Positions 1 to 64,000 of a stretch of DNA of 64,000 nt are shown one piece after another; the first letter of the stretch is position 1, and each line of letters opens with the position of its first letter. A model generated the notes under the pieces. It searched no databases and was not told the origin of the DNA. It saw only the letters and a list, made by a program, of their open reading frames with translations. The stretch is from Bradyrhizobium sp. PSBB068. GTDB taxonomy: Bacteria > Pseudomonadota > Alphaproteobacteria > Rhizobiales > Xanthobacteraceae. Made by a program: the position numbers and the translations under genes. The stretch lies in contig CP069300.1 of NCBI GenBank assembly GCA_016839165.1, positions 6,830,001 to 6,894,000 of the forward strand, written 5' to 3'.

Positions 1-2
1 AC

Positions 3-1106
3 AAGCCCGCCTCCCAAACCGCCGCTCGCACCTCGGGCCCGCTCACAGGCTTCCGCATCGTCGAATTCGCCGGCATCGGTCCCGGCCCGTTTGCCTGCAT
101 GCTGCTCGCCGACATGGGCGCCGAGGTCATCACGCTGGACCGGGTCGGCGCGGGCAAGAATTTGAAGGCGGTGGCGACCCGCGGCCGCAAGGTTATCGAG
201 CTCGATCTCAAGAACAAGGCGGCGATATCAGAAGTGCTCGACCTGCTCAGCCATGCCGACGCGCTGATCGAAGGCTTCCGTCCCGGCGTGATGGAGCGCC
301 TCGGCCTCGGCCCCGATGTCGTGCTCGGGCGCAATCCGAAGCTGGTCTACGGCCGCATGACCGGCTGGGGCCAGGAAGGCCCGCTGGCGAACGCCGCCGG
401 CCACGACATCAACTACATCTCGATCACCGGCGCGCTCGCTGCGATCGGCACCAAGGAGAAGCCGGTGCCGCCGCTCAATCTGGTCGGCGATTTCGGCGGC
501 GGCGCGCTCTACCTCGTGGTCGGCGTGCTCGCCGCGCTGCTGGAAGCGCAGAAGTCCGGCAAGGGCCAGGTTGTGGATACCGCGATGTGCGACGGCGCGG
601 CCTCGCTGATGTCGATGTTCTACGACATGGCGGCGCAGGGCCGCTGGAGCGGCGGCCGCGACCAGAATTTCCTCGACGGCGGCGCGCATTTCTACGGCGT
701 CTACGAGTGCTCCTGCGGCAACTTCATCTCGATCGGCTCGATCGAGCCGCAGTTCTACGCGCTGCTGCGCAAGCATGCCGACCTGACCGACGCCGACTTC
801 GACGCCCAGATGGACCGCAAGGCCTGGCCGGCGCTGAAGGCGAAGCTGGAAAAGGTTTTCAAGAGCAAGTCGCGCGCCGACTGGTGCAAGATCATGGAAG
901 GCACCGACATCTGCTTCGCGCCGATCCTCACCATGGAGGAAGCGCCCAAGCATCCGCACATGGCGGCCCGCCAGGTGTTTGTCGAACGCCACGGCGTCAC
1001 CCAGCCCGCCCCTGCACCGCGTTTCTCGCGCACGCCGTCCGCCATCCGTGAGCCGGAGTTGGCGAGCATTGGGGATGTGACGAGCGCGTGGAAGGCAGGG
1101 AAGTAA
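3..1106 (+). CDS. CoA-transferase family III / alpha-methylacyl-CoA racemase, 5' partial
   Basis: The reading frame is open from the first bases of the window, so the true start lies upstream; 367 residues are visible of a family that is usually 360-400 long. The order of motifs fits alpha-methylacyl-CoA racemase or formyl-CoA transferase: the N-terminal block [20 protein letters not shown], then [13 protein letters not shown], whose His is the usual racemase acid/base residue, then the Asp of [14 protein letters not shown]. These enzymes epimerise 2-methyl branched acyl-CoAs or move CoA between acids in fatty acid and sterol side-chain breakdown. The internal ATG at 99 is not a credible start because it would cut off the conserved N-terminal block. 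Substrate cannot be told from sequence. Confidence 0.85.
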
Positions 1107-1110
1107 TTTC

Positions 1111-1244
1111 GCTGTCGTCCCGGCGAAGGCCGGGACCCATAACCCCGGAAGGCCGTTGTTGCGCACGACCGTTCCGCGGGATTGATATCCGACACACGCG
1201 ATAGATTCCGCGGTATGGGTCCCGGCTTTCGCCGGGACGACACC
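1111..1244. repeat. Family A palindromic intergenic repeat, copy 1
   Basis: Two inverted arms, GTCGTCCCGGCGAAGGCCGG near 1114 and its complement ending near 1242, enclose a variable centre. The same arms recur at 25491, 29129, 30364, 36694 and 42217. It fills the gap between two convergent genes, which is a common place for such elements in Bradyrhizobium. Confidence 0.8.
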
Positions 1245-1279
1245 TTTTGTTGTGCGCTACATAGCACGCTATGCTGTGC

Positions 1280-2398
<1,119 letters not shown>

Positions 2399-2458
2399 GG
2401 CGGTAACTCCCTGATTTGCCTAGGGATCAGTCTCCGTCACTTGCTGCGCAACGTGCGT

Positions 2459-2479
2459 GCAAAATAGGGCTTGTTTTGC
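2459..2479. promoter_or_regulatory. Dyad in the hppD/Lrp divergent promoter region
   Basis: The arms GCAAAA and TTTTGC are perfect complements separated by 9 bases. A second weaker dyad, GCAC-N5-GTGC, follows around 2490-2502. The position between a catabolic gene and a divergent Lrp regulator suggests an operator for that regulator. Binding is inferred only. Confidence 0.4.
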
Positions 2480-2521
2480 TAGTATCGCGCACGATTTGTG
2501 CATGAAATGGATATTCGGTGC

Positions 2522-2998
2522 ATGCCAGAAGTCGACGCCTTCGACCTCAAAATGCTCGCCGCGCTGCAGGATGACGGCCGGCTGACGAACCAGCAGCTGG
2601 CCGACCTGATCGGTCTGTCAGCCTCGCAATGCTCCCGGCGGCGGATGCGGCTGGAGGAGGAGAAGGTGATCGCGGGCTACCACGCCGACCTCGCCGGCGA
2701 GGCGCTCGGCTTCGGCCTGATCGCCTTCATCCACATCACGCTGGCAACCCATTCGCCCGACAACGCCAAGCGGTTCCGCGAGCTGGTCAACCGGGTCGAC
2801 GACATCCAGGAGGCCTATGCGCTGACCGGCGATGCCGACTACGTGCTCAAGGTGATGCTGCGCGACCTGAAGAGCCTGTCCGACATCGTCAACAACGTGC
2901 TGATGCCGCACCAGAGCGTCGCGCATGTGCGCTCATCGATCGTGCTCGACCGGCTGAAGGAGAGCACCAAGCTGCCGTTGAAAGCGTTACAAAGCTGA
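2522..2998 (+). CDS. Lrp/AsnC family transcriptional regulator
   Basis: The protein of about 158 residues has an N-terminal helix-turn-helix (LTNQQLADLIGLSASQCSRR) and a C-terminal ligand-binding (RAM) domain with the family's GDADYVLKV block. Lrp/AsnC proteins are octameric regulators that sense amino acids. The divergent position next to hppD suggests control of tyrosine degradation by an aromatic amino acid or keto acid. Candidate starts are GTG 2498, ATG 2507 and ATG 2522; the last gives the usual short N-terminus for the family, but none has a strong ribosome binding site. Confidence 0.9.
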   Translation: MPEVDAFDLKMLAALQDDGRLTNQQLADLIGLSASQCSRRRMRLEEEKVIAGYHADLAGEALGFGLIAFIHITLATHSPDNAKRFRELVNRVDDIQEAYALTGDADYVLKVMLRDLKSLSDIVNNVLMPHQSVAHVRSSIVLDRLKESTKLPLKALQS

Positions 2999-3083
2999 CC
3001 TGGCACAAATCGAGGGAAATCCGTCATTCGCTTTCCCGGTCCGATCTGCGATCATTCCTTAACATCCGGCAAGAGAGGCGACG

Positions 3084-3395
3084 ATGGCGCTGCAGCTGCG
3101 ACCGAACTGCGAATATTGCGACAAGGACCTGCCGCCGAGCGCAACTGACGCCCGGATCTGCTCCTATGAATGCACGTTCTGTGCGGATTGCGCCGAGACC
3201 AAGCTCGGTAATGTCTGCCCGAACTGCGGCGGCGGCTTTGCGCCGCGGCCGATCCGCCCGGCCAAGCCCTGGCGGGCAGGCGTCTGCACCGTGAACCAGC
3301 CGCCGTCGGACAAGCGGGTGCATCTGAAATACAGTCTCGAGGACTGCGCGGCGCATACGGCGAGGCTGAAGGATATACCACCTGAACAGAGATAG
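3084..3395 (+). CDS. DUF1272 zinc-ribbon-like protein
   Basis: This 103-residue protein carries cysteine pairs that look like two zinc knuckles: NCEYC near residues 10-14, CSYECTFCADC at about 29-39 and CPNCGG at about 49-54. The layout matches the DUF1272 family, whose role is unknown. The remainder is basic and proline-rich. An AGAGAGG ribosome binding site precedes the ATG. It lies just upstream of the AT-richer ParA-SIR2 cassette, but its own base composition matches the host chromosome. Confidence 0.85.
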   Translation: MALQLRPNCEYCDKDLPPSATDARICSYECTFCADCAETKLGNVCPNCGGGFAPRPIRPAKPWRAGVCTVNQPPSDKRVHLKYSLEDCAAHTARLKDIPPEQR

Positions 3396-3443
3396 CGCGC
3401 CTTACAAGTTCAATCCTGTTAGCAGGACCCATCTTCGGTGTCG

Positions 3444-3474
3444 CTAAGCTTGCGCGCACATCATCCAAGCTTAG
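3444..3474. promoter_or_regulatory. Inverted repeat upstream of the ParA-SIR2 pair
   Basis: CTAAGCTTG at 3444-3452 and CAAGCTTAG at 3466-3474 are perfect complements with a 13-base centre. The site ends 30 bases before the ParA start. It could be an operator for autoregulation of the cassette, as is common for ParA genes and toxin-type operons, or a remnant of an integration boundary. No copy was seen at the other end of the cassette. Confidence 0.5.
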
Positions 3475-3504
3475 AATAGCGAAGGAAGAATCCACAACCC
3501 TCCG

Positions 3505-4608
3505 GTGCATAAAGTGGCAAAAAGACAACGCGGCATCTCTACCGGCAAGCCACTTGATGCGGAAGACAAAGAACTATTCGATTCCGTCCGGGAGAGTGGA
3601 GTCAAAGCCACATGCTTCTTTAACAATAAGGGCGGCGTGGGAAAGACAACGCTCGTTGCAAATCTGGCCGCGGAACTAGCACTTAACTTTGGAGCGCGGG
3701 TTCTCGTCGTCGATGGCGATCCACAATGCAATCTTACTCAGTATGTTCTGGGTGAGGACGAATGGATCGATATCTATTCAGCAAATGACCCCACGTCCGT
3801 CTACAGCGTGATCCGGCCCCTTTCCCTAGGAAAGGGGTATGGCACCAGCCTACCTATCGTCAAAGCAGGAAATTTCGGCTTCGATATTATTGTCGGAGAC
3901 CCACGCCTCGCACTGCAGGAAGACCTCCTTGCTCAAGACTGGCGCGATGCCAAAGCAGGCGGAATGCGAGGAATACGCACGACCTTTGTTTTTGCAGATG
4001 TGGTCGGAAAAGCGAAGGAAATGAACTATGATTTCGTGTTTTTCGACATGGGGCCATCGTTAGGAGCCATCAACAGATCGATTCTGTTAGCGATGGACTA
4101 CTTCGTCGTTCCGATGGCCATCGATATTTTTTCACTTTGGGCCATAAGGAACATTGGTACGACCGTCGGAGTGTGGCAACGCGAACTTAAAACTGGGATT
4201 AGCTTGTCTGAGGACCCCTCTGAGATTCCAGCGGCCGATCAAGCTCGATCGCTACGATTCGTTGGCTACGTTACCCAACAACACAAAGAAAGGGGTGGGT
4301 CTGAGCCGGACCCTGCAGAGGAGAACGAAGCAACCAGAAAACGTATCGTGCAGGCGTACCAGGACATCAGCCAAAACTTCCCGGCTGAGATATCAGCTCA
4401 CCTCGGCAAGTTCTTCGACGCGAAGAAAGTGGATCCTCACTTGGGTGATATTCGTCACCTCGGAAGTTTGGCTCCTCGATCTCAGAGTCAACATGCACCA
4501 ATGATCTCCGTGCGGGGCACCGGCAGCTACACGCAGCTGCGAAAGCAGGCGCGAGACATCTATCGCGGGATAGCGATACGCTATCTAGAAAATGTTGTTG
4601 CGACCTGA
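3505..4608 (+). CDS. ParA/MinD-type ATPase paired with a SIR2 protein
   Basis: This 367-residue protein starts at GTG (3505; a second GTG at 3514 is possible). It has the deviant Walker A motif of ParA ATPases, NNKGGVGKTTLVANLA with K42, K47 and T48, then VVDGDPQCNLTQY (A' motif, D70) and FVFFDMGPSLG (D181, Walker B). It is longer than a chromosomal Soj/ParA (about 260) because of insertions and a C-terminal extension. No ParB gene or parS-like site lies nearby, so partition of a replicon is unlikely. It is followed after 8 bases by the SIR2-like gene, so they are almost certainly co-transcribed. Codon use is clearly less GC-rich than the flanking catabolic genes, which points to transfer. 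A role as ATPase switch for a defence effector is inferred. Confidence 0.85.
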   Translation: MHKVAKRQRGISTGKPLDAEDKELFDSVRESGVKATCFFNNKGGVGKTTLVANLAAELALNFGARVLVVDGDPQCNLTQYVLGEDEWIDIYSANDPTSVYSVIRPLSLGKGYGTSLPIVKAGNFGFDIIVGDPRLALQEDLLAQDWRDAKAGGMRGIRTTFVFADVVGKAKEMNYDFVFFDMGPSLGAINRSILLAMDYFVVPMAIDIFSLWAIRNIGTTVGVWQRELKTGISLSEDPSEIPAADQARSLRFVGYVTQQHKERGGSEPDPAEENEATRKRIVQAYQDISQNFPAEISAHLGKFFDAKKVDPHLGDIRHLGSLAPRSQSQHAPMISVRGTGSYTQLRKQARDIYRGIAIRYLENVVAT

Positions 4609-4616
4609 GATTCGCG

Positions 4617-5492
4617 ATGAGCGAATTTAATGCCGATCTTGTCGATGATCTCGCTCGCCGAAGAGTCGTTCTCTTTCTAGGTGCTGGAGTATCTGCGAGC
4701 GCCGCAACCCGTACGGGTGGAAGAATAAAGGGCTGGGAGGCCTTTCTCAACGAGATGAACGGCAAAGCCGGAGCCGCGGTCAAGGAACAGGTTACACGGC
4801 TCCTAGACCAAAAAGACTACCTGCTCGCGTGCGAAATCCTGCAGATGGACCTTGGTGAACGATGGGAACGCGAGATCGTGCAAGAATTCGGTCAAGCAGC
4901 GGAGCCCTCTCCACTCCATGAGGCGATAGTAGCGCTCGATCAGAGAATCATAGTCACAACTAACTTCGACAAGCTGCTCGAGATGTCTTGGCAAAGCAAA
5001 ATAGGCTTTGCCACTCATTTCCCCCAGGTGATCACAGCTATCGACGCAAACATCTTCAACATCTTGAAAGATCAGTCAGGCAAATATCTAATCAAGCTTC
5101 ACGGCACGATCGACGACGTACGAACCCTGGTCTTCTCGCGATCCGAGTATATCCGCATGGCATTCGGTAGTGCCGTGTATTCTGCCTTTCTGGAGACGCT
5201 TCTACTAAATTACACATTTCTCTTTATTGGTTTCTCCATGGACGATCCGGCGATTTCGTCTCTAATGGAGATGTATGCACTTCGTTACCCGAGAGCACGT
5301 CCCCACTACGTCATTTCTCCTGCGGGCTTGGAACCAAATATCATCGAGATAAATAAGCGCCTCCGAAAACTTGTGGTGATTGGCTACGACAGCTCTGACA
5401 ACCACACAAAGCTGCCTTCGGTTCTTGGCGAGTTAGCAGGACTCATAAGGCCGAAGAGAAAAGAGATTGCAGCTGAGTTCTTGCTTCCGTGA
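4617..5492 (+). CDS. SIR2-like (SIR2_2) NADase-type protein
   Basis: This 291-residue protein has the hallmarks of the SIR2 fold used by bacterial defence effectors: FLGAGVSASA (G22, G24, S26) for NAD binding, VTTNFDKLLE with N116, IKLHGTIDD with the catalytic H162, and FLFIGFSMDDPAI with the second nucleotide-binding Ser and Asp. Many proteins of this class (in Thoeris, SIR2-HerA, DSR and short prokaryotic Argonaute systems) deplete NAD during phage infection. There is no zinc-binding cysteine cluster, so it is not a deacetylase of the CobB type. It follows the ParA-like ATPase by 8 bases and shares its AT-richer composition. The specific two-gene arrangement is not one I can match to a named system. 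Confidence 0.88.
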   Translation: MSEFNADLVDDLARRRVVLFLGAGVSASAATRTGGRIKGWEAFLNEMNGKAGAAVKEQVTRLLDQKDYLLACEILQMDLGERWEREIVQEFGQAAEPSPLHEAIVALDQRIIVTTNFDKLLEMSWQSKIGFATHFPQVITAIDANIFNILKDQSGKYLIKLHGTIDDVRTLVFSRSEYIRMAFGSAVYSAFLETLLLNYTFLFIGFSMDDPAISSLMEMYALRYPRARPHYVISPAGLEPNIIEINKRLRKLVVIGYDSSDNHTKLPSVLGELAGLIRPKRKEIAAEFLLP

Positions 5493-5515
5493 TAACTTCG
5501 TTCTATCCAGCGAAC

Positions 5516-6784
5516 TCACTCCGCCGCGACGATCGTACCTTCGACTTCACCAAAGCCGACGCGGTAGCCGTCGCCCTGGCACCAGCCGCGCATGACAAGC
5601 GAGTCGCCGTTCTCGAGGAACGAGCGCGTCACGCCGTCGGCGAGCTCGACCGGCTCGGTGCCGTTCCAGCTGATCTCCAGCAGACTGCCGCGCTGGTGCT
5701 TCTCGGGGCCGGAGATCGTGCCGGACCCTAAGAGATCGCCGACATTCATCGCGCAGCCGCTGGAGGCGTGGTGCACGAGCTGCTGCACCGACGACCAGTA
5801 CATGTATTTGAAGTTGGTGCTGCAGATCGTCTTCGCCTCGTTCATCGCACCGGCACGCAGGCCGACATCGAGCGCGAGATCGTAATTGTTCGGCCTCACC
5901 TGCTTCAGATAGGCCAGCGGCTCCGGCTGTTGCACCGGGCCCTGCATCCGGAACGGCTCCAGCGCCTCGCGCGTGACCACCCACGGGCTGATCGAAGTCG
6001 CGAACGCCTTGGCCTGGAACGGGCCGAGCGGCACGTATTCCCACTGCTGGATGTCGCGCGCGCTCCAATCGTTGAGGATGACGAAACCGAAGATCATCTC
6101 CTCGGCCTGCGCCTCGGTGAGCATCTCGCCCATCGCCGACGCCTGCCCGACGACAACGCCCATCTCGAGCTCGAAGTCGAGCCGCTTGCAGGGCCCGAAG
6201 CTCGGCACCTCTGCCGTCGGCGGCTTGAGCTGGCCGCGCGGCCGCTTCACCTTGGTGCCGCTCGCAACGACGGTCGAGGCACGGCCGTTATAGCCGATCG
6301 GCATGTGCAGCCAGTTCGGCTGCAGCGCATTGTCCTTGCCGCGGAACATGACGCCGACATTGGTGGCATGCTCCTTCGACGAATAGAAATCGGTATAGCC
6401 CGAAACCGCAAACGGCATATGCAGCTTCACGTCAGCCATCGGCACCAGCGCCCGCGCGCGCAATTCCCTGTTGTCGCGCAGCTCCGGATGATCCGAGCGG
6501 AGCAGCTCGCTGATCCGCGCCCGTGTCGCCGACCACACTTTCGGCCCGAGCGCCATGAACGCGTTGAGCGACGGCTGCGAGAACACGCCGAGCGGCCCGA
6601 CATCGAGCCGAGAATCCTGCTCGAGCTCCCAGAGGTCGAGCACATAATCGCCGATCGCGACGCCGACGCGCGGAGCCAGTCCGTTCGCGGAGAACACGCC
6701 GTAGGGCAAATTCTGGATCGGAAAGTCGGACGTGGGCGCGACGTCGATGAAGGAGCGGAGTTTGGGGTCGTTGGGGTGGGGCAT
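5516..6784 (-). CDS. fahA: Fumarylacetoacetase
   Basis: The enzyme hydrolyses fumarylacetoacetate to fumarate and acetoacetate, the last step of the homogentisate pathway. The metal ligands known from the family are visible: D132 in YTDFYSSKEHA, E205 and E207 in FELEMGVVVG and D239 in LNDWSARD; the catalytic His is H139. The start at 6784 has AGGAG four bases upstream, so the longer frame to 6826 is rejected. Length 422 fits the eukaryote-like FAH family. It is the last gene of a minus-strand run that begins at 11326, separated from hmgA by a family B repeat. Confidence 0.97.
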   Translation of the reverse strand: MPHPNDPKLRSFIDVAPTSDFPIQNLPYGVFSANGLAPRVGVAIGDYVLDLWELEQDSRLDVGPLGVFSQPSLNAFMALGPKVWSATRARISELLRSDHPELRDNRELRARALVPMADVKLHMPFAVSGYTDFYSSKEHATNVGVMFRGKDNALQPNWLHMPIGYNGRASTVVASGTKVKRPRGQLKPPTAEVPSFGPCKRLDFELEMGVVVGQASAMGEMLTEAQAEEMIFGFVILNDWSARDIQQWEYVPLGPFQAKAFATSISPWVVTREALEPFRMQGPVQQPEPLAYLKQVRPNNYDLALDVGLRAGAMNEAKTICSTNFKYMYWSSVQQLVHHASSGCAMNVGDLLGSGTISGPEKHQRGSLLEISWNGTEPVELADGVTRSFLENGDSLVMRGWCQGDGYRVGFGEVEGTIVAAE

Positions 6785-6820
6785 GGTCTCCTGCCGAAAT
6801 AATTGACGCACTTTATCTCT

Positions 6821-6926
6821 CGTCATTCCGGGATGCGCCGTAAGGCGCAGGCCCGGAATCCATCAGGCCACGTGTCGCGCGGAGCAATGGATTCCGGGCT
6901 CGCGCTTCGCGCGCCCCGGAATGACG
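6821..6926. repeat. Family B palindromic intergenic repeat, copy 1
   Basis: Arms of the type CGTCATTCCGGG and CCCCGGAATGACG enclose inner arms GGCCCGGAATCCAT and ATGGATTCCGGGC. Related copies lie at 12063, 38126 and 43143. Here it sits between hmgA and fahA, two genes of the same strand, so it may act on mRNA processing or stability within the operon. Confidence 0.8.
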
Positions 6927-6931
6927 GCTGG

Positions 6932-8278
6932 CTACGGCCTGGTCGGATCGAACTTCTTCTCCAACCCCTTCCAGCAATCCGAGTAGTCATCCTGCAGCGT
7001 CGACGACGTCGCCGCATGCTTGGTCACGCGCTGCGGGAAACGCGTCTCGAACATGAAGGCCATGGTGCGGGTCAGCTTGACCGGCTTCAGCTCGCCGTTG
7101 CTGGCATGCTCGAAGGCTTCGCGGTCGGGGCCGTGCGGCAGCATCATGTTGTGCAGCGAGATACCGCCGGGCACGAAGCCCTGCGGCTTGGCGTCGTAGA
7201 CGCCGTAGATCAGGCCCATGAACTCCGACATGATGTTCATGTGGTACCACGGCGGACGGAAGGTATTGTCGGCCACCATCCAGCGCTCCGGGAAGATCAC
7301 GAAGTCGATATTCGCAGTGCCGGCGGTCTCCGACGGCGAAGTCAGCACCGTGAAGATCGACGGATCGGGATGATCGAAGCCGATCGCGCCGACCGGCGAG
7401 AAGGTGCGCAGATCGTATTTGTACGGCGCATAATTGCCGTGCCAGGCGACCACGTCGATCGGCGAATGCGGCAGCGTGGTCTTGAACAGCGCGCCGCCCC
7501 ATTTCACGTAGAGCTCGGTCGGCGTGTCCTTGTCCTCGTAGGCGGCCACCGGCGTCAGGAAGTCGCGCGAATTGGCCAGGCAATTGGCGCCGATCGGGCC
7601 GCGCTCCGGCAGCGTGAAGGCACCGCCGTAATTCTCGCAGAGATAGCCGCGCGCCGGACCATTCGGGATCTCGACGCGGAACTTGACGCCGCGCGGGATC
7701 ACCACGATCTCGCCCGGCTCGGCATCGATGCGGCCGAACTCGGTGACCAGCCGCAGATCGCCCTGCTGCAGCACGAACATCATCTCGCCGTCGGCATTGT
7801 AGAAATGCTGGTCGACCATCGATTTGGTGATGAGATAGACATGCGCCGCCATGCCGGCCTGGGTGTTGGCATCGCCCGCGGTGGTCATGGTCTGCACGCC
7901 CTGCAGGAAGGTCATGTCCTGCTTCGGGATCGGCGCCGGGTCCCAGCGCAGTTGCGCGATCGGCATATCGTATTCGTGGCACGGCGCGGTACGCCACAGC
8001 CCGCTATTTGCCTTGGCGAAGCGGCCGGAGTGCCGCACCGACGGACGGATGCGGTAGAGCCAGGAGCGCTCGTTGGTGCCGCGCGGCGCCGTGAACGGCG
8101 AGCCGGAGAGCTGCTCGGCATAGAGCCCGTAGGCGCAGCGCTGCGGCGAGTTGCGCCCCATCGGCAGCGCGCCGGGCAGCGCCTCGGTCTCAAAGCTGTT
8201 GCCGAAGCCGGACATGTAGCCCGGGGTCACTTGCCCCGAGCTGCGCACGATCTGATCAGGCGAGGTATTGATGTTCAT
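6932..8278 (-). CDS. hmgA: Homogentisate 1,2-dioxygenase
   Basis: This 448-residue enzyme opens the ring of homogentisate to maleylacetoacetate using ferrous iron. Counting from the ATG at 8278, the ligands are H346 in [11 protein letters not shown]352 and H382 in LPHGPD, and H303 in [10 protein letters not shown] matches the family's active-site base; spacings equal those of the human enzyme. A strong AGGAGGAGG precedes this start, so the frame extension to 8308 is not used. The start overlaps nearly with the stop of the upstream hydrolase-like gene (2 bases between them), showing translational coupling. No maleylacetoacetate isomerase gene is seen in the window. Confidence 0.97.
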
Positions 8279-8280
8279 GT

Positions 8281-9237
8281 CTATCCTCCTCCTTGCAAGG
8301 CGGCCCACATTTCCTGGTCGCGCTTGTCGGTCCAGATCACGGGATCGTCGATCCCGGATGCCTCGTCATAGGCACGTGAAACGTTGAACGGCAGGCAGTG
8401 CTCGTAGATCGCGAAGCTCGAGAATTTCGGATCCATCACCTCGCGCGTCGCCGCCATCGATTCCTTCAAGGAGCGGCCCTTGGCGACGGACGATTCGGCG
8501 GCGCCATAGAGCGTGGTGACGAAGTCGCGGGTCATCGCGATCGCATCACGCCCGGTCTCGAGGCCCTTCAGCGCATCGCCGCGGCCCGGCGCGATCGCCT
8601 TCGGATTGAAGGCGCGGATCTCGTTCAAGGTCATCGGCCATTCCCGCAGATGCGCATCGCCGCAATAGCAGGCCGAGTGGTATTCGATCAGGTCACCCGA
8701 GAACATCACCTCGGCATCCGGCACCCAGGCGACGATGTCGCCCGAGGTGTGACCGGCGCCGAGCTGCATCAGCCGCACCTCGCGCTTGCCGAGATAGATC
8801 GACATCTCGCCCTCGAAGGTCAGCGTCGGCCAGGTCAGGCCGGGAATGCTTGCCGCATCCTGGAACAGGCGCGGGAAGCGGCCGTATTCCGAATCCCAAT
8901 CCTGCTGGCCGCGTTCCTCGATCAGCCGATAGGTCTCCTGCGAGGCCACGATGCCCTGCGCGTGATAGGCCGAGGCGCCGAGTACCCGCACCGCGTGGTA
9001 ATGCGACAGCACGACATATTTGATCGGCTTGTCGGTGACGGTCTTGACCCGCTCGATCACCTTGTTGGCCATCGCGGGCGTCGCCTGCGCGTCGAACACC
9101 AGGCAGCCGTCCTCGCCGACGATCACGGCGGTGTTGGGGTCGCCCTCGGCGGTGAAAGCGTAGAGATCGGTGCCGATCTCGGAGAATGTGACCTTCTTCT
9201 CGGTGAGATCCGTGGTCGATGCGAAACCTTTGGCCAT
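8281..9237 (-). CDS. Metallo-beta-lactamase-fold protein with altered metal motif
   Basis: The 318-residue protein has the MBL fold order: a first motif at residues 79-84, then [14 protein letters not shown] with a further His ligand and [16 protein letters not shown] with the bridging Asp. The first motif reads HYHAVR instead of HxHxDH, so the Asp and last His of the second metal site are replaced by Val and Arg. This suggests one metal ion or a changed chemistry. It is immediately upstream of hmgA and likely belongs to the aromatic catabolic operon, perhaps as a hydrolase for an intermediate or thioester. The substrate is unknown. Confidence 0.85.
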
Positions 9238-9261
9238 CAGTTCAATCCTGTCTTCATGCGC

Positions 9262-9411
9262 TCCCTCTCCCCGTTCTTACGGGGAGAGGGTTGGGGTGAG
9301 GGGCTGTCTCCGCGTAAACGGTGACAGATGCGTCCGCGGAAGCTCCCCCTCACCCGGAACGCATCTGACGATGCGTTCCGACCTCTCCCCGCAGGCGGGG
9401 CGAGGTGAAGC
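9262..9411. repeat. Family C compound hairpin repeat, copy 1
   Basis: Outer arms are the CTCTCCCCG/CGGGGAGAG type, and an inner perfect hairpin at 9356-9379 has arms GGAACGCATC and GATGCGTTCC. A second copy at 34349-34480 has the same plan with different arm bases. It separates the MBL-fold gene from the DUF2783 gene. Confidence 0.75.
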
Positions 9412-9459
9412 GGAAGCTGCCGTTCGATTTGAACCAAAATCATCCAGGCTTGGCCCGTG

Positions 9460-9687
9460 CTATTGTTGCTGCTGTTGCTGCTGCTGGCTCGCGTCCGGCA
9501 TCCGCCGCTTCGCCAAAGCGATTGCCTCGCACAGCACGTCGAGATCGCCGATATGGTTGGCGAGCACCAGAACCAGCGCGGCATCTAGATCGGCGCTCTG
9601 CGCCTCGGTGAGGCCGCGATGCGCCTCGACGATGGCGCGGAAGGCGTCATCGGGCTTTGCGAAGTTCGAACTGGTCGACAGCGCCAT
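9460..9687 (-). CDS. DUF2783 small protein with polyglutamine tail
   Basis: This 75-residue protein matches the DUF2783 pattern as I know it: a helical protein with HRGLTEAQSADLDAALVLVL and NHIGDLDVL segments. The start at 9687 has GAGG eight bases upstream; a GTG at 9696 is possible. It ends in eight glutamines encoded by mixed CAG/CAA codons, which probably arose by repeat expansion and could vary between strains. It lies 10 bases after the FAD hydroxylase gene and so is co-transcribed with it. Small proteins of this kind often accompany such hydroxylases, but no function is known. Confidence 0.75.
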   Translation of the reverse strand: MALSTSSNFAKPDDAFRAIVEAHRGLTEAQSADLDAALVLVLANHIGDLDVLCEAIALAKRRMPDASQQQQQQQQ

Positions 9688-9697
9688 CAGCAACACC

Positions 9698-11326
9698 TCA
9701 ATTCAGGCCGGATGCGCGCGCCAGCGCCGCATCGAGCGCAGGCCGCGCCGCGTTGCGGAAGCGTGCCGCGACATAACCATCCGGCCGCAGCAGATAGGCG
9801 GTGCCGGGCTCAGCATCGTAGCGCTTGCCGGCAAGGCCGCGCGCATCGACCAGCCCGCCCTCACCGCCGACCCGGATAGTGCCGACGCCCTCGGGGACAT
9901 CGACAGCCGTGCCATTGCCAAACTCCAGCAGCGTGAAGCGCGTCCCCTGCCTGATGAAAACATCGGTCAGATAGGTCGCACCACCGCCCTGCTCCGTCAG
10001 CGGCGCATCCAGCATCGAGGCGCCCGGCCGCGGGCCGCCGCGCCAATCGTCGCGATCGCCACTCGACAGCGGCGTGTCGTAGACCGACGGCACCGACAGC
10101 CGGCCGCCATTGACCATGCGCTTGCCGAACTCGGTATCCTCCGCGAGCGACAGCACGGCTTGCCGCAGCCGCGCCTCCTGCTTCGTCACCGGCGCCATGA
10201 AATCGGTCGAACGCGTGGACTCGCGGATGTTCTCGTCCGCCGCCGCGCTGCGCTCGATGTGGTAGCTCTCCAGCAGGCTTTCCGGCGACAGCCGCCGCAG
10301 CACGCGGTCGAGCTTCCAAGCCAGGTTCTCGGCGTCCTCGAGGCCTGAATTGGCGCCGCGGGCACCGAACGGCGAGACCTGGTGCGCGGAATCGCCGGCG
10401 AAGATCACGCGGCCGTGGATGAACCTGGCCATCCGGCGACACTGGAACTTGTACAGCGAAATCCACTCGAACTCGAACTTGTCATGTCCGAGCATGCGTT
10501 CGATCCGCGGCCGGACATTCTCCGGCTGCTTCTCGGCGATGGGATCGGCATCCGGATTGAGCTGCAGGTCGATGCGCCAGATGTCGTCCGGCTGCTTGTG
10601 CAGCAGCGCCGAGCGCCCGGCATGGAACGGCGGATCGAACCAGAACCAGCGTTCGGTCGGGAACGCCGCCGTCATCTTGACGTCGGCGATCAGGAACTGG
10701 TCTTCGAACACCTGGCCTGCGAACTCAGCGCCGACCATCTGCCGCAGCGACGAACGCGCGCCGTCGCAGGCGACGACGAACGAAGCATGCACCTGGTAGG
10801 AGCCTTCAGGCGTTGCGATGGTCAGCGCGACGCCGTCGTTGCGGCTCTCCAGCGCGATCACCTTGTTGCGCCAGCGCAGATCGATCTCGGGCAATTGCTC
10901 GACGCGGTCGACCAGATAGGCCTCGGCGTAGAATTGCTGCAGGTTGATGAAGGCTGGCCGCTTGTGGCCTTCCTCGGGAAGCAAATTGAACTGGTAGAGT
11001 TGCGAGGCGCCGTGAAAGATCTTGCCGACGCTCCACACCACGCCCTTCTCGACCATGCGGTCGCCGACGCCGAGGCGATCCCAGAACTCCAGCGAGCGCT
11101 TCGAGAAGCAGATCGCGCGCGAGCCTTCGCCGATCCGGTCGGCATCGTCGAGCAGCACCACGCGCTGGCCGCGCTGCGCGAGATCGATCGCGAGCGACAA
11201 GCCCACTGGCCCGGCACCGACCACGACGACCGGATGCTCCGCCACATTGGCGCCCGACCGCTCCTGGTCGGGGTGGCGGCGATAGCCGAACTGGGTTTTG
11301 GCCTGTGCCGAGTTGGCGTTTGCCAT
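9698..11326 (-). CDS. FAD-dependent aromatic hydroxylase (MhpA/PHBH-like)
   Basis: The 542-residue flavoprotein has the class A monooxygenase motifs: GAGPVG at 37-42 (FAD ADP part), the CDGARS motif with D188-G189 (FAD/NADPH), and FAGDSAHQVSPFGARG from 309 (ribityl binding). A C-terminal thioredoxin-like extension fits the 3-(3-hydroxyphenyl)propionate hydroxylase type. It is the first gene of the run leading to hmgA and fahA, so it probably makes homogentisate or another dihydroxylated aromatic, for example from a hydroxyphenylacetate. A MarR regulator is divergent at 11493. The exact substrate is inferred from context only. Confidence 0.87.
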   Translation of the reverse strand: MANANSAQAKTQFGYRRHPDQERSGANVAEHPVVVVGAGPVGLSLAIDLAQRGQRVVLLDDADRIGEGSRAICFSKRSLEFWDRLGVGDRMVEKGVVWSVGKIFHGASQLYQFNLLPEEGHKRPAFINLQQFYAEAYLVDRVEQLPEIDLRWRNKVIALESRNDGVALTIATPEGSYQVHASFVVACDGARSSLRQMVGAEFAGQVFEDQFLIADVKMTAAFPTERWFWFDPPFHAGRSALLHKQPDDIWRIDLQLNPDADPIAEKQPENVRPRIERMLGHDKFEFEWISLYKFQCRRMARFIHGRVIFAGDSAHQVSPFGARGANSGLEDAENLAWKLDRVLRRLSPESLLESYHIERSAAADENIRESTRSTDFMAPVTKQEARLRQAVLSLAEDTEFGKRMVNGGRLSVPSVYDTPLSSGDRDDWRGGPRPGASMLDAPLTEQGGGATYLTDVFIRQGTRFTLLEFGNGTAVDVPEGVGTIRVGGEGGLVDARGLAGKRYDAEPGTAYLLRPDGYVAARFRNAARPALDAALARASGLN

Positions 11327-11422
11327 GCGTGACCCTGGATGTTCCCTTGCGCCGGCTTTTGGCTGCGGCTTGTGTGTGACTGGCTTGCGACCAGCATCTT
11401 GCGGGCCGGCCGCGACCTTGCT

Positions 11423-11452
11423 AAATTAGTCTCACTTGCAACTATCTTAAAC
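11423..11452. promoter_or_regulatory. AT-rich imperfect dyad between the hydroxylase and MarR genes
   Basis: The stretch AATTAGTCTCACTTGCAACT and the bases after it form an imperfect dyad (TTAGT ... ACTAT) in the only AT-rich part of the divergent intergenic region. MarR proteins usually bind such sites of 16-20 bases. The assignment is tentative. Confidence 0.3.
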
Positions 11453-11492
11453 CCCCAGTCGGGGCCGCCGTCAACTCAAATTGGAGGGATTT

Positions 11493-12053
11493 TTGGCTAG
11501 GACCTCTGCGAGCCAGCCTCCGATCCGGCAGCGCAGCGCCGTGGAAGCAGACACGCGCGACGATGCCGCACCGGCGAAGAAGCGCCTCGACCTGTTCCAC
11601 TTCATGCCGTTCCGCCTCAACCGGGTGGCGGCCGAGGTGAGTTCGGCGCTGTCGAGCGAATATCAGGCGCGCTACGGCCTCGACATTCCGGAGTGGCGCG
11701 TGCTCGCCACGCTCGGTTTCCGCAGCGATCCCTGCAGCGCGCAATACATCGCGCACTGCACCCGCACGCATAAATCCACCATCAGCCGCGCAGTGTCGGC
11801 ACTGATGGAGCGCGAGATCGTCGAGCGCGTCGAGAACGCGGACGACCGCCGCGAATTCCGCCTGCGGCTAACGAAGAAGGGCCAGGCGCTGTATGAAGAG
11901 CTGATCCCGCGGCTGTTGCGCAAGGAGCATGAGATCCTGTCCTGCCTGTCCGCGCAGGAACGCCGCGACCTCGGCCGCCTGCTCGGCAAGGTCGAGACCA
12001 GCCTCGAGCTGGTGCAGACCAGCGAAGAGGCCGACGCGAAAGACGTGTATTAG
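11493..12053 (+). CDS. MarR family transcriptional regulator
   Basis: The protein of about 186 residues has the MarR winged helix: recognition segment CTRTHKSTISRAVSALMERE and wing VENADDRREFRLRLTKKG. MarR proteins are dimeric repressors that respond to aromatic acids. The divergent position suggests that it represses the hydroxylase-DUF2783-MBL-hmgA-fahA run and responds to homogentisate or its precursor. The frame opens with TTG at 11481, but GGAGGG at 11483-11488 points to the TTG at 11493 as start. Confidence 0.9.
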   Translation: MARTSASQPPIRQRSAVEADTRDDAAPAKKRLDLFHFMPFRLNRVAAEVSSALSSEYQARYGLDIPEWRVLATLGFRSDPCSAQYIAHCTRTHKSTISRAVSALMEREIVERVENADDRREFRLRLTKKGQALYEELIPRLLRKEHEILSCLSAQERRDLGRLLGKVETSLELVQTSEEADAKDVY

Positions 12054-12062
12054 GCCACCCCC

Positions 12063-12168
12063 TCGTCATCCCGGGGCGACGCGCCAGCGTCGAGCCCGGA
12101 ATCCATTGATCTACGGACCGTGCGGCCTGATGGCTTCCGGGCTCGTGCTTCGCACGCCCCGGAATGGC
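12063..12168. repeat. Family B palindromic intergenic repeat, copy 2
   Basis: CGTCATCCCGGGG at the left and CCCCGGAATGGCG at the right are the outer arms, with GAGCCCGGAATCCAT and a complementary inner arm. The repeat lies between convergent genes, MarR and the dehydrogenase at 12180. Confidence 0.75.
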
Positions 12169-12179
12169 GGTGGAGGGAG

Positions 12180-13061
12180 CTACGCCTTGTCGATGTGCTT
12201 CGCGATCACAGGGAAATAATTATCCTTCGATCCCTTGTCGATCGCCTCCTGCAACACCGTACCGATCAGCTCGGCGCCGCGGATTGCGATGCCGGCGTCG
12301 GCGGCGAGCTCCAGCGCGTAGGACAGATCCTTCAGCGCATATTCGGTCGAGAACGCGCGCTCCGGAAATACGCCCGGCACGATTGCCTTCATGCCGTGGT
12401 TGCGCAGCGCGAAGCTGTCGGCGGAGCCTTTCGACAGGGTGTCCAGCAGCAGTTTTGGATCGACGCCGTTGTGCTTTGCCACCGCGACGGCTTCAGCCAG
12501 CGCGTTCACGGTCTCGAACAGCACCATGTTGTTGAGGATCTTGGTCACCTGGCCGGCGCCGACCTCGCCGCAATTGGTGACGTCGGTGGCAAAGCAGCGG
12601 ATCAAGGGCTCGATCGCGGCATAGAGCGCGGGCACCGCACCGACCATCACGCTGAGCGTGCCGTCCTGCGCCGCCTGCCGGGTGCGCGCGATCGGCGCAT
12701 CGGCCCAGGCCGCCCCCTTGGCCTTGAGCTGCCCGGCAAAGTCGCGGGTCTGGCTGACCGACGACGTGCCGAGATCGACCACGACCTGGCCGGCTCTCGC
12801 ATGCTTCAGAATGCCGTCACCCTCGAACACCGCGCGCACATGCTTGGCGCTCGGCAGGCAGAGGAACAGCACATCGCTCTGCTTGATGACGTCGGCGACG
12901 GAGCCGGCGACCTCGGCGCCATCGGCGCGGAGCCGTTGCAACGGCTCGGCCGAAAGGTCGAATACGACGACGCGCTTCCCGCTCTTCTTGACCAGGTTGC
13001 GGCAAATCGGCTCACCCATCACGCCGAGGCCGATGAATCCGAGAGTCTTGGTGTCAGTCAT
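12180..13061 (-). CDS. NAD(P)-dependent beta-hydroxyacid dehydrogenase (HIBADH-like)
   Basis: The 293-residue protein has the Rossmann signature FIGLGVMGEPICRNL (G11-G16) and the catalytic lysine K174 in GQVTKILNNMV with N178, as in 3-hydroxyisobutyrate and tartronate semialdehyde dehydrogenases. The usual substrate-binding SGG after DAP is replaced: DAPIARTRQAAQDGTL. This marks a subgroup with a different substrate. It follows the lactonase-type hydrolase gene by 61 bases on the same strand, so a lactone or ester may be opened to a hydroxy acid and then oxidised. The longer upstream frame to 13493 is a shadow of the hydrolase gene. Confidence 0.9.
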   Translation of the reverse strand: MTDTKTLGFIGLGVMGEPICRNLVKKSGKRVVVFDLSAEPLQRLRADGAEVAGSVADVIKQSDVLFLCLPSAKHVRAVFEGDGILKHARAGQVVVDLGTSSVSQTRDFAGQLKAKGAAWADAPIARTRQAAQDGTLSVMVGAVPALYAAIEPLIRCFATDVTNCGEVGAGQVTKILNNMVLFETVNALAEAVAVAKHNGVDPKLLLDTLSKGSADSFALRNHGMKAIVPGVFPERAFSTEYALKDLSYALELAADAGIAIRGAELIGTVLQEAIDKGSKDNYFPVIAKHIDKA

Positions 13062-13122
13062 ATCGCTGCTTCTTTTTGACGTTTCTTGAGTGGTGGAGAT
13101 GCGCCTCGCCCGATCGGCGAGG

Positions 13123-13929
13123 CTATTTCGCGAATGATCGCGACGGCGCCAGATGCAGCGCGAACGCATCGACCTTGTCGCTGGCGCGCGGATAGATCTC
13201 GCTGACGATCGGATCGTGGCCGGGGATGAAGCGGTCGGGATGGCCGGCGAGCCGCTCGACGGTCTCCCAGCCCTGCGCCATGTCGCCGACATTGTAGACG
13301 ATCGGGAACGGGCTCTTCTTGTGCAAGTTCGCGTAGTAATGCGCGGCGTCCGACGCCAGAACGACAGGGCCGCGCGCGGTCTCGACCCGCACCACCTGCA
13401 AGCCGTCGGAATGGCCGCCGACGCGATGCACGGTGACGCCAGGCGCGATCTCGCCGTCGCCGGAATGAAAGGTGACACGCTCGCCATAGACATGGCGCAC
13501 CATCTGGGTGACGTGTTCGATCGAGAACGGATGGCGCAGCATGCCGTTGCACATGCAGCGGCCGGTCGCGTAGCTCATCTCGCGTTCCTGCAGATGGAAT
13601 TTGGCGTTCGGGAAGCGATCCAGATTGCCGGCGTGGTCGTAATGCAGATGGGTGACGATGACGTCACGGATCGCGTCGGCGCTGACACCGAAATTGGCCA
13701 GCGCATCGACCGGGTTGAGCGTCAGCTTGCGGGCGCGCGCCTTGGCCTCCTCGGCGTTGAAGCCGGTGTCGACCAGGATATCGCGGCCGTGGCCACGGAC
13801 CAGCCAGACGAAATAGTCGAGATCCTGCGCCGTGGTGTCGTGCGGATCGGGGACCAGGAAATTGAGGTGCGGCGTGCGCGGCGACATCGTCGCATAGCGC
13901 AGGGCGTAGATTTCGTAGGCGTTTCCCAT
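13123..13929 (-). CDS. MBL-fold hydrolase, N-acyl homoserine lactonase-like
   Basis: The 268-residue protein carries the complete metal motif THLHYDHAGN (H94, H96, D98, H99), followed by GGHSDGLQ and ASDAAHYY, which is the order of AHL lactonases of the AttM/AiiB type. It could open a lactone ring of a quorum signal or a metabolic lactone. The operon partner is a beta-hydroxyacid dehydrogenase, which argues for a metabolic role. The start at ATG 13929 gives a normal length; the frame open to 14064 lacks support. Confidence 0.88.
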   Translation of the reverse strand: MGNAYEIYALRYATMSPRTPHLNFLVPDPHDTTAQDLDYFVWLVRGHGRDILVDTGFNAEEAKARARKLTLNPVDALANFGVSADAIRDVIVTHLHYDHAGNLDRFPNAKFHLQEREMSYATGRCMCNGMLRHPFSIEHVTQMVRHVYGERVTFHSGDGEIAPGVTVHRVGGHSDGLQVVRVETARGPVVLASDAAHYYANLHKKSPFPIVYNVGDMAQGWETVERLAGHPDRFIPGHDPIVSEIYPRASDKVDAFALHLAPSRSFAK

Positions 13930-14053
13930 CGGTTTCGCTCTTGTTTGCGGTTGTGTTTTGAATGGCTTGCCGTCCCGAGCACAAAGCCATCGCCCTGCGC
14001 AAAGGTCAAACCGCGCGCAGTGCGACGAGCGCATGACAGGGGGCTGGAGCCAC

Positions 14054-14069
14054 TGTGAGTGCAATCACA
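14054..14069. promoter_or_regulatory. Perfect CRP-type operator
   Basis: The bases TGTGAGTGCAATCACA match TGTGA-N6-TCACA exactly. The site lies 125 bases before the lactonase-like gene and 234 bases before the caspase-fold gene. The local CRP-like protein at 22503 keeps the residues that read this sequence, so it is a candidate binder. Confidence 0.6.
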
Positions 14070-14184
14070 CTATCGGTTCATAGGAACCGGCACCATGCCG
14101 CGATGGCGATGGCCGCCATGACCGGATGCTGTTGCACTGCGGTCTCGCGGCCGTCACGGCAATAAGCGATGCTGCGACAAGCCG

Positions 14185-14214
14185 TTGACGGGAGTTCGGC
14201 CGTGGTTTGATAAT
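14185..14214 (+). promoter_or_regulatory. Putative sigma-70 promoter of the pseudo-caspase gene
   Basis: TTGACG at 14185-14190 and GATAAT at 14209-14214 are separated by 18 bases. This would start a transcript about 80 bases before the gene at 14303. It is a sequence match only. Confidence 0.45.
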
Positions 14215-14302
14215 GGATTTTCGCTAGAGTAAGGTTCCCGGGGCGCAGGCCGAAAGCGGCGCCATTTCCATCGGAATGCCGCGATCTGGATTTGCCGCGA
14301 TT

Positions 14303-15844
14303 ATGAAAATCCGCCTTGCCTTGCTCGCCACGCTGATTTTTTCAATCGCGTCGCCCACCCTGTCCATCGCCGCCGGCGACCGTTTCGCGCTGGTGATCGG
14401 CAACGCCAAGTATCCGGACGCCGACGCGCCGCTGAAGGAGCCGGTCAATGACGCCCGCGACGTCGCCGACGAGCTCAAGCGCGATGGCTTCACCGTCGAG
14501 GTCGGCGAGAACCTGACCGGCGACGGCATGCACCGCGCCTTCGACCGGCTCTATGGCAAGATCAAGCCGGGCTCGGTCGCGCTGATCTTCTTCTCGGGTT
14601 ACGGCATCCAGTCGAACCGGCAGAGCTACATGATCCCGATCGACGCCCAGATCTGGGCCGAGGCCGACGTCCGCCGCGACGGCTTCAGCCTCGAGACCGT
14701 GCTCGGCGAGATCAACAGCCGCGGCGCCGGGGTCAAGATCGCGCTGATCGACGCCTCCAGGCGCAACCCGTTCGAGCGCCGCTTCCGCAGCTTCTCGGCG
14801 GGACTCGCCCCTGTCATCGCACCCAACGGCACGCTGGTGATGTATTCGGCCGCGCTGTCGTCCGTCGTCTCGGACAATGGCAGCGACCGCAGCCTGTTCG
14901 TGCGGGAACTGCTGAAGGAGATCCGCACCCCGGACCTGATGGCGGAGGAAACGCTGAACCGCACCCGGGTCGGCGTGACCCGCGCCTCGCGGCAGGAGCA
15001 GGTGCCATGGATTTCGTCGTCCTTGGCTGAAGATTTTTCATTCATTCCGGGCGGCGCACCGGGAGCCCTGAGCGCTGCGCCCGCCCCCGCCGCAACTCCG
15101 TCAACTGAGGTCGCAACGGCACCGCCGGCTCCGCCTCCACCAGCCCCGCCCGCGGCAACGCCGACGCCGGCACCGGCGCCTCCTGCGGCAACCGCGCCGA
15201 CACCACCGCCTGCACCGCCGAAGCCGTCAGTGGCGACCGCACCGCCGTCTCCGCCAAAAGCGCCGGAGATCGCACTGCCGCCACCCGCACCGCCTCCGCC
15301 CGTAGTGATCCAGCCCACGCCGGCTCCAGGCAATCCGCCTGCGCTTGCCGATGATCCGACGATCAAGAGCCTGAGCGACCGGCTGGGCAAGAACCCGGAC
15401 GACGCGGCTGCGCTGTATCGCCGCGGCCAGGTCTATGCCAGCAAGGGTGCCTACGACCTCGCGGTGAAGGACTTCACCGATTCGCTGCGGCTGAACCCGA
15501 AGGATGTCGAAGCCTACAACAACCGCTGCTGGGTCCGCACCGTGATCGGGGACCTGCAGGCGGCGCTGAAGGACTGCAACGAGGCGCTGCGGCTGCGCCC
15601 GAACTTCGTCGATGCGCTCGACAGCCGGGGCCTGATGAACCTGAAGGGCGGGCAGAACAAGAACGCCATCGCCGATTTCGACGCCGCGCTGAAGATCAAC
15701 CCGCGGCTGACCTCGTCGCTGTACGGGCGCGGCCTCGCCAAGAAGCGCAACGGCGCGGTGGCGGAGGGCGATCTCGACATCGCCAACGCCAAGGCGATGG
15801 ACCCGAACATCGTCAAGGAATTCGCCGACTACGGCGTGCAATGA
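14303..15844 (+). CDS. Caspase-fold protein lacking the catalytic dyad, with TPR repeats
   Basis: From ATG 14303 the 513-residue protein begins with a signal peptide (about residues 1-24). An ATG at 14276 would add nine residues. Residues 25-240 form a caspase p20 (peptidase C14) domain. The usual SGHG reads SGYG (Y100) and the usual DACR reads DASR (S152), so both catalytic residues are replaced and it is very likely not a protease. A Pro/Ala-rich linker (about 255-345) leads to roughly four tetratricopeptide repeats, suited to protein binding. It is the first gene of a run containing an OmpA-like protein, an efflux adaptor and an RND pump. A scaffold or envelope assembly role is inferred. 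A paralogue without TPRs lies at 30516. Confidence 0.85.
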   Translation: MKIRLALLATLIFSIASPTLSIAAGDRFALVIGNAKYPDADAPLKEPVNDARDVADELKRDGFTVEVGENLTGDGMHRAFDRLYGKIKPGSVALIFFSGYGIQSNRQSYMIPIDAQIWAEADVRRDGFSLETVLGEINSRGAGVKIALIDASRRNPFERRFRSFSAGLAPVIAPNGTLVMYSAALSSVVSDNGSDRSLFVRELLKEIRTPDLMAEETLNRTRVGVTRASRQEQVPWISSSLAEDFSFIPGGAPGALSAAPAPAATPSTEVATAPPAPPPPAPPAATPTPAPAPPAATAPTPPPAPPKPSVATAPPSPPKAPEIALPPPAPPPPVVIQPTPAPGNPPALADDPTIKSLSDRLGKNPDDAAALYRRGQVYASKGAYDLAVKDFTDSLRLNPKDVEAYNNRCWVRTVIGDLQAALKDCNEALRLRPNFVDALDSRGLMNLKGGQNKNAIADFDAALKINPRLTSSLYGRGLAKKRNGAVAEGDLDIANAKAMDPNIVKEFADYGVQ

Positions 15845-15987
15845 CAGATCAGGCAAGGCCGGCCCGCGGCTCGAACCACGGATGAAATCGCGCGACTAAT
15901 CAGAGGGTACGTGCCGGGCAGCGATGCCGGCAAAATCGATCTGACACGTTGCATGGAACCGCGCCAGCCTGCGCAGGAGGGACCGAG

Positions 15988-16638
15988 ATGTTCAAGCCGT
16001 CGGCGAAGGCCGCAATCCTTTCAGTCGTGACCGTCGGCGCCATGCTGTCATTCGACATGGCGGTCGCCCGCGCCGGTGACAACGTCACCGAGGACCAGAT
16101 CATCAAGGCGCTGACGCCCGAGAAGAAGCCGCTGACCCGCGGCCTCTCGGTCGGCCCGCAGACCTCGCCCGGGCTGAACGCCGACCAGGCCAAGTTCGTG
16201 CAGAGCGTTCGCGGCCGCGCCACCCGCTCGCTGTCCTCGACCGAACGCGAGGAAATCGCGACCATCGTCCAGGACAAGCCGAAGATCGATCTCGAGATCA
16301 ACTTCGACTACAACTCCGCCGACATCAGCGCGAAGTCGCTGCCCTCGGTACAGGCGCTCGGCCGCGCCCTGACCAATCAGGATCTGAAGGGCTCGACCTT
16401 CGTGGTCGCAGGTCACACCGACGCGGCCGGCGGCGAGGAATACAATCAGGGCCTCTCGGAGCGCCGCGCCGACGCCATCAAGCGCTATCTCGTCGACAAA
16501 TACGGCATCAGCGGCACCGACCTGGTCACCGTCGGCTATGGCAAGAGCAAGCTCAAGGACCCGAGCCACCCGATGGCGGACGTCAACCGGCGCGTGCAGG
16601 TCGTCAACGTCGAAAACAAGGACACCGCATCCAAATGA
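15988..16638 (+). CDS. OmpA family peptidoglycan-associated protein
   Basis: The 216-residue protein has a signal peptide and a C-terminal OmpA-like domain: INFDYNSADIS, VAGHTDAAGGEEYNQGLSE, RRADAIKRYL and VNRRVQV. This domain binds peptidoglycan in the periplasm. AGGAGGG directly precedes ATG 15988, so the TTG-initiated extension is rejected. There is no N-terminal beta barrel of OmpA size. It follows the pseudo-caspase gene by about 140 bases and precedes the efflux genes. Confidence 0.92.
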   Translation: MFKPSAKAAILSVVTVGAMLSFDMAVARAGDNVTEDQIIKALTPEKKPLTRGLSVGPQTSPGLNADQAKFVQSVRGRATRSLSSTEREEIATIVQDKPKIDLEINFDYNSADISAKSLPSVQALGRALTNQDLKGSTFVVAGHTDAAGGEEYNQGLSERRADAIKRYLVDKYGISGTDLVTVGYGKSKLKDPSHPMADVNRRVQVVNVENKDTASK

Positions 16639-16681
16639 TCCGGATGTGATGGGCGGTGGCGCGGCTCCTTTTTGAGGTTAC

Positions 16682-16722
16682 AATGCGTTCCGCACCCCGG
16701 CGGGGCGCATTTGCTTTTGGGC
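16682..16722 (+). terminator. Stem-loop with T-rich tail after the OmpA gene
   Basis: AATGCG at 16682-16687 pairs with CGCATT at 16706-16711, and CCCCG pairs with CGGGG inside it. The hairpin is followed by TTGCTTTT. It suggests that the efflux genes downstream are transcribed separately or by partial read-through. Confidence 0.55.
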
Positions 16723-16814
16723 CAATACTTCTGGGCCAAGCTCCGAAGCATCCCTCAGACGAGCGCCCAAGACAATCACTGTCATGACGCGCCAAGTTCC
16801 GGATTGATCAGGCG

Positions 16815-17732
16815 ATGAACTTTTCCCAATACCTCAAGCCTGCGCTCGGCACCGTGTTTTTCCTGGCGCTGGCCATCGCCTACTACGCATTCGAGCACCG
16901 CTCCCATCCGGAGGAGAAGGAGACGCCCGGCCAGGCGCTGGTCGTGGTGACGAAATCGACCAATGCCTGCTTCTCCGACATGGTCCGCGTCACCGGCTTC
17001 ATCGTGCCGCGCCGCGAGGCACAGGTGAATGTCGACCAGGACGGCTCCAAGGTCACCGACGTGCTGGTCCGCGAGGGCGACACCGTGACCGAGAACCAGG
17101 AACTGGCGCGATTGACCCCGCCGCCGCAGCAGGCGGCTCAGGGCAATGCCAAGCCGCTCGTGCTGCGCGCGCCGGCGGCCGGCCTCGTCACCGAGGTGCG
17201 CACCGCGCCCGGCGCACCGGCCTCGCCGCAGGCTCCCCCGATGTTCAAGATCTCGGTCAACAACGAGATCGAGCTCGACGCCGAGGTGCCGGGCTTCCAG
17301 CTCCTGAAGCTCAATCCGGGCGCCAATGTCCGGATCAGCCGCGACGACGCACCCGACATCGTCGGCAAGGTTCGCCAGATCTCGCCGCAGATCGACCGCG
17401 CCACCCAGCTCGGCCACGTCCGCATCACCATCAACAACAATCCGACGCTGAAGGTCGGCATGTTCGCGCGCGCCAATATCGACGCCAAGCGCTCCTGCGG
17501 CGTCGCGGTGCCGCGCACGGCGATCGACCGTCTGACCTTGCAGGTGGTGAAGGGCAACACGATCGAGACCCGCAGGGTGCGCGTCGGACTGACCTCCGAC
17601 ACCTCGACCGAAATCCTTGATGGCCTCGACGTCGGCGAAATCGTCGTGGCCGATGCTGGCACCTCGCTGCATGACGGCGACCAGATCAAGACCATGTTCG
17701 CCGAAGAACTCGATCGCACGCGATCACGGTAA
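16815..17732 (+). CDS. Efflux RND periplasmic adaptor (HlyD/MFP), Cys-bearing type
   Basis: The 305-residue protein has one N-terminal membrane segment (about residues 9-25) and the membrane fusion protein layout: barrel-sandwich halves around VTGFIVPRREAQVNVDQDG and LVLRAPAAGLVTEV, then a beta barrel with VGMFARANI. There is no long helical hairpin, so it is a short adaptor. It should link the RND pump at 17745, 12 bases downstream, to an outer-membrane channel, but no TolC-type gene is nearby. A motif NACFSDMVRVTG with Cys recurs as KYCFGNIVEVSG in the paralogue at 29391, and both have SCGVAVP. Confidence 0.9.
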   Translation: MNFSQYLKPALGTVFFLALAIAYYAFEHRSHPEEKETPGQALVVVTKSTNACFSDMVRVTGFIVPRREAQVNVDQDGSKVTDVLVREGDTVTENQELARLTPPPQQAAQGNAKPLVLRAPAAGLVTEVRTAPGAPASPQAPPMFKISVNNEIELDAEVPGFQLLKLNPGANVRISRDDAPDIVGKVRQISPQIDRATQLGHVRITINNNPTLKVGMFARANIDAKRSCGVAVPRTAIDRLTLQVVKGNTIETRRVRVGLTSDTSTEILDGLDVGEIVVADAGTSLHDGDQIKTMFAEELDRTRSR

Positions 17733-17744
17733 TCGGACACATCA

Positions 17745-20700
17745 ATGGCTTTGAACATCTCGGCATGGTCGATCCGGAACCCGCTTCCCTCGATCGTCTT
17801 CTCGATCATCCTGCTGGTGCTGGGCTGGGTCTCCTTCACCAAGCTAGCCGTGACGCGACTGCCCAGCGCCGACATTCCGGTGATCTCGGTCGCGGTCTCG
17901 CAATTCGGCGCCGCCCCCTCGGAACTTGAGTCGCAGGTCACCAAGACGATCGAGGACGGCGTCTCCGGCGTCGAGGGCGTGCGCCACATCTCCTCCTCGA
18001 TCACCGACGGCCTGTCGGTGACCACCATCCAGTTCGCGCTGGAGACCAATACCGACCGCGCACTCAACGACGTCAAGGATGCGGTCACCCGCGTGCGCGC
18101 CAACCTGCCGCAGAACGTCACCGAGCCTCTGATCCAGCGTGTCGATGTGATCGGCCTGCCGATCGTGACCTATGCGGCGATCTCGCCTGGCAAGACGCCG
18201 GAGCAGCTCTCTTACTTCGTGGACGACGTGGTCAAGCGCGCGTTGCAGGGTGTGCGCGGCGTCGCTCAGGTCGAGCGCATCGGCGGTGTCGAGCGCGAGA
18301 TCCTGGTCTCGCTCGATCCCGACAAGCTGCAGGCAGTCGGGCTCACCGCCGTCAATGTCAGCCAGATCCTGCGCGGCACCAATGTCGACGTCGCCGGCGG
18401 CCGCGCCGAGATCGGCAAGAACGACCAGGCGATCCGCACGCTGGCCGGCGCCAAGACGCTGAACGAGCTCGCGGGCACCATGATCCCGCTGTTCGGCGGC
18501 GGCGAGATCCGGCTCGACGATCTCGGCACCGTCACCGACACCATCGCCGACCGCCGCACCTTCGCTCGCTTCAACGGCGAGCCTGTGGTGGCGCTCGGCA
18601 TCAAGCGCTCCAAGGGCGCCAGCGACGTGGTGGTCGCGGCCGCGGTGCAGAAGCGGATCGACGCGCTGAAGGGCGCTTATCCCGACGTCGACCTCAAGCT
18701 GATCGACACCTCGGTCGAGTTCACCAAGGGCAACTACTTAGCCGCGATCTCCACCTTGTTCGAGGGCGCAATCCTCGCCGTGATCATCGTGCTGCTGTTC
18801 CTGCGCGACATCCGCGCCACGATCATCGCCGCGGTCTCGCTGCCGCTGTCGATCTTCCCGGCGTTCTGGGTGATGGACCTGCTCGGCTTCTCGCTCAACC
18901 TGGTGTCCTTTCTCGCGATCACGCTGTCGACCGGCATCCTGGTCGACGACGCCATCGTCGAGATCGAGAACATCGTCCGCCACATGCGGATGGGCAAGAC
19001 GCCTTATCGTGCCGCGCTCGAAGCCGCCGACGAGATCGGCCTTGCAGTGATCGCGATCTCGCTCACCATCATCGCGATCTTTGCACCCGCAAGCTTCATG
19101 TCCGGCATTGCCGGCCAGTTCTTCAAGCAGTTCGGCATCACCGTGTCGGTGCAGGTGTTCTTCTCGCTGCTCGCAGCACGCTTCGTGACGCCGATGCTGG
19201 CGGCCTATTTCCTCAAGCATCATGACCACGACGACCCACCGCCGGGCCGTATCCTGCGCAGCTATCACAGCCTCGTCGCCTGGTCGGTGAAGCACCATTA
19301 CGTCACCGTGCTGATCGGCTTTGCGGTGTTCGCCGCGTCGATCTGGAGCATCACGCTGCTGCCCCAAGGCTTCCTGCCCGCGCAGGACACCGCGCGCTCG
19401 CTGCTGGCCATGGAGCTGCCGCCCGGCTCGCAGCTCGCCTATACCGAGAAGGTCACCGAGGAGATCGTGGCGCGGCTGCGCAAGCGGCCCGAGGTGCGGA
19501 GCGTGTTCGTCGACGGCGGCCGCGTGCCGCCGGGCATCCAGGAGGTGCGCCGCGCCGCGCTGATCATCAACTACACGCCGAAGGCGGACCGCAAGATCAC
19601 CCAGCGCGAGCTCGAGCTGTCGATCAGCAAGGAGCTCGATAACGTCCCCGACATCCGGTTCTGGTTCCTCGACGAGAACGGCCTGCGCGCGATTTCGCTT
19701 GTGGTCACGGGTACCGACAGCAACATCGTCAACAACGTCGCGAGCGAACTGGCGACGCAGATGAAGCGGATTCCGATCATCGCTAACGTGATCTCGGAGA
19801 CCGCGCTCGATCGGCCAGAGCTGCGCATCCGTCCGCGCGCCGAGCTGGCGGCGCGGCTCGGCGTCTCGACCGAGAGCCTGTCGCAGACCATCCGCGTCGC
19901 GACCATCGGCGACGTCGGCCCGGCGCTCGCGAAATTCGACGCCGGCGACCGCCAGGTGCCGATCCGCGTCCAGCTCGAGGACAATGCGCGCAGCGATCTG
20001 CAGATGCTGGAGCAGCTGCGCGTGCCGCTCGGCCTGCGCGGCGAGCGCGGCGGCGTGCCGCTCTCCGTCGTCGCCGACATCCAGCTCGACCAGGGCCCAA
20101 CCAGCATCAACCGCTACGATCGCGAGCGGCAGGCCACCGTCGCGGCCGACCTCGTCGGCAATGCCGCGCTCGGCGATGCCACCAGGCTGATCTACGACCT
20201 GCCGGTCATGAAGAGCCTGCCGAAGGGCGTCAAGGTCAGCCCGTCCGGCGACGCCGAGAGCCTCGCCGAACTGTCCGACGGCTTCGCCACCGCGATCACC
20301 GCCGGCCTGATGATGGTCTATGCCGTGCTGGTGCTGCTGTTCGGCACCTTCCTGCAGCCGATCACCATCCTGTTCTCGCTGCCGCTTTCGATCGGCGGCG
20401 CGATCGGGGCGCTGCTCCTGACCGGCAAGCAGCTCACCACGCCGGTGTGGATCGGCATCCTGATGCTGATGGGCATCGTCACCAAGAACGCCATCATGCT
20501 GGTGGAGTTCGCGGTGGAGGCGATCCGCGACGGCAAGGCGCGCGAGGAGGCCATGATCGACGCCGGCATGAAGCGCGCCCGGCCGATCGTGATGACCACG
20601 ATCGCGATGGCCGCCGGCATGATGCCGTCAGCGCTGGCGTTCGGCGCCGGCGGCGAGTTCCGCTCGCCGATGGCGCTCGCGGTGATCGGCGGCCTGATCT

Positions 20701-20897
20701 TCTCGACCGTGCTGTCGCTGGTGTTCGTGCCGGCGATGTTCATGGTGATGGACGACATCGGAGGCCTGATCTGGCGCTTCGGCAAGCGGCTCGTGGTCTC
20801 GCATGCCGACCACGAGCTGACCCCGAGCGAGCCGAACGCCGACGAGAGCAAGCGGCAGGGCGGCCCGCCGAGCGTGATCTCACCCGCGGCGGAGTAA
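17745..20897 (+). CDS. RND efflux transporter, HAE/AcrB-like
   Basis: The 1050-residue protein has the 12-helix RND architecture with two large periplasmic loops. The proton relay residues are present: the Asp pair in GILVDDAIVEIENIV (TM4) and the Lys in MGIVTKNAIMLVEFA (TM10). Known family members export drugs, dyes, detergents or signals by proton antiport. The adaptor gene is 12 bases upstream, so the two are one transcription unit. The local outer-membrane partner is missing. The substrate cannot be predicted; the pairing with pseudo-caspase and OmpA-like genes suggests an envelope role beyond drug export. Confidence 0.95.
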   Translation: MALNISAWSIRNPLPSIVFSIILLVLGWVSFTKLAVTRLPSADIPVISVAVSQFGAAPSELESQVTKTIEDGVSGVEGVRHISSSITDGLSVTTIQFALETNTDRALNDVKDAVTRVRANLPQNVTEPLIQRVDVIGLPIVTYAAISPGKTPEQLSYFVDDVVKRALQGVRGVAQVERIGGVEREILVSLDPDKLQAVGLTAVNVSQILRGTNVDVAGGRAEIGKNDQAIRTLAGAKTLNELAGTMIPLFGGGEIRLDDLGTVTDTIADRRTFARFNGEPVVALGIKRSKGASDVVVAAAVQKRIDALKGAYPDVDLKLIDTSVEFTKGNYLAAISTLFEGAILAVIIVLLFLRDIRATIIAAVSLPLSIFPAFWVMDLLGFSLNLVSFLAITLSTGILVDDAIVEIENIVRHMRMGKTPYRAALEAADEIGLAVIAISLTIIAIFAPASFMSGIAGQFFKQFGITVSVQVFFSLLAARFVTPMLAAYFLKHHDHDDPPPGRILRSYHSLVAWSVKHHYVTVLIGFAVFAASIWSITLLPQGFLPAQDTARSLLAMELPPGSQLAYTEKVTEEIVARLRKRPEVRSVFVDGGRVPPGIQEVRRAALIINYTPKADRKITQRELELSISKELDNVPDIRFWFLDENGLRAISLVVTGTDSNIVNNVASELATQMKRIPIIANVISETALDRPELRIRPRAELAARLGVSTESLSQTIRVATIGDVGPALAKFDAGDRQVPIRVQLEDNARSDLQMLEQLRVPLGLRGERGGVPLSVVADIQLDQGPTSINRYDRERQATVAADLVGNAALGDATRLIYDLPVMKSLPKGVKVSPSGDAESLAELSDGFATAITAGLMMVYAVLVLLFGTFLQPITILFSLPLSIGGAIGALLLTGKQLTTPVWIGILMLMGIVTKNAIMLVEFAVEAIRDGKAREEAMIDAGMKRARPIVMTTIAMAAGMMPSALAFGAGGEFRSPMALAVIGGLIFSTVLSLVFVPAMFMVMDDIGGLIWRFGKRLVVSHADHELTPSEPNADESKRQGGPPSVISPAAE

Positions 20898-20985
20898 ATC
20901 AGGTCCGCACTCCCGAAGTTGCGAGCCAGCTGCACTCCCGGTGTGGTAGAGTAGCTGCCTTTCAGGCCGGAGAGGAGGGCTCCCG

Positions 20986-21393
20986 ATGACAGACCGCGAA
21001 GCAATCCATCGCTTGATCACTGAGGCATATGCCGCGCGCAACAAGGGCGACATCGATGAGCTGATGAAAGCATTTGGCCCCGGCGCCAGTTTCGAACTGG
21101 TTGGTGACAAAGAGGCTCTTCATCTGACCGGCGCCGTCGAGGGGCACGCGAATGTCCGGCAGGCGCTGTCGGATTTCATCACGGCGTTCCAGTTCGTGGA
21201 TCGCAAGGTCACGAGCTTCCTCATCGATGGTGACCGCGTCGCCGTGCACTCGACCATCACGGTCCGCTTCATTCCGAAGGACATCACGGTCACGACGGAG
21301 GTCGTCGATCTCTTCAGGATCGAGAACGGCAAGATCGCCGAACTCGTCGAGTTCGGCGATACGGCACTCCTGAAGCAAATCACGTCACCCTAG
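20986..21393 (+). CDS. SnoaL-like / NTF2-fold protein
   Basis: The 135-residue protein has the NTF2-like cone fold pattern: an N-terminal helix pair with AYAARNKGDIDELMKAFGPG, then strands with GHANVRQALSDF and the C-terminal VVDLFRIENGKIAELVEFGD, typical of SnoaL-like polyketide cyclase or steroid isomerase relatives. The actual substrate or role is unknown. GGAGAGGAGGG precedes the ATG. It is convergent with the PPOX gene, 8 bases apart. Confidence 0.88.
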   Translation: MTDREAIHRLITEAYAARNKGDIDELMKAFGPGASFELVGDKEALHLTGAVEGHANVRQALSDFITAFQFVDRKVTSFLIDGDRVAVHSTITVRFIPKDITVTTEVVDLFRIENGKIAELVEFGDTALLKQITSP

Positions 21394-21401
21394 CGGTCGG
21401 G

Positions 21402-22037
21402 TCAGTAGAGCCGCGTGCGATAAGCCTCTTCCATCGCCTTCTCGGCGACCTCGACCTCGATCGCGGCGGTCTGCTCGGCGATGATCCGGCCGAGTGTCGG
21501 GAAGCTGTTGCGTTCGACCTGCGCAGCGGGGCTCCACAGCTTCGAGCGCATCAGCGCCTTGCCGCAGTGGAAGTAGACTTCATCGACATGCACCTTGAGG
21601 CCGATGACCGGCGTGACGTTCTGCACCGTCAGCGGGGTCAGCAGATCCGGCTCCTGCGAAATCTCCGCCCGCCCGTTGATGCGCAGCGTCTCGTTGATGC
21701 CCGGCACCATGAAGATCAGCCCGACCCCGGGCGAGGCGATGATGTTGCCGAACGTATCGACCCGGTTGTTGCCGCGCCGGTCCGGGATCAGCAGCGTCTT
21801 GTTGTCGATCACGGAGACGAAGCCGGGCGCATCGCCGCGCGGACTGGCATCGGCATGGCCGTTGCCGTCGCTGGAGGCGATGACGAGGAACGGCGACAGC
21901 GCGATGAAGTCGCGGCAGAACTTGTCGAGATGGTGGAGGACCTTCTTCTCCGCGAGCGGGCTCACCTGCCCGAAATGCCCGCGAAGATCCTCCTGCGACT
22001 TGACCGGCGGCTTGCCACCCGCGCCCTGCTGATCCAT
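21402..22037 (-). CDS. Pyridoxamine 5'-phosphate oxidase-fold (PPOX) flavoprotein
   Basis: The 211-residue protein has the split-barrel FMN-binding fold: FLVIASSDGNGHADASPRGD near residue 60, IPDRRGNNRVDTFGNI and INGRAEIS. This arrangement is typical of the flavin-nucleotide-binding group annotated as pyridoxamine 5'-phosphate oxidase family, not of the true vitamin B6 enzyme. The start at 22037 has GGGAGA upstream; the frame extension to 22166 is not supported. The reaction is unknown. Confidence 0.85.
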   Translation of the reverse strand: MDQQGAGGKPPVKSQEDLRGHFGQVSPLAEKKVLHHLDKFCRDFIALSPFLVIASSDGNGHADASPRGDAPGFVSVIDNKTLLIPDRRGNNRVDTFGNIIASPGVGLIFMVPGINETLRINGRAEISQEPDLLTPLTVQNVTPVIGLKVHVDEVYFHCGKALMRSKLWSPAAQVERNSFPTLGRIIAEQTAAIEVEVAEKAMEEAYRTRLY

Positions 22038-22502
22038 GGCGAATCTCCCGTTCCCATTCCTCGCACCGAGGTAGAATGCTGGAACAGCATAGTCCAGACC
22101 GCCAAAGCGCGCATCCATCGGCGCCTCCGCCGCGATGCCGAGTGCGGCGCCGGCCGATATCTGCACGGCCCATCCTTGAATGGCATTGAGGTCGGCGAAT
22201 TCGCGTCACGTGGTCGCGAAACGCAAAACCCCTGCGGTCAACGGGAAAGAGACCGCAGGGGTTTGCAGGTGGATGGCGTGAGGCCAGCAAGGCTGGGTGT
22301 CACCCCAAGGACCGGCACCGCAATGAAAGCGATAGCGGCCAAATCATGCAAGCACGTCTTTTAGGCAGGACTGCGACAACATTCGCAGGCAGAGCGCGCG
22401 AGAGAATCAAATCCTCGCGCACGCGTTGCATGCGATCCGCCTGGCTTCCCGTTCGTCGCGTTCGTTGCGCGAAGCCATTGCTCGCTTCGCTCGAAAACGT
22501 TT
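22038..22502. other. Intergenic region with a strong hairpin
   Basis: The 465 bases hold a perfect 14-base-pair hairpin (22226-22264) and, near 22480-22505, a sequence related to the palindrome found inside the cyclase gene (shared CGTTTTCGAGCGAAG on the minus strand). No gene with credible codon use was found. Confidence 0.6.
22226..22264 (-). terminator. Bidirectional rho-independent terminator candidate
   Basis: AAACCCCTGCGGTC and GACCGCAGGGGTTT are perfect complements with an 11-base loop. On the minus strand the stem ends in GGGGTTTTG. The site is about 240 bases after the end of the CRP-like gene and would separate it from the PPOX gene. Confidence 0.65.
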
Positions 22503-23177
22503 CTAATCGTTGCGCGCGACCGCCGTCAGCTTGGTCATGTTGTGCAGCATGATCCGGCCGCGTTGCAGGTCGACGATGCCGTCCTTGCGCCAGGTCTGCA
22601 GCTGCCGGTTGACGCTCTCGCGCGCAGCGCCGACGAAGATGCCGAGTTGTTCCTGCGAGATGTGCACCTCGGAACCGAAATCCTCGGCCAGCGCGCAGAG
22701 CCGGCGTGCGAGACGGACCGGCAACGGCTGCAGCACCGATTCCTCCATCCGCTCGCTCTGCCAGCGGATGCGCTGGCACAGCAACGCGATCAGCCTGACC
22801 GCGACCTTCGGCTCGCGCTCGAGGAAGCCGAGGAAATCCTCCCGCCGCAACACGAACAATTCAGTGGGCTCGCCCGCGGTGGCATCCGCGGTGCGATCCT
22901 GGCCGTCGAGGACGGCGACTTCGCCGAACAGATCGCCGGATCCCATGAAGTTCAGTGTGAGCCGGGCGCCATCGGAGGCGCCGGTTTCGATCCTTATCTG
23001 GCCGCGGCGGACCCCGAACAGGGCATCGCCGGGATCGCCTTTCTGGAACAGCACCTCGCCGGTGGCGAGCTGCCGGGTGTGGCAGAGGCCCGCAAGCCGC
23101 TGCAACTCGTCCGCACCGAGATCGGCGAACATCGGGTTCATCTTCAGAATGACCGCAAATTCGGCCTGTTTGCTCAT
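22503..23177 (-). CDS. CRP/FNR family regulator, CRP-like
   Basis: The 224-residue protein has an N-terminal cyclic-nucleotide-binding barrel with GDLFGEVAVLDGQDRTADAT (FGE at 84-86 and R95 in the phosphate-binding cassette, so cAMP binding is plausible) and a C-terminal winged helix. The recognition helix AARESVNRQLQ keeps R186, E187 and R191, which correspond to the E. coli CRP residues that read TGTGA. No FNR-type cysteine cluster is present. GGAAGG precedes ATG 23177. A CRP-type site lies 70 bases upstream, suggesting autoregulation. A cyclase gene follows at 25780. Confidence 0.92.
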   Translation of the reverse strand: MSKQAEFAVILKMNPMFADLGADELQRLAGLCHTRQLATGEVLFQKGDPGDALFGVRRGQIRIETGASDGARLTLNFMGSGDLFGEVAVLDGQDRTADATAGEPTELFVLRREDFLGFLEREPKVAVRLIALLCQRIRWQSERMEESVLQPLPVRLARRLCALAEDFGSEVHISQEQLGIFVGAARESVNRQLQTWRKDGIVDLQRGRIMLHNMTKLTAVARND

Positions 23178-23246
23178 TGTATTGCCTTCCAAATCCATCC
23201 GAGCGGTCCCCTGACGCCCGGTTAGCAAAAATCACCCTCATAAGAG

Positions 23247-23262
23247 TGTGTGAGAGGTCACA
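23247..23262. promoter_or_regulatory. CRP-type site upstream of the CRP-like gene
   Basis: TGTGTGAGAGGTCACA matches TGTGA-N6-TCACA at nine of ten defined bases. It lies 70-85 bases before the CRP-like gene and about 130 bases before the AsmA gene on the other strand. Autoregulation is inferred. Confidence 0.5.
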
Positions 23263-23389
23263 TAAGTTCATGCTGGTAACGGATTATTTTTCCGACCATT
23301 GCAGCGAGGTCCGGTTTGCGGGGTAATCTCGCGCGATCGGCCGTGTCTCGCCGCGGCGGAACCCTGCTTGCGCGGCCTGGAACGACGAC

Positions 23390-25465
23390 ATGAAAGCACT
23401 GAAATTCGCCGGGGCCGCCATCGTCGCCGTGATCGCGATCGTCGCCCTGGTCGCCGCGGTCGGGATTCCGTCGTCCTTCGTGACGTCCGCCATCACGGAG
23501 CGGGTCGAGCGTGAGACCGGCTACCAGCTCAGCATCAATGGCGGCGTCAGGATTAGCCTCTGGCCGGCGGTCAATCTGACCCTCAGCGATGTCGTGTTGC
23601 AGGGCCCGCGGGAGCGCGAGGCCGACGACCGGTTCGCAGCAAGCCGCGTCGCAGCTGAAATGACGCTGTCGAGCCTGTGGTCGGGCCGGCCCGAGATCAC
23701 CGACCTCGTGATAGAGAAGCCGGTGGTCAATCTGCCGTTGCAGCGCGAGCGCACCCGTGACCACAATCCGCCGGCGAAGTCGTCCGCGTCCAATGGTGGC
23801 AACATCACGATCCGGCATGTCGGCATCACCGGCGGCACCATCGTGTTCTCCAATGTGCGCGACCGGGTCGAGAACCGGATCGAGGCACTCAAGGCGGACA
23901 TCTCGATCGGCGCTGACCGCAAGATCGTCGTCACCGGTGACGCGCGCACGGGCGACAGCCAGCTGAAATTCGAGATCCGCGCGACCGCGCCGCAAGCGCC
24001 GCTGGAACGCCAGAACGTGCCGGCCGAATTCACCATCGATGCGCCCGGCCTGTTGCCCGCGGCGATCAAGGCGAACGCGGAAGCGCGGCTGAACGGCACG
24101 GTGTTGATGTTCAACGGCGTGTCCGGCACGCTCGGCGATGGCGGCTTCACCGGCTGGGCCTCGGTCGATTTCGCCAGCAACAAGCCGCTGGTGAAGCTCG
24201 ATCTCGATTTCCAGCGCATCTCGATTGCGATGCCGCCGGATCAGCCCGGCGCAACGCAGCCGCCGGGCACCAACAGCTGGAGCAACGCGTCGATCGATCT
24301 CGCTGGGCTCAATTATGTCGACGCGCAAGCGCGCATCTCGGCGGCAGAGCTCGTGATCGGCGACGGCCGCTTCGCGCAGGCTGCGATCGAGGCGTCGGTC
24401 GACAGCGGCGTGCTGAAGGCCAAGCTCGCCAATCTCGGCGCCTATGAGGGCACCGCCAACGGCGACGTCACGATCGACGCGAGGAGCACAACTCCGACCT
24501 ACACGCTGCGGCTCGACCTCGCCGGCGTGCGGGCGCTGCCGGTGCTGAAGAGCCTCGCCGAGTTCGACAAGCTCGACGGCAGGATGCAGGCCAAGGTCGC
24601 GCTGACCTCGCAGGGCACGAGCGAGCGCGCCATCGTCGGCAATCTCGGCGGCACCGCCTTCGTCGTTTTCCAGGACGGCAAGATCCTCGGCCTCAACGTC
24701 GCGCAGATGATCCGCAACCTCACCACCGGCACATTGTCGGGCTGGCAGCAGGGTGAGGCGCTTTCGACCGATCTCAGCCAGCTCTCGGCCTCGTTCAAGC
24801 TCGACAAGGGTCAGGCGGTGACCACCGACCTCAATTTGATCGGGCCGCTGGTGAAGATGAGCGGGGTCGGCACCGTCGACCTCAACACCCGCCAGCTCGG
24901 GTTCCGGGTCGAGCCGCAGCTGGTGATGACCACCGAGGGCCAGGGCCGCGCCGGCAATCCGGTCGGCCTCGGCATCCCCGTGATGGTCGAGGGGCCCTGG
25001 GTCAGCCCGCGGATCTATCCGGAGATGCAGGGCATCCTCGACAATCCCCAGGCCGCCTATGCCAAGCTCAAGGAGATGGGCAAGGGACTGTTCGGCGCGA
25101 ATGGCCAGGCGCTGAGCCAGCAGGGGATCAGCCAGGGCCTCAACGGGCTCACCAACCTCCTGAACGGCGCGCAGGCCGGTGGAAACGGCGCGCAGCCCGG
25201 CACCGGCCAGGCTCCGGGCGGCGCCGGCCAGGGCAATCCGCTCGGCGGGCAGCTCGGCGACACCATCGGGAACCTGCTGCAGCAAGGCCTCTCCACCCTC
25301 AATCAAGGCAACGCCGCACGCCCGAGCCGCAGCCTCGCCCAGCCCACCCCGGACGCACCACAGGCCGCCGCGCCACCGCCGCCCAATCCTCCGCCGGCCG
25401 ACACCGCCGAGCGGCGCGACAACCCGGCGATGAACGACGTGCTGCGGCAGCTGTTCAATCGCTGA
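23390..25465 (+). CDS. AsmA family envelope protein
   Basis: The 691-residue protein starts with a membrane anchor (about residues 5-26). It has the AsmA N-terminal pattern ITERVERETGYQLSINGGV and a C-terminal AsmA domain with VDLNTRQLGFRVEPQL and VSPRIYPEMQGILDNPQAAY. AsmA-like proteins are periplasmic beta-rich bridges or chaperones linked to lipid transport and outer-membrane assembly. The last 120 residues are rich in Gly, Gln, Pro and Ala and probably disordered. It is divergent from the CRP-like gene. Confidence 0.92.
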   Translation: MKALKFAGAAIVAVIAIVALVAAVGIPSSFVTSAITERVERETGYQLSINGGVRISLWPAVNLTLSDVVLQGPREREADDRFAASRVAAEMTLSSLWSGRPEITDLVIEKPVVNLPLQRERTRDHNPPAKSSASNGGNITIRHVGITGGTIVFSNVRDRVENRIEALKADISIGADRKIVVTGDARTGDSQLKFEIRATAPQAPLERQNVPAEFTIDAPGLLPAAIKANAEARLNGTVLMFNGVSGTLGDGGFTGWASVDFASNKPLVKLDLDFQRISIAMPPDQPGATQPPGTNSWSNASIDLAGLNYVDAQARISAAELVIGDGRFAQAAIEASVDSGVLKAKLANLGAYEGTANGDVTIDARSTTPTYTLRLDLAGVRALPVLKSLAEFDKLDGRMQAKVALTSQGTSERAIVGNLGGTAFVVFQDGKILGLNVAQMIRNLTTGTLSGWQQGEALSTDLSQLSASFKLDKGQAVTTDLNLIGPLVKMSGVGTVDLNTRQLGFRVEPQLVMTTEGQGRAGNPVGLGIPVMVEGPWVSPRIYPEMQGILDNPQAAYAKLKEMGKGLFGANGQALSQQGISQGLNGLTNLLNGAQAGGNGAQPGTGQAPGGAGQGNPLGGQLGDTIGNLLQQGLSTLNQGNAARPSRSLAQPTPDAPQAAAPPPPNPPPADTAERRDNPAMNDVLRQLFNR

Positions 25466-25779
25466 TATTCCCGCATACTCGCTGTCGTCCTGGCGAACGC
25501 CAGGACCCATTACCCCGAATGGTGGCTATGGCGCCGCGCAGGGGCCGCGATCCCGCTCATCATGGATGACGGTGGTTATGGGTCCTGGCTTTCGCCAGGA
25601 CGACGTGGATGGAGTATGCCGCCTACTGCGCTTCCGCTGACGGCTCCCCTTCCAACTCAAAACCTCCTATCCACGGCTAACCATGGGGCCCGACGAGCCG
25701 CCCCGCCCTGCCGATCCGTGCTAAACAGCGCAGGATACAGCGGCGCACCCGATGGATTGGAGGGGACGGACGAGGCTGG
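25466..25779. other. Intergenic region dominated by a family A repeat
   Basis: The 314 bases contain family A copy 2 and about 170 bases of leader before the cyclase gene. No gene was found. A GAGG motif seven bases before ATG 25780 is the likely ribosome binding site of the cyclase. Confidence 0.6.
25491..25605. repeat. Family A palindromic intergenic repeat, copy 2
   Basis: GTCGTCCTGGCGAACGCCAG on the left and CTGGCTTTCGCCAGGACGAC on the right form the inverted arms. Each arm can itself form a short hairpin. The copy lies between AsmA and the cyclase gene. Confidence 0.8.
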
Positions 25780-28278
25780 ATGAACGGGGCTACGGACAAG
25801 GGCAAGAACTGGTTCCTGCGCGGCGGCCTGTTCGCCAAATACGTGCTCGCGCTGGTCGGCCTCGTCGTGTTCGTGCTGGCGGTCAACGGCGCGCTCGAGA
25901 CCTGGATCAGCTACCGCGGCATCAAGAGCACGCTGACGGACGCGATGAGCGAGAAGGCGGACGCCACCGCCAAGCACATCGAACAGTCGATCTCCGATCT
26001 CGAACGCCAGATCTCCTGGGTGACCCGCGCCTCCTCCAACACGCTCGAGCTGCGCCGCGCCGACTATGCCCAGCTGCTCGGCCAGGTGCCGGCGGTGAGC
26101 CAGCTCACGCTGATCAACGGCCAGGGCCGCGAGGTGCTGCGGCTGTCGCGCCAGACCGTCACGGTGAACTCCAACACCGACCTCTCCCGCGACCTGCGCT
26201 TCACCGAGGCGGTCCAGCGCGGCACCGCCTACGCGCCGGCGTATTTCCGCGACGAACGGCCGTATATGTCGATCGGTGAGCAACATTCCGGCTTCAATGC
26301 CGGCGTCACCGTCGCCGAGATCGACCTGCGTTTCCTCAACGACTATTTCGGCGATTCCCAGGTCGGCCGCACGGCCTATGCTTATGTCGTCGACGCCAAG
26401 GGCCGCGTGCTGGCGAGTTCGTCGAAGGGCCCCGAGGTCGGCAAGGACCTCGCCGCGCTGCCGCAGGTCGCCGCAGTGCTGTCCGCGGACGGCCGGCCGA
26501 TCGCCTCCGGCAAGGACGTCGACGGCAATGCGGTGCTGACGACAGCGACATCGGCGCCGAACCTCGGCTGGCACGTGTTCTATGAGCAGCCGACGTCGCA
26601 GGCGCTGTCACCGATCCGCGACCAGCTGGTGCGCATCGCGCTCCTGATCGCGCTCGGCCTCGTGGTCGCGATCATCGCCGGCACGATTCTGGCGCGGCGC
26701 ATGCTGGTGCCGATCACGGCATTGCGTACCGGCGCGCGGCGTCTCGGCGCCGGCGACTTCGGCCACCGCATCAAAGTGAAGACCGCGGATGAGCTGGAGG
26801 AGCTCGCCGAGCAATTCAACAGCATGGCCGGGCAGCTGGCCGAGACCTACTCCGGCCTCGAGGCCAAGGTGCAGGAGCGCACCCGCGACCTCGCGCAATC
26901 GATCAACGAGCTGAAGGTGCTGGAGGAGGTTGGCCGAGCGGTGGCCTCCTCGCTCGACCTCAACGCCGTGCTGCCGACGGTCGCCGCCCGCGCGCTCGAG
27001 ATCACCCATGCCGACGCCGTGCTGATCTATGGCTATGACGCCGCGCAACGCGCATTCACTCTGACGCAATCGATCGGCATCGACAGCGAGGCCGAAGGCC
27101 ATCATCGCGCGATCGACGCTGATAACAGTCCGCTCGGCGAGGCCGCCGCGAAGGGCGAGCCGCTAGCGTTCCCGGATCTCGCTACCAGAGCGTTTTCGAG
27201 CGAAGTGGATACCGGTTCGCGTGAAGAAAACGCGTCAAAACAAGAATCCCAGCCCGAGCACCCGCTGCGCGATGTCGTGGTCGGCGCCGGCTTCCACTCG
27301 GTGCTTGTGGTGCCGCTGGTCGATCAGCAGGGCGTGCTCGGCGCGCTGGTGGTGCTGCGCAAGGCGGCCGGCGATTTCCCCGCGGGCCTGATCGGCCTGA
27401 TGAAGACCTTCGCGCACCAGGCGGTGCTGGCGATGCGCAACGCGCGGCTGTTCACCGAGGTCGACCAGAAGAGCCACGCGCTGGAAGCAGCCAATTCCAC
27501 TGTGCGCGAGCAGGCCGACAAGCTCAAGCAGCAGACCGAGCAGCTCACCGACTGGAACAAGTCGCTGGAGGCCCGGGTCGAGACCCAGCTCGGCGAGATC
27601 GAGCGCATCCGCAAGCTCGAGCGTTTCCTGGCGCCGCAGGTGGCGCAGCTGATCGCCTCGTCGGACAATCCCGAGGGCCTGCTCGAGAGCCACCGCCGCG
27701 AAGTCACGGTGGTGTTCTGCGATCTGCGCGGCTTTACGGCCTTCACCGAGGCGACCGAGCCGGAAGAGGCCATGAACGTGCTGCGCGAATATCACGCGGC
27801 GCTCGGCCAGCTGATCTTCAAATATGAGGGCACGCTCGACAAATATGCCGGTGACGGCGTGATGATCCTGTTCAACGCGCCGATCCAGCTCGCCGACCAC
27901 ACCGCGCGCGCCGTGCGGATGGCGGTGGAGATGCGCGACACCGTCGGCCCGCTGACCGAGAAATGGCGCAACCGCGGGCATAGTCTGGGGTTCGGCATCG
28001 GCATCGCGCTCGGCTATGCCACGCTCGGCCAGGTCGGCTTCGAGCAGCGGCTGGAATATGCCGCGATCGGCAGCGTCACCAACCTCGCCTCCCGCCTGTG
28101 CGGCGAAGCCAAGGCGGGCCAGATCGTGGTGAGCCGCCGCGTCTACGGCATGGTCGAGGCTTTCGTCGAAGGCCGCGCCATCGACGACCTCGTGGTGAAG
28201 GGCTTCAACCACCCGATCCTGGCGGCGGAGATCCTCAGCTGGAAAGGCGAGCCGTCAGCGGAAGCGGCGGCGGAGTGA
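25780..28278 (+). CDS. Membrane class III adenylate/guanylate cyclase with Cache, HAMP and GAF
   Basis: The 832-residue protein has, in order, a membrane segment (about 22-42), an extracellular Cache-type sensor (45-280), a second membrane segment (about 285-307), a HAMP domain (308-360), a GAF domain (about 385-565), a coiled coil and a class III cyclase catalytic domain (about 640-815). Metal ligands D648 (FCDLRGFT) and D692 (KYAGDGVM) and the Asn/Arg of SVTNLASRL are present; K688 is at the purine-selecting position, which favours ATP. It should make cAMP in response to an external and an internal signal, feeding the CRP-like protein encoded 2.6 kb upstream. Residues 470-490 are encoded by a palindromic repeat inserted in frame inside the GAF domain. 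Confidence 0.93.
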   Translation: MNGATDKGKNWFLRGGLFAKYVLALVGLVVFVLAVNGALETWISYRGIKSTLTDAMSEKADATAKHIEQSISDLERQISWVTRASSNTLELRRADYAQLLGQVPAVSQLTLINGQGREVLRLSRQTVTVNSNTDLSRDLRFTEAVQRGTAYAPAYFRDERPYMSIGEQHSGFNAGVTVAEIDLRFLNDYFGDSQVGRTAYAYVVDAKGRVLASSSKGPEVGKDLAALPQVAAVLSADGRPIASGKDVDGNAVLTTATSAPNLGWHVFYEQPTSQALSPIRDQLVRIALLIALGLVVAIIAGTILARRMLVPITALRTGARRLGAGDFGHRIKVKTADELEELAEQFNSMAGQLAETYSGLEAKVQERTRDLAQSINELKVLEEVGRAVASSLDLNAVLPTVAARALEITHADAVLIYGYDAAQRAFTLTQSIGIDSEAEGHHRAIDADNSPLGEAAAKGEPLAFPDLATRAFSSEVDTGSREENASKQESQPEHPLRDVVVGAGFHSVLVVPLVDQQGVLGALVVLRKAAGDFPAGLIGLMKTFAHQAVLAMRNARLFTEVDQKSHALEAANSTVREQADKLKQQTEQLTDWNKSLEARVETQLGEIERIRKLERFLAPQVAQLIASSDNPEGLLESHRREVTVVFCDLRGFTAFTEATEPEEAMNVLREYHAALGQLIFKYEGTLDKYAGDGVMILFNAPIQLADHTARAVRMAVEMRDTVGPLTEKWRNRGHSLGFGIGIALGYATLGQVGFEQRLEYAAIGSVTNLASRLCGEAKAGQIVVSRRVYGMVEAFVEGRAIDDLVVKGFNHPILAAEILSWKGEPSAEAAAE
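27187..27249. repeat. Palindromic repeat inserted in frame in the cyclase gene
   Basis: GCGTTTTC at 27190-27197 pairs with GAAAACGC at 27226-27233 around a centre containing a further TACCGGTTCGCG segment. The unit resembles a dispersed intergenic repeat of Bradyrhizobium genomes. Its length and phase keep the reading frame, adding about 21 hydrophilic residues. Confidence 0.7.
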
Positions 28279-28309
28279 GGCGCGTCACGGAACCGCTCCC
28301 GTGCCCGCC

Positions 28310-28337
28310 TTGTTTTCGCGCCAAACGGGTATATATT
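28310..28337 (+). promoter_or_regulatory. Putative promoter of the cold-shock gene
   Basis: TTGTTT at 28310-28315 and TATATT at 28332-28337 are 16 bases apart. A start near 28344 would give a leader of over 110 bases, as is usual for cspA genes whose leader folds differently in the cold. Confidence 0.45.
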
Positions 28338-28457
28338 ACCGCCGTTCGATTAGCCGTTGCGCCTTGTTGAATGGTCCCATCGGCCTTCCTCCAAAGACAT
28401 CGCCAGTTGAATTGGTGACGCGTCCATCACGCGAAACGTCTGCTTTGGAGAAGAGAC

Positions 28458-28667
28458 ATGGCAACAGGTACTGTGAAGTGGTTCAACGGCCAGAAGGGCT
28501 TTGGTTTCATTCAGCCGGATGACGGCAGCAAGGATGTGTTCGTTCACATCAGCGCCGTCGAGCGCGCCGGTCTGTCGGGCCTCGCCGAAGGCCAGAAGGT
28601 GTCGTTCGAGCTGAAGACCGACAAGATGCGTGGCAAGACCAGCGCCGAGAATCTTCAGCTGGCCTGA
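28458..28667 (+). CDS. cspA: Cold-shock protein, CspA family
   Basis: The 69-residue protein is a complete cold-shock domain with the RNA-binding motifs KGFGFI (RNP1) and VFVHI (RNP2) and the usual start [10 protein letters not shown]. It acts as a single-strand nucleic-acid chaperone in the cytoplasm. GAAGAGA lies just before the ATG. The 179-base gap before it contains a promoter candidate and a long leader. Whether it is cold-induced or constitutive cannot be read from the sequence. Confidence 0.97.
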
Positions 28668-28763
28668 GTTCGCATTCGCGCATGATGTTCGCATCAGCGC
28701 TCCGCGCTTGTCGCAGCAATCATGCCGCAGCGTCATTCCACGGATGTACTGGAGTGACTGCCA

Positions 28764-28797
28764 GGCCCGCTCGATCTGCACAGGTTGGGCGGGCCTT
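28764..28797 (+). terminator. Hairpin downstream of the cold-shock gene
   Basis: GGCCCGC at 28764-28770 pairs with GCGGGCC at 28789-28795, followed by only two T residues. It lies about 100 bases after the cspA stop. It may be a weak terminator. Confidence 0.35.
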
Positions 28798-28821
28798 GGC
28801 GTATTTGAAGCAAGGATGACC

Positions 28822-29076
28822 ATGGCCACCCGAACGTCGCCTGCTCCCACCCCCGAAAGCCGGGCGCGCGCCGAACGCCAGCGGCTTGCGGCCGAAGAGG
28901 GCGCCCGCGCCATGGCCGATGTCGAGCGCGAGGCAATCGCCGTGCGCCGGAACATGGAGCGCCTGCGCGCGCTGCGCGAAGCCCGCGATGCCGATGCCGA
29001 TGCCGCGGCGCAGATCGAAACACCGACAGCCGCCAAGCCAACGCCCACACGACGCGTCAAGCGCATCGTGCGCTGA
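28822..29076 (+). CDS. Small charged hypothetical protein
   Basis: This 84-residue protein is rich in Arg, Ala and Glu with one long predicted helix (ESRARAERQRLAAEEGARAM and onward) and a basic C-terminus ending RRVKRIVR. AAGG six bases upstream supports ATG 28822; ATG 28816 is also possible. No family was recognised. The heptad-like helix suggests coiled-coil dimerisation, and the basic tail could bind nucleic acid. Codon use is normal for the chromosome, which supports a real gene. Confidence 0.6.
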   Translation: MATRTSPAPTPESRARAERQRLAAEEGARAMADVEREAIAVRRNMERLRALREARDADADAAAQIETPTAAKPTPTRRVKRIVR

Positions 29077-29390
29077 CGGACTGCCGCGCGTGGCGGCGGC
29101 GGCGGAGTAAGCGGCACTCTCTCCCCACGTCGTCCTGGCGAAAGCCGGGACCCATAATCACCGCTATTCGTGCCGAGAGGGATCGTGGCCCCAGCCACGC
29201 GCCGCAACCACCATTCGGGGCAATGGGTCCTGGCCTGCGCCAGGACGACAGCGAATATGCGGCCCCGATTCTGATTTGACCCATCTCACACAGAAGAGGG
29301 CGCAGGAGAAGGCCGATGCGGCGCAGCCGGCTGGTTCGCCAGCGCCGCATCTGGTATTCAGGAGGCCCTCATTTTGGGAATAGTTTGCCG
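29077..29390. other. Intergenic region containing a family A repeat
   Basis: The 314 bases hold family A copy 3 and the leader of the adaptor gene at 29391. Reading frames that cross it upstream of 29391 have atypical composition and no ribosome binding site. Nothing else was seen. Confidence 0.5.
29129..29250. repeat. Family A palindromic intergenic repeat, copy 3
   Basis: The left arm GTCGTCCTGGCGAAAGCCGG and the right arm ending CGCCAGGACGAC are inverted. It shows internal changes relative to copy 1, so it is not a recent duplication of it. Confidence 0.75.
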
Positions 29391-30344
29391 ATGATTTCGT
29401 GCCTCAAGCAGTGGATGGGTTTCGCTTCCGTCTTCGCTCTTCGAGCTACGACGGACACATCGCTCTACCCATCCTACGGACTGCGCGCTTCGGTGGTGGC
29501 CGCCTCCGCGCTGCTTCTGCTAGCGGCCGCTCCCGCATCCGCCGCGGGCGAAGCCGACACGTTGCCGAAGGGCGCGGCGGTGACGGTGCTGAAGGCCTCG
29601 AAATACTGCTTCGGCAATATTGTCGAGGTCTCGGGTATCGTGCTGCCGCGCGACGAGCAGCAGGTGCGGCCGGATCGCTTCGGCTTGAAGGTTGCGGAGG
29701 TGAAGGCCGATCCCGGCGACACCGTCACCGCGGGCCAGGTGCTGGCGCGGCTGACCGACGGCACGAACGCGATCAACCTCACGGCGCCGGTGGCGGGCAC
29801 GATCTCGGGCTCAACGGCGATCGTCGGCGCGCCGGCCTCGGGCAAGGACGCGCTGTTCTCGATCATCGCCAAGAGCGAATACGACCTGGTCGGCATGGTG
29901 CCGACCCGCGACATCGCCAAGCTGAAGACCGAGCAGACCGCGCGGCTGAAGATATCAGGCGCCGGCGAGATGGATGGCAAGGTGCGGTTGATCGCGCCGA
30001 CCATCGAGCCGAACAGCCAGCTCGGCCAGGTGTTGGTGGCGATCGGCTCGAACCAGCGGCTGCTGGTGAATTCGTCCGGCCGCGCCCAGATCAAGACCGG
30101 GCAGAGCTGCGGCGTCGCCGTGCCGCTGACCGCGATCCTCTATTCCACCGCCGGCACCGTGGTGCAGGTGGTGCGCGGCGGCCGCGTCGAGACGCGGCGG
30201 GTCGAGACCGGGTTGATGTCGGCCGGCCAGGTCGAGATCCGCGACGGCATCCAGGAAGGCGACATCGTCGTCGCCCGCGCCGGCGCGCTGCTGCGCGAGG
30301 GCGATCCGGTGCGGCCGGTGGGCGCCAGCGCCGACGCGAAGTGA
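29391..30344 (+). CDS. Second HlyD/MFP-like periplasmic adaptor, without an RND partner
   Basis: From ATG 29391 the 317-residue protein has an N-terminal hydrophobic signal or anchor (about residues 33-52), then the adaptor pattern: KYCFGNIVEVSGIVLPRDEQ, LKVAEVKADPGDTVTAGQVL, the lipoyl-like half INLTAPVAGTISG, and a barrel with IKTGQSCGVAVPLTAIL. It shares the cysteine motif and the SCGVAVP block with the adaptor at 16815, so the two are paralogues. No pump gene is adjacent; instead the pseudo-caspase at 30516 is convergent with it. It may work with the RND pump at 17745 or as a stand-alone envelope protein. Confidence 0.85.
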   Translation: MISCLKQWMGFASVFALRATTDTSLYPSYGLRASVVAASALLLLAAAPASAAGEADTLPKGAAVTVLKASKYCFGNIVEVSGIVLPRDEQQVRPDRFGLKVAEVKADPGDTVTAGQVLARLTDGTNAINLTAPVAGTISGSTAIVGAPASGKDALFSIIAKSEYDLVGMVPTRDIAKLKTEQTARLKISGAGEMDGKVRLIAPTIEPNSQLGQVLVAIGSNQRLLVNSSGRAQIKTGQSCGVAVPLTAILYSTAGTVVQVVRGGRVETRRVETGLMSAGQVEIRDGIQEGDIVVARAGALLREGDPVRPVGASADAK

Positions 30345-30363
30345 GTGGGCACCGGATAAACGG

Positions 30364-30496
30364 TGTCGTCCCGGGCAAGCGAAGCGCGACCCGGGACCCA
30401 TAACCACCAATGTGAATTGTCTTGAAGCGCTGTGGCCTCAGCGCGCTTCAACAACGCAGCCCTGTGGTTATGGGTCCCGGCTTTCGCCGGGACGAC
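30364..30496. repeat. Family A palindromic intergenic repeat, copy 4
   Basis: The left side GTCGTCCCGGGCAAGCGAAG has a longer insertion in its small hairpin; the right side CGGCTTTCGCCGGGACGAC is canonical. It separates convergent genes. Confidence 0.75.
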
Positions 30497-30515
30497 GTGG
30501 GGAAAGAGCCCGACC

Positions 30516-31358
30516 TCAGCCGCCGAGCTTGATGTCTTCCAGGAGCGAGGACGACACGCTCGGCACCTGCTCGCCTTCGCTCGCGCGCGAGATCGCGACG
30601 CGGGTCTTGTTGAAGGCGGTCTCTGCGCCGGCCTGGGCGTTGAGGTTGTTGATCAGCTCCGAGACCAGCACGCTGTTGGCGCCCTTGCCGTCGTCGGCGA
30701 CCTTGCCCGGCGTCGCCGAGGTCAGCACGATGGTGTTCTCCGGCGGGCTGATCGGCGCGAGGCCGTGCGAGAAGGCGCGGAAGCGGCGTTCATAGGGATT
30801 GCGGCGCGACGCATCGAGCACCACGAGTTTTGCTTTGGCGCCGCGCTCCTTCATCGCATCGAGCACGGACTCGACGCTGACGCCGGTGCGCCTGACGTCG
30901 GCTTCCTTCCAGATCGTGGCATCGACCGGGATCATGTAGCTCTCGCGGCCGACCTGCACACCATAGCCGCCGAAGAACAGCATCACGACGGTGTCGGGGC
31001 GGATCTTGGCTTTCATGCGCTCGACCGCGCGGAACATGTCGTCCTTGGTGGCATCCTCGACCACGTCGACGTCAAAGCCCTCGTGGCGCAGCGCGGACGA
31101 CAAGGTGCGGGCATCGTTGATCGGCTGGGCCAGCGGCGCCGATGCGTCCGGGTAATGGCCGTTGCCGATGATCAGTGCGAGGCGGGAGGCACCGGACGGG
31201 ATGCTGCCGGTGGTGCCGGCGGCGACGGCGCCCTTGGGCGACTCGAACATGCGCTTGTTGAGCGCGGCATGGGCGCCGATCGCCAGCGACACCGTGCCGG
31301 CCACCGCCACACAGACGGCGATGCTGCGCCGGGAAAGTTGAAGCTGCCTAAGGTTCAT
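30516..31358 (-). CDS. Second caspase-fold protein lacking the catalytic dyad
   Basis: The 280-residue protein has an N-terminal membrane segment (about residues 12-32) and a caspase p20 domain from about 58. As in the paralogue at 14303, the catalytic positions are changed: FFGGYGVQ (Y132 for His) and VLDASRRNPYERRFR (S184 for Cys). The motif YMIPVDATIWKEADVRR is nearly the same in both. The same double replacement in two proteins suggests that the non-catalytic form is kept for a function. It lacks TPR repeats. It is convergent with the second adaptor gene. Confidence 0.85.
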   Translation of the reverse strand: MNLRQLQLSRRSIAVCVAVAGTVSLAIGAHAALNKRMFESPKGAVAAGTTGSIPSGASRLALIIGNGHYPDASAPLAQPINDARTLSSALRHEGFDVDVVEDATKDDMFRAVERMKAKIRPDTVVMLFFGGYGVQVGRESYMIPVDATIWKEADVRRTGVSVESVLDAMKERGAKAKLVVLDASRRNPYERRFRAFSHGLAPISPPENTIVLTSATPGKVADDGKGANSVLVSELINNLNAQAGAETAFNKTRVAISRASEGEQVPSVSSSLLEDIKLGG

Positions 31359-31466
31359 AGCGTTCCTAGTCCCAATCTTTATCCCGATGGCGTTCGAGCG
31401 AAATCGCGCCAGTTAGTCGCGTCAGTGACGATCAGGTGTAATGGGGTTGAGGTGTCTGTGCCGTTG

Positions 31467-31480
31467 AATTGAGCTCAATT
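31467..31480. promoter_or_regulatory. Perfect 14-base palindrome
   Basis: AATTGAGCTCAATT is self-complementary and stands in the divergent promoter region about 110 bases before the pseudo-caspase start. It is an operator candidate for an unidentified regulator. Confidence 0.35.
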
Positions 31481-31589
31481 TGCGGCGCCGCAACAAACAC
31501 TCCCTTAACCCGGACGGGCGGCCGGGGCAACCCGGTTTGCCGCACCCTGCCGCCCGGCACAGGCCATTGACGCCGTTAAAATCCCGTTA

Positions 31590-31605
31590 CGTGATCTCCG
31601 TCACA
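31590..31605. promoter_or_regulatory. CRP-type site upstream of the DxDTT protein gene
   Basis: CGTGATCTCCGTCACA matches TGTGA-N6-TCACA at nine of ten defined bases. It ends 114 bases before ATG 31720. Control by the local CRP-like protein is inferred. Confidence 0.5.
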
Positions 31606-31719
31606 TTTGTGTTCTGTATGGATTCATGTAGCTTTCCAAAGGCTTGCGAGTTTGGGGGAGAACCGGAGGAAACACCGTCGGGGACGCCGGCGTTAACCGG
31701 TTCCGCGGGAAAGGGATTC

Positions 31720-33447
31720 ATGAGCCTTCACGAGATCGCCGGAGCCGTGTGCCGGTCGCTGGCCGTCAGGAAGGACGGCCCGTCGCTTTACGACGTTTGC
31801 GACCCCGTATTGCAGGCCTATCGCGGCGGCGATCCCCATCTCGGAAAGTTCTACCGGACGGCGCTCGGCAATCCGCCGCTGCGCGCGCTGCTCCGCCGCA
31901 CCGGGCTGCCCGCGCTGCAGGACCCCGACCGCCTCGCCGGGCTGCGCGCGGCGCTCACGCAGGCTCGCGACGCCGTGGCGCCGGACTGGGCCGCGATCGG
32001 CGCCCCGGTCGCTGCCCTGATGGACGGCATCGCCGTGCGCCACCCTGCCCCGCCGGCCGCCGCCGCGCCGGCACGCCCGCCTGCGATCGCCGAGATCGAT
32101 CGCGCGATCCGCAGGACGGCTGCGCATCTGCTCGGATCGTTCGCGACAAACGGCTTCATCCCGACCTACGCCGCGTTCAACCTGATCGGCGATGCCGACA
32201 TCGGCGGACGCGAGATGCTGATGGCGCTGACCGGGCTGAACGCGCGCGGCTACAAGAACTCGACCTTGCTGTTCAGCCTGGCGCGGATCTTCATCGCGCA
32301 TTCGCCGGCGCGCGCGCTGATCAACCCGCCATGGCGCGGCATCGCCGAGCCGATGTGGGAGCCGGTGCAGATCCGCCACCGATCGGCCTATTACGACGCA
32401 TTCTTCACCGAAGCGCTGCTCAGCTTTGTCGAGACCGGGCTGGCGTCGCCGGATGAAGCCGGCGCGGCGCGGCGCGCGATCGCCGAGATGGTGGACTTCT
32501 GCCTGAAGACCAGCGCCGAGGAGGTGCCATCGCATGACGGCTCGAACGTGCGCGTCATCACCGCGCTGGCACCGGGCCGGCATCCGCGCTTCTCGCGCTT
32601 CTTTGCCCAGATCAAGCAGGACCTCGGCTTCGGCGTCTACGTGCCCGACTGCGACACCACGGCGTGCGCGTTCTCGGCCGCCACGCAAGCCGGCTGCGAC
32701 GATCCGATCCTCGCGCAGCCGCTCGTGGATTTCTACCGCGGCTACCAGGTGCGATCGGGCGCCAACGAGCCTGTCGTCACCGTGCCGCTGAACGACAACA
32801 TCGACTATGAGGGCGGCGTCGTCACCTGGATCGACAACCTTAGGGGCGAGCGGCCCTATGGCAACGACCTCGACCCGACGCTGAACCTCGACATCCTCGA
32901 GGTCTCGTTCCGCAACCTTGCCCGTTGGCAGATCATCGAGACGCCGCAGCGGCTGGAGACGGTGCATCGCATCATCGCCTTCCAGGAGAGGTTGGTCGAA
33001 AGCGGCGCGTTCAGGAATCCGCGCTCGCACATCTATTATCTGCCCGAGCTCTACTCGGCCTATTTCGGCCGCTGCTATGCCGCGTTCATCGCGCTGCCGC
33101 TGGCGGCGCAGCGCGTGATCGATCCCGGCAACGTGTTCGCGCTGATCCGCGCCCGCGTGCTCGGCTATGTCCAGGGCGAGCTGATCACCCATGAGATGAA
33201 CCCGTTCGATGCCGCGCTGGCGCTGATGGCGCTGGCGCATCTTGGCGCCGAGGTCGCGAGCTTCACGCCGGCGCTGCACTGCATCGTGCAGGGCCTCGGC
33301 GAGGGTGGCAGAAAGGGACCCTACAAGGCCTATGAATGGAACAAGATGAAGACGCCGACACGGATACTGGTCGGCGGGCCGGAGGTGACGTCAGCGTTCG
33401 TGCTGATGGCGCTGGCGCTGGCGAGGAAGCGGATGGCTCATTCATAA
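31720..33447 (+). CDS. Large alpha-helical protein with DxDTT motif (terpene-cyclase-like?)
   Basis: From ATG 31720 the 575-residue protein has no signal peptide or membrane segment and appears mostly helical. The motif VPDCDTTACAFSAATQAG at D310-C311-D312-T313-T314 resembles the DxDD/DxDTT motif of class II terpene cyclases, in which the middle Asp protonates the substrate, and it is followed by the small-residue helix seen in squalene-hopene cyclases. Other segments such as PLNDNIDYEGGVVTWIDNL would fit an alpha/alpha barrel. QW repeats are not obvious. I do not recognise a named family. No prenyl synthase gene is adjacent. Function as a cyclase is a hypothesis resting on one motif. Confidence 0.7.
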   Translation: MSLHEIAGAVCRSLAVRKDGPSLYDVCDPVLQAYRGGDPHLGKFYRTALGNPPLRALLRRTGLPALQDPDRLAGLRAALTQARDAVAPDWAAIGAPVAALMDGIAVRHPAPPAAAAPARPPAIAEIDRAIRRTAAHLLGSFATNGFIPTYAAFNLIGDADIGGREMLMALTGLNARGYKNSTLLFSLARIFIAHSPARALINPPWRGIAEPMWEPVQIRHRSAYYDAFFTEALLSFVETGLASPDEAGAARRAIAEMVDFCLKTSAEEVPSHDGSNVRVITALAPGRHPRFSRFFAQIKQDLGFGVYVPDCDTTACAFSAATQAGCDDPILAQPLVDFYRGYQVRSGANEPVVTVPLNDNIDYEGGVVTWIDNLRGERPYGNDLDPTLNLDILEVSFRNLARWQIIETPQRLETVHRIIAFQERLVESGAFRNPRSHIYYLPELYSAYFGRCYAAFIALPLAAQRVIDPGNVFALIRARVLGYVQGELITHEMNPFDAALALMALAHLGAEVASFTPALHCIVQGLGEGGRKGPYKAYEWNKMKTPTRILVGGPEVTSAFVLMALALARKRMAHS

Positions 33448-33559
33448 TCGGATGACGCGAAGTTGAGACTGGCGGAAACACGACAGCACTGGCACGGTTG
33501 CCCAATTGCCCGCACAATCGTTGGGCACTGAACGCCAAGAACCTGGCCGGGAAACGCCG

Positions 33560-34285
33560 ATGCTGAAGACGCTGCTCACTGCTGGCCTGTTGCTGTCGCT
33601 GCCGACGCTGGCGGTCGCCGCCGACATCACCGGCGTGCCGAAGATCCGCGACGGCGACCAGCTCATGATCGGCAGCGTCAAGATTCGGCTCGGCGGCATC
33701 GACGCGCCGTCGACCGACCAGCTCTGCCTCAATACCAAGGGCGAGCGCTGGACCTGCGGCGTCGCCGCGCGCGACGAGCTGATCAAGCATGCCGGCAACA
33801 AGAGCTGGACCTGCCATGCCCGCACGGTCGATCGCCGCGGCCGCACCATCGCGCGCTGCGAGGTCGATGGCGAGGACATCCAGAAGTGGATGGTCAGCAA
33901 TGGCTGGGCGCTGGCCTTCACCCGCATCTCGCGTGACTACGAGCCGGATGAGAAGGAGGCGCGCGAGGCCAAGGCCGGAATGTGGCAGGGCGCGTTCATT
34001 GCGCCGTGGGACTGGCGCGTGCGCAACAAGAAGACCCCCGTGCTCGGCGCCGCGAAAGTGCCGGAGAGTGCACACTCGATCCTGCTCGCCTCCGCTTCCG
34101 GTCCGGTCGCGCCCTCGCCCGACTGCACCATCAAGGGCAACGTCAACCGTTCCGGCGAGTGCATCTTCCACCAGCCGAGCAGCCGCTGGTACGCCAAGAT
34201 CGAGATGAAGATCTCCAAGGGCACGCGCTGGTTCTGCTCGGTCGAGGAAGCCGAGGCCGCCGGCTGCCGCGAGACGCGGCGTTAG
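33560..34285 (+). CDS. Exported SNase-like (thermonuclease fold) protein
   Basis: From ATG 33560 the 241-residue protein has a signal peptide (about 1-21) and a staphylococcal-nuclease domain. Aligning by spacing, R43, D48 and R95 match the catalytic Arg35, Asp40 and Arg87 of the S. aureus enzyme, but the position of Glu43, the general base, is S51 (GIDAPSTDQLC). Nuclease activity may therefore be lost or altered. The C-terminal domain has the CTIKGNVN, GECIFHQP and TRWFCSVEEAEAAGCR pattern found after SNase domains in many rhizobial proteins. A longer frame from 33506 lacks a ribosome binding site. Confidence 0.85.
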   Translation: MLKTLLTAGLLLSLPTLAVAADITGVPKIRDGDQLMIGSVKIRLGGIDAPSTDQLCLNTKGERWTCGVAARDELIKHAGNKSWTCHARTVDRRGRTIARCEVDGEDIQKWMVSNGWALAFTRISRDYEPDEKEAREAKAGMWQGAFIAPWDWRVRNKKTPVLGAAKVPESAHSILLASASGPVAPSPDCTIKGNVNRSGECIFHQPSSRWYAKIEMKISKGTRWFCSVEEAEAAGCRETRR

Positions 34286-34348
34286 GGCGCTGACTGAGGC
34301 TCGACTTCGACAGAATGAGACTCGAACGCAACCGCATTGGCAGTGCGC

Positions 34349-34480
34349 ACCCTCTCCCGCTTGCGGGGGAGGGCTGGGGTGGGGGTCTTGCCACGAGCGA
34401 TACTCATCGCGTGGAGACAGCCCCCACCCGGATTGCATCTTCGATGCAATCCGACCTCCCCCGCAAGCGGGAGAGGTGAA
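34349..34480. repeat. Family C compound hairpin repeat, copy 2
   Basis: Outer arms CCTCTCCCGCTTGCGGG and its complement enclose an inner hairpin at 34430-34452 with arms GGATTGCATC and GATGCAATCC. Relative to copy 1 at 9262 the arm bases differ in a compensating way. Confidence 0.75.
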
Positions 34481-34490
34481 GGACCACGGC

Positions 34491-35321
34491 ATGACCGATC
34501 TCGAGATCAACCTGCTTGCGCCGCGCCGTCGCAAGCGCCTGCGCTATCTGCAGCTGCTGCTGTTCGTGCTCGCCACCTATTTGATCGCGGCCTATCTGGT
34601 GCTGCCGGCGCTGTGGACGCATCACGAGCATCAGAAGGGCCTCGCCAATTTGCCGATGGTGACCCGCACCGCGCAGGGAATTCCCGGCGACCCGATGAAT
34701 GTCGGGCTGATCGGCGACGTCAGGGACGTCGTCTGCGCGATGCACGAGGCCGGCTGGTTTCCGGCCGATCCGGTGACGCTGAAATCCTCGATCGAAATCG
34801 TGGGTTCCGTGCTGCTCGATCGGCCCTACAGGGATGCGCCGGTGAGCAATCTGTTCTATCTCGGCCGCCGCGAAGACCTCGCCTTCGAGCGCCCGGTCGG
34901 ATCGAGCGCGGATCGCCGCAACCATGTCCGGTTCTGGAGGGTGCTAGACCAGGGCCAGGAGAAGCGCCCGGTGTGGCTGGGCGCTGCGACGCTCGACCGC
35001 GGCGTCGGCATCAGCCACTACACCGGCGCGGTGACCCATCACATCGCACCCGATCTCGACGCCGAACGCGCCCTGCTCGTCGCCGACCTCGAGTCCGCCG
35101 GCATGGTCACCGCGAAATACCAGGTCACCGGCATCGGCCCGACCTTCAACGGGCATAATGGCGGCGGCGACCTCTATTACACCGACGGCGAAATCTGGGT
35201 GCTGCGGCTGGTCGAAGCCTGCAGCAAGAACCACGGCGCCGTCGCACAGATCCCGAGCCCCGCCGCGACCGAGTTCAAGGACCAGATCTGGCGCGCGGTG
35301 ATGGAATCGATCGGCAAATAG
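34491..35321 (+). CDS. LssY C-terminal domain membrane protein
   Basis: The 276-residue protein has one N-terminal membrane helix (about 22-44) followed by a soluble domain with VGLIGDVRDVVCAMHEAGWF, PVSNLFYLGRREDLAFERPV and HVRFWRV, the pattern of the LssY C-terminal domain. The domain is found in proteins related to type I secretion and PAP2 phosphatases, but its role is unknown. The start at ATG 34491 follows GAAGGA in the edge of the repeat; a GTG at 34476 is less likely. Confidence 0.8.
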   Translation: MTDLEINLLAPRRRKRLRYLQLLLFVLATYLIAAYLVLPALWTHHEHQKGLANLPMVTRTAQGIPGDPMNVGLIGDVRDVVCAMHEAGWFPADPVTLKSSIEIVGSVLLDRPYRDAPVSNLFYLGRREDLAFERPVGSSADRRNHVRFWRVLDQGQEKRPVWLGAATLDRGVGISHYTGAVTHHIAPDLDAERALLVADLESAGMVTAKYQVTGIGPTFNGHNGGGDLYYTDGEIWVLRLVEACSKNHGAVAQIPSPAATEFKDQIWRAVMESIGK

Positions 35322-35454
35322 GACGCGTGCCCCGCGGTTTTGGAAACGCTGGATTGCTTCGCCCGGCTCGCAATCCGCAGTGCGATGGAATATCCTCTCC
35401 GCTTGACCCCTCAGACGCATGATTTGCGTTGCTTTACCCAAAAGGAACAGGACG

Positions 35455-36639
35455 ATGACCGTTCGCGCGGGCCGGGAATTTCTGGCCATCCCCGGGCCCA
35501 CAACGATGCCTGATCAGGTGCTGCAGGCGATGCACCGCCCGGCGCTCGACATCTACTCCAGCGAGATGGTCGAACTGACCGAGAGCCTGCTGCGTGATCT
35601 CTCGAACCTGTTCGCCACCGCGGGCAAATCCTACATCTACATCTCCAACGGCCATGGCGCCTGGGAGGCGACGCTCTCCAACGTGCTGTCGCGCGGCGAC
35701 AAGGTGCTTGTGCTGGAGAGCGGGCGCTTCGCGATCGGCTGGGGCATGGCGGCTGCCGCGATGGGCGCGGAGGTCGAGGTGCTGAAGGGCGACTGGCGCC
35801 GCGCGATCCGCCCGGCCGAGGTCGAGGAGCGGCTCAAGCGCGACAAGGAACACAAGATCAAGGCAATCCTCGCGGTGCAGATCGACACCGCCTCCGGTGC
35901 GGTGAACGACATCGAGGCAATCGGCAGGGCGATCAAGGCGGCCGGCCACCCCGCATTGTTCATGGTCGACACCGTCGCCTCGCTCGGCTGCATGCCGTTC
36001 GAGATGGACAAATGGTATGTCGACGTCGCAATGAGCGGGTCGCAGAAGGGCCTGATGACGCCGCCCGGCCTCGGCTTCGTCGCCGCCAGCGATCGCGCCT
36101 GGGATGCGCACAAGAAAGCCAATCTGCGCACGCCCTATTGGGACTGGACCGAGCGCGAGGGAAGCGAGCACTACCGCAAATATGCCGGCACCGCGCCGGT
36201 GCACCTGTTGTTCGCGCTGCGCGAGGCGATCAACATGCTGCACGCCGAAGGCCTGCAGAACGCCTTCGAGCGGCACCGGCTGCTCGGCGAGGCGGTGCGC
36301 CGTGCGGTTGCGGTCTGGGCGGAGGGACAGGTGCTCGGCTTCAACATCGCCGAACCCACCGAGCGCTCCAACACCGTGACGACCGTGACCGTGAAGGGCG
36401 CCGATCCCGCCGCGATCCAGCGCTATGCCAAGGAGAAATGCGGCGTGGTGCTCGGCACCGGCATCGGCGATCTGCAAGGCCAGGCCTTCCGCATCGCGCA
36501 TATGGGCCACGTCAATGCGCCGATGATCCTCGGCACGCTCGGCGTCGTCGAGGTCGCGCTGACCGCGTTGAATATCCCGCACGGCAAGGCCGGCGCCGAC
36601 GCCGCCATCCAGTGGCTCGGCGAGAACGTGAAGGCGTAG
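35455..36639 (+). CDS. Serine/alanine-glyoxylate aminotransferase family enzyme
   Basis: The 394-residue protein is a fold type I PLP enzyme: substrate loop IPGPTTMPDQV at the N-terminus, ISNGHGAWEATLSNVL, MVDTVASLG with the pyridine Asp, and the PLP lysine K198 in SGSQKGLMTPPGLGF. The set matches alanine-glyoxylate and serine-glyoxylate aminotransferases, which interconvert glyoxylate and glycine with an amino acid. The start at 35455 has CAGGA before it. Nearby ABC transport genes do not define the substrate. Confidence 0.92.
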   Translation: MTVRAGREFLAIPGPTTMPDQVLQAMHRPALDIYSSEMVELTESLLRDLSNLFATAGKSYIYISNGHGAWEATLSNVLSRGDKVLVLESGRFAIGWGMAAAAMGAEVEVLKGDWRRAIRPAEVEERLKRDKEHKIKAILAVQIDTASGAVNDIEAIGRAIKAAGHPALFMVDTVASLGCMPFEMDKWYVDVAMSGSQKGLMTPPGLGFVAASDRAWDAHKKANLRTPYWDWTEREGSEHYRKYAGTAPVHLLFALREAINMLHAEGLQNAFERHRLLGEAVRRAVAVWAEGQVLGFNIAEPTERSNTVTTVTVKGADPAAIQRYAKEKCGVVLGTGIGDLQGQAFRIAHMGHVNAPMILGTLGVVEVALTALNIPHGKAGADAAIQWLGENVKA

Positions 36640-36693
36640 GCCGAGCGCAGGCAGCCGGTATCCTGAGGCACCGGCGGGGCCACACGCTCCGCT

Positions 36694-36719
36694 GTCGTCC
36701 CGGCGAAAGCCGGGACGAC
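36694..36719. repeat. Family A repeat reduced to a single perfect hairpin
   Basis: GTCGTCCCGGC and GCCGGGACGAC are perfect 11-base arms around a GAAA tetraloop. It is the core of the family A arm without the second half, located 55 bases after the aminotransferase stop, where it could serve as a transcript end. Confidence 0.75.
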
Positions 36720-36888
36720 ACTGAGTGTTTGGCGTCGCTGGTGAATGATCCGCTCACAAGGACGACGGGATGCCGTGCATGCAACGCATTGCTAAGGCCC
36801 CAACACTTTTCGTCGTCATCGTTTTCCGCTTTACTGCCGGCAACAGCCGGGCACGGATCCCTGCGACAAAACAAAATGGAGGGATCGC

Positions 36889-37950
36889 TTGGCATCGGTG
36901 GAATTGCGCGGCCTGGTCAAGCGGTTTGGTTCGTTTGTCGCGGTTGACGACGTCTCCCTCACGATCGATCACGGCCGGCTGGTCTGCCTGCTCGGGCCGT
37001 CCGGCTGCGGCAAGACCACGACACTGCGGCTGATCGCAGGCTTCCTTGAACCGTCCGACGGCGAGATCCGTGTCGGCGACCGCGTGGTGTCGTCGAAGGC
37101 GCGCACGCTGCCGCCCGAGCAGCGCAACATGTCGATGATCTTCCAGAGCTACGCGCTGTGGCCGCATATGACGGTGGCCGAGAACATCGTCTATGGCCTC
37201 CGTTTGCGCAAAATGGACCGCGACACGATCGCGAAGAAACTCGCCGCGATCCTGGCGACCACCAAGCTGGAACCGCTGGCGCAGCGCTATCCGGGCGAGT
37301 TGTCCGGCGGCCAGCAGCAGCGCGTCGCGCTGGCACGGGCGCTGATCGTCGGCCCCGAGACGCTGCTGCTCGACGAACCCTTGTCCAATCTCGACGCCAA
37401 TCTGCGCGAGGAGATGCGGTTCGAGATCCGCCGCCTGCACGACGAATATCGCTACACCACGGTCTATGTCACCCACGATCAGTCCGAAGCAATGACGACC
37501 GCCGACCTCATCGCTGTCATGAATGCCGGCAAGATCGACCAGCTCGGCAGCCCGGAGGACATCTACGCGCGGCCGGAATCCGAATTCGTCGCGCGCTTCA
37601 TCGGCGCGGCCAATGTGATCAAGGGCACCGCACGCGATGCGACCCATGTCGAGTTCGGCGGCACGATACTGGAAGTGGTCGGGGCGAGGCTCACCGCCGG
37701 CCAGGGTGCGCCGGTCGCGATCCGCCAGCATGAGATCCAGCTCTCGACCCGGCCGCCCGCCGCAACGCAGAACACGCTCAAGGCCATCGTGACGCGGCAG
37801 GTCTATCTCGGCATGAACCGCGACTACATGGTGGAAACACCAGACGGCACCTCGCTGCGGGTGACCACGCCGACCGAGACCGCGGTCGAGAAGGGGCGCG
37901 AGGTCTGGCTGAACTTGCCGCCCGAGCGCTGCCGGGCGCTCAGCCGATAA
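36889..37950 (+). CDS. ABC transporter ATP-binding protein, FbpC/PotA type
   Basis: The 353-residue protein starts at TTG with GGAGGG six bases upstream. It has Walker A GPSGCGKTT, the Q-loop IFQSYALWPHMTV, signature LSGGQQQR, Walker B TLLLDEPLSNLD and the His-loop VTHDQ, then a TOBE-like C-terminal domain. This is the ATPase of iron(III), spermidine or similar importers. It is followed by a stub of a binding-protein gene and by a fused two-domain permease at 38269. The leader peptide MASVELRGLVKRFG is normal. Confidence 0.94.
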   Translation: MASVELRGLVKRFGSFVAVDDVSLTIDHGRLVCLLGPSGCGKTTTLRLIAGFLEPSDGEIRVGDRVVSSKARTLPPEQRNMSMIFQSYALWPHMTVAENIVYGLRLRKMDRDTIAKKLAAILATTKLEPLAQRYPGELSGGQQQRVALARALIVGPETLLLDEPLSNLDANLREEMRFEIRRLHDEYRYTTVYVTHDQSEAMTTADLIAVMNAGKIDQLGSPEDIYARPESEFVARFIGAANVIKGTARDATHVEFGGTILEVVGARLTAGQGAPVAIRQHEIQLSTRPPAATQNTLKAIVTRQVYLGMNRDYMVETPDGTSLRVTTPTETAVEKGREVWLNLPPERCRALSR

Positions 37951-37973
37951 CGAGAAAGAAACCGAGGGACGCG

Positions 37974-38102
37974 ATGCGGAAGCAAATCTCCAGACGCCAA
38001 GTCCCGAAAAGTTCTGCGGCGCTTGCACTCGGCAGGATATTCGCGTCGCACGCGATGACCGAAGAGATCAAGACGCGCTATGCGCGGCTGTTTCGGGTGT
38101 GA
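37974..38102 (+). pseudogene. Stub of the solute-binding protein gene
   Basis: A 42-codon frame between ATPase and permease has its own ribosome binding site (GAGGGA) and begins with a Tat-like signal: ISRRQVPKSSAALALG. After about 26 residues it jumps to TEEIKTRYARLFRV, which looks like the charged C-terminal end of a binding protein. The likely history is an internal deletion of about 300 codons that kept the frame. The transporter then lacks its own receptor. Confidence 0.65.
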
Positions 38103-38125
38103 GGATGCCATGTAACTTTCACGAT

Positions 38126-38252
38126 CGTCATTCCGGGGCGCGCGCAGCGCGAGCCCGGAATCCATTTCTCCACCTGCGCCTGCGGCCCGATGGATTCCGG
38201 GCTCGCCGCTTCGCGGCGCCCCCAGGTGCGCAATTGCGCACCGAGAATGACC
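38126..38252. repeat. Family B palindromic intergenic repeat, copy 3
   Basis: CGTCATTCCGGGGCGCGCG at the left and a degenerate right arm that ends GAATGACCGGG. It has an extra segment GGTGCGCAATTGCGCACC, itself a perfect palindrome, near its right end. It lies between the stub and the permease gene. Confidence 0.75.
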
Positions 38253-38268
38253 GGGAGAGAGGCTTCAC

Positions 38269-39987
38269 ATGACAACCGTCACCACCTCCCCCTCCGCAAA
38301 ACCGCGCATCGACTGGACGCGCCCCGTGCTGTGGCTGTTCGCTGCGCTCCTCGTCCTGCTGATCCTGCTGCCGTTGTCGTGGCTCGCGGTGTTCGCCTTC
38401 ACCGACAAGAACCGTCATCCAACGCTTGCGAATTTCGTCACGCTGTTCAGCAATCCCGACTTCCTCGATCCGCTGCTGACCACCGCGATCATCGCCACGA
38501 CATCGGCAGTGATCTGCTGCATCGTCGCGGCGCCGATCAGCTGGCTGGTGTCGCGCACCGACATGCCGGGGCGGCAGATCATCCGCGCGCTGGTGACGGC
38601 CTCGTTCGTGACGCCGCCGTTCCTCGGTGCGGTCGCCTGGGAGTTGCTGGCGGCGCCGAATTCGGGGTTGCTCAACCAGCTCTATCGGCTGTTCGCCGGC
38701 GAAGACGCCGATGCGCTGTTCAATATCTATTCGATGACCGGGATCATCTTCGTGATCTCCTGCTACACCTTTCCGTTCGTGTTCGTGCTGGTGGCCAATG
38801 CGCTCGACACCATGCCGGGCGAACTGGAAGACGCCTCCGCGATCCTCGGCGGCAACGCCTGGACCACGGCACGGCGGGTGACCATCCCGCTCGCGCTGCC
38901 GGCGCTCGTCGCGGGCGCGTTGATCGCCTTCCTGCAGGCGATGACGCTGTTCGGCTCGCCGGCGATCCTGGCGCTGCCGGCCGGCTTCCACACCATGACG
39001 ACCAAGATCTGGAGCCTGTTCCAGTATCCGCCGAAGCTCGAGCTCGCAGCCGCCGCCGCGGTGCCGCTGCTGGTGCTGACCATCCTGCTGCTGCAGGGCC
39101 AAAAGGCGCTGCTCGGCCGCCGCGGCTATTCGGTGATCGGCGGCAAATATGGCGCGCCGCGCCGGGTCGAGTTGCGCGGCTGGCGCTGGGCTGCACTCGG
39201 CTTCTGCCTCGTGGTGCTGCTCAATCCAGTCTTCCTACCCTATCTCGCGCTGCTCAACGCCGCGTTCTCGCCGAACGCGACCACGCTGGTGACGCCGTCG
39301 ACGGCCACCCTGCACAACATCGTCTTCGTGTTCACCGAGCTGTCGTCGACCCAACTCGCGCTGAAGAACACCGTGATCCTCGGCACCGCAACGGCGACGA
39401 TCGGCACCATCCTGGCGCTCGTCATCGCCTATGTCACGACACGCAAGGTGATCGCCGGCCACCGCCTGCTCGGCTTCCTCGCCACCGCGCCGGTCGCGGT
39501 CCCCGGCATCGTGCTCGGCGTCGGCCTGTTCCTGAGCTACACGCGGCGGCCCTTCGTGCTCTACGGCACGCTGTGGATCCTGCTGCTGGCGTTCCTCACC
39601 ATCAATCTGCCTTCGGCCTACCAGCAATTGCAGGCGGCGTTCGCGACCATCCATCCCGAACTCGAGGAAGCGAGCCGCATCCTCGGCGCGACCCGGTTGC
39701 AGGCGCTGCGCCAGATCACCGCCCCCTTGCTCCGCACCGGCGTGATCGCGACCTGGTGCTTCATCTTCATCGGCGTGATGCGGGAACTGTCGGCCGCGAT
39801 CGTGCTGTTCACCTCACAGACCAAGGTGCTGTCGGTCCTGATCTTCGATCTCAACGAAGGCGGCGACCTCGCTGCGATCGCGGTGCTCGGCATCGCGATG
39901 CTGGTGATCACCTTCGCCGTGGTGCTGGCGGTGAACCAGATCCCGATGTCCGGCGGCAATGCGGGCGCGAAGCTGCGGAACGGGTAG
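38269..39987 (+). CDS. ABC transporter permease, fused FbpB type
   Basis: The 572-residue protein has about 12 membrane helices in two homologous halves, each with an EAA-type loop (DASAILGGNAWTTARRVTIP and EEASRILGATRLQALRQIT) that docks onto the ATPase. This fused form is typical of iron(III)-type ABC importers. Upstream ATPase at 36889 is the expected partner. Import would need a binding protein from elsewhere, since the local gene is a stub. Confidence 0.93.
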   Translation: MTTVTTSPSAKPRIDWTRPVLWLFAALLVLLILLPLSWLAVFAFTDKNRHPTLANFVTLFSNPDFLDPLLTTAIIATTSAVICCIVAAPISWLVSRTDMPGRQIIRALVTASFVTPPFLGAVAWELLAAPNSGLLNQLYRLFAGEDADALFNIYSMTGIIFVISCYTFPFVFVLVANALDTMPGELEDASAILGGNAWTTARRVTIPLALPALVAGALIAFLQAMTLFGSPAILALPAGFHTMTTKIWSLFQYPPKLELAAAAAVPLLVLTILLLQGQKALLGRRGYSVIGGKYGAPRRVELRGWRWAALGFCLVVLLNPVFLPYLALLNAAFSPNATTLVTPSTATLHNIVFVFTELSSTQLALKNTVILGTATATIGTILALVIAYVTTRKVIAGHRLLGFLATAPVAVPGIVLGVGLFLSYTRRPFVLYGTLWILLLAFLTINLPSAYQQLQAAFATIHPELEEASRILGATRLQALRQITAPLLRTGVIATWCFIFIGVMRELSAAIVLFTSQTKVLSVLIFDLNEGGDLAAIAVLGIAMLVITFAVVLAVNQIPMSGGNAGAKLRNG

Positions 39988-40081
39988 GACGCCCAGTCCG
40001 CGTGCGCGCGGACGGGCGCACCATCTGGCAATCGCCACATTCATCCCGATATAAAGCGGAACCCCGCACCATGAGGATCTT

Positions 40082-42188
40082 GTGACCCAATCGACCAAGC
40101 CATCGCCCCCCGTTGCGCCGCGCCGGCCGCATTCCTTCACCACCCACGGCATCACGGTGACCGACGACTATGCGTGGATCAAGGATCCGAAATGGCAGGA
40201 GGTGCTGCGCGATCCCTTGATCCTCGATCCTGATATCAGGACCTATCTCGAAGCCGAGAACGGCTACACCGAGAGCCTGCTCGGCCATACCGACGGCTTG
40301 CAGAAGCAACTGGTCAAGGAGATGCGCGGACGGATCAAGGAGGATGATTCCAGCGTGCCGTCGCCGGACGGCCCGTTCGCCTATTTCAGGAAATTCCGCG
40401 AAGGCGGCCAACATGAGCTGTTCGCCCGCACGCCGCGCGACGGCGGCGAGGCGCATGTCGTGCTGGACGGCGACGCGCTGGCGAAGGACCATAAATATTT
40501 CAAGTTCGGCAGCAGCCGGCATTCCAATGACCACCGCCTGCACGCCTGGAGTGCCGATACCAAGGGTTCGGAGTATTTTTCGATCCGCGTGCGCGACTGG
40601 GCGACCGGTGGCGATCTCGACGATCTCGTCGAGGAGACCGACGGCGGCGTGGTCTGGGCCGCGGATTCCAAGAGCTTCTTCTACGTCAAGCTCGACGACA
40701 ATCACCGCCCGATGCAGGTGTGGCGGCACAGGCTCGGCACCAAGCAGGCCGACGACATCCTGATCTATGAGGAGCAGGATGCCGGCTGGTTCACCCATCT
40801 GCACGAGAGCGCCAGCGGCCGCTTCTGCGTGATCGCCGGGGGCGACCACGAGACCTCGGAGCAGCGGCTGATCGATCTCGCCAATCCCGACGCGCCGCCG
40901 CGCCTCGTCGCGGCGCGCGAGGAAGGCGTGCAATATTCGATCGCCGACCGCGGCGACGAGCTGTTCATCCTGACCAATGCCGACGACGCCATCGACTTCA
41001 AGGTCGTCACCGCGCCGCTCGCCGCGCCCGCGCGTGCCAACTGGCGCGACCTGATCCCGTATCGCGAGGGCGTCTATGTGCTCGACGTCGAGCTCTATGC
41101 CGGCCACATGGTGCGCTTGGAGCGCGCCAACGCGCTGCCGGCGATCATCATCCGCGACCTCAGGAGCGGCGAAGAGCACGCGATCGCCTTCGATGAGGCG
41201 GCTTATTCGCTCGACACCATGGGCGGCTACGAGTTCGAGACCACGAATCTGCGCTTCGCCTATTCATCGATGACGACGCCGTCGGAGGTCTATGACTACG
41301 ACATGGCGACGCGGACCCGTGTCTTGCGCAAGCGCCAGGAGATTCCGTCCGGCCACAACCCGGCTGACTACGTCACCACGCGCATCATGGCGACCTCGCA
41401 TGACGGCGCGCAGGTGCCGGTGTCGATCCTGCATCGCAAGGATTTCGTGCGCGACGGCAAGGCGCCGCTGCTGCTCTATGGCTACGGCTCCTACGGCATG
41501 GCGATGCCGGCCTCGTTCGCGGCCAACCGGCTGTCGCTGGTCGACCGCGGCTTCGTCTATGCGATCGCTCATATCCGCGGCGGCGCCGACAAGGGCTGGG
41601 GCTGGTATCTCGACGGCAAGCGCGAGAAGAAGACCAACACGTTCGACGATTTTGCCGCGGCCGGCCGGGCGCTGATCGAGACGAAATATACGGGCGAAAA
41701 AACGCATCGTCGGCCATGGCGGCTCGGCGGGCGGCATGTTGATGGGCGCCGTCGCCAACCGCGCCGGCGAGCTGTTCGCCGGCATCGTCGCCGAAGTGCC
41801 GTTCGTCGACGTGCTCAACACCATGCTCGACGACACCTTGCCGCTGACGCCGCCGGAATGGCCGGAATGGGGCAACCCGATCGAGAGCGCGAAGGATTTC
41901 CGCACCATCCTGTCCTATTCGCCCTATGACAACGTCGCGGCCAAGGACTATCCGGCGATCCTCGCGATGGGCGGGCTCACCGATCCGCGCGTGACCTACT
42001 GGGAACCGGCGAAATGGATCGCCCGGCTGCGCGCCACGATGCGCGGCGGCGGCCCGGTGCTGCTGCGCACCAACATGGGCGCCGGCCACGGCGGCGCCTC
42101 CGGCCGCTTCAACCGCCTCGACGAAGTCGCGATCGTCTATGCGTTTGCGTTGTGGGCGGTGGGGATGGCTGAGAAGGCGGAGGTGTAA
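40082..42188 (+). pseudogene. ptrB: Oligopeptidase B-like S9 peptidase, interrupted by a +1 frameshift
   Basis: The first frame (40082-41929) encodes the seven-bladed propeller and the start of the hydrolase domain (LLLYGYGSYGMAMPASF, IRGGADKGWGWYLDGKREKK). At the A6 run 41697-41702 the frame is lost; the frame with codons from 41703 continues with RIVGHGGSAGGMLMGAV, the nucleophile Ser motif, then MGGLTDPRV (Asp) and GAGHGG (His) to 42188. One extra A explains the shift. Without repair by slippage, a long read-through of about 75 unrelated residues would replace the catalytic triad. Oligopeptidase B cleaves short peptides after basic residues. The rest of the gene is intact, so the mutation or sequencing error is recent. 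Confidence 0.85.
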
Positions 42189-42216
42189 GGCACCTTAGCC
42201 CGGCTACCCCCCCATC

Positions 42217-42345
42217 GTCGTCCTGGCGAAAGCCAGGACCCATACCGCGTGATCTTTCGAGCAAGGAAGTCGCAGTACCACGGCACATCCGGTCTTCGCC
42301 AAACTTCTCCCTGTGCTTATGGGTCCCGGCCTTCGCCGGGACGAC
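42217..42345. repeat. Family A palindromic intergenic repeat, copy 6
   Basis: GTCGTCCTGGCGAAAGCCAG and CCGGCCTTCGCCGGGACGAC are the arms. It separates two convergent genes, the peptidase and the RraA-like gene. Confidence 0.8.
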
Positions 42346-42399
42346 GGCGGAATGCGCGGCGATCGCTCGTCGACAGCGACGGGGAATGTGGGGTGAGAC

Positions 42400-43119
42400 C
42401 TACCGCCCCTTCGCCTTCCGCCAGACCGCAAAATCCTGCAGCGTCTGCTCGTCCGTCGCGGGATAAAGACCGAAGATGCCGCGGCCGTTCTGGACCTGCT
42501 CGGTGACGAAATCCTCGAACGCGGTCATCTCGAAGGTCTCGTCCGCGATCTCGTCGGCGAGGTGGGCCGGGATCACGATGACGCCGTCGCTATCACCGAG
42601 AATCACGTCACCGGGAAACACTGGCGCGTCGCCGCAGCCGATCGGAACGTTGATCTCGATCGCCTGATGCAAGGTGAGATTGGTCGGCGCGCTCGGCCGG
42701 TGATGAAACGCCGGGAAGCCGAGCCGCGCGATCTCGGCCGAGTCGCGGAAGCCGCCGTCGGTGACGACGCCGGCGCAGCCGCGCTTCATCAGCCGCGTCA
42801 CCAGGATCGCACCGGCCGACGCCGCGCGCGCATCCTTGCGGCTGTCCATCACCAGCACCGCGCCCACGGGACAATCCTCGATCGCCTTGCGCTGCGGATG
42901 CGCACGATCGCGGAATACCTCGATCGTGTTGAGATCCTCCCGCGCCGGCATGTAGCGCAGCGTGAAGGCCTCGCCGACCATGGTCGGCTGATCCGCGCTC
43001 AGGGGATGCACATCCTGGATCATCTGGATGCGGAAGCCGCGCTTGAACAGCGCGGTGGCAACGGTGGCGGTGGAGACGGATTTCAGCTTGTTGCGGGTGG
43101 TGTCGCTGAGTTTGGGCAT
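42400..43119 (-). CDS. RraA-like protein, likely class II pyruvate aldolase type
   Basis: The 239-residue protein belongs to the RraA / HMG-CHA aldolase fold: GEAFTLRYMP, VGAVLVMDSR, GCAGVVTDGGFRDSAEI with the R-D pair used for metal and pyruvate binding, and PGDVILGDSDGVIVIP. True RraA inhibitors of RNase E are about 160 residues, so this longer form is more likely an aldolase or a related lyase. It follows the sugar-acid dehydratase gene by about 130 bases on the same strand, separated by a family B repeat; a 2-keto-3-deoxy acid made by the dehydratase could be its substrate. The start at 43119 drops the repeat-derived extension. Confidence 0.85.
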   Translation of the reverse strand: MPKLSDTTRNKLKSVSTATVATALFKRGFRIQMIQDVHPLSADQPTMVGEAFTLRYMPAREDLNTIEVFRDRAHPQRKAIEDCPVGAVLVMDSRKDARAASAGAILVTRLMKRGCAGVVTDGGFRDSAEIARLGFPAFHHRPSAPTNLTLHQAIEINVPIGCGDAPVFPGDVILGDSDGVIVIPAHLADEIADETFEMTAFEDFVTEQVQNGRGIFGLYPATDEQTLQDFAVWRKAKGR

Positions 43120-43142
43120 GGCTACGTTGCTCTCTCTTCTTT

Positions 43143-43247
43143 CGTCATTCCGGGATGGCCCGCAGGGCCAGGCCCGGAATCCATCAGGCCGCATAGCTTG
43201 AGGAGAAATGGATTCCGGGCTCGCGCTTCGCGCGCCCCGGAATGACA
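43143..43247. repeat. Family B palindromic intergenic repeat, copy 4
   Basis: CGTCATTCCGGGATGGCCCG on the left and GCGCGCCCCGGAATGAC on the right are the outer arms, with inner GGCCCGGAATCCAT. As with copy 1, it lies between two genes of the same strand. Confidence 0.8.
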
Positions 43248-43251
43248 GGGA

Positions 43252-44997
<1,746 letters not shown>

Positions 44998-45193
44998 GTA
45001 CTTCGATATTGCGGGGTCTCGACGTTGCTCGCACGCGCGCGGCCCCCGGCGCGTATGCCCTGCGCCACGCATATACAGGATTTCCTGACATGTCGTCCCG
45101 CGCCCGGCGCAGACGTGCCGTTCGCCGGGCGTGCACCGCGCAGCCTCCGCAGCGCGGAAGCCGGAGCGTAGGCCGGCCTTGACCAGCCTCGGC

Positions 45194-45832
45194 TTACTTC
45201 TGCTGCGCCGTCATCACGATGCGGACCAGATCGGCGGCATTGCGCGCACCGAGCTTCTTCATGATGTTGGCGCGGTGATCCTCGATCGTGCGCGGGCTGA
45301 TCCCGAGGTGGCGCCCGGCCTCCTTGTTGGAGGCGCCCGCCGTGAATTGCTCGAGCACCTCGCGTTCGCGGCGGGTCAGCGGCTCCCGCCCCGGGAAATG
45401 CAGCGTCGCGATGCGCGACGCCGAAGTCTCGGCCTGGCGCCTCGTATAGGCGTCGATCGCCTCATTCAGGCGGCTGACGATCTCGTTGCCGCGGAACGGT
45501 TTCTCGATGAAGTCGAGCGCGCCGTTCTTGATGGCGCTGACCGCCATCGCGATGTCGCCCTGGCCCGAGATCATGAAGATCGGCGCCGGATAATCCTCGC
45601 CGTGCAACTCCCGCAGGATATCGAGGCCGGATTTGCCGGGGATATGCACGTCGAGCAGGATGCAGGCCGGCGTCCTGCTGCGCGCCACCGCGAGCAGCGC
45701 GGCGCCGTCCGCAAAGCAGATCACCTTGTAACCGGCGGTCGACAGGACCACGGAAAGCGTCTCACGAACGGCGGGGTCGTCGTCGACTACGAAAATTTCC
45801 CCGCGAGGAGCGCCATTCTCAACCATATGCAT
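45194..45832 (-). CDS. FixJ-type response regulator (orphan)
   Basis: The 212-residue protein has a receiver domain with D61 in ILLDVHIPGKSG, the conserved Lys in EKPF, and a LuxR/NarL-type output domain ending ISPRTIEDHRANIMKKLG. No FixL-like kinase gene is adjacent. A dyad CAGTA-N4-TACGG lies 70 bases upstream, between it and the divergent gene at 45980. The recognition helix closely resembles that of the LuxR-type protein at 55815, so both may read the same DNA motif. Confidence 0.93.
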   Translation of the reverse strand: MHMVENGAPRGEIFVVDDDPAVRETLSVVLSTAGYKVICFADGAALLAVARSRTPACILLDVHIPGKSGLDILRELHGEDYPAPIFMISGQGDIAMAVSAIKNGALDFIEKPFRGNEIVSRLNEAIDAYTRRQAETSASRIATLHFPGREPLTRREREVLEQFTAGASNKEAGRHLGISPRTIEDHRANIMKKLGARNAADLVRIVMTAQQK

Positions 45833-45901
45833 CGTCCATCAGTGGTGAAATGTGCCGCCCAGACTGCACAAGACCTAACTCGACCATCTCGATCAATGGA
45901 C

Positions 45902-45915
45902 CAGTATTTGTACGG
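45902..45915. promoter_or_regulatory. CCGTA-type dyad, site 1 (FixJ-like gene)
   Basis: CAGTA-TTTG-TACGG, one base away from the CCGTA-N4-TACGG consensus. It is placed 70 bases from the FixJ-like gene and 65 bases from the divergent gene at 45980. Confidence 0.55.
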
Positions 45916-45979
45916 GACGTCCGCTTAACGCACAAGTAGCACCACAGTCCCTAAAAGTGACGGCAGTGGAGAAACATGC

Positions 45980-46288
45980 ATGGAAAATGCAGCGGCGGAC
46001 AGCGTTGCGGTGTGCCTGGACGAGGACAGCGATCCCTACCGCCTGATCGTGACGGACCTGGTCGCGCTGATCGGCCATGTCCAGGCGAGCCTGCGGCTGA
46101 TCGAGGCGGCGATCGCCCGGGAGGCATTTCTGGCCGAGCAGGACGCCGCCGCCAATGTCTTCGTGCTCGACGACGTCACCCCGCGCTACGCGGCGGCCTC
46201 CACGGCCCTGAAGGCCTGCGACACCGGCCTCGGCATGGCGCTCGATCGGCTGCGCGAGCCAGACGCCCCGGCGCGTTTCCTGAACTGA
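45980..46288 (+). CDS. Small acidic hypothetical protein
   Basis: The 102-residue protein is acidic and helical (VTDLVALIGHVQASLRLIEA, AASTALKACDTGLGMALDRL). No family was recognised. It is divergent from the FixJ-like regulator with a shared regulatory dyad between them, which suggests co-regulation with motility or signalling genes. Codon use matches the chromosome. The helix pattern could fit a small signalling partner, such as a phosphotransfer-like bundle, but no histidine motif of that kind is evident. Confidence 0.7.
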   Translation: MENAAADSVAVCLDEDSDPYRLIVTDLVALIGHVQASLRLIEAAIAREAFLAEQDAAANVFVLDDVTPRYAAASTALKACDTGLGMALDRLREPDAPARFLN

Positions 46289-46429
46289 CCAGCCGGACCG
46301 GCCAGCGCCGAGTTCGGCGACATCATGCAGATTGTGCCTGCGAGCCCCAACTCTCGAGGCAACGACCCGTTCCAGGTTCGGATTGGCGGCCGACGTTGCC
46401 CTAACCAGCCGGGGCAAGCCTTCCTGCTA

Positions 46430-46747
46430 TCAGGCCCTGACCCGCTCGTCGTCGGCGCCTGAGCGCCGCTTGCTCGGCTTGCCCTTGAGGAAGCTGATGT
46501 CCATCTCGGTGCCGTTGACGCGGACCAGTTCGCAGCGGCGATAGGCGAGCCCGGTCGAGGACAGCAGCAGGAAGAACTCCTTCAGGTTGAGCCCCTGAAT
46601 GGAACCTTCGACGGTCAATGCCGCGTCATTGTCGGAGATGGCGTTGAGCTGACAGTCGCGCCGCCAGGTGCCGTCGATGGCCATGATGCAGACATCGACG
46701 CCCCGGCTGAAGGTGACCCGCTCGATGGATTTGCCGTCGTCCGTCAT
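46430..46747 (-). CDS. PilZ-domain protein
   Basis: The 105-residue protein looks like a single PilZ beta-barrel: RVTFSRGVDV carries an RxxxR-like start, and ISDNDAALTVEG is at the place of the DxSxxG motif, although it is degenerate, so c-di-GMP binding is uncertain. It is the last gene of the che operon, 3 bases after cheR. A role in adjusting motility to c-di-GMP or as a docking protein is inferred. Confidence 0.75.
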   Translation of the reverse strand: MTDDGKSIERVTFSRGVDVCIMAIDGTWRRDCQLNAISDNDAALTVEGSIQGLNLKEFFLLLSSTGLAYRRCELVRVNGTEMDISFLKGKPSKRRSGADDERVRA

Positions 46748-46750
46748 CGT

Positions 46751-47608
46751 TCAGTATCCGACCGCCATGGCAGGCCGCGGCATCGCAAGCGGCGCCCGCA
46801 CTCCGCTCGGCCGGTACAGGCCACGCCGCTCGGGAAGCGGCTTGAACGTGTCGGTCAGGCCGACCACGGTTTCAGCGGCGCCGAGCACCAGGAAGCCGTC
46901 GGCCTCCATCAACCGGGCGAGACGGTTGAAGATGTTGATCTTGGTGTCCTGGTCGAAATAGATCAGCACGTTGCGGCAGAAGATCACGTCGAAGGTGCCG
47001 AGCTGGGAGAAATCGTGCAGCAGATTGAGCTGACGGTGCTGCACCATCGCGCGCAACTCGGGACTGACCTGCCAGAATTCACCCGACTGCTTGAAATACT
47101 TGACCAGCAGTTGAATCGGCAGCCCGCGTTGTACCTCGAACTGGCTGTAGATGCCGGCCTTCGACTTCTCCAGCACCTCCTGCGACAGATCGGTCGCGAC
47201 GATCTCGACCCGCCATCCGGCCAGCGCCGCGCCCATCTCCTTGAGGCACATCGCCAGCGAATAGGGTTCCTGGCCGGTCGAGCCGGCGGCGCACCAGATC
47301 CGGACGCTGCGGCGCGCAGCCCGCGCCTTCAATATATCGGGCATGATGGTGTCGCGGAAATGGTCGAACGGCACCTTGTCGCGGAAGAAGAACGTTTCGT
47401 TGGTGGTCATGGCCTCGACCACCTGGACGGTGTGGGTCGACGAGCCGGCCTTGATCTTGGCGACCAGGTCGGGGATGCCGGACAGGCCGCATTTGCGCGC
47501 CAGCGGCAGCAGGCGGCTCTCGATCAGATATTGCTTGTCCGCGGACAGATCGAGACCGGAATGGTCCTTCAGGAGCTTACGCAGATACTCATAGTCGGGG
47601 GGCGTCAC
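46751..47608 (-). CDS. cheR: Chemotaxis protein methyltransferase CheR
   Basis: The 285-residue protein methylates chemoreceptor glutamates with S-adenosylmethionine. It has the N-terminal helical domain (DYEYLRKLLKDHSGLDLS), the MTTNETFFFRD segment, the SAM site AAGSTGQEPYSLAM, ATDLSQEVLEKSKAGIY and FDVIFCRNVLIYFD. It lies downstream of cheY in the minus-strand operon. No CheB methylesterase gene is in the window, so demethylation must be encoded elsewhere. Confidence 0.95.
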   Translation of the reverse strand: MTPPDYEYLRKLLKDHSGLDLSADKQYLIESRLLPLARKCGLSGIPDLVAKIKAGSSTHTVQVVEAMTTNETFFFRDKVPFDHFRDTIMPDILKARAARRSVRIWCAAGSTGQEPYSLAMCLKEMGAALAGWRVEIVATDLSQEVLEKSKAGIYSQFEVQRGLPIQLLVKYFKQSGEFWQVSPELRAMVQHRQLNLLHDFSQLGTFDVIFCRNVLIYFDQDTKINIFNRLARLMEADGFLVLGAAETVVGLTDTFKPLPERRGLYRPSGVRAPLAMPRPAMAVGY

Positions 47609-47643
47609 GGGAGCCTCGCAAAGGCAAAGGGTGAAACTGGGTG

Positions 47644-48033
47644 TCAGGCTTCGGCGGACGCATCGAGCGCCAGCAGACCCACTTCCTGGAATTTCGCGAT
47701 CACGATGTCCTTGTCGAACGGCTTCATGATGTATTCGTTGGCGCCGGCATGCAGCGCCCGCGAGATATGGTCGATGCCGTTCTCGGTGGTGCAGAACACC
47801 ACTTTCGGCACGTCACCGCCCGCCATGCGGCGGAGCTGCACGAGGAACTCGAAGCCGTCCATCACGGGCATGTTCCAGTCGAGCAGCACCGCGTCCGGCA
47901 TCGCCTGCTTGCAGGCCTCGAGCGCGACCGCGCCGTCCTCCGCCTCGACGACGGTGAACTCCATTCCTTCGAGGATACGGCGCGCGATCTTTCGCACCAC
48001 TCCGGAATCATCGACGACAAGACATGTCTTCAT
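47644..48033 (-). CDS. cheY: Chemotaxis response regulator CheY
   Basis: The 129-residue single receiver has D52 in LLDWNMPVMDG, the acidic pair in LVVDDSG, and the Lys in IMKPFDK. It receives phosphate from CheA and acts on the flagellar motor or as a phosphate sink. AGGAGG before ATG 48033 rules out the longer frame to 48126. Spacing of 43 bases to cheW and 35 to cheR fits one operon. Confidence 0.94.
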   Translation of the reverse strand: MKTCLVVDDSGVVRKIARRILEGMEFTVVEAEDGAVALEACKQAMPDAVLLDWNMPVMDGFEFLVQLRRMAGGDVPKVVFCTTENGIDHISRALHAGANEYIMKPFDKDIVIAKFQEVGLLALDASAEA

Positions 48034-48076
48034 GTGTTGGCCTCCTTGTAGAATCCGCCGTCTCCGCGGCGGAGCG

Positions 48077-48544
48077 TTACGCTGCAGCAGCTGTTCTGGG
48101 CACCAGTTCAAGCACGCGATCGACATCGAGTACGACCATGAGCTGGCCGTCGAGGCGATGGACGCCGCCGGCGAGCTTGGCCATGCGGGGATCGAGATTG
48201 ACCGGGTTGTCCTCTCGGCTGTCGTCGGGCAGCCGCAGCACCTCGCCGATCTGGTCGATCAGGAGGCCATAGGATTCGCCGCGCTGGTCGACGCCGACCG
48301 CCATCGGCTTGCCGTCGTCGGCCTTCGGCAGCCCGAGCCGGGCGCGCATGTCGACCACGGTGACGATGCGGCCGCGCAAATTGAGCACGCCGGCGATCTC
48401 GCTGGAGGCCAGCGGCACCCGCGTCAGCCGCTCCGGCATGAACACATCCTGCACCCGCGAGATCGGCAGCCCGAACAGCTGCCCGCCGATCACAGCGGTG
48501 ACGTACTCGGCCATCGCGCCTTCACTGGTCTCGGTCTTGGTCAT
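48077..48544 (-). CDS. cheW: Chemotaxis coupling protein CheW
   Basis: The 155-residue protein is a CheW domain with FGLPISRVQDVFMP, GVLNLRGRIVTVVDMRARLG and a C-terminal DVDRVLELVP. It links CheA to receptors. The frame also opens with TTG at 48562, overlapping the end of cheA, but ATG 48544 has GAAGGA about ten bases upstream. It is directly downstream of cheA. Confidence 0.95.
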   Translation of the reverse strand: MTKTETSEGAMAEYVTAVIGGQLFGLPISRVQDVFMPERLTRVPLASSEIAGVLNLRGRIVTVVDMRARLGLPKADDGKPMAVGVDQRGESYGLLIDQIGEVLRLPDDSREDNPVNLDPRMAKLAGGVHRLDGQLMVVLDVDRVLELVPRTAAAA

Positions 48545-48558
48545 CAATGCTGTTTCCT

Positions 48559-51291
48559 TCAAGCGGCGCGCCGCAACTCTGCGGTCTGCTCTTTCAGCGC
48601 CGCGATCAGCCCGGGACGGTCGAACTTGGCGACATAGTCGTGGAAGCCGGCTTGCCGGCCGCGCTCGATTGCCGCCGGCGACACCATCGCCGACAGCGCG
48701 ATGATCGGCAGCTGGTTCAGATTGTGGTCAGACCGGATGTTCTCGGCGAACTCGAAGCCGTTCATCTCGGGCATCTCGATGTCGGTCAGCACGACGTCGA
48801 AGGCCTGCCCCGAGCGCAGTGCGGCGAGTCCCTCCTGCGCGCCGCCCGCGGTCCGCACCTTGTAGCCGGCAGCCTTCAGCACCGGCGCCAGCATGTTGCG
48901 GAAGAATGCGCTGTCGTCGACCAGCAGCACCGACTGCGCGCTGGCCGACGGACGCATCTCCTTGCGCGAGAACCAGTCGGCGAACGCCATCGGCAGGAAG
49001 TGGCCGACGTCGATCACCTCGGTGGCCTGGCCCTTGATCACGGCCGAGCCCAGAATGCCGTCCTGGCTGCCCGCGACCTCGATGTTGAGCTTTTCCTCGA
49101 CGATGTCGATGATCTCGTCGACCACGAGCCCCATCGAGCGGCCGTCGTCGGCGAACACCAGGATCGGCTGCGACCCCTGCGCCTGCACCTCGACGCCGGC
49201 CATCTGCACCAGCGGCATCAGCTGCTCGCGGTACTGCACCATGTAGCGGCCGTTCGAGAGCTCGATCTTGTCGGTTGCGATCTCCTCCAGCCGCGTGACG
49301 AGGCCGAGCGGCACCGCCTTGGGCTGCGAGGAGCCGGCGCGGAACACCAACAGCGAGGTCAGCTGCTCGCCGCTCGCGGCATGGGCGCTCGCATTGTCGT
49401 CGGCCATGTCATGGGCCGAGGAGCCGGAGGCGCCCAAGGCTTTCGCGATGCCGTTGGGGTCGATGATCATGATCACGGCGCCATCGCCCAAAATGGTGTT
49501 GCCGGAGAACATGTCGATGTGCCGCAGTTTTGTGGACATCGGCTTGACCACGATCTCCTCGGTGTGGAACACGCCGTCGACCACGATGCCGAAGGTCTGG
49601 CTGCCGACCTGCGTCACCACGATGAAGCCGTTCTCGGCATCGCTGGTGGTGGTGGCGCCGTCGTCGATCCTCAGCAGCTTCTTGAGATGGATCAGCGGCA
49701 GCAGCTTGTTGCGCAGCCGCAAGACCGCGGTGTCCTTGATCCGCTCGATGCGGTGCTCGGAGTTGGCGCGGGCCCGCACCAGCTCGACCACGGACAGTTG
49801 CGGAATGGCAAAACGGTCGCCGCCGGCTTCCACGATCAGGGCGGAGACGATCGCCAAGGTCAGCGGGATCTTGATGGTGACACTGGCGCCCTCGCCGGCC
49901 ACGCTCTTGATGTCGATGGTGCCGCCGATCTGGTCGATATTGGTTCGCACCACGTCCATGCCGACGCCGCGGCCGGACACCGAGGTCACCTGCGCCGCGG
50001 TCGAGAAGCCCGGCGCGAAGATGAACTTGTGGATCTGGGCCTCGGTCATCTTCTCCAGTTCAGCCTCGGTGACGAGACCGTTCTGGAGCGCCTTGGCCTT
50101 GATCCGCTCGGTGTTGAGCCCGCGGCCATTGTCGGCGATGCAGATGATGATGTGGCCGCCTTCGTGATAGGCACTGAGGCGGATGGTGCCCTGCTCCGGC
50201 TTGCCGGCGGCGAGGCGCTCGGCGGTGGTCTCCAGCCCGTGATCGGCGGAGTTGCGCACCATGTGCGTCAGCGGATCCTTGATCAGGTCGAGCACCTGGC
50301 GGTCGAGCTCGGTGTCGGCGCCGTGCATCTCGAGCTCGATCTGCTTGCCGAGTTCGCCGGAGAGGTCGCGGACGATGCGCGGCAGCTTCTGCCAGGCATT
50401 GCCGATCGGCTGCATCCGCGTCTTCATGACGCCTTCCTGCAGCTCGGCAGTGACGTTGGAGAGCCGCTGCAACGGCACCTTGAACTCGGTGTCCTCGTTG
50501 CGGCGCGAGATCTCCAAGAGCTGGTTGCGGGTCAAGACCAGCTCGGAGACCATGGTCATCAGGTGTTCGAGGGTGTCGACGTTGACCCGGATCGACTGGT
50601 TGGCGATCTTGTCGCCTTCCTGGACGTCTTCGGCGGCGGCCTTGCGCGCCGGCTTCTTCGCAGCTTCAGCCGGCTCGGCGGCGGGGGCTGCGGCAACGAC
50701 CTTCGCGGCAGGCGCCGGCGCAGGTGCGGCCACTTCGGTCTCGGTCTCGCGGAAGGCGCGCTCGAGCTCGTCGAGCGAGACCTCGCCCGGACGCAAGGGG
50801 CGCTCCAGCGTCTGCACCACCAGCGTGCCTTCGGCCATATCCGCCTGCACCGACGGCGCTTCGACCACCGGCACATCTTCTTCGGCAGCGGCATCACCGG
50901 CGGCCATTGCCGCCATGCCGCGCTCGACCATCGCTTCCAACTGATCGATCAGATCGCGGTCGTTGCCTTCGGGCTCGGCCTCGGTCGCCTCGAGGCCGGC
51001 CAATATCTCCTTGATGCGGTCGATCGAGGACAGGATCAGCGTCACCGCTTCCGCTCTCACCGGCATGCCGTCGCGGAATTTGCCCATCAGGGTCTCGCCG
51101 GCATGCGCCAGCGCTTCCAGCCGCGGCAGCCCGAGGAAGCCGCAGGTCCCCTTGATCGTGTGCACAAGGCGGAAAATGTTGTCCAGGATCTTCGCGTTGT
51201 TCGGATCCTGCTCGAACTGCACCAGCTGGTTGTCGACCGTATCCAGGCTCTCGCTGCTCTCCGTCAGGAACTCGCGCAACAGATCGTCCAT
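48559..51291 (-). CDS. cheA: Hybrid chemotaxis kinase CheA with second CheW-like and receiver domains
   Basis: The 910-residue kinase has an HPt domain with H44 (LVHTIKGTCGFLG), an Ala/Pro-rich linker, dimerisation domain (about 235-300), HATPase (about 330-485, DNGRGL and SGRGVGMDVVR), a CheW-like domain (about 490-640), a second CheW-like segment (about 655-775, LVFRAGSSQPKAVPLGLV and GLVVDEIIDIVEEKL) and a C-terminal receiver with D837 (LTDIEMPEMNGFEF). It phosphorylates CheY at the receptor array; the receiver probably tunes or drains phosphate. It starts the cheA-cheW-cheY-cheR-pilZ operon. A dyad of the CCGTA type lies 84 bases upstream. Confidence 0.96.
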   Translation of the reverse strand: MDDLLREFLTESSESLDTVDNQLVQFEQDPNNAKILDNIFRLVHTIKGTCGFLGLPRLEALAHAGETLMGKFRDGMPVRAEAVTLILSSIDRIKEILAGLEATEAEPEGNDRDLIDQLEAMVERGMAAMAAGDAAAEEDVPVVEAPSVQADMAEGTLVVQTLERPLRPGEVSLDELERAFRETETEVAAPAPAPAAKVVAAAPAAEPAEAAKKPARKAAAEDVQEGDKIANQSIRVNVDTLEHLMTMVSELVLTRNQLLEISRRNEDTEFKVPLQRLSNVTAELQEGVMKTRMQPIGNAWQKLPRIVRDLSGELGKQIELEMHGADTELDRQVLDLIKDPLTHMVRNSADHGLETTAERLAAGKPEQGTIRLSAYHEGGHIIICIADNGRGLNTERIKAKALQNGLVTEAELEKMTEAQIHKFIFAPGFSTAAQVTSVSGRGVGMDVVRTNIDQIGGTIDIKSVAGEGASVTIKIPLTLAIVSALIVEAGGDRFAIPQLSVVELVRARANSEHRIERIKDTAVLRLRNKLLPLIHLKKLLRIDDGATTTSDAENGFIVVTQVGSQTFGIVVDGVFHTEEIVVKPMSTKLRHIDMFSGNTILGDGAVIMIIDPNGIAKALGASGSSAHDMADDNASAHAASGEQLTSLLVFRAGSSQPKAVPLGLVTRLEEIATDKIELSNGRYMVQYREQLMPLVQMAGVEVQAQGSQPILVFADDGRSMGLVVDEIIDIVEEKLNIEVAGSQDGILGSAVIKGQATEVIDVGHFLPMAFADWFSRKEMRPSASAQSVLLVDDSAFFRNMLAPVLKAAGYKVRTAGGAQEGLAALRSGQAFDVVLTDIEMPEMNGFEFAENIRSDHNLNQLPIIALSAMVSPAAIERGRQAGFHDYVAKFDRPGLIAALKEQTAELRRAA

Positions 51292-51374
51292 GGATAGGCC
51301 CCCTCAAGGTGCTGCGGAACGCTCGCATCGCATCGATAACTTGGCGGGCTTCACAGCGACGTTAATTTTGCCGT

Positions 51375-51388
51375 CCGTGCAAATACGG
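51375..51388. promoter_or_regulatory. CCGTA-type dyad, site 2 (cheA)
   Basis: CCGTG-CAAA-TACGG, inside a longer palindrome GTCCGT-N6-ACGGAC (51373-51390). It lies 84-97 bases before cheA. Confidence 0.55.
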
Positions 51389-51612
51389 ACGAGGAGTCCC
51401 GCGATGCATCGCAACGTCACGGCCGGTCTCGCACGGGCAGGCCTTACCACCCGAACGGGAAAGAGGCCGTTCCACCGGTCGTCGCAATTTGAATCAAATG
51501 GAATCGCAGAGCCGCTAAGCCGAGCGAAACACTCGCGCCACGGCATCGGCCTGCATCAAAGCCCGATCGCCCTTTGGTTGAAGTCCGCGGACCGGTCGAT
51601 CACGCGCAAAGC

Positions 51613-51640
51613 AAAGGCGGCGGGGTTGCCCCCGCCGCCT
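51613..51640 (-). terminator. Flagellin terminator
   Basis: On the minus strand GGCGGCGGGG and CCCCGCCGCC form a perfect 10-base-pair stem with a 4-base loop followed by TTTG. It lies about 30 bases after the flagellin stop codon. Confidence 0.7.
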
Positions 51641-51668
51641 CGATATCAGTTGTCTGTTGCGGCTACGC

Positions 51669-53267
51669 TTAGCGGAGCAGCTGCAGCACGCTCTGCTGCG
51701 ACTGGTTGGCCAGCGCCAGCGCGGACACCGCGATCGACTGGCGGGTCGACAGCGCCTGGCTGTTGGCCGCTTCCTCGTTGGTGTCGGCCAGCGTCAGGTT
51801 GGACGAACCGGTCTGCAGCACGTTGATCAGGTTCTTCGAGAAGTCCTGGCGGATCTGCACGATCGACAGGTTCGAACCGAGGGTCGAAGCCTGGGTGCGC
51901 AGCAGGCCGCTCGCGCTGTTCAGCGTCTTCAGCGTGGCGTTGGCCGAAGCGTTGTCGATGAAGTCCGTGCCGGCGGTCAACTTGGTGAGGTTGAGGCCGG
52001 AGGCGTTGAAGGTCACGCCCTGGATCTTCAGCGTCGAGGTGCCCGTCTCGTTGAAGGTCAGCTTGAGCTGATCGCCGTTGAGCAGGTTGATGCCGTTGTA
52101 CGAGGCATCCTGGGCGGTCGTGGTGATCTGGTCCAGGATGTTGTTGTACTGGCTGACCAGGTTGGCGCGGTTCGCCAGCCCGTTCGGATCCTGCACCGGG
52201 GCGCTGCCCGTCAGACCGTTGAACAGCTTGCCTGAACCGGCTGCCGTGCCACCGATCGTGCCGATCGTCGACGAAGCAGCATCGTTGGTGGTGCTGATGG
52301 TGAGCGCACCGCCCGCGCTGAGCGAGGCCTGCAGGTTATTGGCTGCCAGCGCGGTGTTCAGATCGTTGAGGGACTTCACCTGGCCGGCGCCGCTGCCAAA
52401 CGTGATGTTGGTGGCGGTGCCGTTGCCGGTCGGGTTGATCGTCAGCGTCAGGCCATCGAGCGGTGACGGCGTTGCCACGGTGCGGGCCTTGGTGGTGGCC
52501 GTAAGACCAAAGGCGGCCAGCCCCGAACCGGAGATGTTGAGATCCTGGTTGATGCCAGTGCTGATCTGGAGCGCGCCGGCCGACACGGTGGAGGCGGTGG
52601 CCGCGCCCGTGATGCCGTCGATCGCGGTGAGCAGGTCGCCGACCGTCAGGTTGCTGCCGGTGCCGGTGCCGAGGGTCACGTTGCCGGACGCATCGGTCGT
52701 CGAGGTGGTCTGCGAGGTCGAGAACGTGATCGACTTGCCATTGACGCTGATCGTTCCGGTCGGGGTCGCCGCCAGCGTATCGGAGTTGGCCGCGCTGACG
52801 AGCTTGGTGGCGGCCGTGATCGGCGCCGGCGTCGTGAGGTTATTGTTGACGACCGTGCCGGCGAGAATGGCGTTGCTGTAGGTCGCGGTGCCGCGGATAT
52901 CGGCGGCGGTGGCACCGGTGATCGTGGCGGTCGTCACCTGCGATTTCTGCGAATAGCCGACGGCAGCCTGCAGGGCCTGGTTGGCGACCGACTTGGCGCT
53001 GTCGACGAGCTTCTGCAGCGAGGTGATGCCAGTGTTGGCGGCCTGCAGCACCTGCACGCCGTTGCCGATGCCGTCCAGCAGATTGTTGATGTCGCTGGCG
53101 CGGTTGTCGAGCGACTGCGCCGTGAAGAAGTTGGTCGGGTTGTCGAGCGCAGTGTTGACCTTCTTGCCGGTGGACAAGCGGTTCTGCGTGGTGGCGAGCA
53201 GATCGGCCGTCGACTGCAGCGAAAGCAGGTTCTGACGGACCGATGACGAAAGGACGATGCCGGACAT
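51669..53267 (-). CDS. fliC: Flagellin, DUF1522-like central region
   Basis: The 532-residue protein has flagellin ends: MSGIVLSSSVRQNLLSLQST, TGKKVNTALDNPTNFF and, at the C-terminus, STRQSIAVSALALANQSQQS. The Thr/Ala/Asn-rich central part (about 140-340) holds the exposed domain and resembles DUF1522 regions of Bradyrhizobium flagellins. AGAAGGG precedes ATG 53267. Secretion is through the flagellar apparatus, so there is no signal peptide. The lone gene next to che genes suggests one flagellar type among several; other flagellar genes lie outside the window. Two CCGTA-type dyads lie upstream. Confidence 0.95.
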   Translation of the reverse strand: MSGIVLSSSVRQNLLSLQSTADLLATTQNRLSTGKKVNTALDNPTNFFTAQSLDNRASDINNLLDGIGNGVQVLQAANTGITSLQKLVDSAKSVANQALQAAVGYSQKSQVTTATITGATAADIRGTATYSNAILAGTVVNNNLTTPAPITAATKLVSAANSDTLAATPTGTISVNGKSITFSTSQTTSTTDASGNVTLGTGTGSNLTVGDLLTAIDGITGAATASTVSAGALQISTGINQDLNISGSGLAAFGLTATTKARTVATPSPLDGLTLTINPTGNGTATNITFGSGAGQVKSLNDLNTALAANNLQASLSAGGALTISTTNDAASSTIGTIGGTAAGSGKLFNGLTGSAPVQDPNGLANRANLVSQYNNILDQITTTAQDASYNGINLLNGDQLKLTFNETGTSTLKIQGVTFNASGLNLTKLTAGTDFIDNASANATLKTLNSASGLLRTQASTLGSNLSIVQIRQDFSKNLINVLQTGSSNLTLADTNEEAANSQALSTRQSIAVSALALANQSQQSVLQLLR

Positions 53268-53373
53268 ACTGGTACCCTTCTGGATGAACACGATTGACGC
53301 GACGCCGTAAATTTCGCACGGCGACCGGTGCCACACTGGTCCGTCCGCGCTACCCGTTCGTTAAAGGGCTGCT

Positions 53374-53387
53374 CCGTACAAATACCC
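53374..53387. promoter_or_regulatory. CCGTA-type dyad, site 3 (flagellin)
   Basis: CCGTA-CAAA-TACCC, with two mismatches at the right edge. It lies 107 bases before the flagellin start. The centre CAAA is the same as at site 2. Confidence 0.5.
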
Positions 53388-53401
53388 AGAACGGCCCTTG
53401 C

Positions 53402-53415
53402 CGGTAATTCTACGG
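53402..53415. promoter_or_regulatory. CCGTA-type dyad, site 4 (flagellin)
   Basis: CGGTA-ATTC-TACGG, 28 bases from site 3 and so on nearly the same face of the helix. It lies 135 bases before the flagellin start. Confidence 0.5.
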
Positions 53416-53822
53416 CCGCCGCGCAGACGCGCGGCCCAGCCGACTTTGTCCGTCGTCGGATCGACGACGTGACGGTGAATTTGTCTCCGCATTTGCAGGA
53501 CTTGCCGCATGCTCACGCTGCCGGCTGGCGGCTTCGAAACCCGGAATTGCAATCGTCGAAGACACGCGCCTGGTCTGCATCAGAGTTAATGGAAATCAAT
53601 AAATGCGAGACAATGTCGCAACCGTACCGGCCGGATTGCGTGTCGTACGAATCGCTTCGATCGCCGCACGGACCGGCGTGATGCCGACCGTCTGCCCCCT
53701 AGAGGGTATAAGGTTCGCACTACAACCCTTGTGCTATTGGACAGGCAAGCTATGGTCGCACTCAACACGCCAAGAGTAGGTGATGCGAGACTGTAGTGCT
53801 CCCGCCCTCGGCAGGAGCTCCA

Positions 53823-54533
53823 ATGTCCGCGGTAACGCGCCCGCCCAATCGTCTGTTGCAAGCACTTCCCTCCGCGGAATACGCGCAACTTCATCCTCTT
53901 CTGGAAACCGTCGAATTGACCAAGGAGACGGCGCTGGCCGATGCCGGCGCGCCGGTGCAGCGGGTTTATTTTCCGCACGCCGGCGTGGTCTCGATGATGG
54001 TCAATCTGTCCGACGGGCAATCGGTTGAGATTGCAACCATCGGTCGTGACGGTATCGTCGGTGCATCCGCCGCCCTGCACGAGCGGCCGCCGCTCGCCGA
54101 CGCCATTGTCGTCGTGCCGGGCACGGCATCGGTGATGCGGGCGGAGGATTTCCGTGAGGCAGCCAATCGCAGTGCAGAATTCCGCACCCTGGTTGCGCTC
54201 TATGAGCAGGCGCTGATGGCGCAGACGCAACAATCCGTCGCCTGCAACGTCTCGCATCCGGTGGAGGCGCGGCTGTCACGCTGGCTGCTGCGCGCACGCG
54301 ACCTGTGCGGCAGCGAGGCGTTGCCGCTGACCCAGGAGATGCTGGCGCAGATGATCGGCGTCCGGCGCAATGCGGTCTCGATCGTCGCACACGGGTTTCA
54401 GCAGGCCGGCATCCTGCGTTACAGCCGCGGCCATATCGAAATCACCGATATCGACGGCCTACGGAAGGCGGCGTGTGAATGCTATGCCACGGTCAAGGCG
54501 CACACCACACAGTTGATCGGGCCGGAAGACTGA
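53823..54533 (+). CDS. Crp/Fnr-type regulator with degenerate effector site, copy 1
   Basis: The 236-residue protein has a cNMP-binding fold in which the phosphate cassette is replaced (EIATIGRDGIVGASAAL, without the FGE...R pattern), and a winged helix with LTQEMLAQMIGVRRNAVSIV. It probably does not bind cAMP. The C-terminus has a CECYATVKAH motif shared with the next gene. GGAG precedes ATG 53823. The target genes are unknown. Confidence 0.88.
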   Translation: MSAVTRPPNRLLQALPSAEYAQLHPLLETVELTKETALADAGAPVQRVYFPHAGVVSMMVNLSDGQSVEIATIGRDGIVGASAALHERPPLADAIVVVPGTASVMRAEDFREAANRSAEFRTLVALYEQALMAQTQQSVACNVSHPVEARLSRWLLRARDLCGSEALPLTQEMLAQMIGVRRNAVSIVAHGFQQAGILRYSRGHIEITDIDGLRKAACECYATVKAHTTQLIGPED

Positions 54534-54572
54534 ACGGAACACAAACGCGCGTGTTCTGCGATAGGTGTATCT

Positions 54573-54606
54573 ATTGGAACCAGGACGTGCTTCCATTGGA
54601 ACCCAG
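54573..54606 (+). promoter_or_regulatory. Direct repeat before the second Crp/Fnr gene
   Basis: ATTGGAACC occurs at 54573 and 54595, exactly 22 bases apart, two helical turns. A related TATTGGAC stands before the first Crp/Fnr gene at about 53735. This looks like a pair of activator sites. Confidence 0.4.
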
Positions 54607-54696
54607 TCACGCCCGAATAAGTTGCATGAACGACAGGCCACAGGCATCGGCCATTGGTGCCCAGAGACAAACTTTGCCGGCAGGCAGGAGGTTGCT

Positions 54697-55416
54697 TTGG
54701 ATACGGTTCCGCGATCGCCTAACGGCTTCCTGTCCTCGCTGTCGGCGAGCGACTTTGACCTGATCCGGCCGCATCTGCGGACGGTCGACCTTGCAGCCGA
54801 TTCGGTCCTGACCGAGACCGACGAGATGCTCACGCGGACTTACATGCCGCACAAGGGCGTGATCTCGCTGGTGGTCAAGCTGGCACGGGGCGAGCGCGTC
54901 CAGGTCGCAATGGTCGGCCGCGACAGCATCTTTGGCGCATTTGCTCCGCTCGTCGAGAGCCGTGTCTTGAACAATGCCACGGTGCTGGTGCCCGGCCGCG
55001 CCTCAACGGTCGAGCTCGAACCGTTCCGCGCGGCTGCCGGCCAGAGCCCGACGCTTCGTACCATGCTGCTCCGGCACGGGCTCGCCGTCTATGCCCAGAT
55101 CCAGCAGACGGCGGGCTGCAACGCCGCGCATACCGTGGAGTCGCGGCTGGCGCGATGCCTGCTGCACATGCGCGATCTCTCGGGCAGCAACAAGATCATC
55201 CTGACACAGGAGGCGATGGCACAGATGATCGGCGCGCGCCGCAACAGCGTGTCGCTGGTCGCGCATACCTTGCAACAGGCGAGGTTCATTCACTACAGCC
55301 GCGGCCACATCGAGATCACCAACCCGGACGGCCTGATCAGGACCGCGTGCGAATGCTACGCCGCGGTCAAGGCACAGTATGCCGGGCTGCTGAGTTGTGT
55401 GGAAACCAGCGGCTAG
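54697..55416 (+). CDS. Crp/Fnr-type regulator with degenerate effector site, copy 2
   Basis: The protein is a close paralogue of the one at 53823: VQVAMVGRDSIFGAFAPL in place of the nucleotide site, LTQEAMAQMIGARRNSVSLV as recognition helix and a shared CECYAAVKAQ end. The longer frame from 54565 has no ribosome binding site; TTG 54697 has AGGAGG five bases upstream, giving 239 residues. The tandem pair probably arose by duplication and may regulate each other. Confidence 0.88.
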   Translation: MDTVPRSPNGFLSSLSASDFDLIRPHLRTVDLAADSVLTETDEMLTRTYMPHKGVISLVVKLARGERVQVAMVGRDSIFGAFAPLVESRVLNNATVLVPGRASTVELEPFRAAAGQSPTLRTMLLRHGLAVYAQIQQTAGCNAAHTVESRLARCLLHMRDLSGSNKIILTQEAMAQMIGARRNSVSLVAHTLQQARFIHYSRGHIEITNPDGLIRTACECYAAVKAQYAGLLSCVETSG

Positions 55417-55472
55417 GGTTTCGATTCGAGCGGTCACCGCTTCGCTCGAAAGCGCGCGCTCCGTCGCGCAAG

Positions 55473-55486
55473 CCGTACTTCTACGG
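55473..55486. promoter_or_regulatory. CCGTA-type dyad, site 5 (small gene at 55551)
   Basis: CCGTA-CTTC-TACGG is a perfect match, extended by one base on each side (G...C). It lies 65 bases before the gene at 55551. Confidence 0.6.
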
Positions 55487-55550
55487 CGTGGGATTTTCAC
55501 CGTCGGATAACGCTGCTTCCGCAAAGTCGCGTGGACGCACGGGGGAGCCG

Positions 55551-55799
55551 ATGTTCACGTACGAGACGACCGACCGGAAGGAAGCCCGGCGCTTCCGTAT
55601 GGCCCAGTTCAACGGCCGGCCTGCTACGATCAGGTCCGCCGGTGCGACGGTCACCGGACGGGTGCGCGCGATCGTCGAAAGCAACGCCGGCGCGACGGCA
55701 GCATGGGTGGTCACGATCGTTCCGGACGAGCCGAAGACGGCCGCCCGCGCCGCGCGGCGCGCGCCGCGGCTGCGCTTTGCCACGGAAGACGATGTCTGA
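55551..55799 (+). CDS. Small hypothetical protein, beta-rich and basic
   Basis: The 82-residue protein has a strand-rich start (MFTYETTDRKEARRFRMAQF, TIRSAGATVTGRVRAIVES) and a basic Ala/Arg-rich end. GGGGGAG lies just before ATG 55551. No family was recognised. The preceding perfect dyad and the convergent LuxR-type gene 15 bases downstream suggest that it belongs to the same regulon. Confidence 0.65.
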   Translation: MFTYETTDRKEARRFRMAQFNGRPATIRSAGATVTGRVRAIVESNAGATAAWVVTIVPDEPKTAARAARRAPRLRFATEDDV

Positions 55800-55814
55800 G
55801 AACCGGGTCTCCGC

Positions 55815-56423
55815 TCAGGCGGAATGCAATAGCGCCTTGCGGACCAGATCTGCGGTGTTGCGCGCACCGAGCTTACGCATGGCCTCGGCACGATGGCTCT
55901 CGAACGTGCGCGGGCTGATGTTCATCCGTAGCGCGCCCTGCTTGTTGGAATAGCCGTCGCTGATCAGGCTGAGCACCTCACGCTCGCGCTTGGTCAACGG
56001 CTTGCGGCCGGCCTCCGGTGCGAACATGACATCGGGTGATCGGGCAGCTGCCGGCTTGTCATCACCCGGCGATCTAACGTCGCCGGCCGGAACGGCATTC
56101 GGATAGAGATCCGAAATCTGCTTCAGCATCGCAGACACCCGCTCGGTCTGCTCGAGCGCGTTCTCGATCACCTGGCGCAGATAGACCCCGTTGCCGGGCG
56201 CCTGCGCGAACTGCTGACTGTGCTGTTTGAGCTCGTTCATATAGAGCAGCAGCGCCGTCACCGGGCCATTGAACTGCCGGACGATCGCCGCGCTGGCCTC
56301 CCCGGTCGCCTGCGATCGTGGCGGTGCGGCCCCCTGAAGCTCAAGCGGCTGCGTCTCGAGCGTCGCGGTTCCACCCGGCCATGCCGGAAGGCGCGCCTCG
56401 GCTCGATTGTCATGTTGCGTCAT
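55815..56423 (-). CDS. LuxR/FixJ-type regulator with helical N-terminus
   Basis: The 202-residue protein ends in a LuxR-type domain, LTKREREVLSLISDGYSNKQ and ISPRTFESHRAEAMRKLG, nearly the same as in the FixJ-like protein at 45194. The N-terminal part is not a receiver; it contains IVRQFNGPVTALLLYMNELK and ENALEQTERVSAMLKQI, which resemble the dimerisation helices of a histidine kinase without the catalytic His. It may sense through protein contact. A perfect CCGTA-type dyad stands 49 bases upstream, consistent with autoregulation. Confidence 0.88.
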   Translation of the reverse strand: MTQHDNRAEARLPAWPGGTATLETQPLELQGAAPPRSQATGEASAAIVRQFNGPVTALLLYMNELKQHSQQFAQAPGNGVYLRQVIENALEQTERVSAMLKQISDLYPNAVPAGDVRSPGDDKPAAARSPDVMFAPEAGRKPLTKREREVLSLISDGYSNKQGALRMNISPRTFESHRAEAMRKLGARNTADLVRKALLHSA

Positions 56424-56471
56424 AAGTATGGTTTACCGAAGGTGAACTTGTGGCCGCGTTAACACGGGACT

Positions 56472-56485
56472 CCGTAAAACTACGG
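56472..56485. promoter_or_regulatory. CCGTA-type dyad, site 6 (LuxR-type gene)
   Basis: CCGTA-AAAC-TACGG is a perfect match placed 49-62 bases before the LuxR-type gene. Confidence 0.6.
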
Positions 56486-56577
56486 GTGACGCAACTGTGA
56501 CCTCGGGCCCCGACCTGCCAAGCAGGCGCAGATTACCGCTGATTTGGCAATGAATGTCGCATATTTGAGTCGAATGA

Positions 56578-56591
56578 CAGTATTCTTACGG
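56578..56591. promoter_or_regulatory. CCGTA-type dyad, site 7
   Basis: CAGTA-TTCT-TACGG has the same half sites as site 1. It lies 155 bases before the LuxR-type gene, and may be a secondary site. Confidence 0.5.
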
Positions 56592-56987
56592 GACGGCAGG
56601 CCGCCTGTGCCTCCATATCCCTGCTGGTGGGAAGTTAAGGGCTCCGCGGGCGCATCCGCGTCCCGCGTTTCGGGCTGCACGAGCCAGGCTCCGCGCCGTC
56701 CCCCGGACGTCAGGAGCGGCGGAGCCGCAGGAATTTCTGCAGGAACCGCCCCGAAATAACGAACCTGAACCACCAATACGCCATTCGCCGGGTCGACATT
56801 GATCTCCCCTCCGGGCATCGGGATCGCATCGGCTTACCGCACGCCGGGACGCGTTCGTATGAGGCGGATCACATCGGCCCAAGGGGCGGCGCGTGCGTGG
56901 GCGTCGGGTCAGGCGAATGTCAATTTACAGCTCGGTCCGGCGCCGCGATGATCACAGCCTCTCGACCAACAACAAACGGGCGCGACA

Positions 56988-57416
56988 ATGAAGCGAGGGC
57001 GGAGCGGGCCGATTGGATCCCGGATGACGATCGCGACGCTGGCCGCGGCGCTGCTGTTCGGCGCCGCTGCACAGGCCCAGACCACGCGGACCGGCGACGC
57101 AGCGCCGCCACAAGACAACGCGATCATGGTCAGCATCTTCTTCAAGCATGATCAGTCACGCCCGCTCGCCGAACTCAATGCGCAGCTCGAGCGGCAGGGC
57201 TTCTACAAGGCGTTTCCGCCGGAAGGTGTCGAGGTGGTCAGCTGGTACGTGATGATGGGCATCGGCCAGGTCGTGACCCTGCGACTGCCGCCGTCGCGGC
57301 TGCGCGAAGTCAACCGCGTGATCGAGAACAGTGCCTGGGGCGCCTATCGCACCGAGTTCTATCCGACCTACGACTACAAGGCGGTCGGGGCCGACAAGCA
57401 CGATAGGGCAAAGTGA
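56988..57416 (+). CDS. Exported hypothetical protein
   Basis: The 142-residue protein has a signal peptide (MTIATLAAALLFGAAAQAQ after a basic stretch) and a soluble domain with IMVSIFFKHDQSRPLAELN, VVSWYVMMGIGQVVTLRLPP and a Tyr-rich end. No family was recognised. It overlaps the next gene by one base (TGATG), so the two are translationally coupled and both are exported. Confidence 0.75.
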   Translation: MKRGRSGPIGSRMTIATLAAALLFGAAAQAQTTRTGDAAPPQDNAIMVSIFFKHDQSRPLAELNAQLERQGFYKAFPPEGVEVVSWYVMMGIGQVVTLRLPPSRLREVNRVIENSAWGAYRTEFYPTYDYKAVGADKHDRAK

Positions 57417-58153
57417 TGCGGCATGGGTCCGCAAGAGACTTGCCGCCCCATTGGTATCGCTATTTGCTCGCCGCGTTGATCGCGTGGTGTGTGCTCGCTG
57501 GCAGACCAGTGCATGCGACCGACGACGGCGTGAGCGAACGCGCTGCGCTTTACGAGGAATCCAGCACCGATCCAACCGGCCAAAGGCTCGTCGGTTCGGC
57601 GGTCTGGCGGGTCGATCCAGCCAAATCAGACACGCAAGCCGGCGACGTCACCGTGCGCGCGATCGCCGAATTTCCCGGCAAATTCCGTTTATGCATCTCG
57701 CTCGGTCGCAACTCCGACCCGACCTTGCCGGCGAATTACCTGTTCCGGCTGACTTTTGTCCCCTCGCCCGGCTTCAGTGGGCGCGCAATCATTCACCTCC
57801 CGGGCATGCTGATGAAGTCTGGCGAACAGGCGCGCGGCACGCCGCTGCAGGCGCTCGCGGCCAAGGTGGTCGACAACATCTTTCTGGTGGCGCTGTCGAA
57901 CGTCGATGCCCAGCGTAACGCCAACACGCTGCTGCTGAAGGAGCGATCGTGGTTCGATATCCCGGTGATTTACGCCGACCAGCGACGCGCGATCATCGCC
58001 ATCGAGAAGGGGATGTCAGGACAAAAGGCGATCGACGCCGCCATCGCGGCTTGGGAGGCATCTCCCGGTGGCCCTGTCGCGCAGCAACCCTCGAGCCACG
58101 GGGACGACGAGGCCAGCACATGCGTCGCCCGGGTCGCCATGTCGACGCAGTAG
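57416..58153 (+). CDS. Exported hypothetical protein
   Basis: The 245-residue protein has a signal peptide (YLLAALIAWCVLAGRPVHAT) and a beta-rich body with SAVWRVDPAKSDTQAGDVTV, FRLCISLGRNSDPTLPANYL and IIHLPGMLMKSGEQARGTPL. A helix near 205-220 (GQKAIDAAIAAWE) ends the domain. No family was recognised. The start overlaps the previous stop codon. The operon partner is also a small exported protein; a joint periplasmic role is likely but unknown. Confidence 0.72.
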   Translation: MRHGSARDLPPHWYRYLLAALIAWCVLAGRPVHATDDGVSERAALYEESSTDPTGQRLVGSAVWRVDPAKSDTQAGDVTVRAIAEFPGKFRLCISLGRNSDPTLPANYLFRLTFVPSPGFSGRAIIHLPGMLMKSGEQARGTPLQALAAKVVDNIFLVALSNVDAQRNANTLLLKERSWFDIPVIYADQRRAIIAIEKGMSGQKAIDAAIAAWEASPGGPVAQQPSSHGDDEASTCVARVAMSTQ

Positions 58154-58203
58154 ATCGGCGGCAGCGCAATCGCGCCCGACGTCATCGCCCTGCCGGGTGA
58201 TCG

Positions 58204-58386
58204 TCAAGCGTGGGCGCGCGTACGCTGGCTCAGCCGTTTCGCCAGGATTTTCAAATCCTGGCTGCGCCCGCTGCACAGCAGACGGGCGAATTCGTCGGGA
58301 TCGATGGAGGCAGGCGGAAAATCGGCTGAACTGCGTGCGATGCGGCGTAGCCAGGTCAATCGGAAGAGACGCTTGAGCATCTTCAT
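58204..58386 (-). CDS. Possible small protein
   Basis: A 60-codon frame with ATG at 58386 encodes a basic peptide (MKMLKRLFRLTWLRRIARSS at the start, then DEFARLLCSGRSQDLKILAK). The ribosome binding site is weak. Composition is plausible for a real gene, yet no family was recognised. Confidence 0.35.
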   Translation of the reverse strand: MKMLKRLFRLTWLRRIARSSADFPPASIDPDEFARLLCSGRSQDLKILAKRLSQRTRAHA

Positions 58387-58482
58387 GGTTGTTAGCCCCG
58401 ATGAGCGTCTGTGTTAAATCGCGGTAACGAAAATTGGTTCCGTCCCTTGTGGTCGCCCGGCGCAAATTTTGGTTCAATGCTT

Positions 58483-59484
58483 TCAGGCGAGCAGCGCCTT
58501 GCGCTGTTGGACGCGCGCTATCGATTGCCGCACCGCGGTCTGATCCAGCGATCCGTCCTGCACTGCACCCGCGACCGCCGCGGCGATGCCCGCCATCGCC
58601 TGCTCCTGGTCGAACAAATTGTTGCCGATGCAGATCATGTCCATGCCGGCGGCGATCGCCCGCAGGCTGGCCGCGCTGGTGCCGAGCGCCTTCTGCAGCC
58701 CCTGCATCTGCATGTCGTCGGTGATCAACAGCGTCTCGGGCAAGCGGCGGCGAAGCCGGCCGATCCCGGCCGGTGACAATGTCATCGGATGCTGCGCGTC
58801 CCATTGGCGCACAATGGCATGGCTGACCAGCACCGAGTCGCCGAAAGTATCCGGGGCCAACGCGTAGAACAGCTCTTCCTGTTCCGGCCGCAGCGCGTCG
58901 GAAATGTCCATGAATTCCAGATGCGAATCGACGTGCGCGCCGCCGATCCCCGGATAATGCTTCAGGCAGAGACCCACGCGGGCTTGCCGCGCCGCGGCGT
59001 CGACCAGGCGGCCATTGGCCTCGACCTCGCCGAGATCGGACGAATAGGATCGCTTGATCCTGCCGATATTGGGATTGTCGGAATTGTAGTCGACGTCGAT
59101 GACCGGCGCGAAATTGTAGCGGATGCCGAGCCGGCGCAGCTCGCCATAGCTGGCAGCCAGGATCGCCTGCCTGTCCGCCATCGCAAGCCGATTGAAATCC
59201 TTGGCGCTCGGCAGCGGCTGGAAGCCCAGGCTGTCCTTGAGCCGGCGCACCCGCCCACCCTCCTGGTCGATGAAGACCAGCGGCTGCGACGGCAGCGCTG
59301 CGATCTCGGCGCAGAGCGACTGCACCTGCTCGGGCGAAGCGATGTTGTTGTCGTATTGGCGGGTCTGGCACGAGTAGTCGAACAGGATCACGCCGCCGAG
59401 CCCGAATTGCGCGGCAAAGTCCTTCAGCCAGGCCGGGATGACCCTGCCGTAGAAGCCGAGGATGAAAAGTTCGCCGACGGACAT
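58483..59484 (-). CDS. Glycoside hydrolase family 3, beta-N-acetylhexosaminidase-like
   Basis: The 333-residue protein has the NagZ-type GH3 pattern: VFIDQEGGRVRRL, RYNFAPVIDVDYN, LCLKHYPGIGGAHVDSH with the His acid/base loop, VSHAIV and LLITDDMQMQGLQKAL with the nucleophile Asp. NagZ releases N-acetylglucosamine from muropeptides in peptidoglycan recycling. The length matches the single-domain NagZ, but the KHYPGIGG loop differs slightly from the KHFPGHG type. The start at 59484 has GGAG upstream. Confidence 0.88.
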   Translation of the reverse strand: MSVGELFILGFYGRVIPAWLKDFAAQFGLGGVILFDYSCQTRQYDNNIASPEQVQSLCAEIAALPSQPLVFIDQEGGRVRRLKDSLGFQPLPSAKDFNRLAMADRQAILAASYGELRRLGIRYNFAPVIDVDYNSDNPNIGRIKRSYSSDLGEVEANGRLVDAAARQARVGLCLKHYPGIGGAHVDSHLEFMDISDALRPEQEELFYALAPDTFGDSVLVSHAIVRQWDAQHPMTLSPAGIGRLRRRLPETLLITDDMQMQGLQKALGTSAASLRAIAAGMDMICIGNNLFDQEQAMAGIAAAVAGAVQDGSLDQTAVRQSIARVQQRKALLA

Positions 59485-59673
59485 CGCCGCTCGCTCCACC
59501 GCATGCGCATGGAATCAGCCCGCGCGCTTGCGGAATAGCACGTTGCAGCAGCGGTATGAATATGACGCAAGCCATGGCGCGACTGCGTTCCCCGTGCTCG
59601 CGTCCCTATGTTAAGACACGCCGGCACGCCTCACTCGCGTCTGCCACGACACAAGAAACTTCGGAAACCGCCC

Positions 59674-61719
59674 ATGACCGCACCTTACGTCCCGCAAATG
59701 GCCCTTTACCGCGATTGGCTGAAGGAGACCCGCGGCCTTGCGTTTGCGGATTTCGAGGCGATGCGGCGCTGGTCGGTCACCGACATCGACGCGTTCTGGC
59801 AGAGCGTCTGGGATTATTTCGACCTGCGCTCGCCGACGCCGCATTCCGCCGTGCTTGCCGACCGCAAGATGCCCGGCGCATTGTGGTTTCCCGGCGCTTC
59901 GGTGAATTATGCACGCCAGGTCTTCCGTCATGTCGGGCCGGCGCATGCGGCCGGCCTGCCGGCCCTGATTGCGAGCGGCGAAGACGGCAGGCTTTCGGAG
60001 ACCAGTTGGCCCGAACTGCAACGCAAATCGGCGGCGCTTGCGCTGCATCTGAAGGCCAGGGGCGTGCGCGCCGGCGATCGGGTCGCGGCGTACTTGCCGA
60101 ATATCCCCGAGACCATCATCGCGTTTCTTGCGACCGCCAGTATCGGTGCGATCTGGAGCGTCTGCGCCCCCGACATGGCGGCACCAGCGGTGATCGACCG
60201 CTTCAAGCAGATCGAGCCGAAAGTGCTGATCGCCTGCGACGCCGTAACCTATGCCGGCCGGCGCCATGACCGGCAAAATGTGATCGAGGATTTGCGACGC
60301 GCGTTGCCGACAGTCGAACATGTCATCCTGCACAGCGACGCGGCACCGTCGGAGACACGACTATCCACCATCCTCGCGGGCCAGGGCCCGACGATCGACG
60401 CCTTCGAGCCGGAATGGCTGCCGTTCGATCATCCGCTATGGATCGTCTATTCCTCGGGCACGACCGGATTGCCGAAGCCGATCCTGCACAGCCATGGCGG
60501 CATCATCGTGGTGGCGCTGCCGCTCTCGACGCTGCACAACGACGTCGGCTGCAGCTATCAGCCGAACTCGTTCGGCGAACGCTTCCACTGGTACTCCTCG
60601 ACCGGCTGGATCATGTGGAACTGCCAGGCCAACGGCCTGCTCAACGGCACCACCTGCTGCATCTTCGACGGCAGCCCCGGCGGCACCAAGGACAAACCCG
60701 ACTGGACCACGCTGTGGCGCTTCGTTGCCGATGCCAAGGCAACCTTCTTCGGCGCCGGCGCGGCGTTCTTCGCCAATTGCACCAAGGCCGAGATCGACCT
60801 TGCCGCCGTCGGCGACCTCTCCGGCCTGCGCACGCTCGGCTCGACCGGCTCGCCGCTCTCAGCCGACACGCAGGCCTGGTTCAACGAGCGCTTCGCCGCG
60901 CTGTCGAAGACGAACGGCAACACAGCGCAAGCCGACATGTGGTGGGCCAATATTTCCGGCGGCACCGATTTCGCCGGCGCGTTCATCGGCGGCAATCGCG
61001 AACTGCCGCAGACGCCGGGCATCATGCAATGCCGCCTGCTCGGCTGCGCGGTGGAAGCCTTCGACGAACAAGGCCGCGCCGTGATCGGCGAGGTCGGTGA
61101 GCTCGTCTGCACCGAGCCGCTGCCCTCGATGCCGCTGCGTTTCTGGAATGACCCCGGCAATGCGCGCTATCTGTCGAGCTATTTCGAGACCTACCCCGAC
61201 AATTTCGACGGCTCAGGCCGCGGCCCGGTGTGGCGGCATGGCGACTGGCTCAAGATCGAACCCGACGGCTCCTGCGTGATCTATGGCCGCAGCGACGCCA
61301 CCATCAACCGCCATGGCCTGCGGATGGGCACCAGCGAACTCTATTCGGCGATCGAGGCGCTGCCCGAGGTGCTGGATTCGATGGTGGTCGACCTCGAATA
61401 TCTCGGCCGCGACAGCTACATGCCGCTGTTCGTGGTGCTGCGCGAGGGCGTTGTCTTCGATGCCGCGATGAAGGCCAGGATCAACCAGGCAGTCGAAGCC
61501 GGATTGTCGCGCCGCTTCCTGCCCAACGACATCTTCGTGGTGGCGGAGATTCCGCGCACGCTGTCCGGCAAGAAGCAGGAGCTTCCGGTCAAGAAGCTGT
61601 TGCTCGGCCACCCCGTCGAGAAGGTCATCAACCGCGATGCGATGGCCAATCCTGGATGCCTCGACTGGTATCTCGATTTTGCGAGGAGCTACTTGAGCAA
61701 GCAGGCCGGCGCAGCGTGA
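59674..61719 (+). CDS. aacS: Acetoacetyl-CoA synthetase
   Basis: The 681-residue adenylate-forming enzyme activates acetoacetate with ATP and CoA. It has WFPGASVNYARQVF at the N-terminus, the P-loop YSSGTTGLPKPILHSHGG, WANISGGTDFAGAFIGG, the hinge area YGRSDATINRHGLRMGT and the C-terminal acyl-transfer Lys in SGKKQELPVKKLL. The combination is specific for acetoacetate-CoA ligases as against acetyl-CoA synthetases. Acetoacetate is also the end product of the homogentisate pathway encoded at 5-11 kb, and of polyhydroxybutyrate breakdown. The start at 59674 has GGAAACC upstream. Confidence 0.93.
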   Translation: MTAPYVPQMALYRDWLKETRGLAFADFEAMRRWSVTDIDAFWQSVWDYFDLRSPTPHSAVLADRKMPGALWFPGASVNYARQVFRHVGPAHAAGLPALIASGEDGRLSETSWPELQRKSAALALHLKARGVRAGDRVAAYLPNIPETIIAFLATASIGAIWSVCAPDMAAPAVIDRFKQIEPKVLIACDAVTYAGRRHDRQNVIEDLRRALPTVEHVILHSDAAPSETRLSTILAGQGPTIDAFEPEWLPFDHPLWIVYSSGTTGLPKPILHSHGGIIVVALPLSTLHNDVGCSYQPNSFGERFHWYSSTGWIMWNCQANGLLNGTTCCIFDGSPGGTKDKPDWTTLWRFVADAKATFFGAGAAFFANCTKAEIDLAAVGDLSGLRTLGSTGSPLSADTQAWFNERFAALSKTNGNTAQADMWWANISGGTDFAGAFIGGNRELPQTPGIMQCRLLGCAVEAFDEQGRAVIGEVGELVCTEPLPSMPLRFWNDPGNARYLSSYFETYPDNFDGSGRGPVWRHGDWLKIEPDGSCVIYGRSDATINRHGLRMGTSELYSAIEALPEVLDSMVVDLEYLGRDSYMPLFVVLREGVVFDAAMKARINQAVEAGLSRRFLPNDIFVVAEIPRTLSGKKQELPVKKLLLGHPVEKVINRDAMANPGCLDWYLDFARSYLSKQAGAA

Positions 61720-61727
61720 GCGCAGCT

Positions 61728-61829
61728 AAAGCGCGATGAGATTGGGCTGAATCGTCATCGCGCTTTGGTTCATTGTTTGAGCATGATCTTTTCGGAAAAC
61801 CGCTTCGCACTTTTCCGGATCATGCTTTA
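61728..61829. repeat. Compound palindromic repeat (family E)
   Basis: Two hairpins stand side by side: AAAGCGCGATGA (61728-61739) pairs with TCATCGCGCTTT (61755-61766), and GCATGATC (61781-61788) with GATCATGC (61818-61825), reinforced by CGGAAAA and TTTTCCG inside. The right edge overlaps the stop codon of the LysR gene. Such units are frequent between convergent genes and may end transcription from both sides. Confidence 0.75.
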
Positions 61830-62750
61830 GCGCGGCCCGCTGCGCCATGGCGGCGGCGCAAGCGCGGCGTGCAGCTGCTCGACGAAAGCCTGCGTGCGTC
61901 GGGCGCGGCCGCCGCGCCCGGGATTGAGCAACGCGACGATGTCGGCCGACGGCAGGCGATGGTTCGGCAAGACACGGATCAACCGGCCGGCGGCGAGATC
62001 CTCGGCGACATCCCACTCCGACCTCACGATCAGGCCGTGATGCGCCAGCGCCCAAGTCTTCACGACCTCGCCGTCATTGCTCGACAGCATCGGCTCGATC
62101 CTGACCACATCAGGCTCCGACGCCGCGCGCTTGCGGGAGAACCGCCACAGCGTCACGTCCTCCTCGTTCTCGCGCAGCGCGATGCACTGATGCGAGCGCA
62201 AATCCTGCGGGCGCGCCGGCGTTCCCCGCCGTTTCAGATAAGCCGGTGAAGCACACAGATACCGTTCGTTCGGCGCGAGGCGCAGCAAGCGCAGCGTGGA
62301 GTCCTTCAGCGCACCGATGTGGATCATCACATCCCACGCACGCACCGCGGCACGGCCCGGCCGATCGGACAGTTCGAGCTCGACCGACACCTCGGGATGA
62401 CGTGATCGGAAGGCGGCAACGACCGGGGCGATATGGCGCCGTCCGAAGCCGAGCGGCGCAAGCACCTTCAGATGGCCGGCGATGGTGCCGCGACGCGCCT
62501 GCAGTGCTTCGGTCAGCTCCGTCGCGTCGTCAAGCAGCGTGCCGCCGCGCAGCACCAGCAGCTCGCCCTCATCGGTCAGCGTCAGCCGCCGGGCCGAACG
62601 GCTGACCAGTTGAACGCCCAAACGCTGTTCGAGGCTCTGTAGCCGCTGCGAGACCGCCGACGGCGTCACGTCGAGCGCTCGCGCCGCGGCCGCGAGCGAC
62701 CGGGCCGCAGCGATGGCCATGAAGAAGCGGATGTCGTCGGTCGATATCAT
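61827..62750 (-). CDS. LysR family transcriptional regulator
   Basis: The 307-residue protein has an N-terminal helix-turn-helix (AARSLAAAARALDVTPSAVS) and a two-lobed effector domain. It is divergent from the D-threonine-aldolase-like gene at 62822 and is the likely regulator of it, with the amino acid or its product as effector. Its start codon lies inside a perfect palindrome at 62749-62766. The upstream frame extension to 62987 overlaps the divergent gene and is not used. Confidence 0.92.
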   Translation of the reverse strand: MISTDDIRFFMAIAAARSLAAAARALDVTPSAVSQRLQSLEQRLGVQLVSRSARRLTLTDEGELLVLRGGTLLDDATELTEALQARRGTIAGHLKVLAPLGFGRRHIAPVVAAFRSRHPEVSVELELSDRPGRAAVRAWDVMIHIGALKDSTLRLLRLAPNERYLCASPAYLKRRGTPARPQDLRSHQCIALRENEEDVTLWRFSRKRAASEPDVVRIEPMLSSNDGEVVKTWALAHHGLIVRSEWDVAEDLAAGRLIRVLPNHRLPSADIVALLNPGRGGRARRTQAFVEQLHAALAPPPWRSGPR

Positions 62751-62766
62751 TAAGTCCAGACTTAAT
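62749..62766. promoter_or_regulatory. Perfect 18-base palindrome at the LysR start
   Basis: ATTAAGTCCAGACTTAAT is ATTAAGTC and GACTTAAT around CA. It overlaps the LysR start codon and lies 56 bases before the divergent aldolase-fold gene. Autorepression and activation of the neighbour are inferred. Confidence 0.5.
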
Positions 62767-62821
62767 ATAACAATGACATTCGGTAAATTGTACTTAGCAT
62801 TGAAACGGCTAGTCTCGCCGG

Positions 62822-63982
62822 ATGTCATCAGCCCCTGCCTCGAACGCACCGCATCCGCTCGCCGGGATCGACACGCCCTGCCTGGTCCTCGACGAAGACC
62901 GGATGCTGCGCAACATCGCCCGCCTGAAGACGCGGCTGGCGCGGCTCGGAGTGCCGCTGCGTCCGCATCTGAAGACCGCGAAATCAATTCCGGCGGCGCG
63001 CGCCGTGATGGACGGCCCGGGCGGCCCGGCCGCGGTCTCGACCTTGCAGGAGGCCGAGGCCTTTGCCGCTGATGGCGTCACAGACATCCTCTATGCCGTC
63101 GGCATCGCGCCGCAGAAGCTCGATCGCGTCGCCGCGCTGCGGCGGCGGGGCGTGGACCTCTCCGTGGTGCTCGACAGCGTGGAGCAGGCGGCCGCCGTCA
63201 CCGCGATGGCGCGCATGACGGGCGACCGCATTCCGGCGCTGATCGAGATCGATTGCGACGGCCATCGCGCCGGTCTGGGCACGAACGACCCGCTGCTGGT
63301 CGAGATCGGCCGCGCGCTGCATCAGGGCGGCGCTGAGTTGCGCGGCGTCATGGCGCATGCGGGGGAATCCTATTCCTGCCGCAGCGTGGCGGCGCTCGAG
63401 CAGGCCGCCGGGCAGGAGCGCGCCGCCGCGGTAGGCTGCGCCGAAGCGTTGCGCGCGGCCGGACTGCCCTGCCCCGTGGTCAGCGTCGGCTCGACGCCGA
63501 CGGCCCATTTCGCGCGCCGGCTCGAGGGCGTCACCGAGGTGCGCGCCGGCGTGTTCGTGATGTTCGACCTGGTGATGGCCGGGATCGGGGTCTGCGCGGT
63601 CGACGACATCGCATTGTCGGTGCTCGCGACGGTGATCGGCCATCGCGCCGACCGCGGCTGGACCTTCGTCGACGCGGGTTGGATGGCGCTGTCGCGCGAT
63701 CGCGGCACCGCGAAGCAGCCGGTCGACCAGGGCTACGGCATCGTCTGCGACGTCGATGGCCGGCCCTATCCCGACCTCATCGTGACCGAGACCAATCAGG
63801 AGCACGGCATCATCGCGCTCCGTCCCGGCAGCACCGCGCCGCAGGTTGCGCTGCCGGTCGGCGCGAAGGTGCGGATCCTGCCCAACCATGCCTGCGCCAC
63901 CGGAGCCCAGCACGACCGTTATCATGTCGTCGCTGCGGGCGCCGACACCGTCAGGCAATGGGAGCGGTTTCGCGGATGGTAG
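62822..63982 (+). CDS. DSD1 / D-threonine aldolase-fold PLP enzyme
   Basis: The 386-residue protein is a fold type III PLP enzyme: DTPCLVLDED at the N-terminus, the PLP lysine K51 in RPHLKTAKS, MAHAGESY, VSVGSTPTA for the phosphate, and the C-terminal metal site PNHACAT with H356 and C358. The family includes D-threonine aldolase and D-serine dehydratase, which need a divalent metal. The substrate is probably a D-beta-hydroxy amino acid. It is divergent from a LysR regulator. The gene is complete, 18 bases before the window end. Confidence 0.92.
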   Translation: MSSAPASNAPHPLAGIDTPCLVLDEDRMLRNIARLKTRLARLGVPLRPHLKTAKSIPAARAVMDGPGGPAAVSTLQEAEAFAADGVTDILYAVGIAPQKLDRVAALRRRGVDLSVVLDSVEQAAAVTAMARMTGDRIPALIEIDCDGHRAGLGTNDPLLVEIGRALHQGGAELRGVMAHAGESYSCRSVAALEQAAGQERAAAVGCAEALRAAGLPCPVVSVGSTPTAHFARRLEGVTEVRAGVFVMFDLVMAGIGVCAVDDIALSVLATVIGHRADRGWTFVDAGWMALSRDRGTAKQPVDQGYGIVCDVDGRPYPDLIVTETNQEHGIIALRPGSTAPQVALPVGAKVRILPNHACATGAQHDRYHVVAAGADTVRQWERFRGW

Positions 63983-64000
63983 CAGACGGAGCGCAGCCCA

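Follow-up and report, generated by a model that had tools for sequence, protein, structure and literature searches.

A ParA-type ATPase gene followed directly by a SIR2 gene forms a horizontally acquired, mobile two-gene unit in the window, by which we mean the whole 64,000-nucleotide stretch of DNA analysed here. We consider it probable that this unit is a toxin or abortive-infection module, in which the SIR2 protein would consume NAD+ and ParA would serve as its dedicated regulator.

ORF calls and Pfam place the pair in a neighbourhood of hppD, an Lrp/AsnC regulator, DUF1272 and fahA (Table 1). The ParA gene starts with GTG, the SIR2 gene with ATG, and 8 nt separate them; the reading frames, the spacing and the residues named in the initial annotation were all recovered by ORF calls and alignments. 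The GC fraction of positions 3377-5510 is 0.513, against 0.653 for the remaining window, in agreement with the AT-richness first noticed; when the 64 kb are scanned in 100-nt steps, the minimum for a segment of that length starts at 3401. Alignment to the nearest relatives ends at 3376 and restarts at 5510-5521. Among the 24 other same-genus genomes with a DUF1272 gene, the distance from DUF1272 to fahA, taken by match ends, is 7-223 nt in 22, compared with 2126 nt here, which confirms an insertion between conserved neighbours; fahA was not seen in the stretch retrieved for the two others, L163 (where the stretch ends early) and L167. ORF calls found no integrase within the insertion (3377..5510), a repeat scan no terminal repeats or transposon ends in 3300-5620, and Rfam no match in 3000-6000; promoter and terminator scans gave signals no higher than shuffles. 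Judging by Pfam on the neighbours, there is indeed no ParB gene beside the pair.

Table 1 Features of the ParA-SIR2 locus in the window; invariance is counted over alignments of 30 ParAs and 34 SIR2s.
Feature	Position	Strand	Basis
Low-GC insertion, two genes only	3377..5510	.	alignment break vs relatives; GC; repeat scan
ParA/Soj-type SIMIBI ATPase, 367 aa	3505..4608	+	AAA_31 E 2.1e-27; AF2 pLDDT 86.5; Foldseek
Deviant Walker A KGGVGKTT (signature lysine K42, K47)	3628..3651	+	invariant 30/30
D70 of VVDGDPQ	3712..3714	+	invariant 30/30
Walker B D181	4045..4047	+	invariant 30/30
N190-R191 of GPSLGAINRS	4072..4077	+	N190 common to all partner-linked ParAs
SIR2_2 protein, predicted NADase effector, 291 aa	4617..5492	+	SIR2_2 E 1.7e-23 (Pfam)
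GAG nucleotide-binding motif (G22, G24)	4680..4688	+	both glycines invariant 34/34
Catalytic N116 (TTNFD)	4962..4964	+	invariant 34/34; aligned to TTNYD Asn of DSR2
Catalytic H162 (LHGT)	5100..5102	+	invariant 34/34; aligned to VHG His of DSR2
DUF1272 protein, left flank	3084..3395	+	PF06906 E 3.9e-29
Fumarylacetoacetase (fahA), right flank	5516..6826	-	PF01557 + PF09298

The ATPase keeps an intact deviant Walker signature: K42, K47, D70 and D181, on which the annotation had relied, are all present and do not vary across the 30 aligned proteins. Its closest structure by Foldseek is 3pg5 (30% identity, E 1.3e-16), DIP2308 of Corynebacterium diphtheriae, with Soj structures next; in the alignment DIP2308 also has GPSLG-x-x-NR. 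The structural relatives include DNA complexes, by the titles of 5u1j and 8jmj. The protein matches PHROG 164, 'ParA-like partition protein' (E 3.4e-39). Its top PADLOC match, PDC-M28B, covers residues 30-72 only, and no HerA model is among its PADLOC matches. ParA matches 21 of 50,697 phage records, and one match spans at least 80% of the query: a 'Putative regulatory protein' of phage Pf1 (AY324828.1:940-1953), 27% identical to the window ParA over 90% of the length.

The second protein is predicted to be an NADase effector with intact catalytic residues. Its nearest folds, among the structures ranked by Foldseek, are NADase effectors, and it combines a SIR2/SIR2_2 fold with the catalytic Asn and His by which anti-phage SIR2 NADase effectors are recognised; N116 and H162, singled out from the outset, are the same in all 34 aligned SIR2s. 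The top PADLOC matches are LmuA and ThsA, and the NCBIfam Dsr2 model gives 35 bits for a cut-off of 1400. An origin from a phage genome was considered and set aside, the SIR2 having no match in the 50,697 phage records. The PDB SIR2 chain 9v0g was also considered, as a ParA-SIR2 complex, but it belongs to KomBC of Kongming.

The two genes recur as a unit that is conserved and co-diverges. In the plasmid collection, one set of eight records (Photobacterium, Vibrio ponticus, Burkholderia, Spirosoma, Neorhizobium and three Salmonella) comes top in both the SIR2 and the ParA search, with the genes adjacent in the six retrieved. Genomes and viral contigs were searched with ParA alone, using a profile built from 14 pairs. 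After removal of repeats, a SIR2 gene lies directly behind every ParA of at least 264 bits that has downstream sequence, giving 40 + 3 pairs; the ParAs of L056, L062 and L068 end at contig ends and stand outside this count, and those of L037, L063, L064 and L070 are cut at the 5' end. Paired ParAs that are intact score 333 bits (L076) or more; a frame-split one reaches 264 (L082), and no unpaired one exceeds 255 (L075). The genes overlap in 30 of the 40 pairs, by 4 bases in 21. Distances among ParAs correlate with those among SIR2s at r 0.84, the maximum over 2000 permutations being 0.26. The 43 pairs are non-identical in the sense that they differ in a 140-residue core, and near copies remain among them (L060/L069, L066/L067).

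In the trees, SIR2-linked ParAs form one clade (100*, 43 rows), and so do the paired SIR2s together with that of L020 (99), whose upstream side is cut by the contig end. The SIR2 clade was read from the tree itself; the label 'unpaired' includes repeat retrievals of paired genes, and the number of changes counted for it is therefore meaningless. Rare adjacency in other genomes, named in the annotation as a point on which its proposal could fail, is not what we see: the genes are adjacent throughout the clade wherever the sequence is uncut. The most divergent pair, L076 (333 and 228 bits), has long branches in both trees. At L082 / L132 (IMGVR_UViG_2609460219_000011) ParA is split over two frames and SIR2 is open, through decay or sequencing error.

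SIR2 homologues without ParA in the genomes, L022 and L030, both fall outside the SIR2 clade. ParA is also absent beside SIR2 in five plasmid regions outside the clade, where the context is TIR genes, type I restriction, a DUF4007/PAPS-reductase/DUF262 cluster, RES with DprA, or nothing defence-like. In Moraxella osloensis plasmid p4 (L023:5683-10247), three TIR-domain proteins flank SIR2 in a Thoeris-like arrangement; in a Hymenobacter plasmid (L025:1713-8819), SIR2 ends a DUF4007/PAPS-reductase-like/DUF262 cluster between integrase genes, which resembles a DNA-modification defence locus.

The distribution of the pair is sparse and patchy. SIR2 searches matched 7 of 391 family genomes (five with the pair, L020 at a contig end, L022 unpaired) and 3 of 385 class genomes (two with the pair, L030 unpaired); by ParA, the pair was found in 6 of 397 order, 5 of 398 phylum and 5 of 341 family genomes. 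A distant blastn with the Salmonella pair returned no E. coli relatives. The viral-contig ParA scan, which used the best 80 of 221 relatives, yielded clear prophage settings. At L057 the pair has a portal gene on one side and a P2-type replication gene A on the other; the place resembles, and may be the same as, the P2 hotspot where anti-phage systems were validated by Rousset et al. Among the 127 flank ORFs searched with Pfam, out of 240 called crudely as longest ORFs at 23 loci, Phage_GPA, CI repressor and integrase occur four times each, portal three times and C5 methylase twice.

PADLOC reports 28 families for 84 chromosomal flank ORFs against 3 for 45 window ORFs, counted as families per ORF set and not per single ORF. 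An enrichment of defence genes in the flanks was nonetheless rejected: many of the models match the same methyltransferases, and DolB, mad2, mad3 and PycC are maybe housekeeping. The nearness to defence genes that the initial annotation had expected thus holds weakly. Few defence models lie near the pairs; in lists of up to 25 families, flank ORFs match phage genes and methyltransferases, the latter mostly in one branch, and single ORFs match candidate defence systems.

The same genome carries a second, distant pair at L184:10249-12176 (G000:C1, about 113,248-115,175), 31% identical to the window pair in SIR2 and 42% in ParA. A phage-type integrase lies ~6 kb from it; the region also encodes a DNA methyltransferase and possibly a BamHI-like protein, whose Pfam match (E 0.0099) falls short of the cut-off.

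A nine-row ParA-SIR2 branch (98*) has a DNA methyltransferase beside eight of its pairs. The gene lies directly downstream in L017 and L035, directly upstream in L013, L072, L073 and L074, convergent downstream in L071 and one gene away in L002, which is the second pair carried by this genome. The methyltransferases belong to two families: in one, the upstream and downstream versions share ~40% identity; in the other, L184 and L071 share 72%. In a larger tree L200 and L201 join the branch (11 rows, support 99), and relatives of these methyltransferases are absent from the 17 kb around each; the count becomes 8 of 11 pairs, which lowers the odds of the DNA-modification readings. Outside the branch, tblastn detected these families near none of the pairs known at that stage, and the window pair is itself without a methyltransferase. 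In the SIR2 tree, L017/L035 stand apart from the other members of the branch, though support for this is weak. For part of the clade, the recurrent association in varied gene orders points to a connection with DNA modification.

Related ParAs outside the SIR2-linked clade have other partners. They adjoin RelA_SpoT proteins in 22 rows (Pfam-checked on 5) and HEPN_RiboL-PSP proteins in 9 (Pfam-checked on 3), and SLFN_AlbA_2 with HATPase_c_4 lies upstream in 18 (Pfam-checked on 2); the remaining rows were labelled by profiles built from the checked genes. The RelA/SpoT partners retain stretches such as YTSIHY and EIQVRT..WGEIDH and the HEPN partners an R-x4-H motif. Three of the partner classes, namely NADases, alarmone-type pyrophosphokinases and HEPN RNases, are known to occur as toxins and in abortive infection. 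HEPN-linked ParAs form one clade (96*), separate from the SIR2-linked one, and the RelSpo and AlbA_2 labels change twice each on the ParA tree. By hhalign, 294 columns of the SIR2-linked ParA profile align with the HEPN-linked ParA of L043 (E 2.5e-44).

ParA followed by a stand-alone RelA/SpoT synthetase-like protein is seen at L092:7998-9766, L041, L078, L084-L086, L089, L096-L099, L101, L102, L106, L108 and others. Many of the ParA-RelA/SpoT loci are in viral contigs, and they possibly represent a separate ParA-toxSAS system. The Schlafen-AlbA_2/HATPase_c_4 protein (~400 aa) precedes ParA at L038, L039, L083, L079, L202, L203, L205, L207-L211, L213, L217, L222, L223, L229 and L230; at the new phylum loci it was assigned more often than any other partner. 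Behind the AlbA_2-ParA pair of L079:8993-11305 lies a gene for a protein of 771 aa that matches PglZ weakly (24.6 bits; cut-off 25), and the whole is perhaps a larger defence locus.

All 92 partner-linked ParAs have Asn at residue 190: 43/43 with SIR2, 22/22 with RelA/SpoT, 9/9 with HEPN and 18/18 with AlbA_2. The 12 outer ParAs have Thr or Ser there, and Asn in none. Of the 20 rows for which no partner was recognised, 9 also have Asn190 and 11 have Val, Thr, Ile or Met in its place, so that Asn190 marks a wider group than the partner-linked ParAs. Asn190 is present in 6 of 10 cut rows as well, and in a later set of 38 loci all 11 without a partner assignment carry it by motif. A related ParA group from viral contigs and one genome has Val190 and no recognised partner (L107, L109, L111-L113, L115-L119, L050).

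A shared ATPase with a changing enzymatic partner fits a two-part conflict module, and the ParA-type ATPase looks like a swappable trigger of bacterial self-sacrifice against invaders. We think that ParA may both restrain SIR2 and detect a DNA-linked sign of invasion, with loss of NAD+ as the output. In its resting nucleotide state, ParA would hold SIR2 inactive. On meeting its trigger it would switch nucleotide state or assemble; the likeliest triggers are invading DNA and DNA-bound processes of phages or plasmids. The released SIR2 would then oligomerise and deplete NAD+, and the infected cell would be stopped. The initial annotation had proposed a compact abortive-infection system whose ATPase senses phage and gates the NADase. 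The system part gains from the conserved mobile unit, the NADase-effector fold and catalytic residues of SIR2, and ParA motifs without a ParB. The gating part is one of two equal wordings: as the printed ParA-HEPN precedent has ParA for antitoxin, an antitoxin releasing its toxin would describe the pair just as well.

A broader reading, which we hold tentatively, would make the pair one member of a class of immune modules. In this class a ParA/SIMIBI ATPase, recognisable by Asn190 where partition-type ParAs have Thr/Ser, would detect invading DNA and serve as an exchangeable sensor part. The partners connected to it would be of four types or more, among them SIR2 NADase, RelA/SpoT-type pyrophosphokinase, HEPN RNase and Schlafen-AlbA_2. 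In one ParA-SIR2 branch a DNA methyltransferase would often mark self; there the modification state of DNA would be what the ATPase reads, and NAD+ loss, not DNA cutting, what it sets off.

The pair could instead be a selfish addiction module, with ParA as the antitoxin of SIR2 retaining plasmids, prophages or islands, and any defence a by-product. A toxin-antitoxin proposal of this kind exists for ParA-HEPN dyads (PMC3710099), and both the tight, coupled operon and the occurrence on plasmids and prophage-like contigs would suit it. The window copy, however, has only chromosomal genes around it and no remaining mobile gene to stabilise. Anti-phage systems, too, use the enzyme classes that adjoin related ParAs, and on balance we find addiction rather unlikely. 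A restriction-like system is improbable: here the ATPase would recognise unmodified foreign DNA, and the sirtuin would modify or damage DNA by ADP-ribosylation, not deplete NAD+. DNA ADP-ribosylation has been proposed for HerA-sirtuin systems (PMC9503650), the solved ParA relatives include DNA complexes, and a methyltransferase adjoins 8 of 11 pairs in one branch; yet it is missing in the other 3 and in the window's branch, the pair has no nuclease-like part, and the closest SIR2 folds are NADases.

A role in ordinary segregation or positioning, in which a protein deacylase is the cargo or regulator of the ATPase and conflict plays no part, would account for the ParA fold, for Soj as second-best structural relatives and for the PHROG 164 match. 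The absence of a ParB partner, the patchy spread (the pair in 5 of 391 family genomes), the likeness of SIR2 to NADase effectors and the RelA/SpoT and HEPN partners of related ParAs make it very improbable. Chance neighbours within a low-GC insertion have nothing in their favour except the single locus, and are as good as excluded by the recurrence, coupling and co-divergence of the 43 non-identical pairs.

Should abortive infection be the right reading, NADase effectors would gain a further kind of controlling NTPase, the ParA/SIMIBI ATPase, next to the few on record (STAND, HerA) and to Argonaute, and some 'partition' ParA-like genes of plasmids and prophages would be conflict regulators. 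Given the variety of partners, effector exchange could show whether the trigger follows the ATPase; the methyltransferase branch provides a testable self/non-self rule.

Searched with both proteins, as the annotation had advised, PADLOC-DB v2 contains no system matching ParA and SIR2 together. The SIR2 partners in print, as far as the available texts go, are TIR systems, HerA, STAND/NACHT, PIWI/Argonaute, TPR-GreA/B-PIN and Macro, and MinD/ParA-like domains are mentioned for other conflict systems. A ParA-SIR2 system did not appear in the literature searched, whose scope left aside preprints and most subscription papers; with this caution, the pair seems new as a named system, the idea of a toxin and ParA dyad being already printed for HEPN.

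Thoeris ThsA, DSR2 and KomC are SIR2 NADase effectors, as the window protein is predicted to be, but a ParA ATPase is the partner in the window system only. Thoeris has a SLOG domain and a ThsB TIR partner, whereas the 291 aa here hold SIR2_2 only, with ParA, DUF1272 and fahA as neighbours. DSR1/DSR2 carry a large C-terminal part and reach about 1000-1270 aa in all, in contrast to these 291 aa; Kongming has KomA and KomB beside its SIR2 (KomC), while the window pair is flanked by DUF1272 and fahA. ParABS shares the ATPase fold and the deviant Walker motifs. There, however, ParB lies beside parA, whereas here parA is followed by SIR2 and then by fahA in the opposite orientation; the window ParA also has Asn190 in place of the Thr or Ser of the 12 outer ParAs. 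SIR2-HerA (Nezha) and PD-T7-2 show the same two-gene pairing of SIR2 with a P-loop ATPase, of HerA type there and AAA_31/ParA here. Finally, the ParA/Soj-HEPN (MAE_18760) dyad, predicted to be a toxin-antitoxin pair with ParA as antitoxin (Biol Direct 2013;8:15, PMC3710099), likewise joins a ParA/Soj ATPase to a toxin-like enzyme in two adjacent genes. The toxin position is held by a HEPN RNase there and by SIR2_2 here, and the ParA clades are separate; the HEPN partners found in this work match HEPN_RiboL-PSP and are not equated with the MAE_18760 family.
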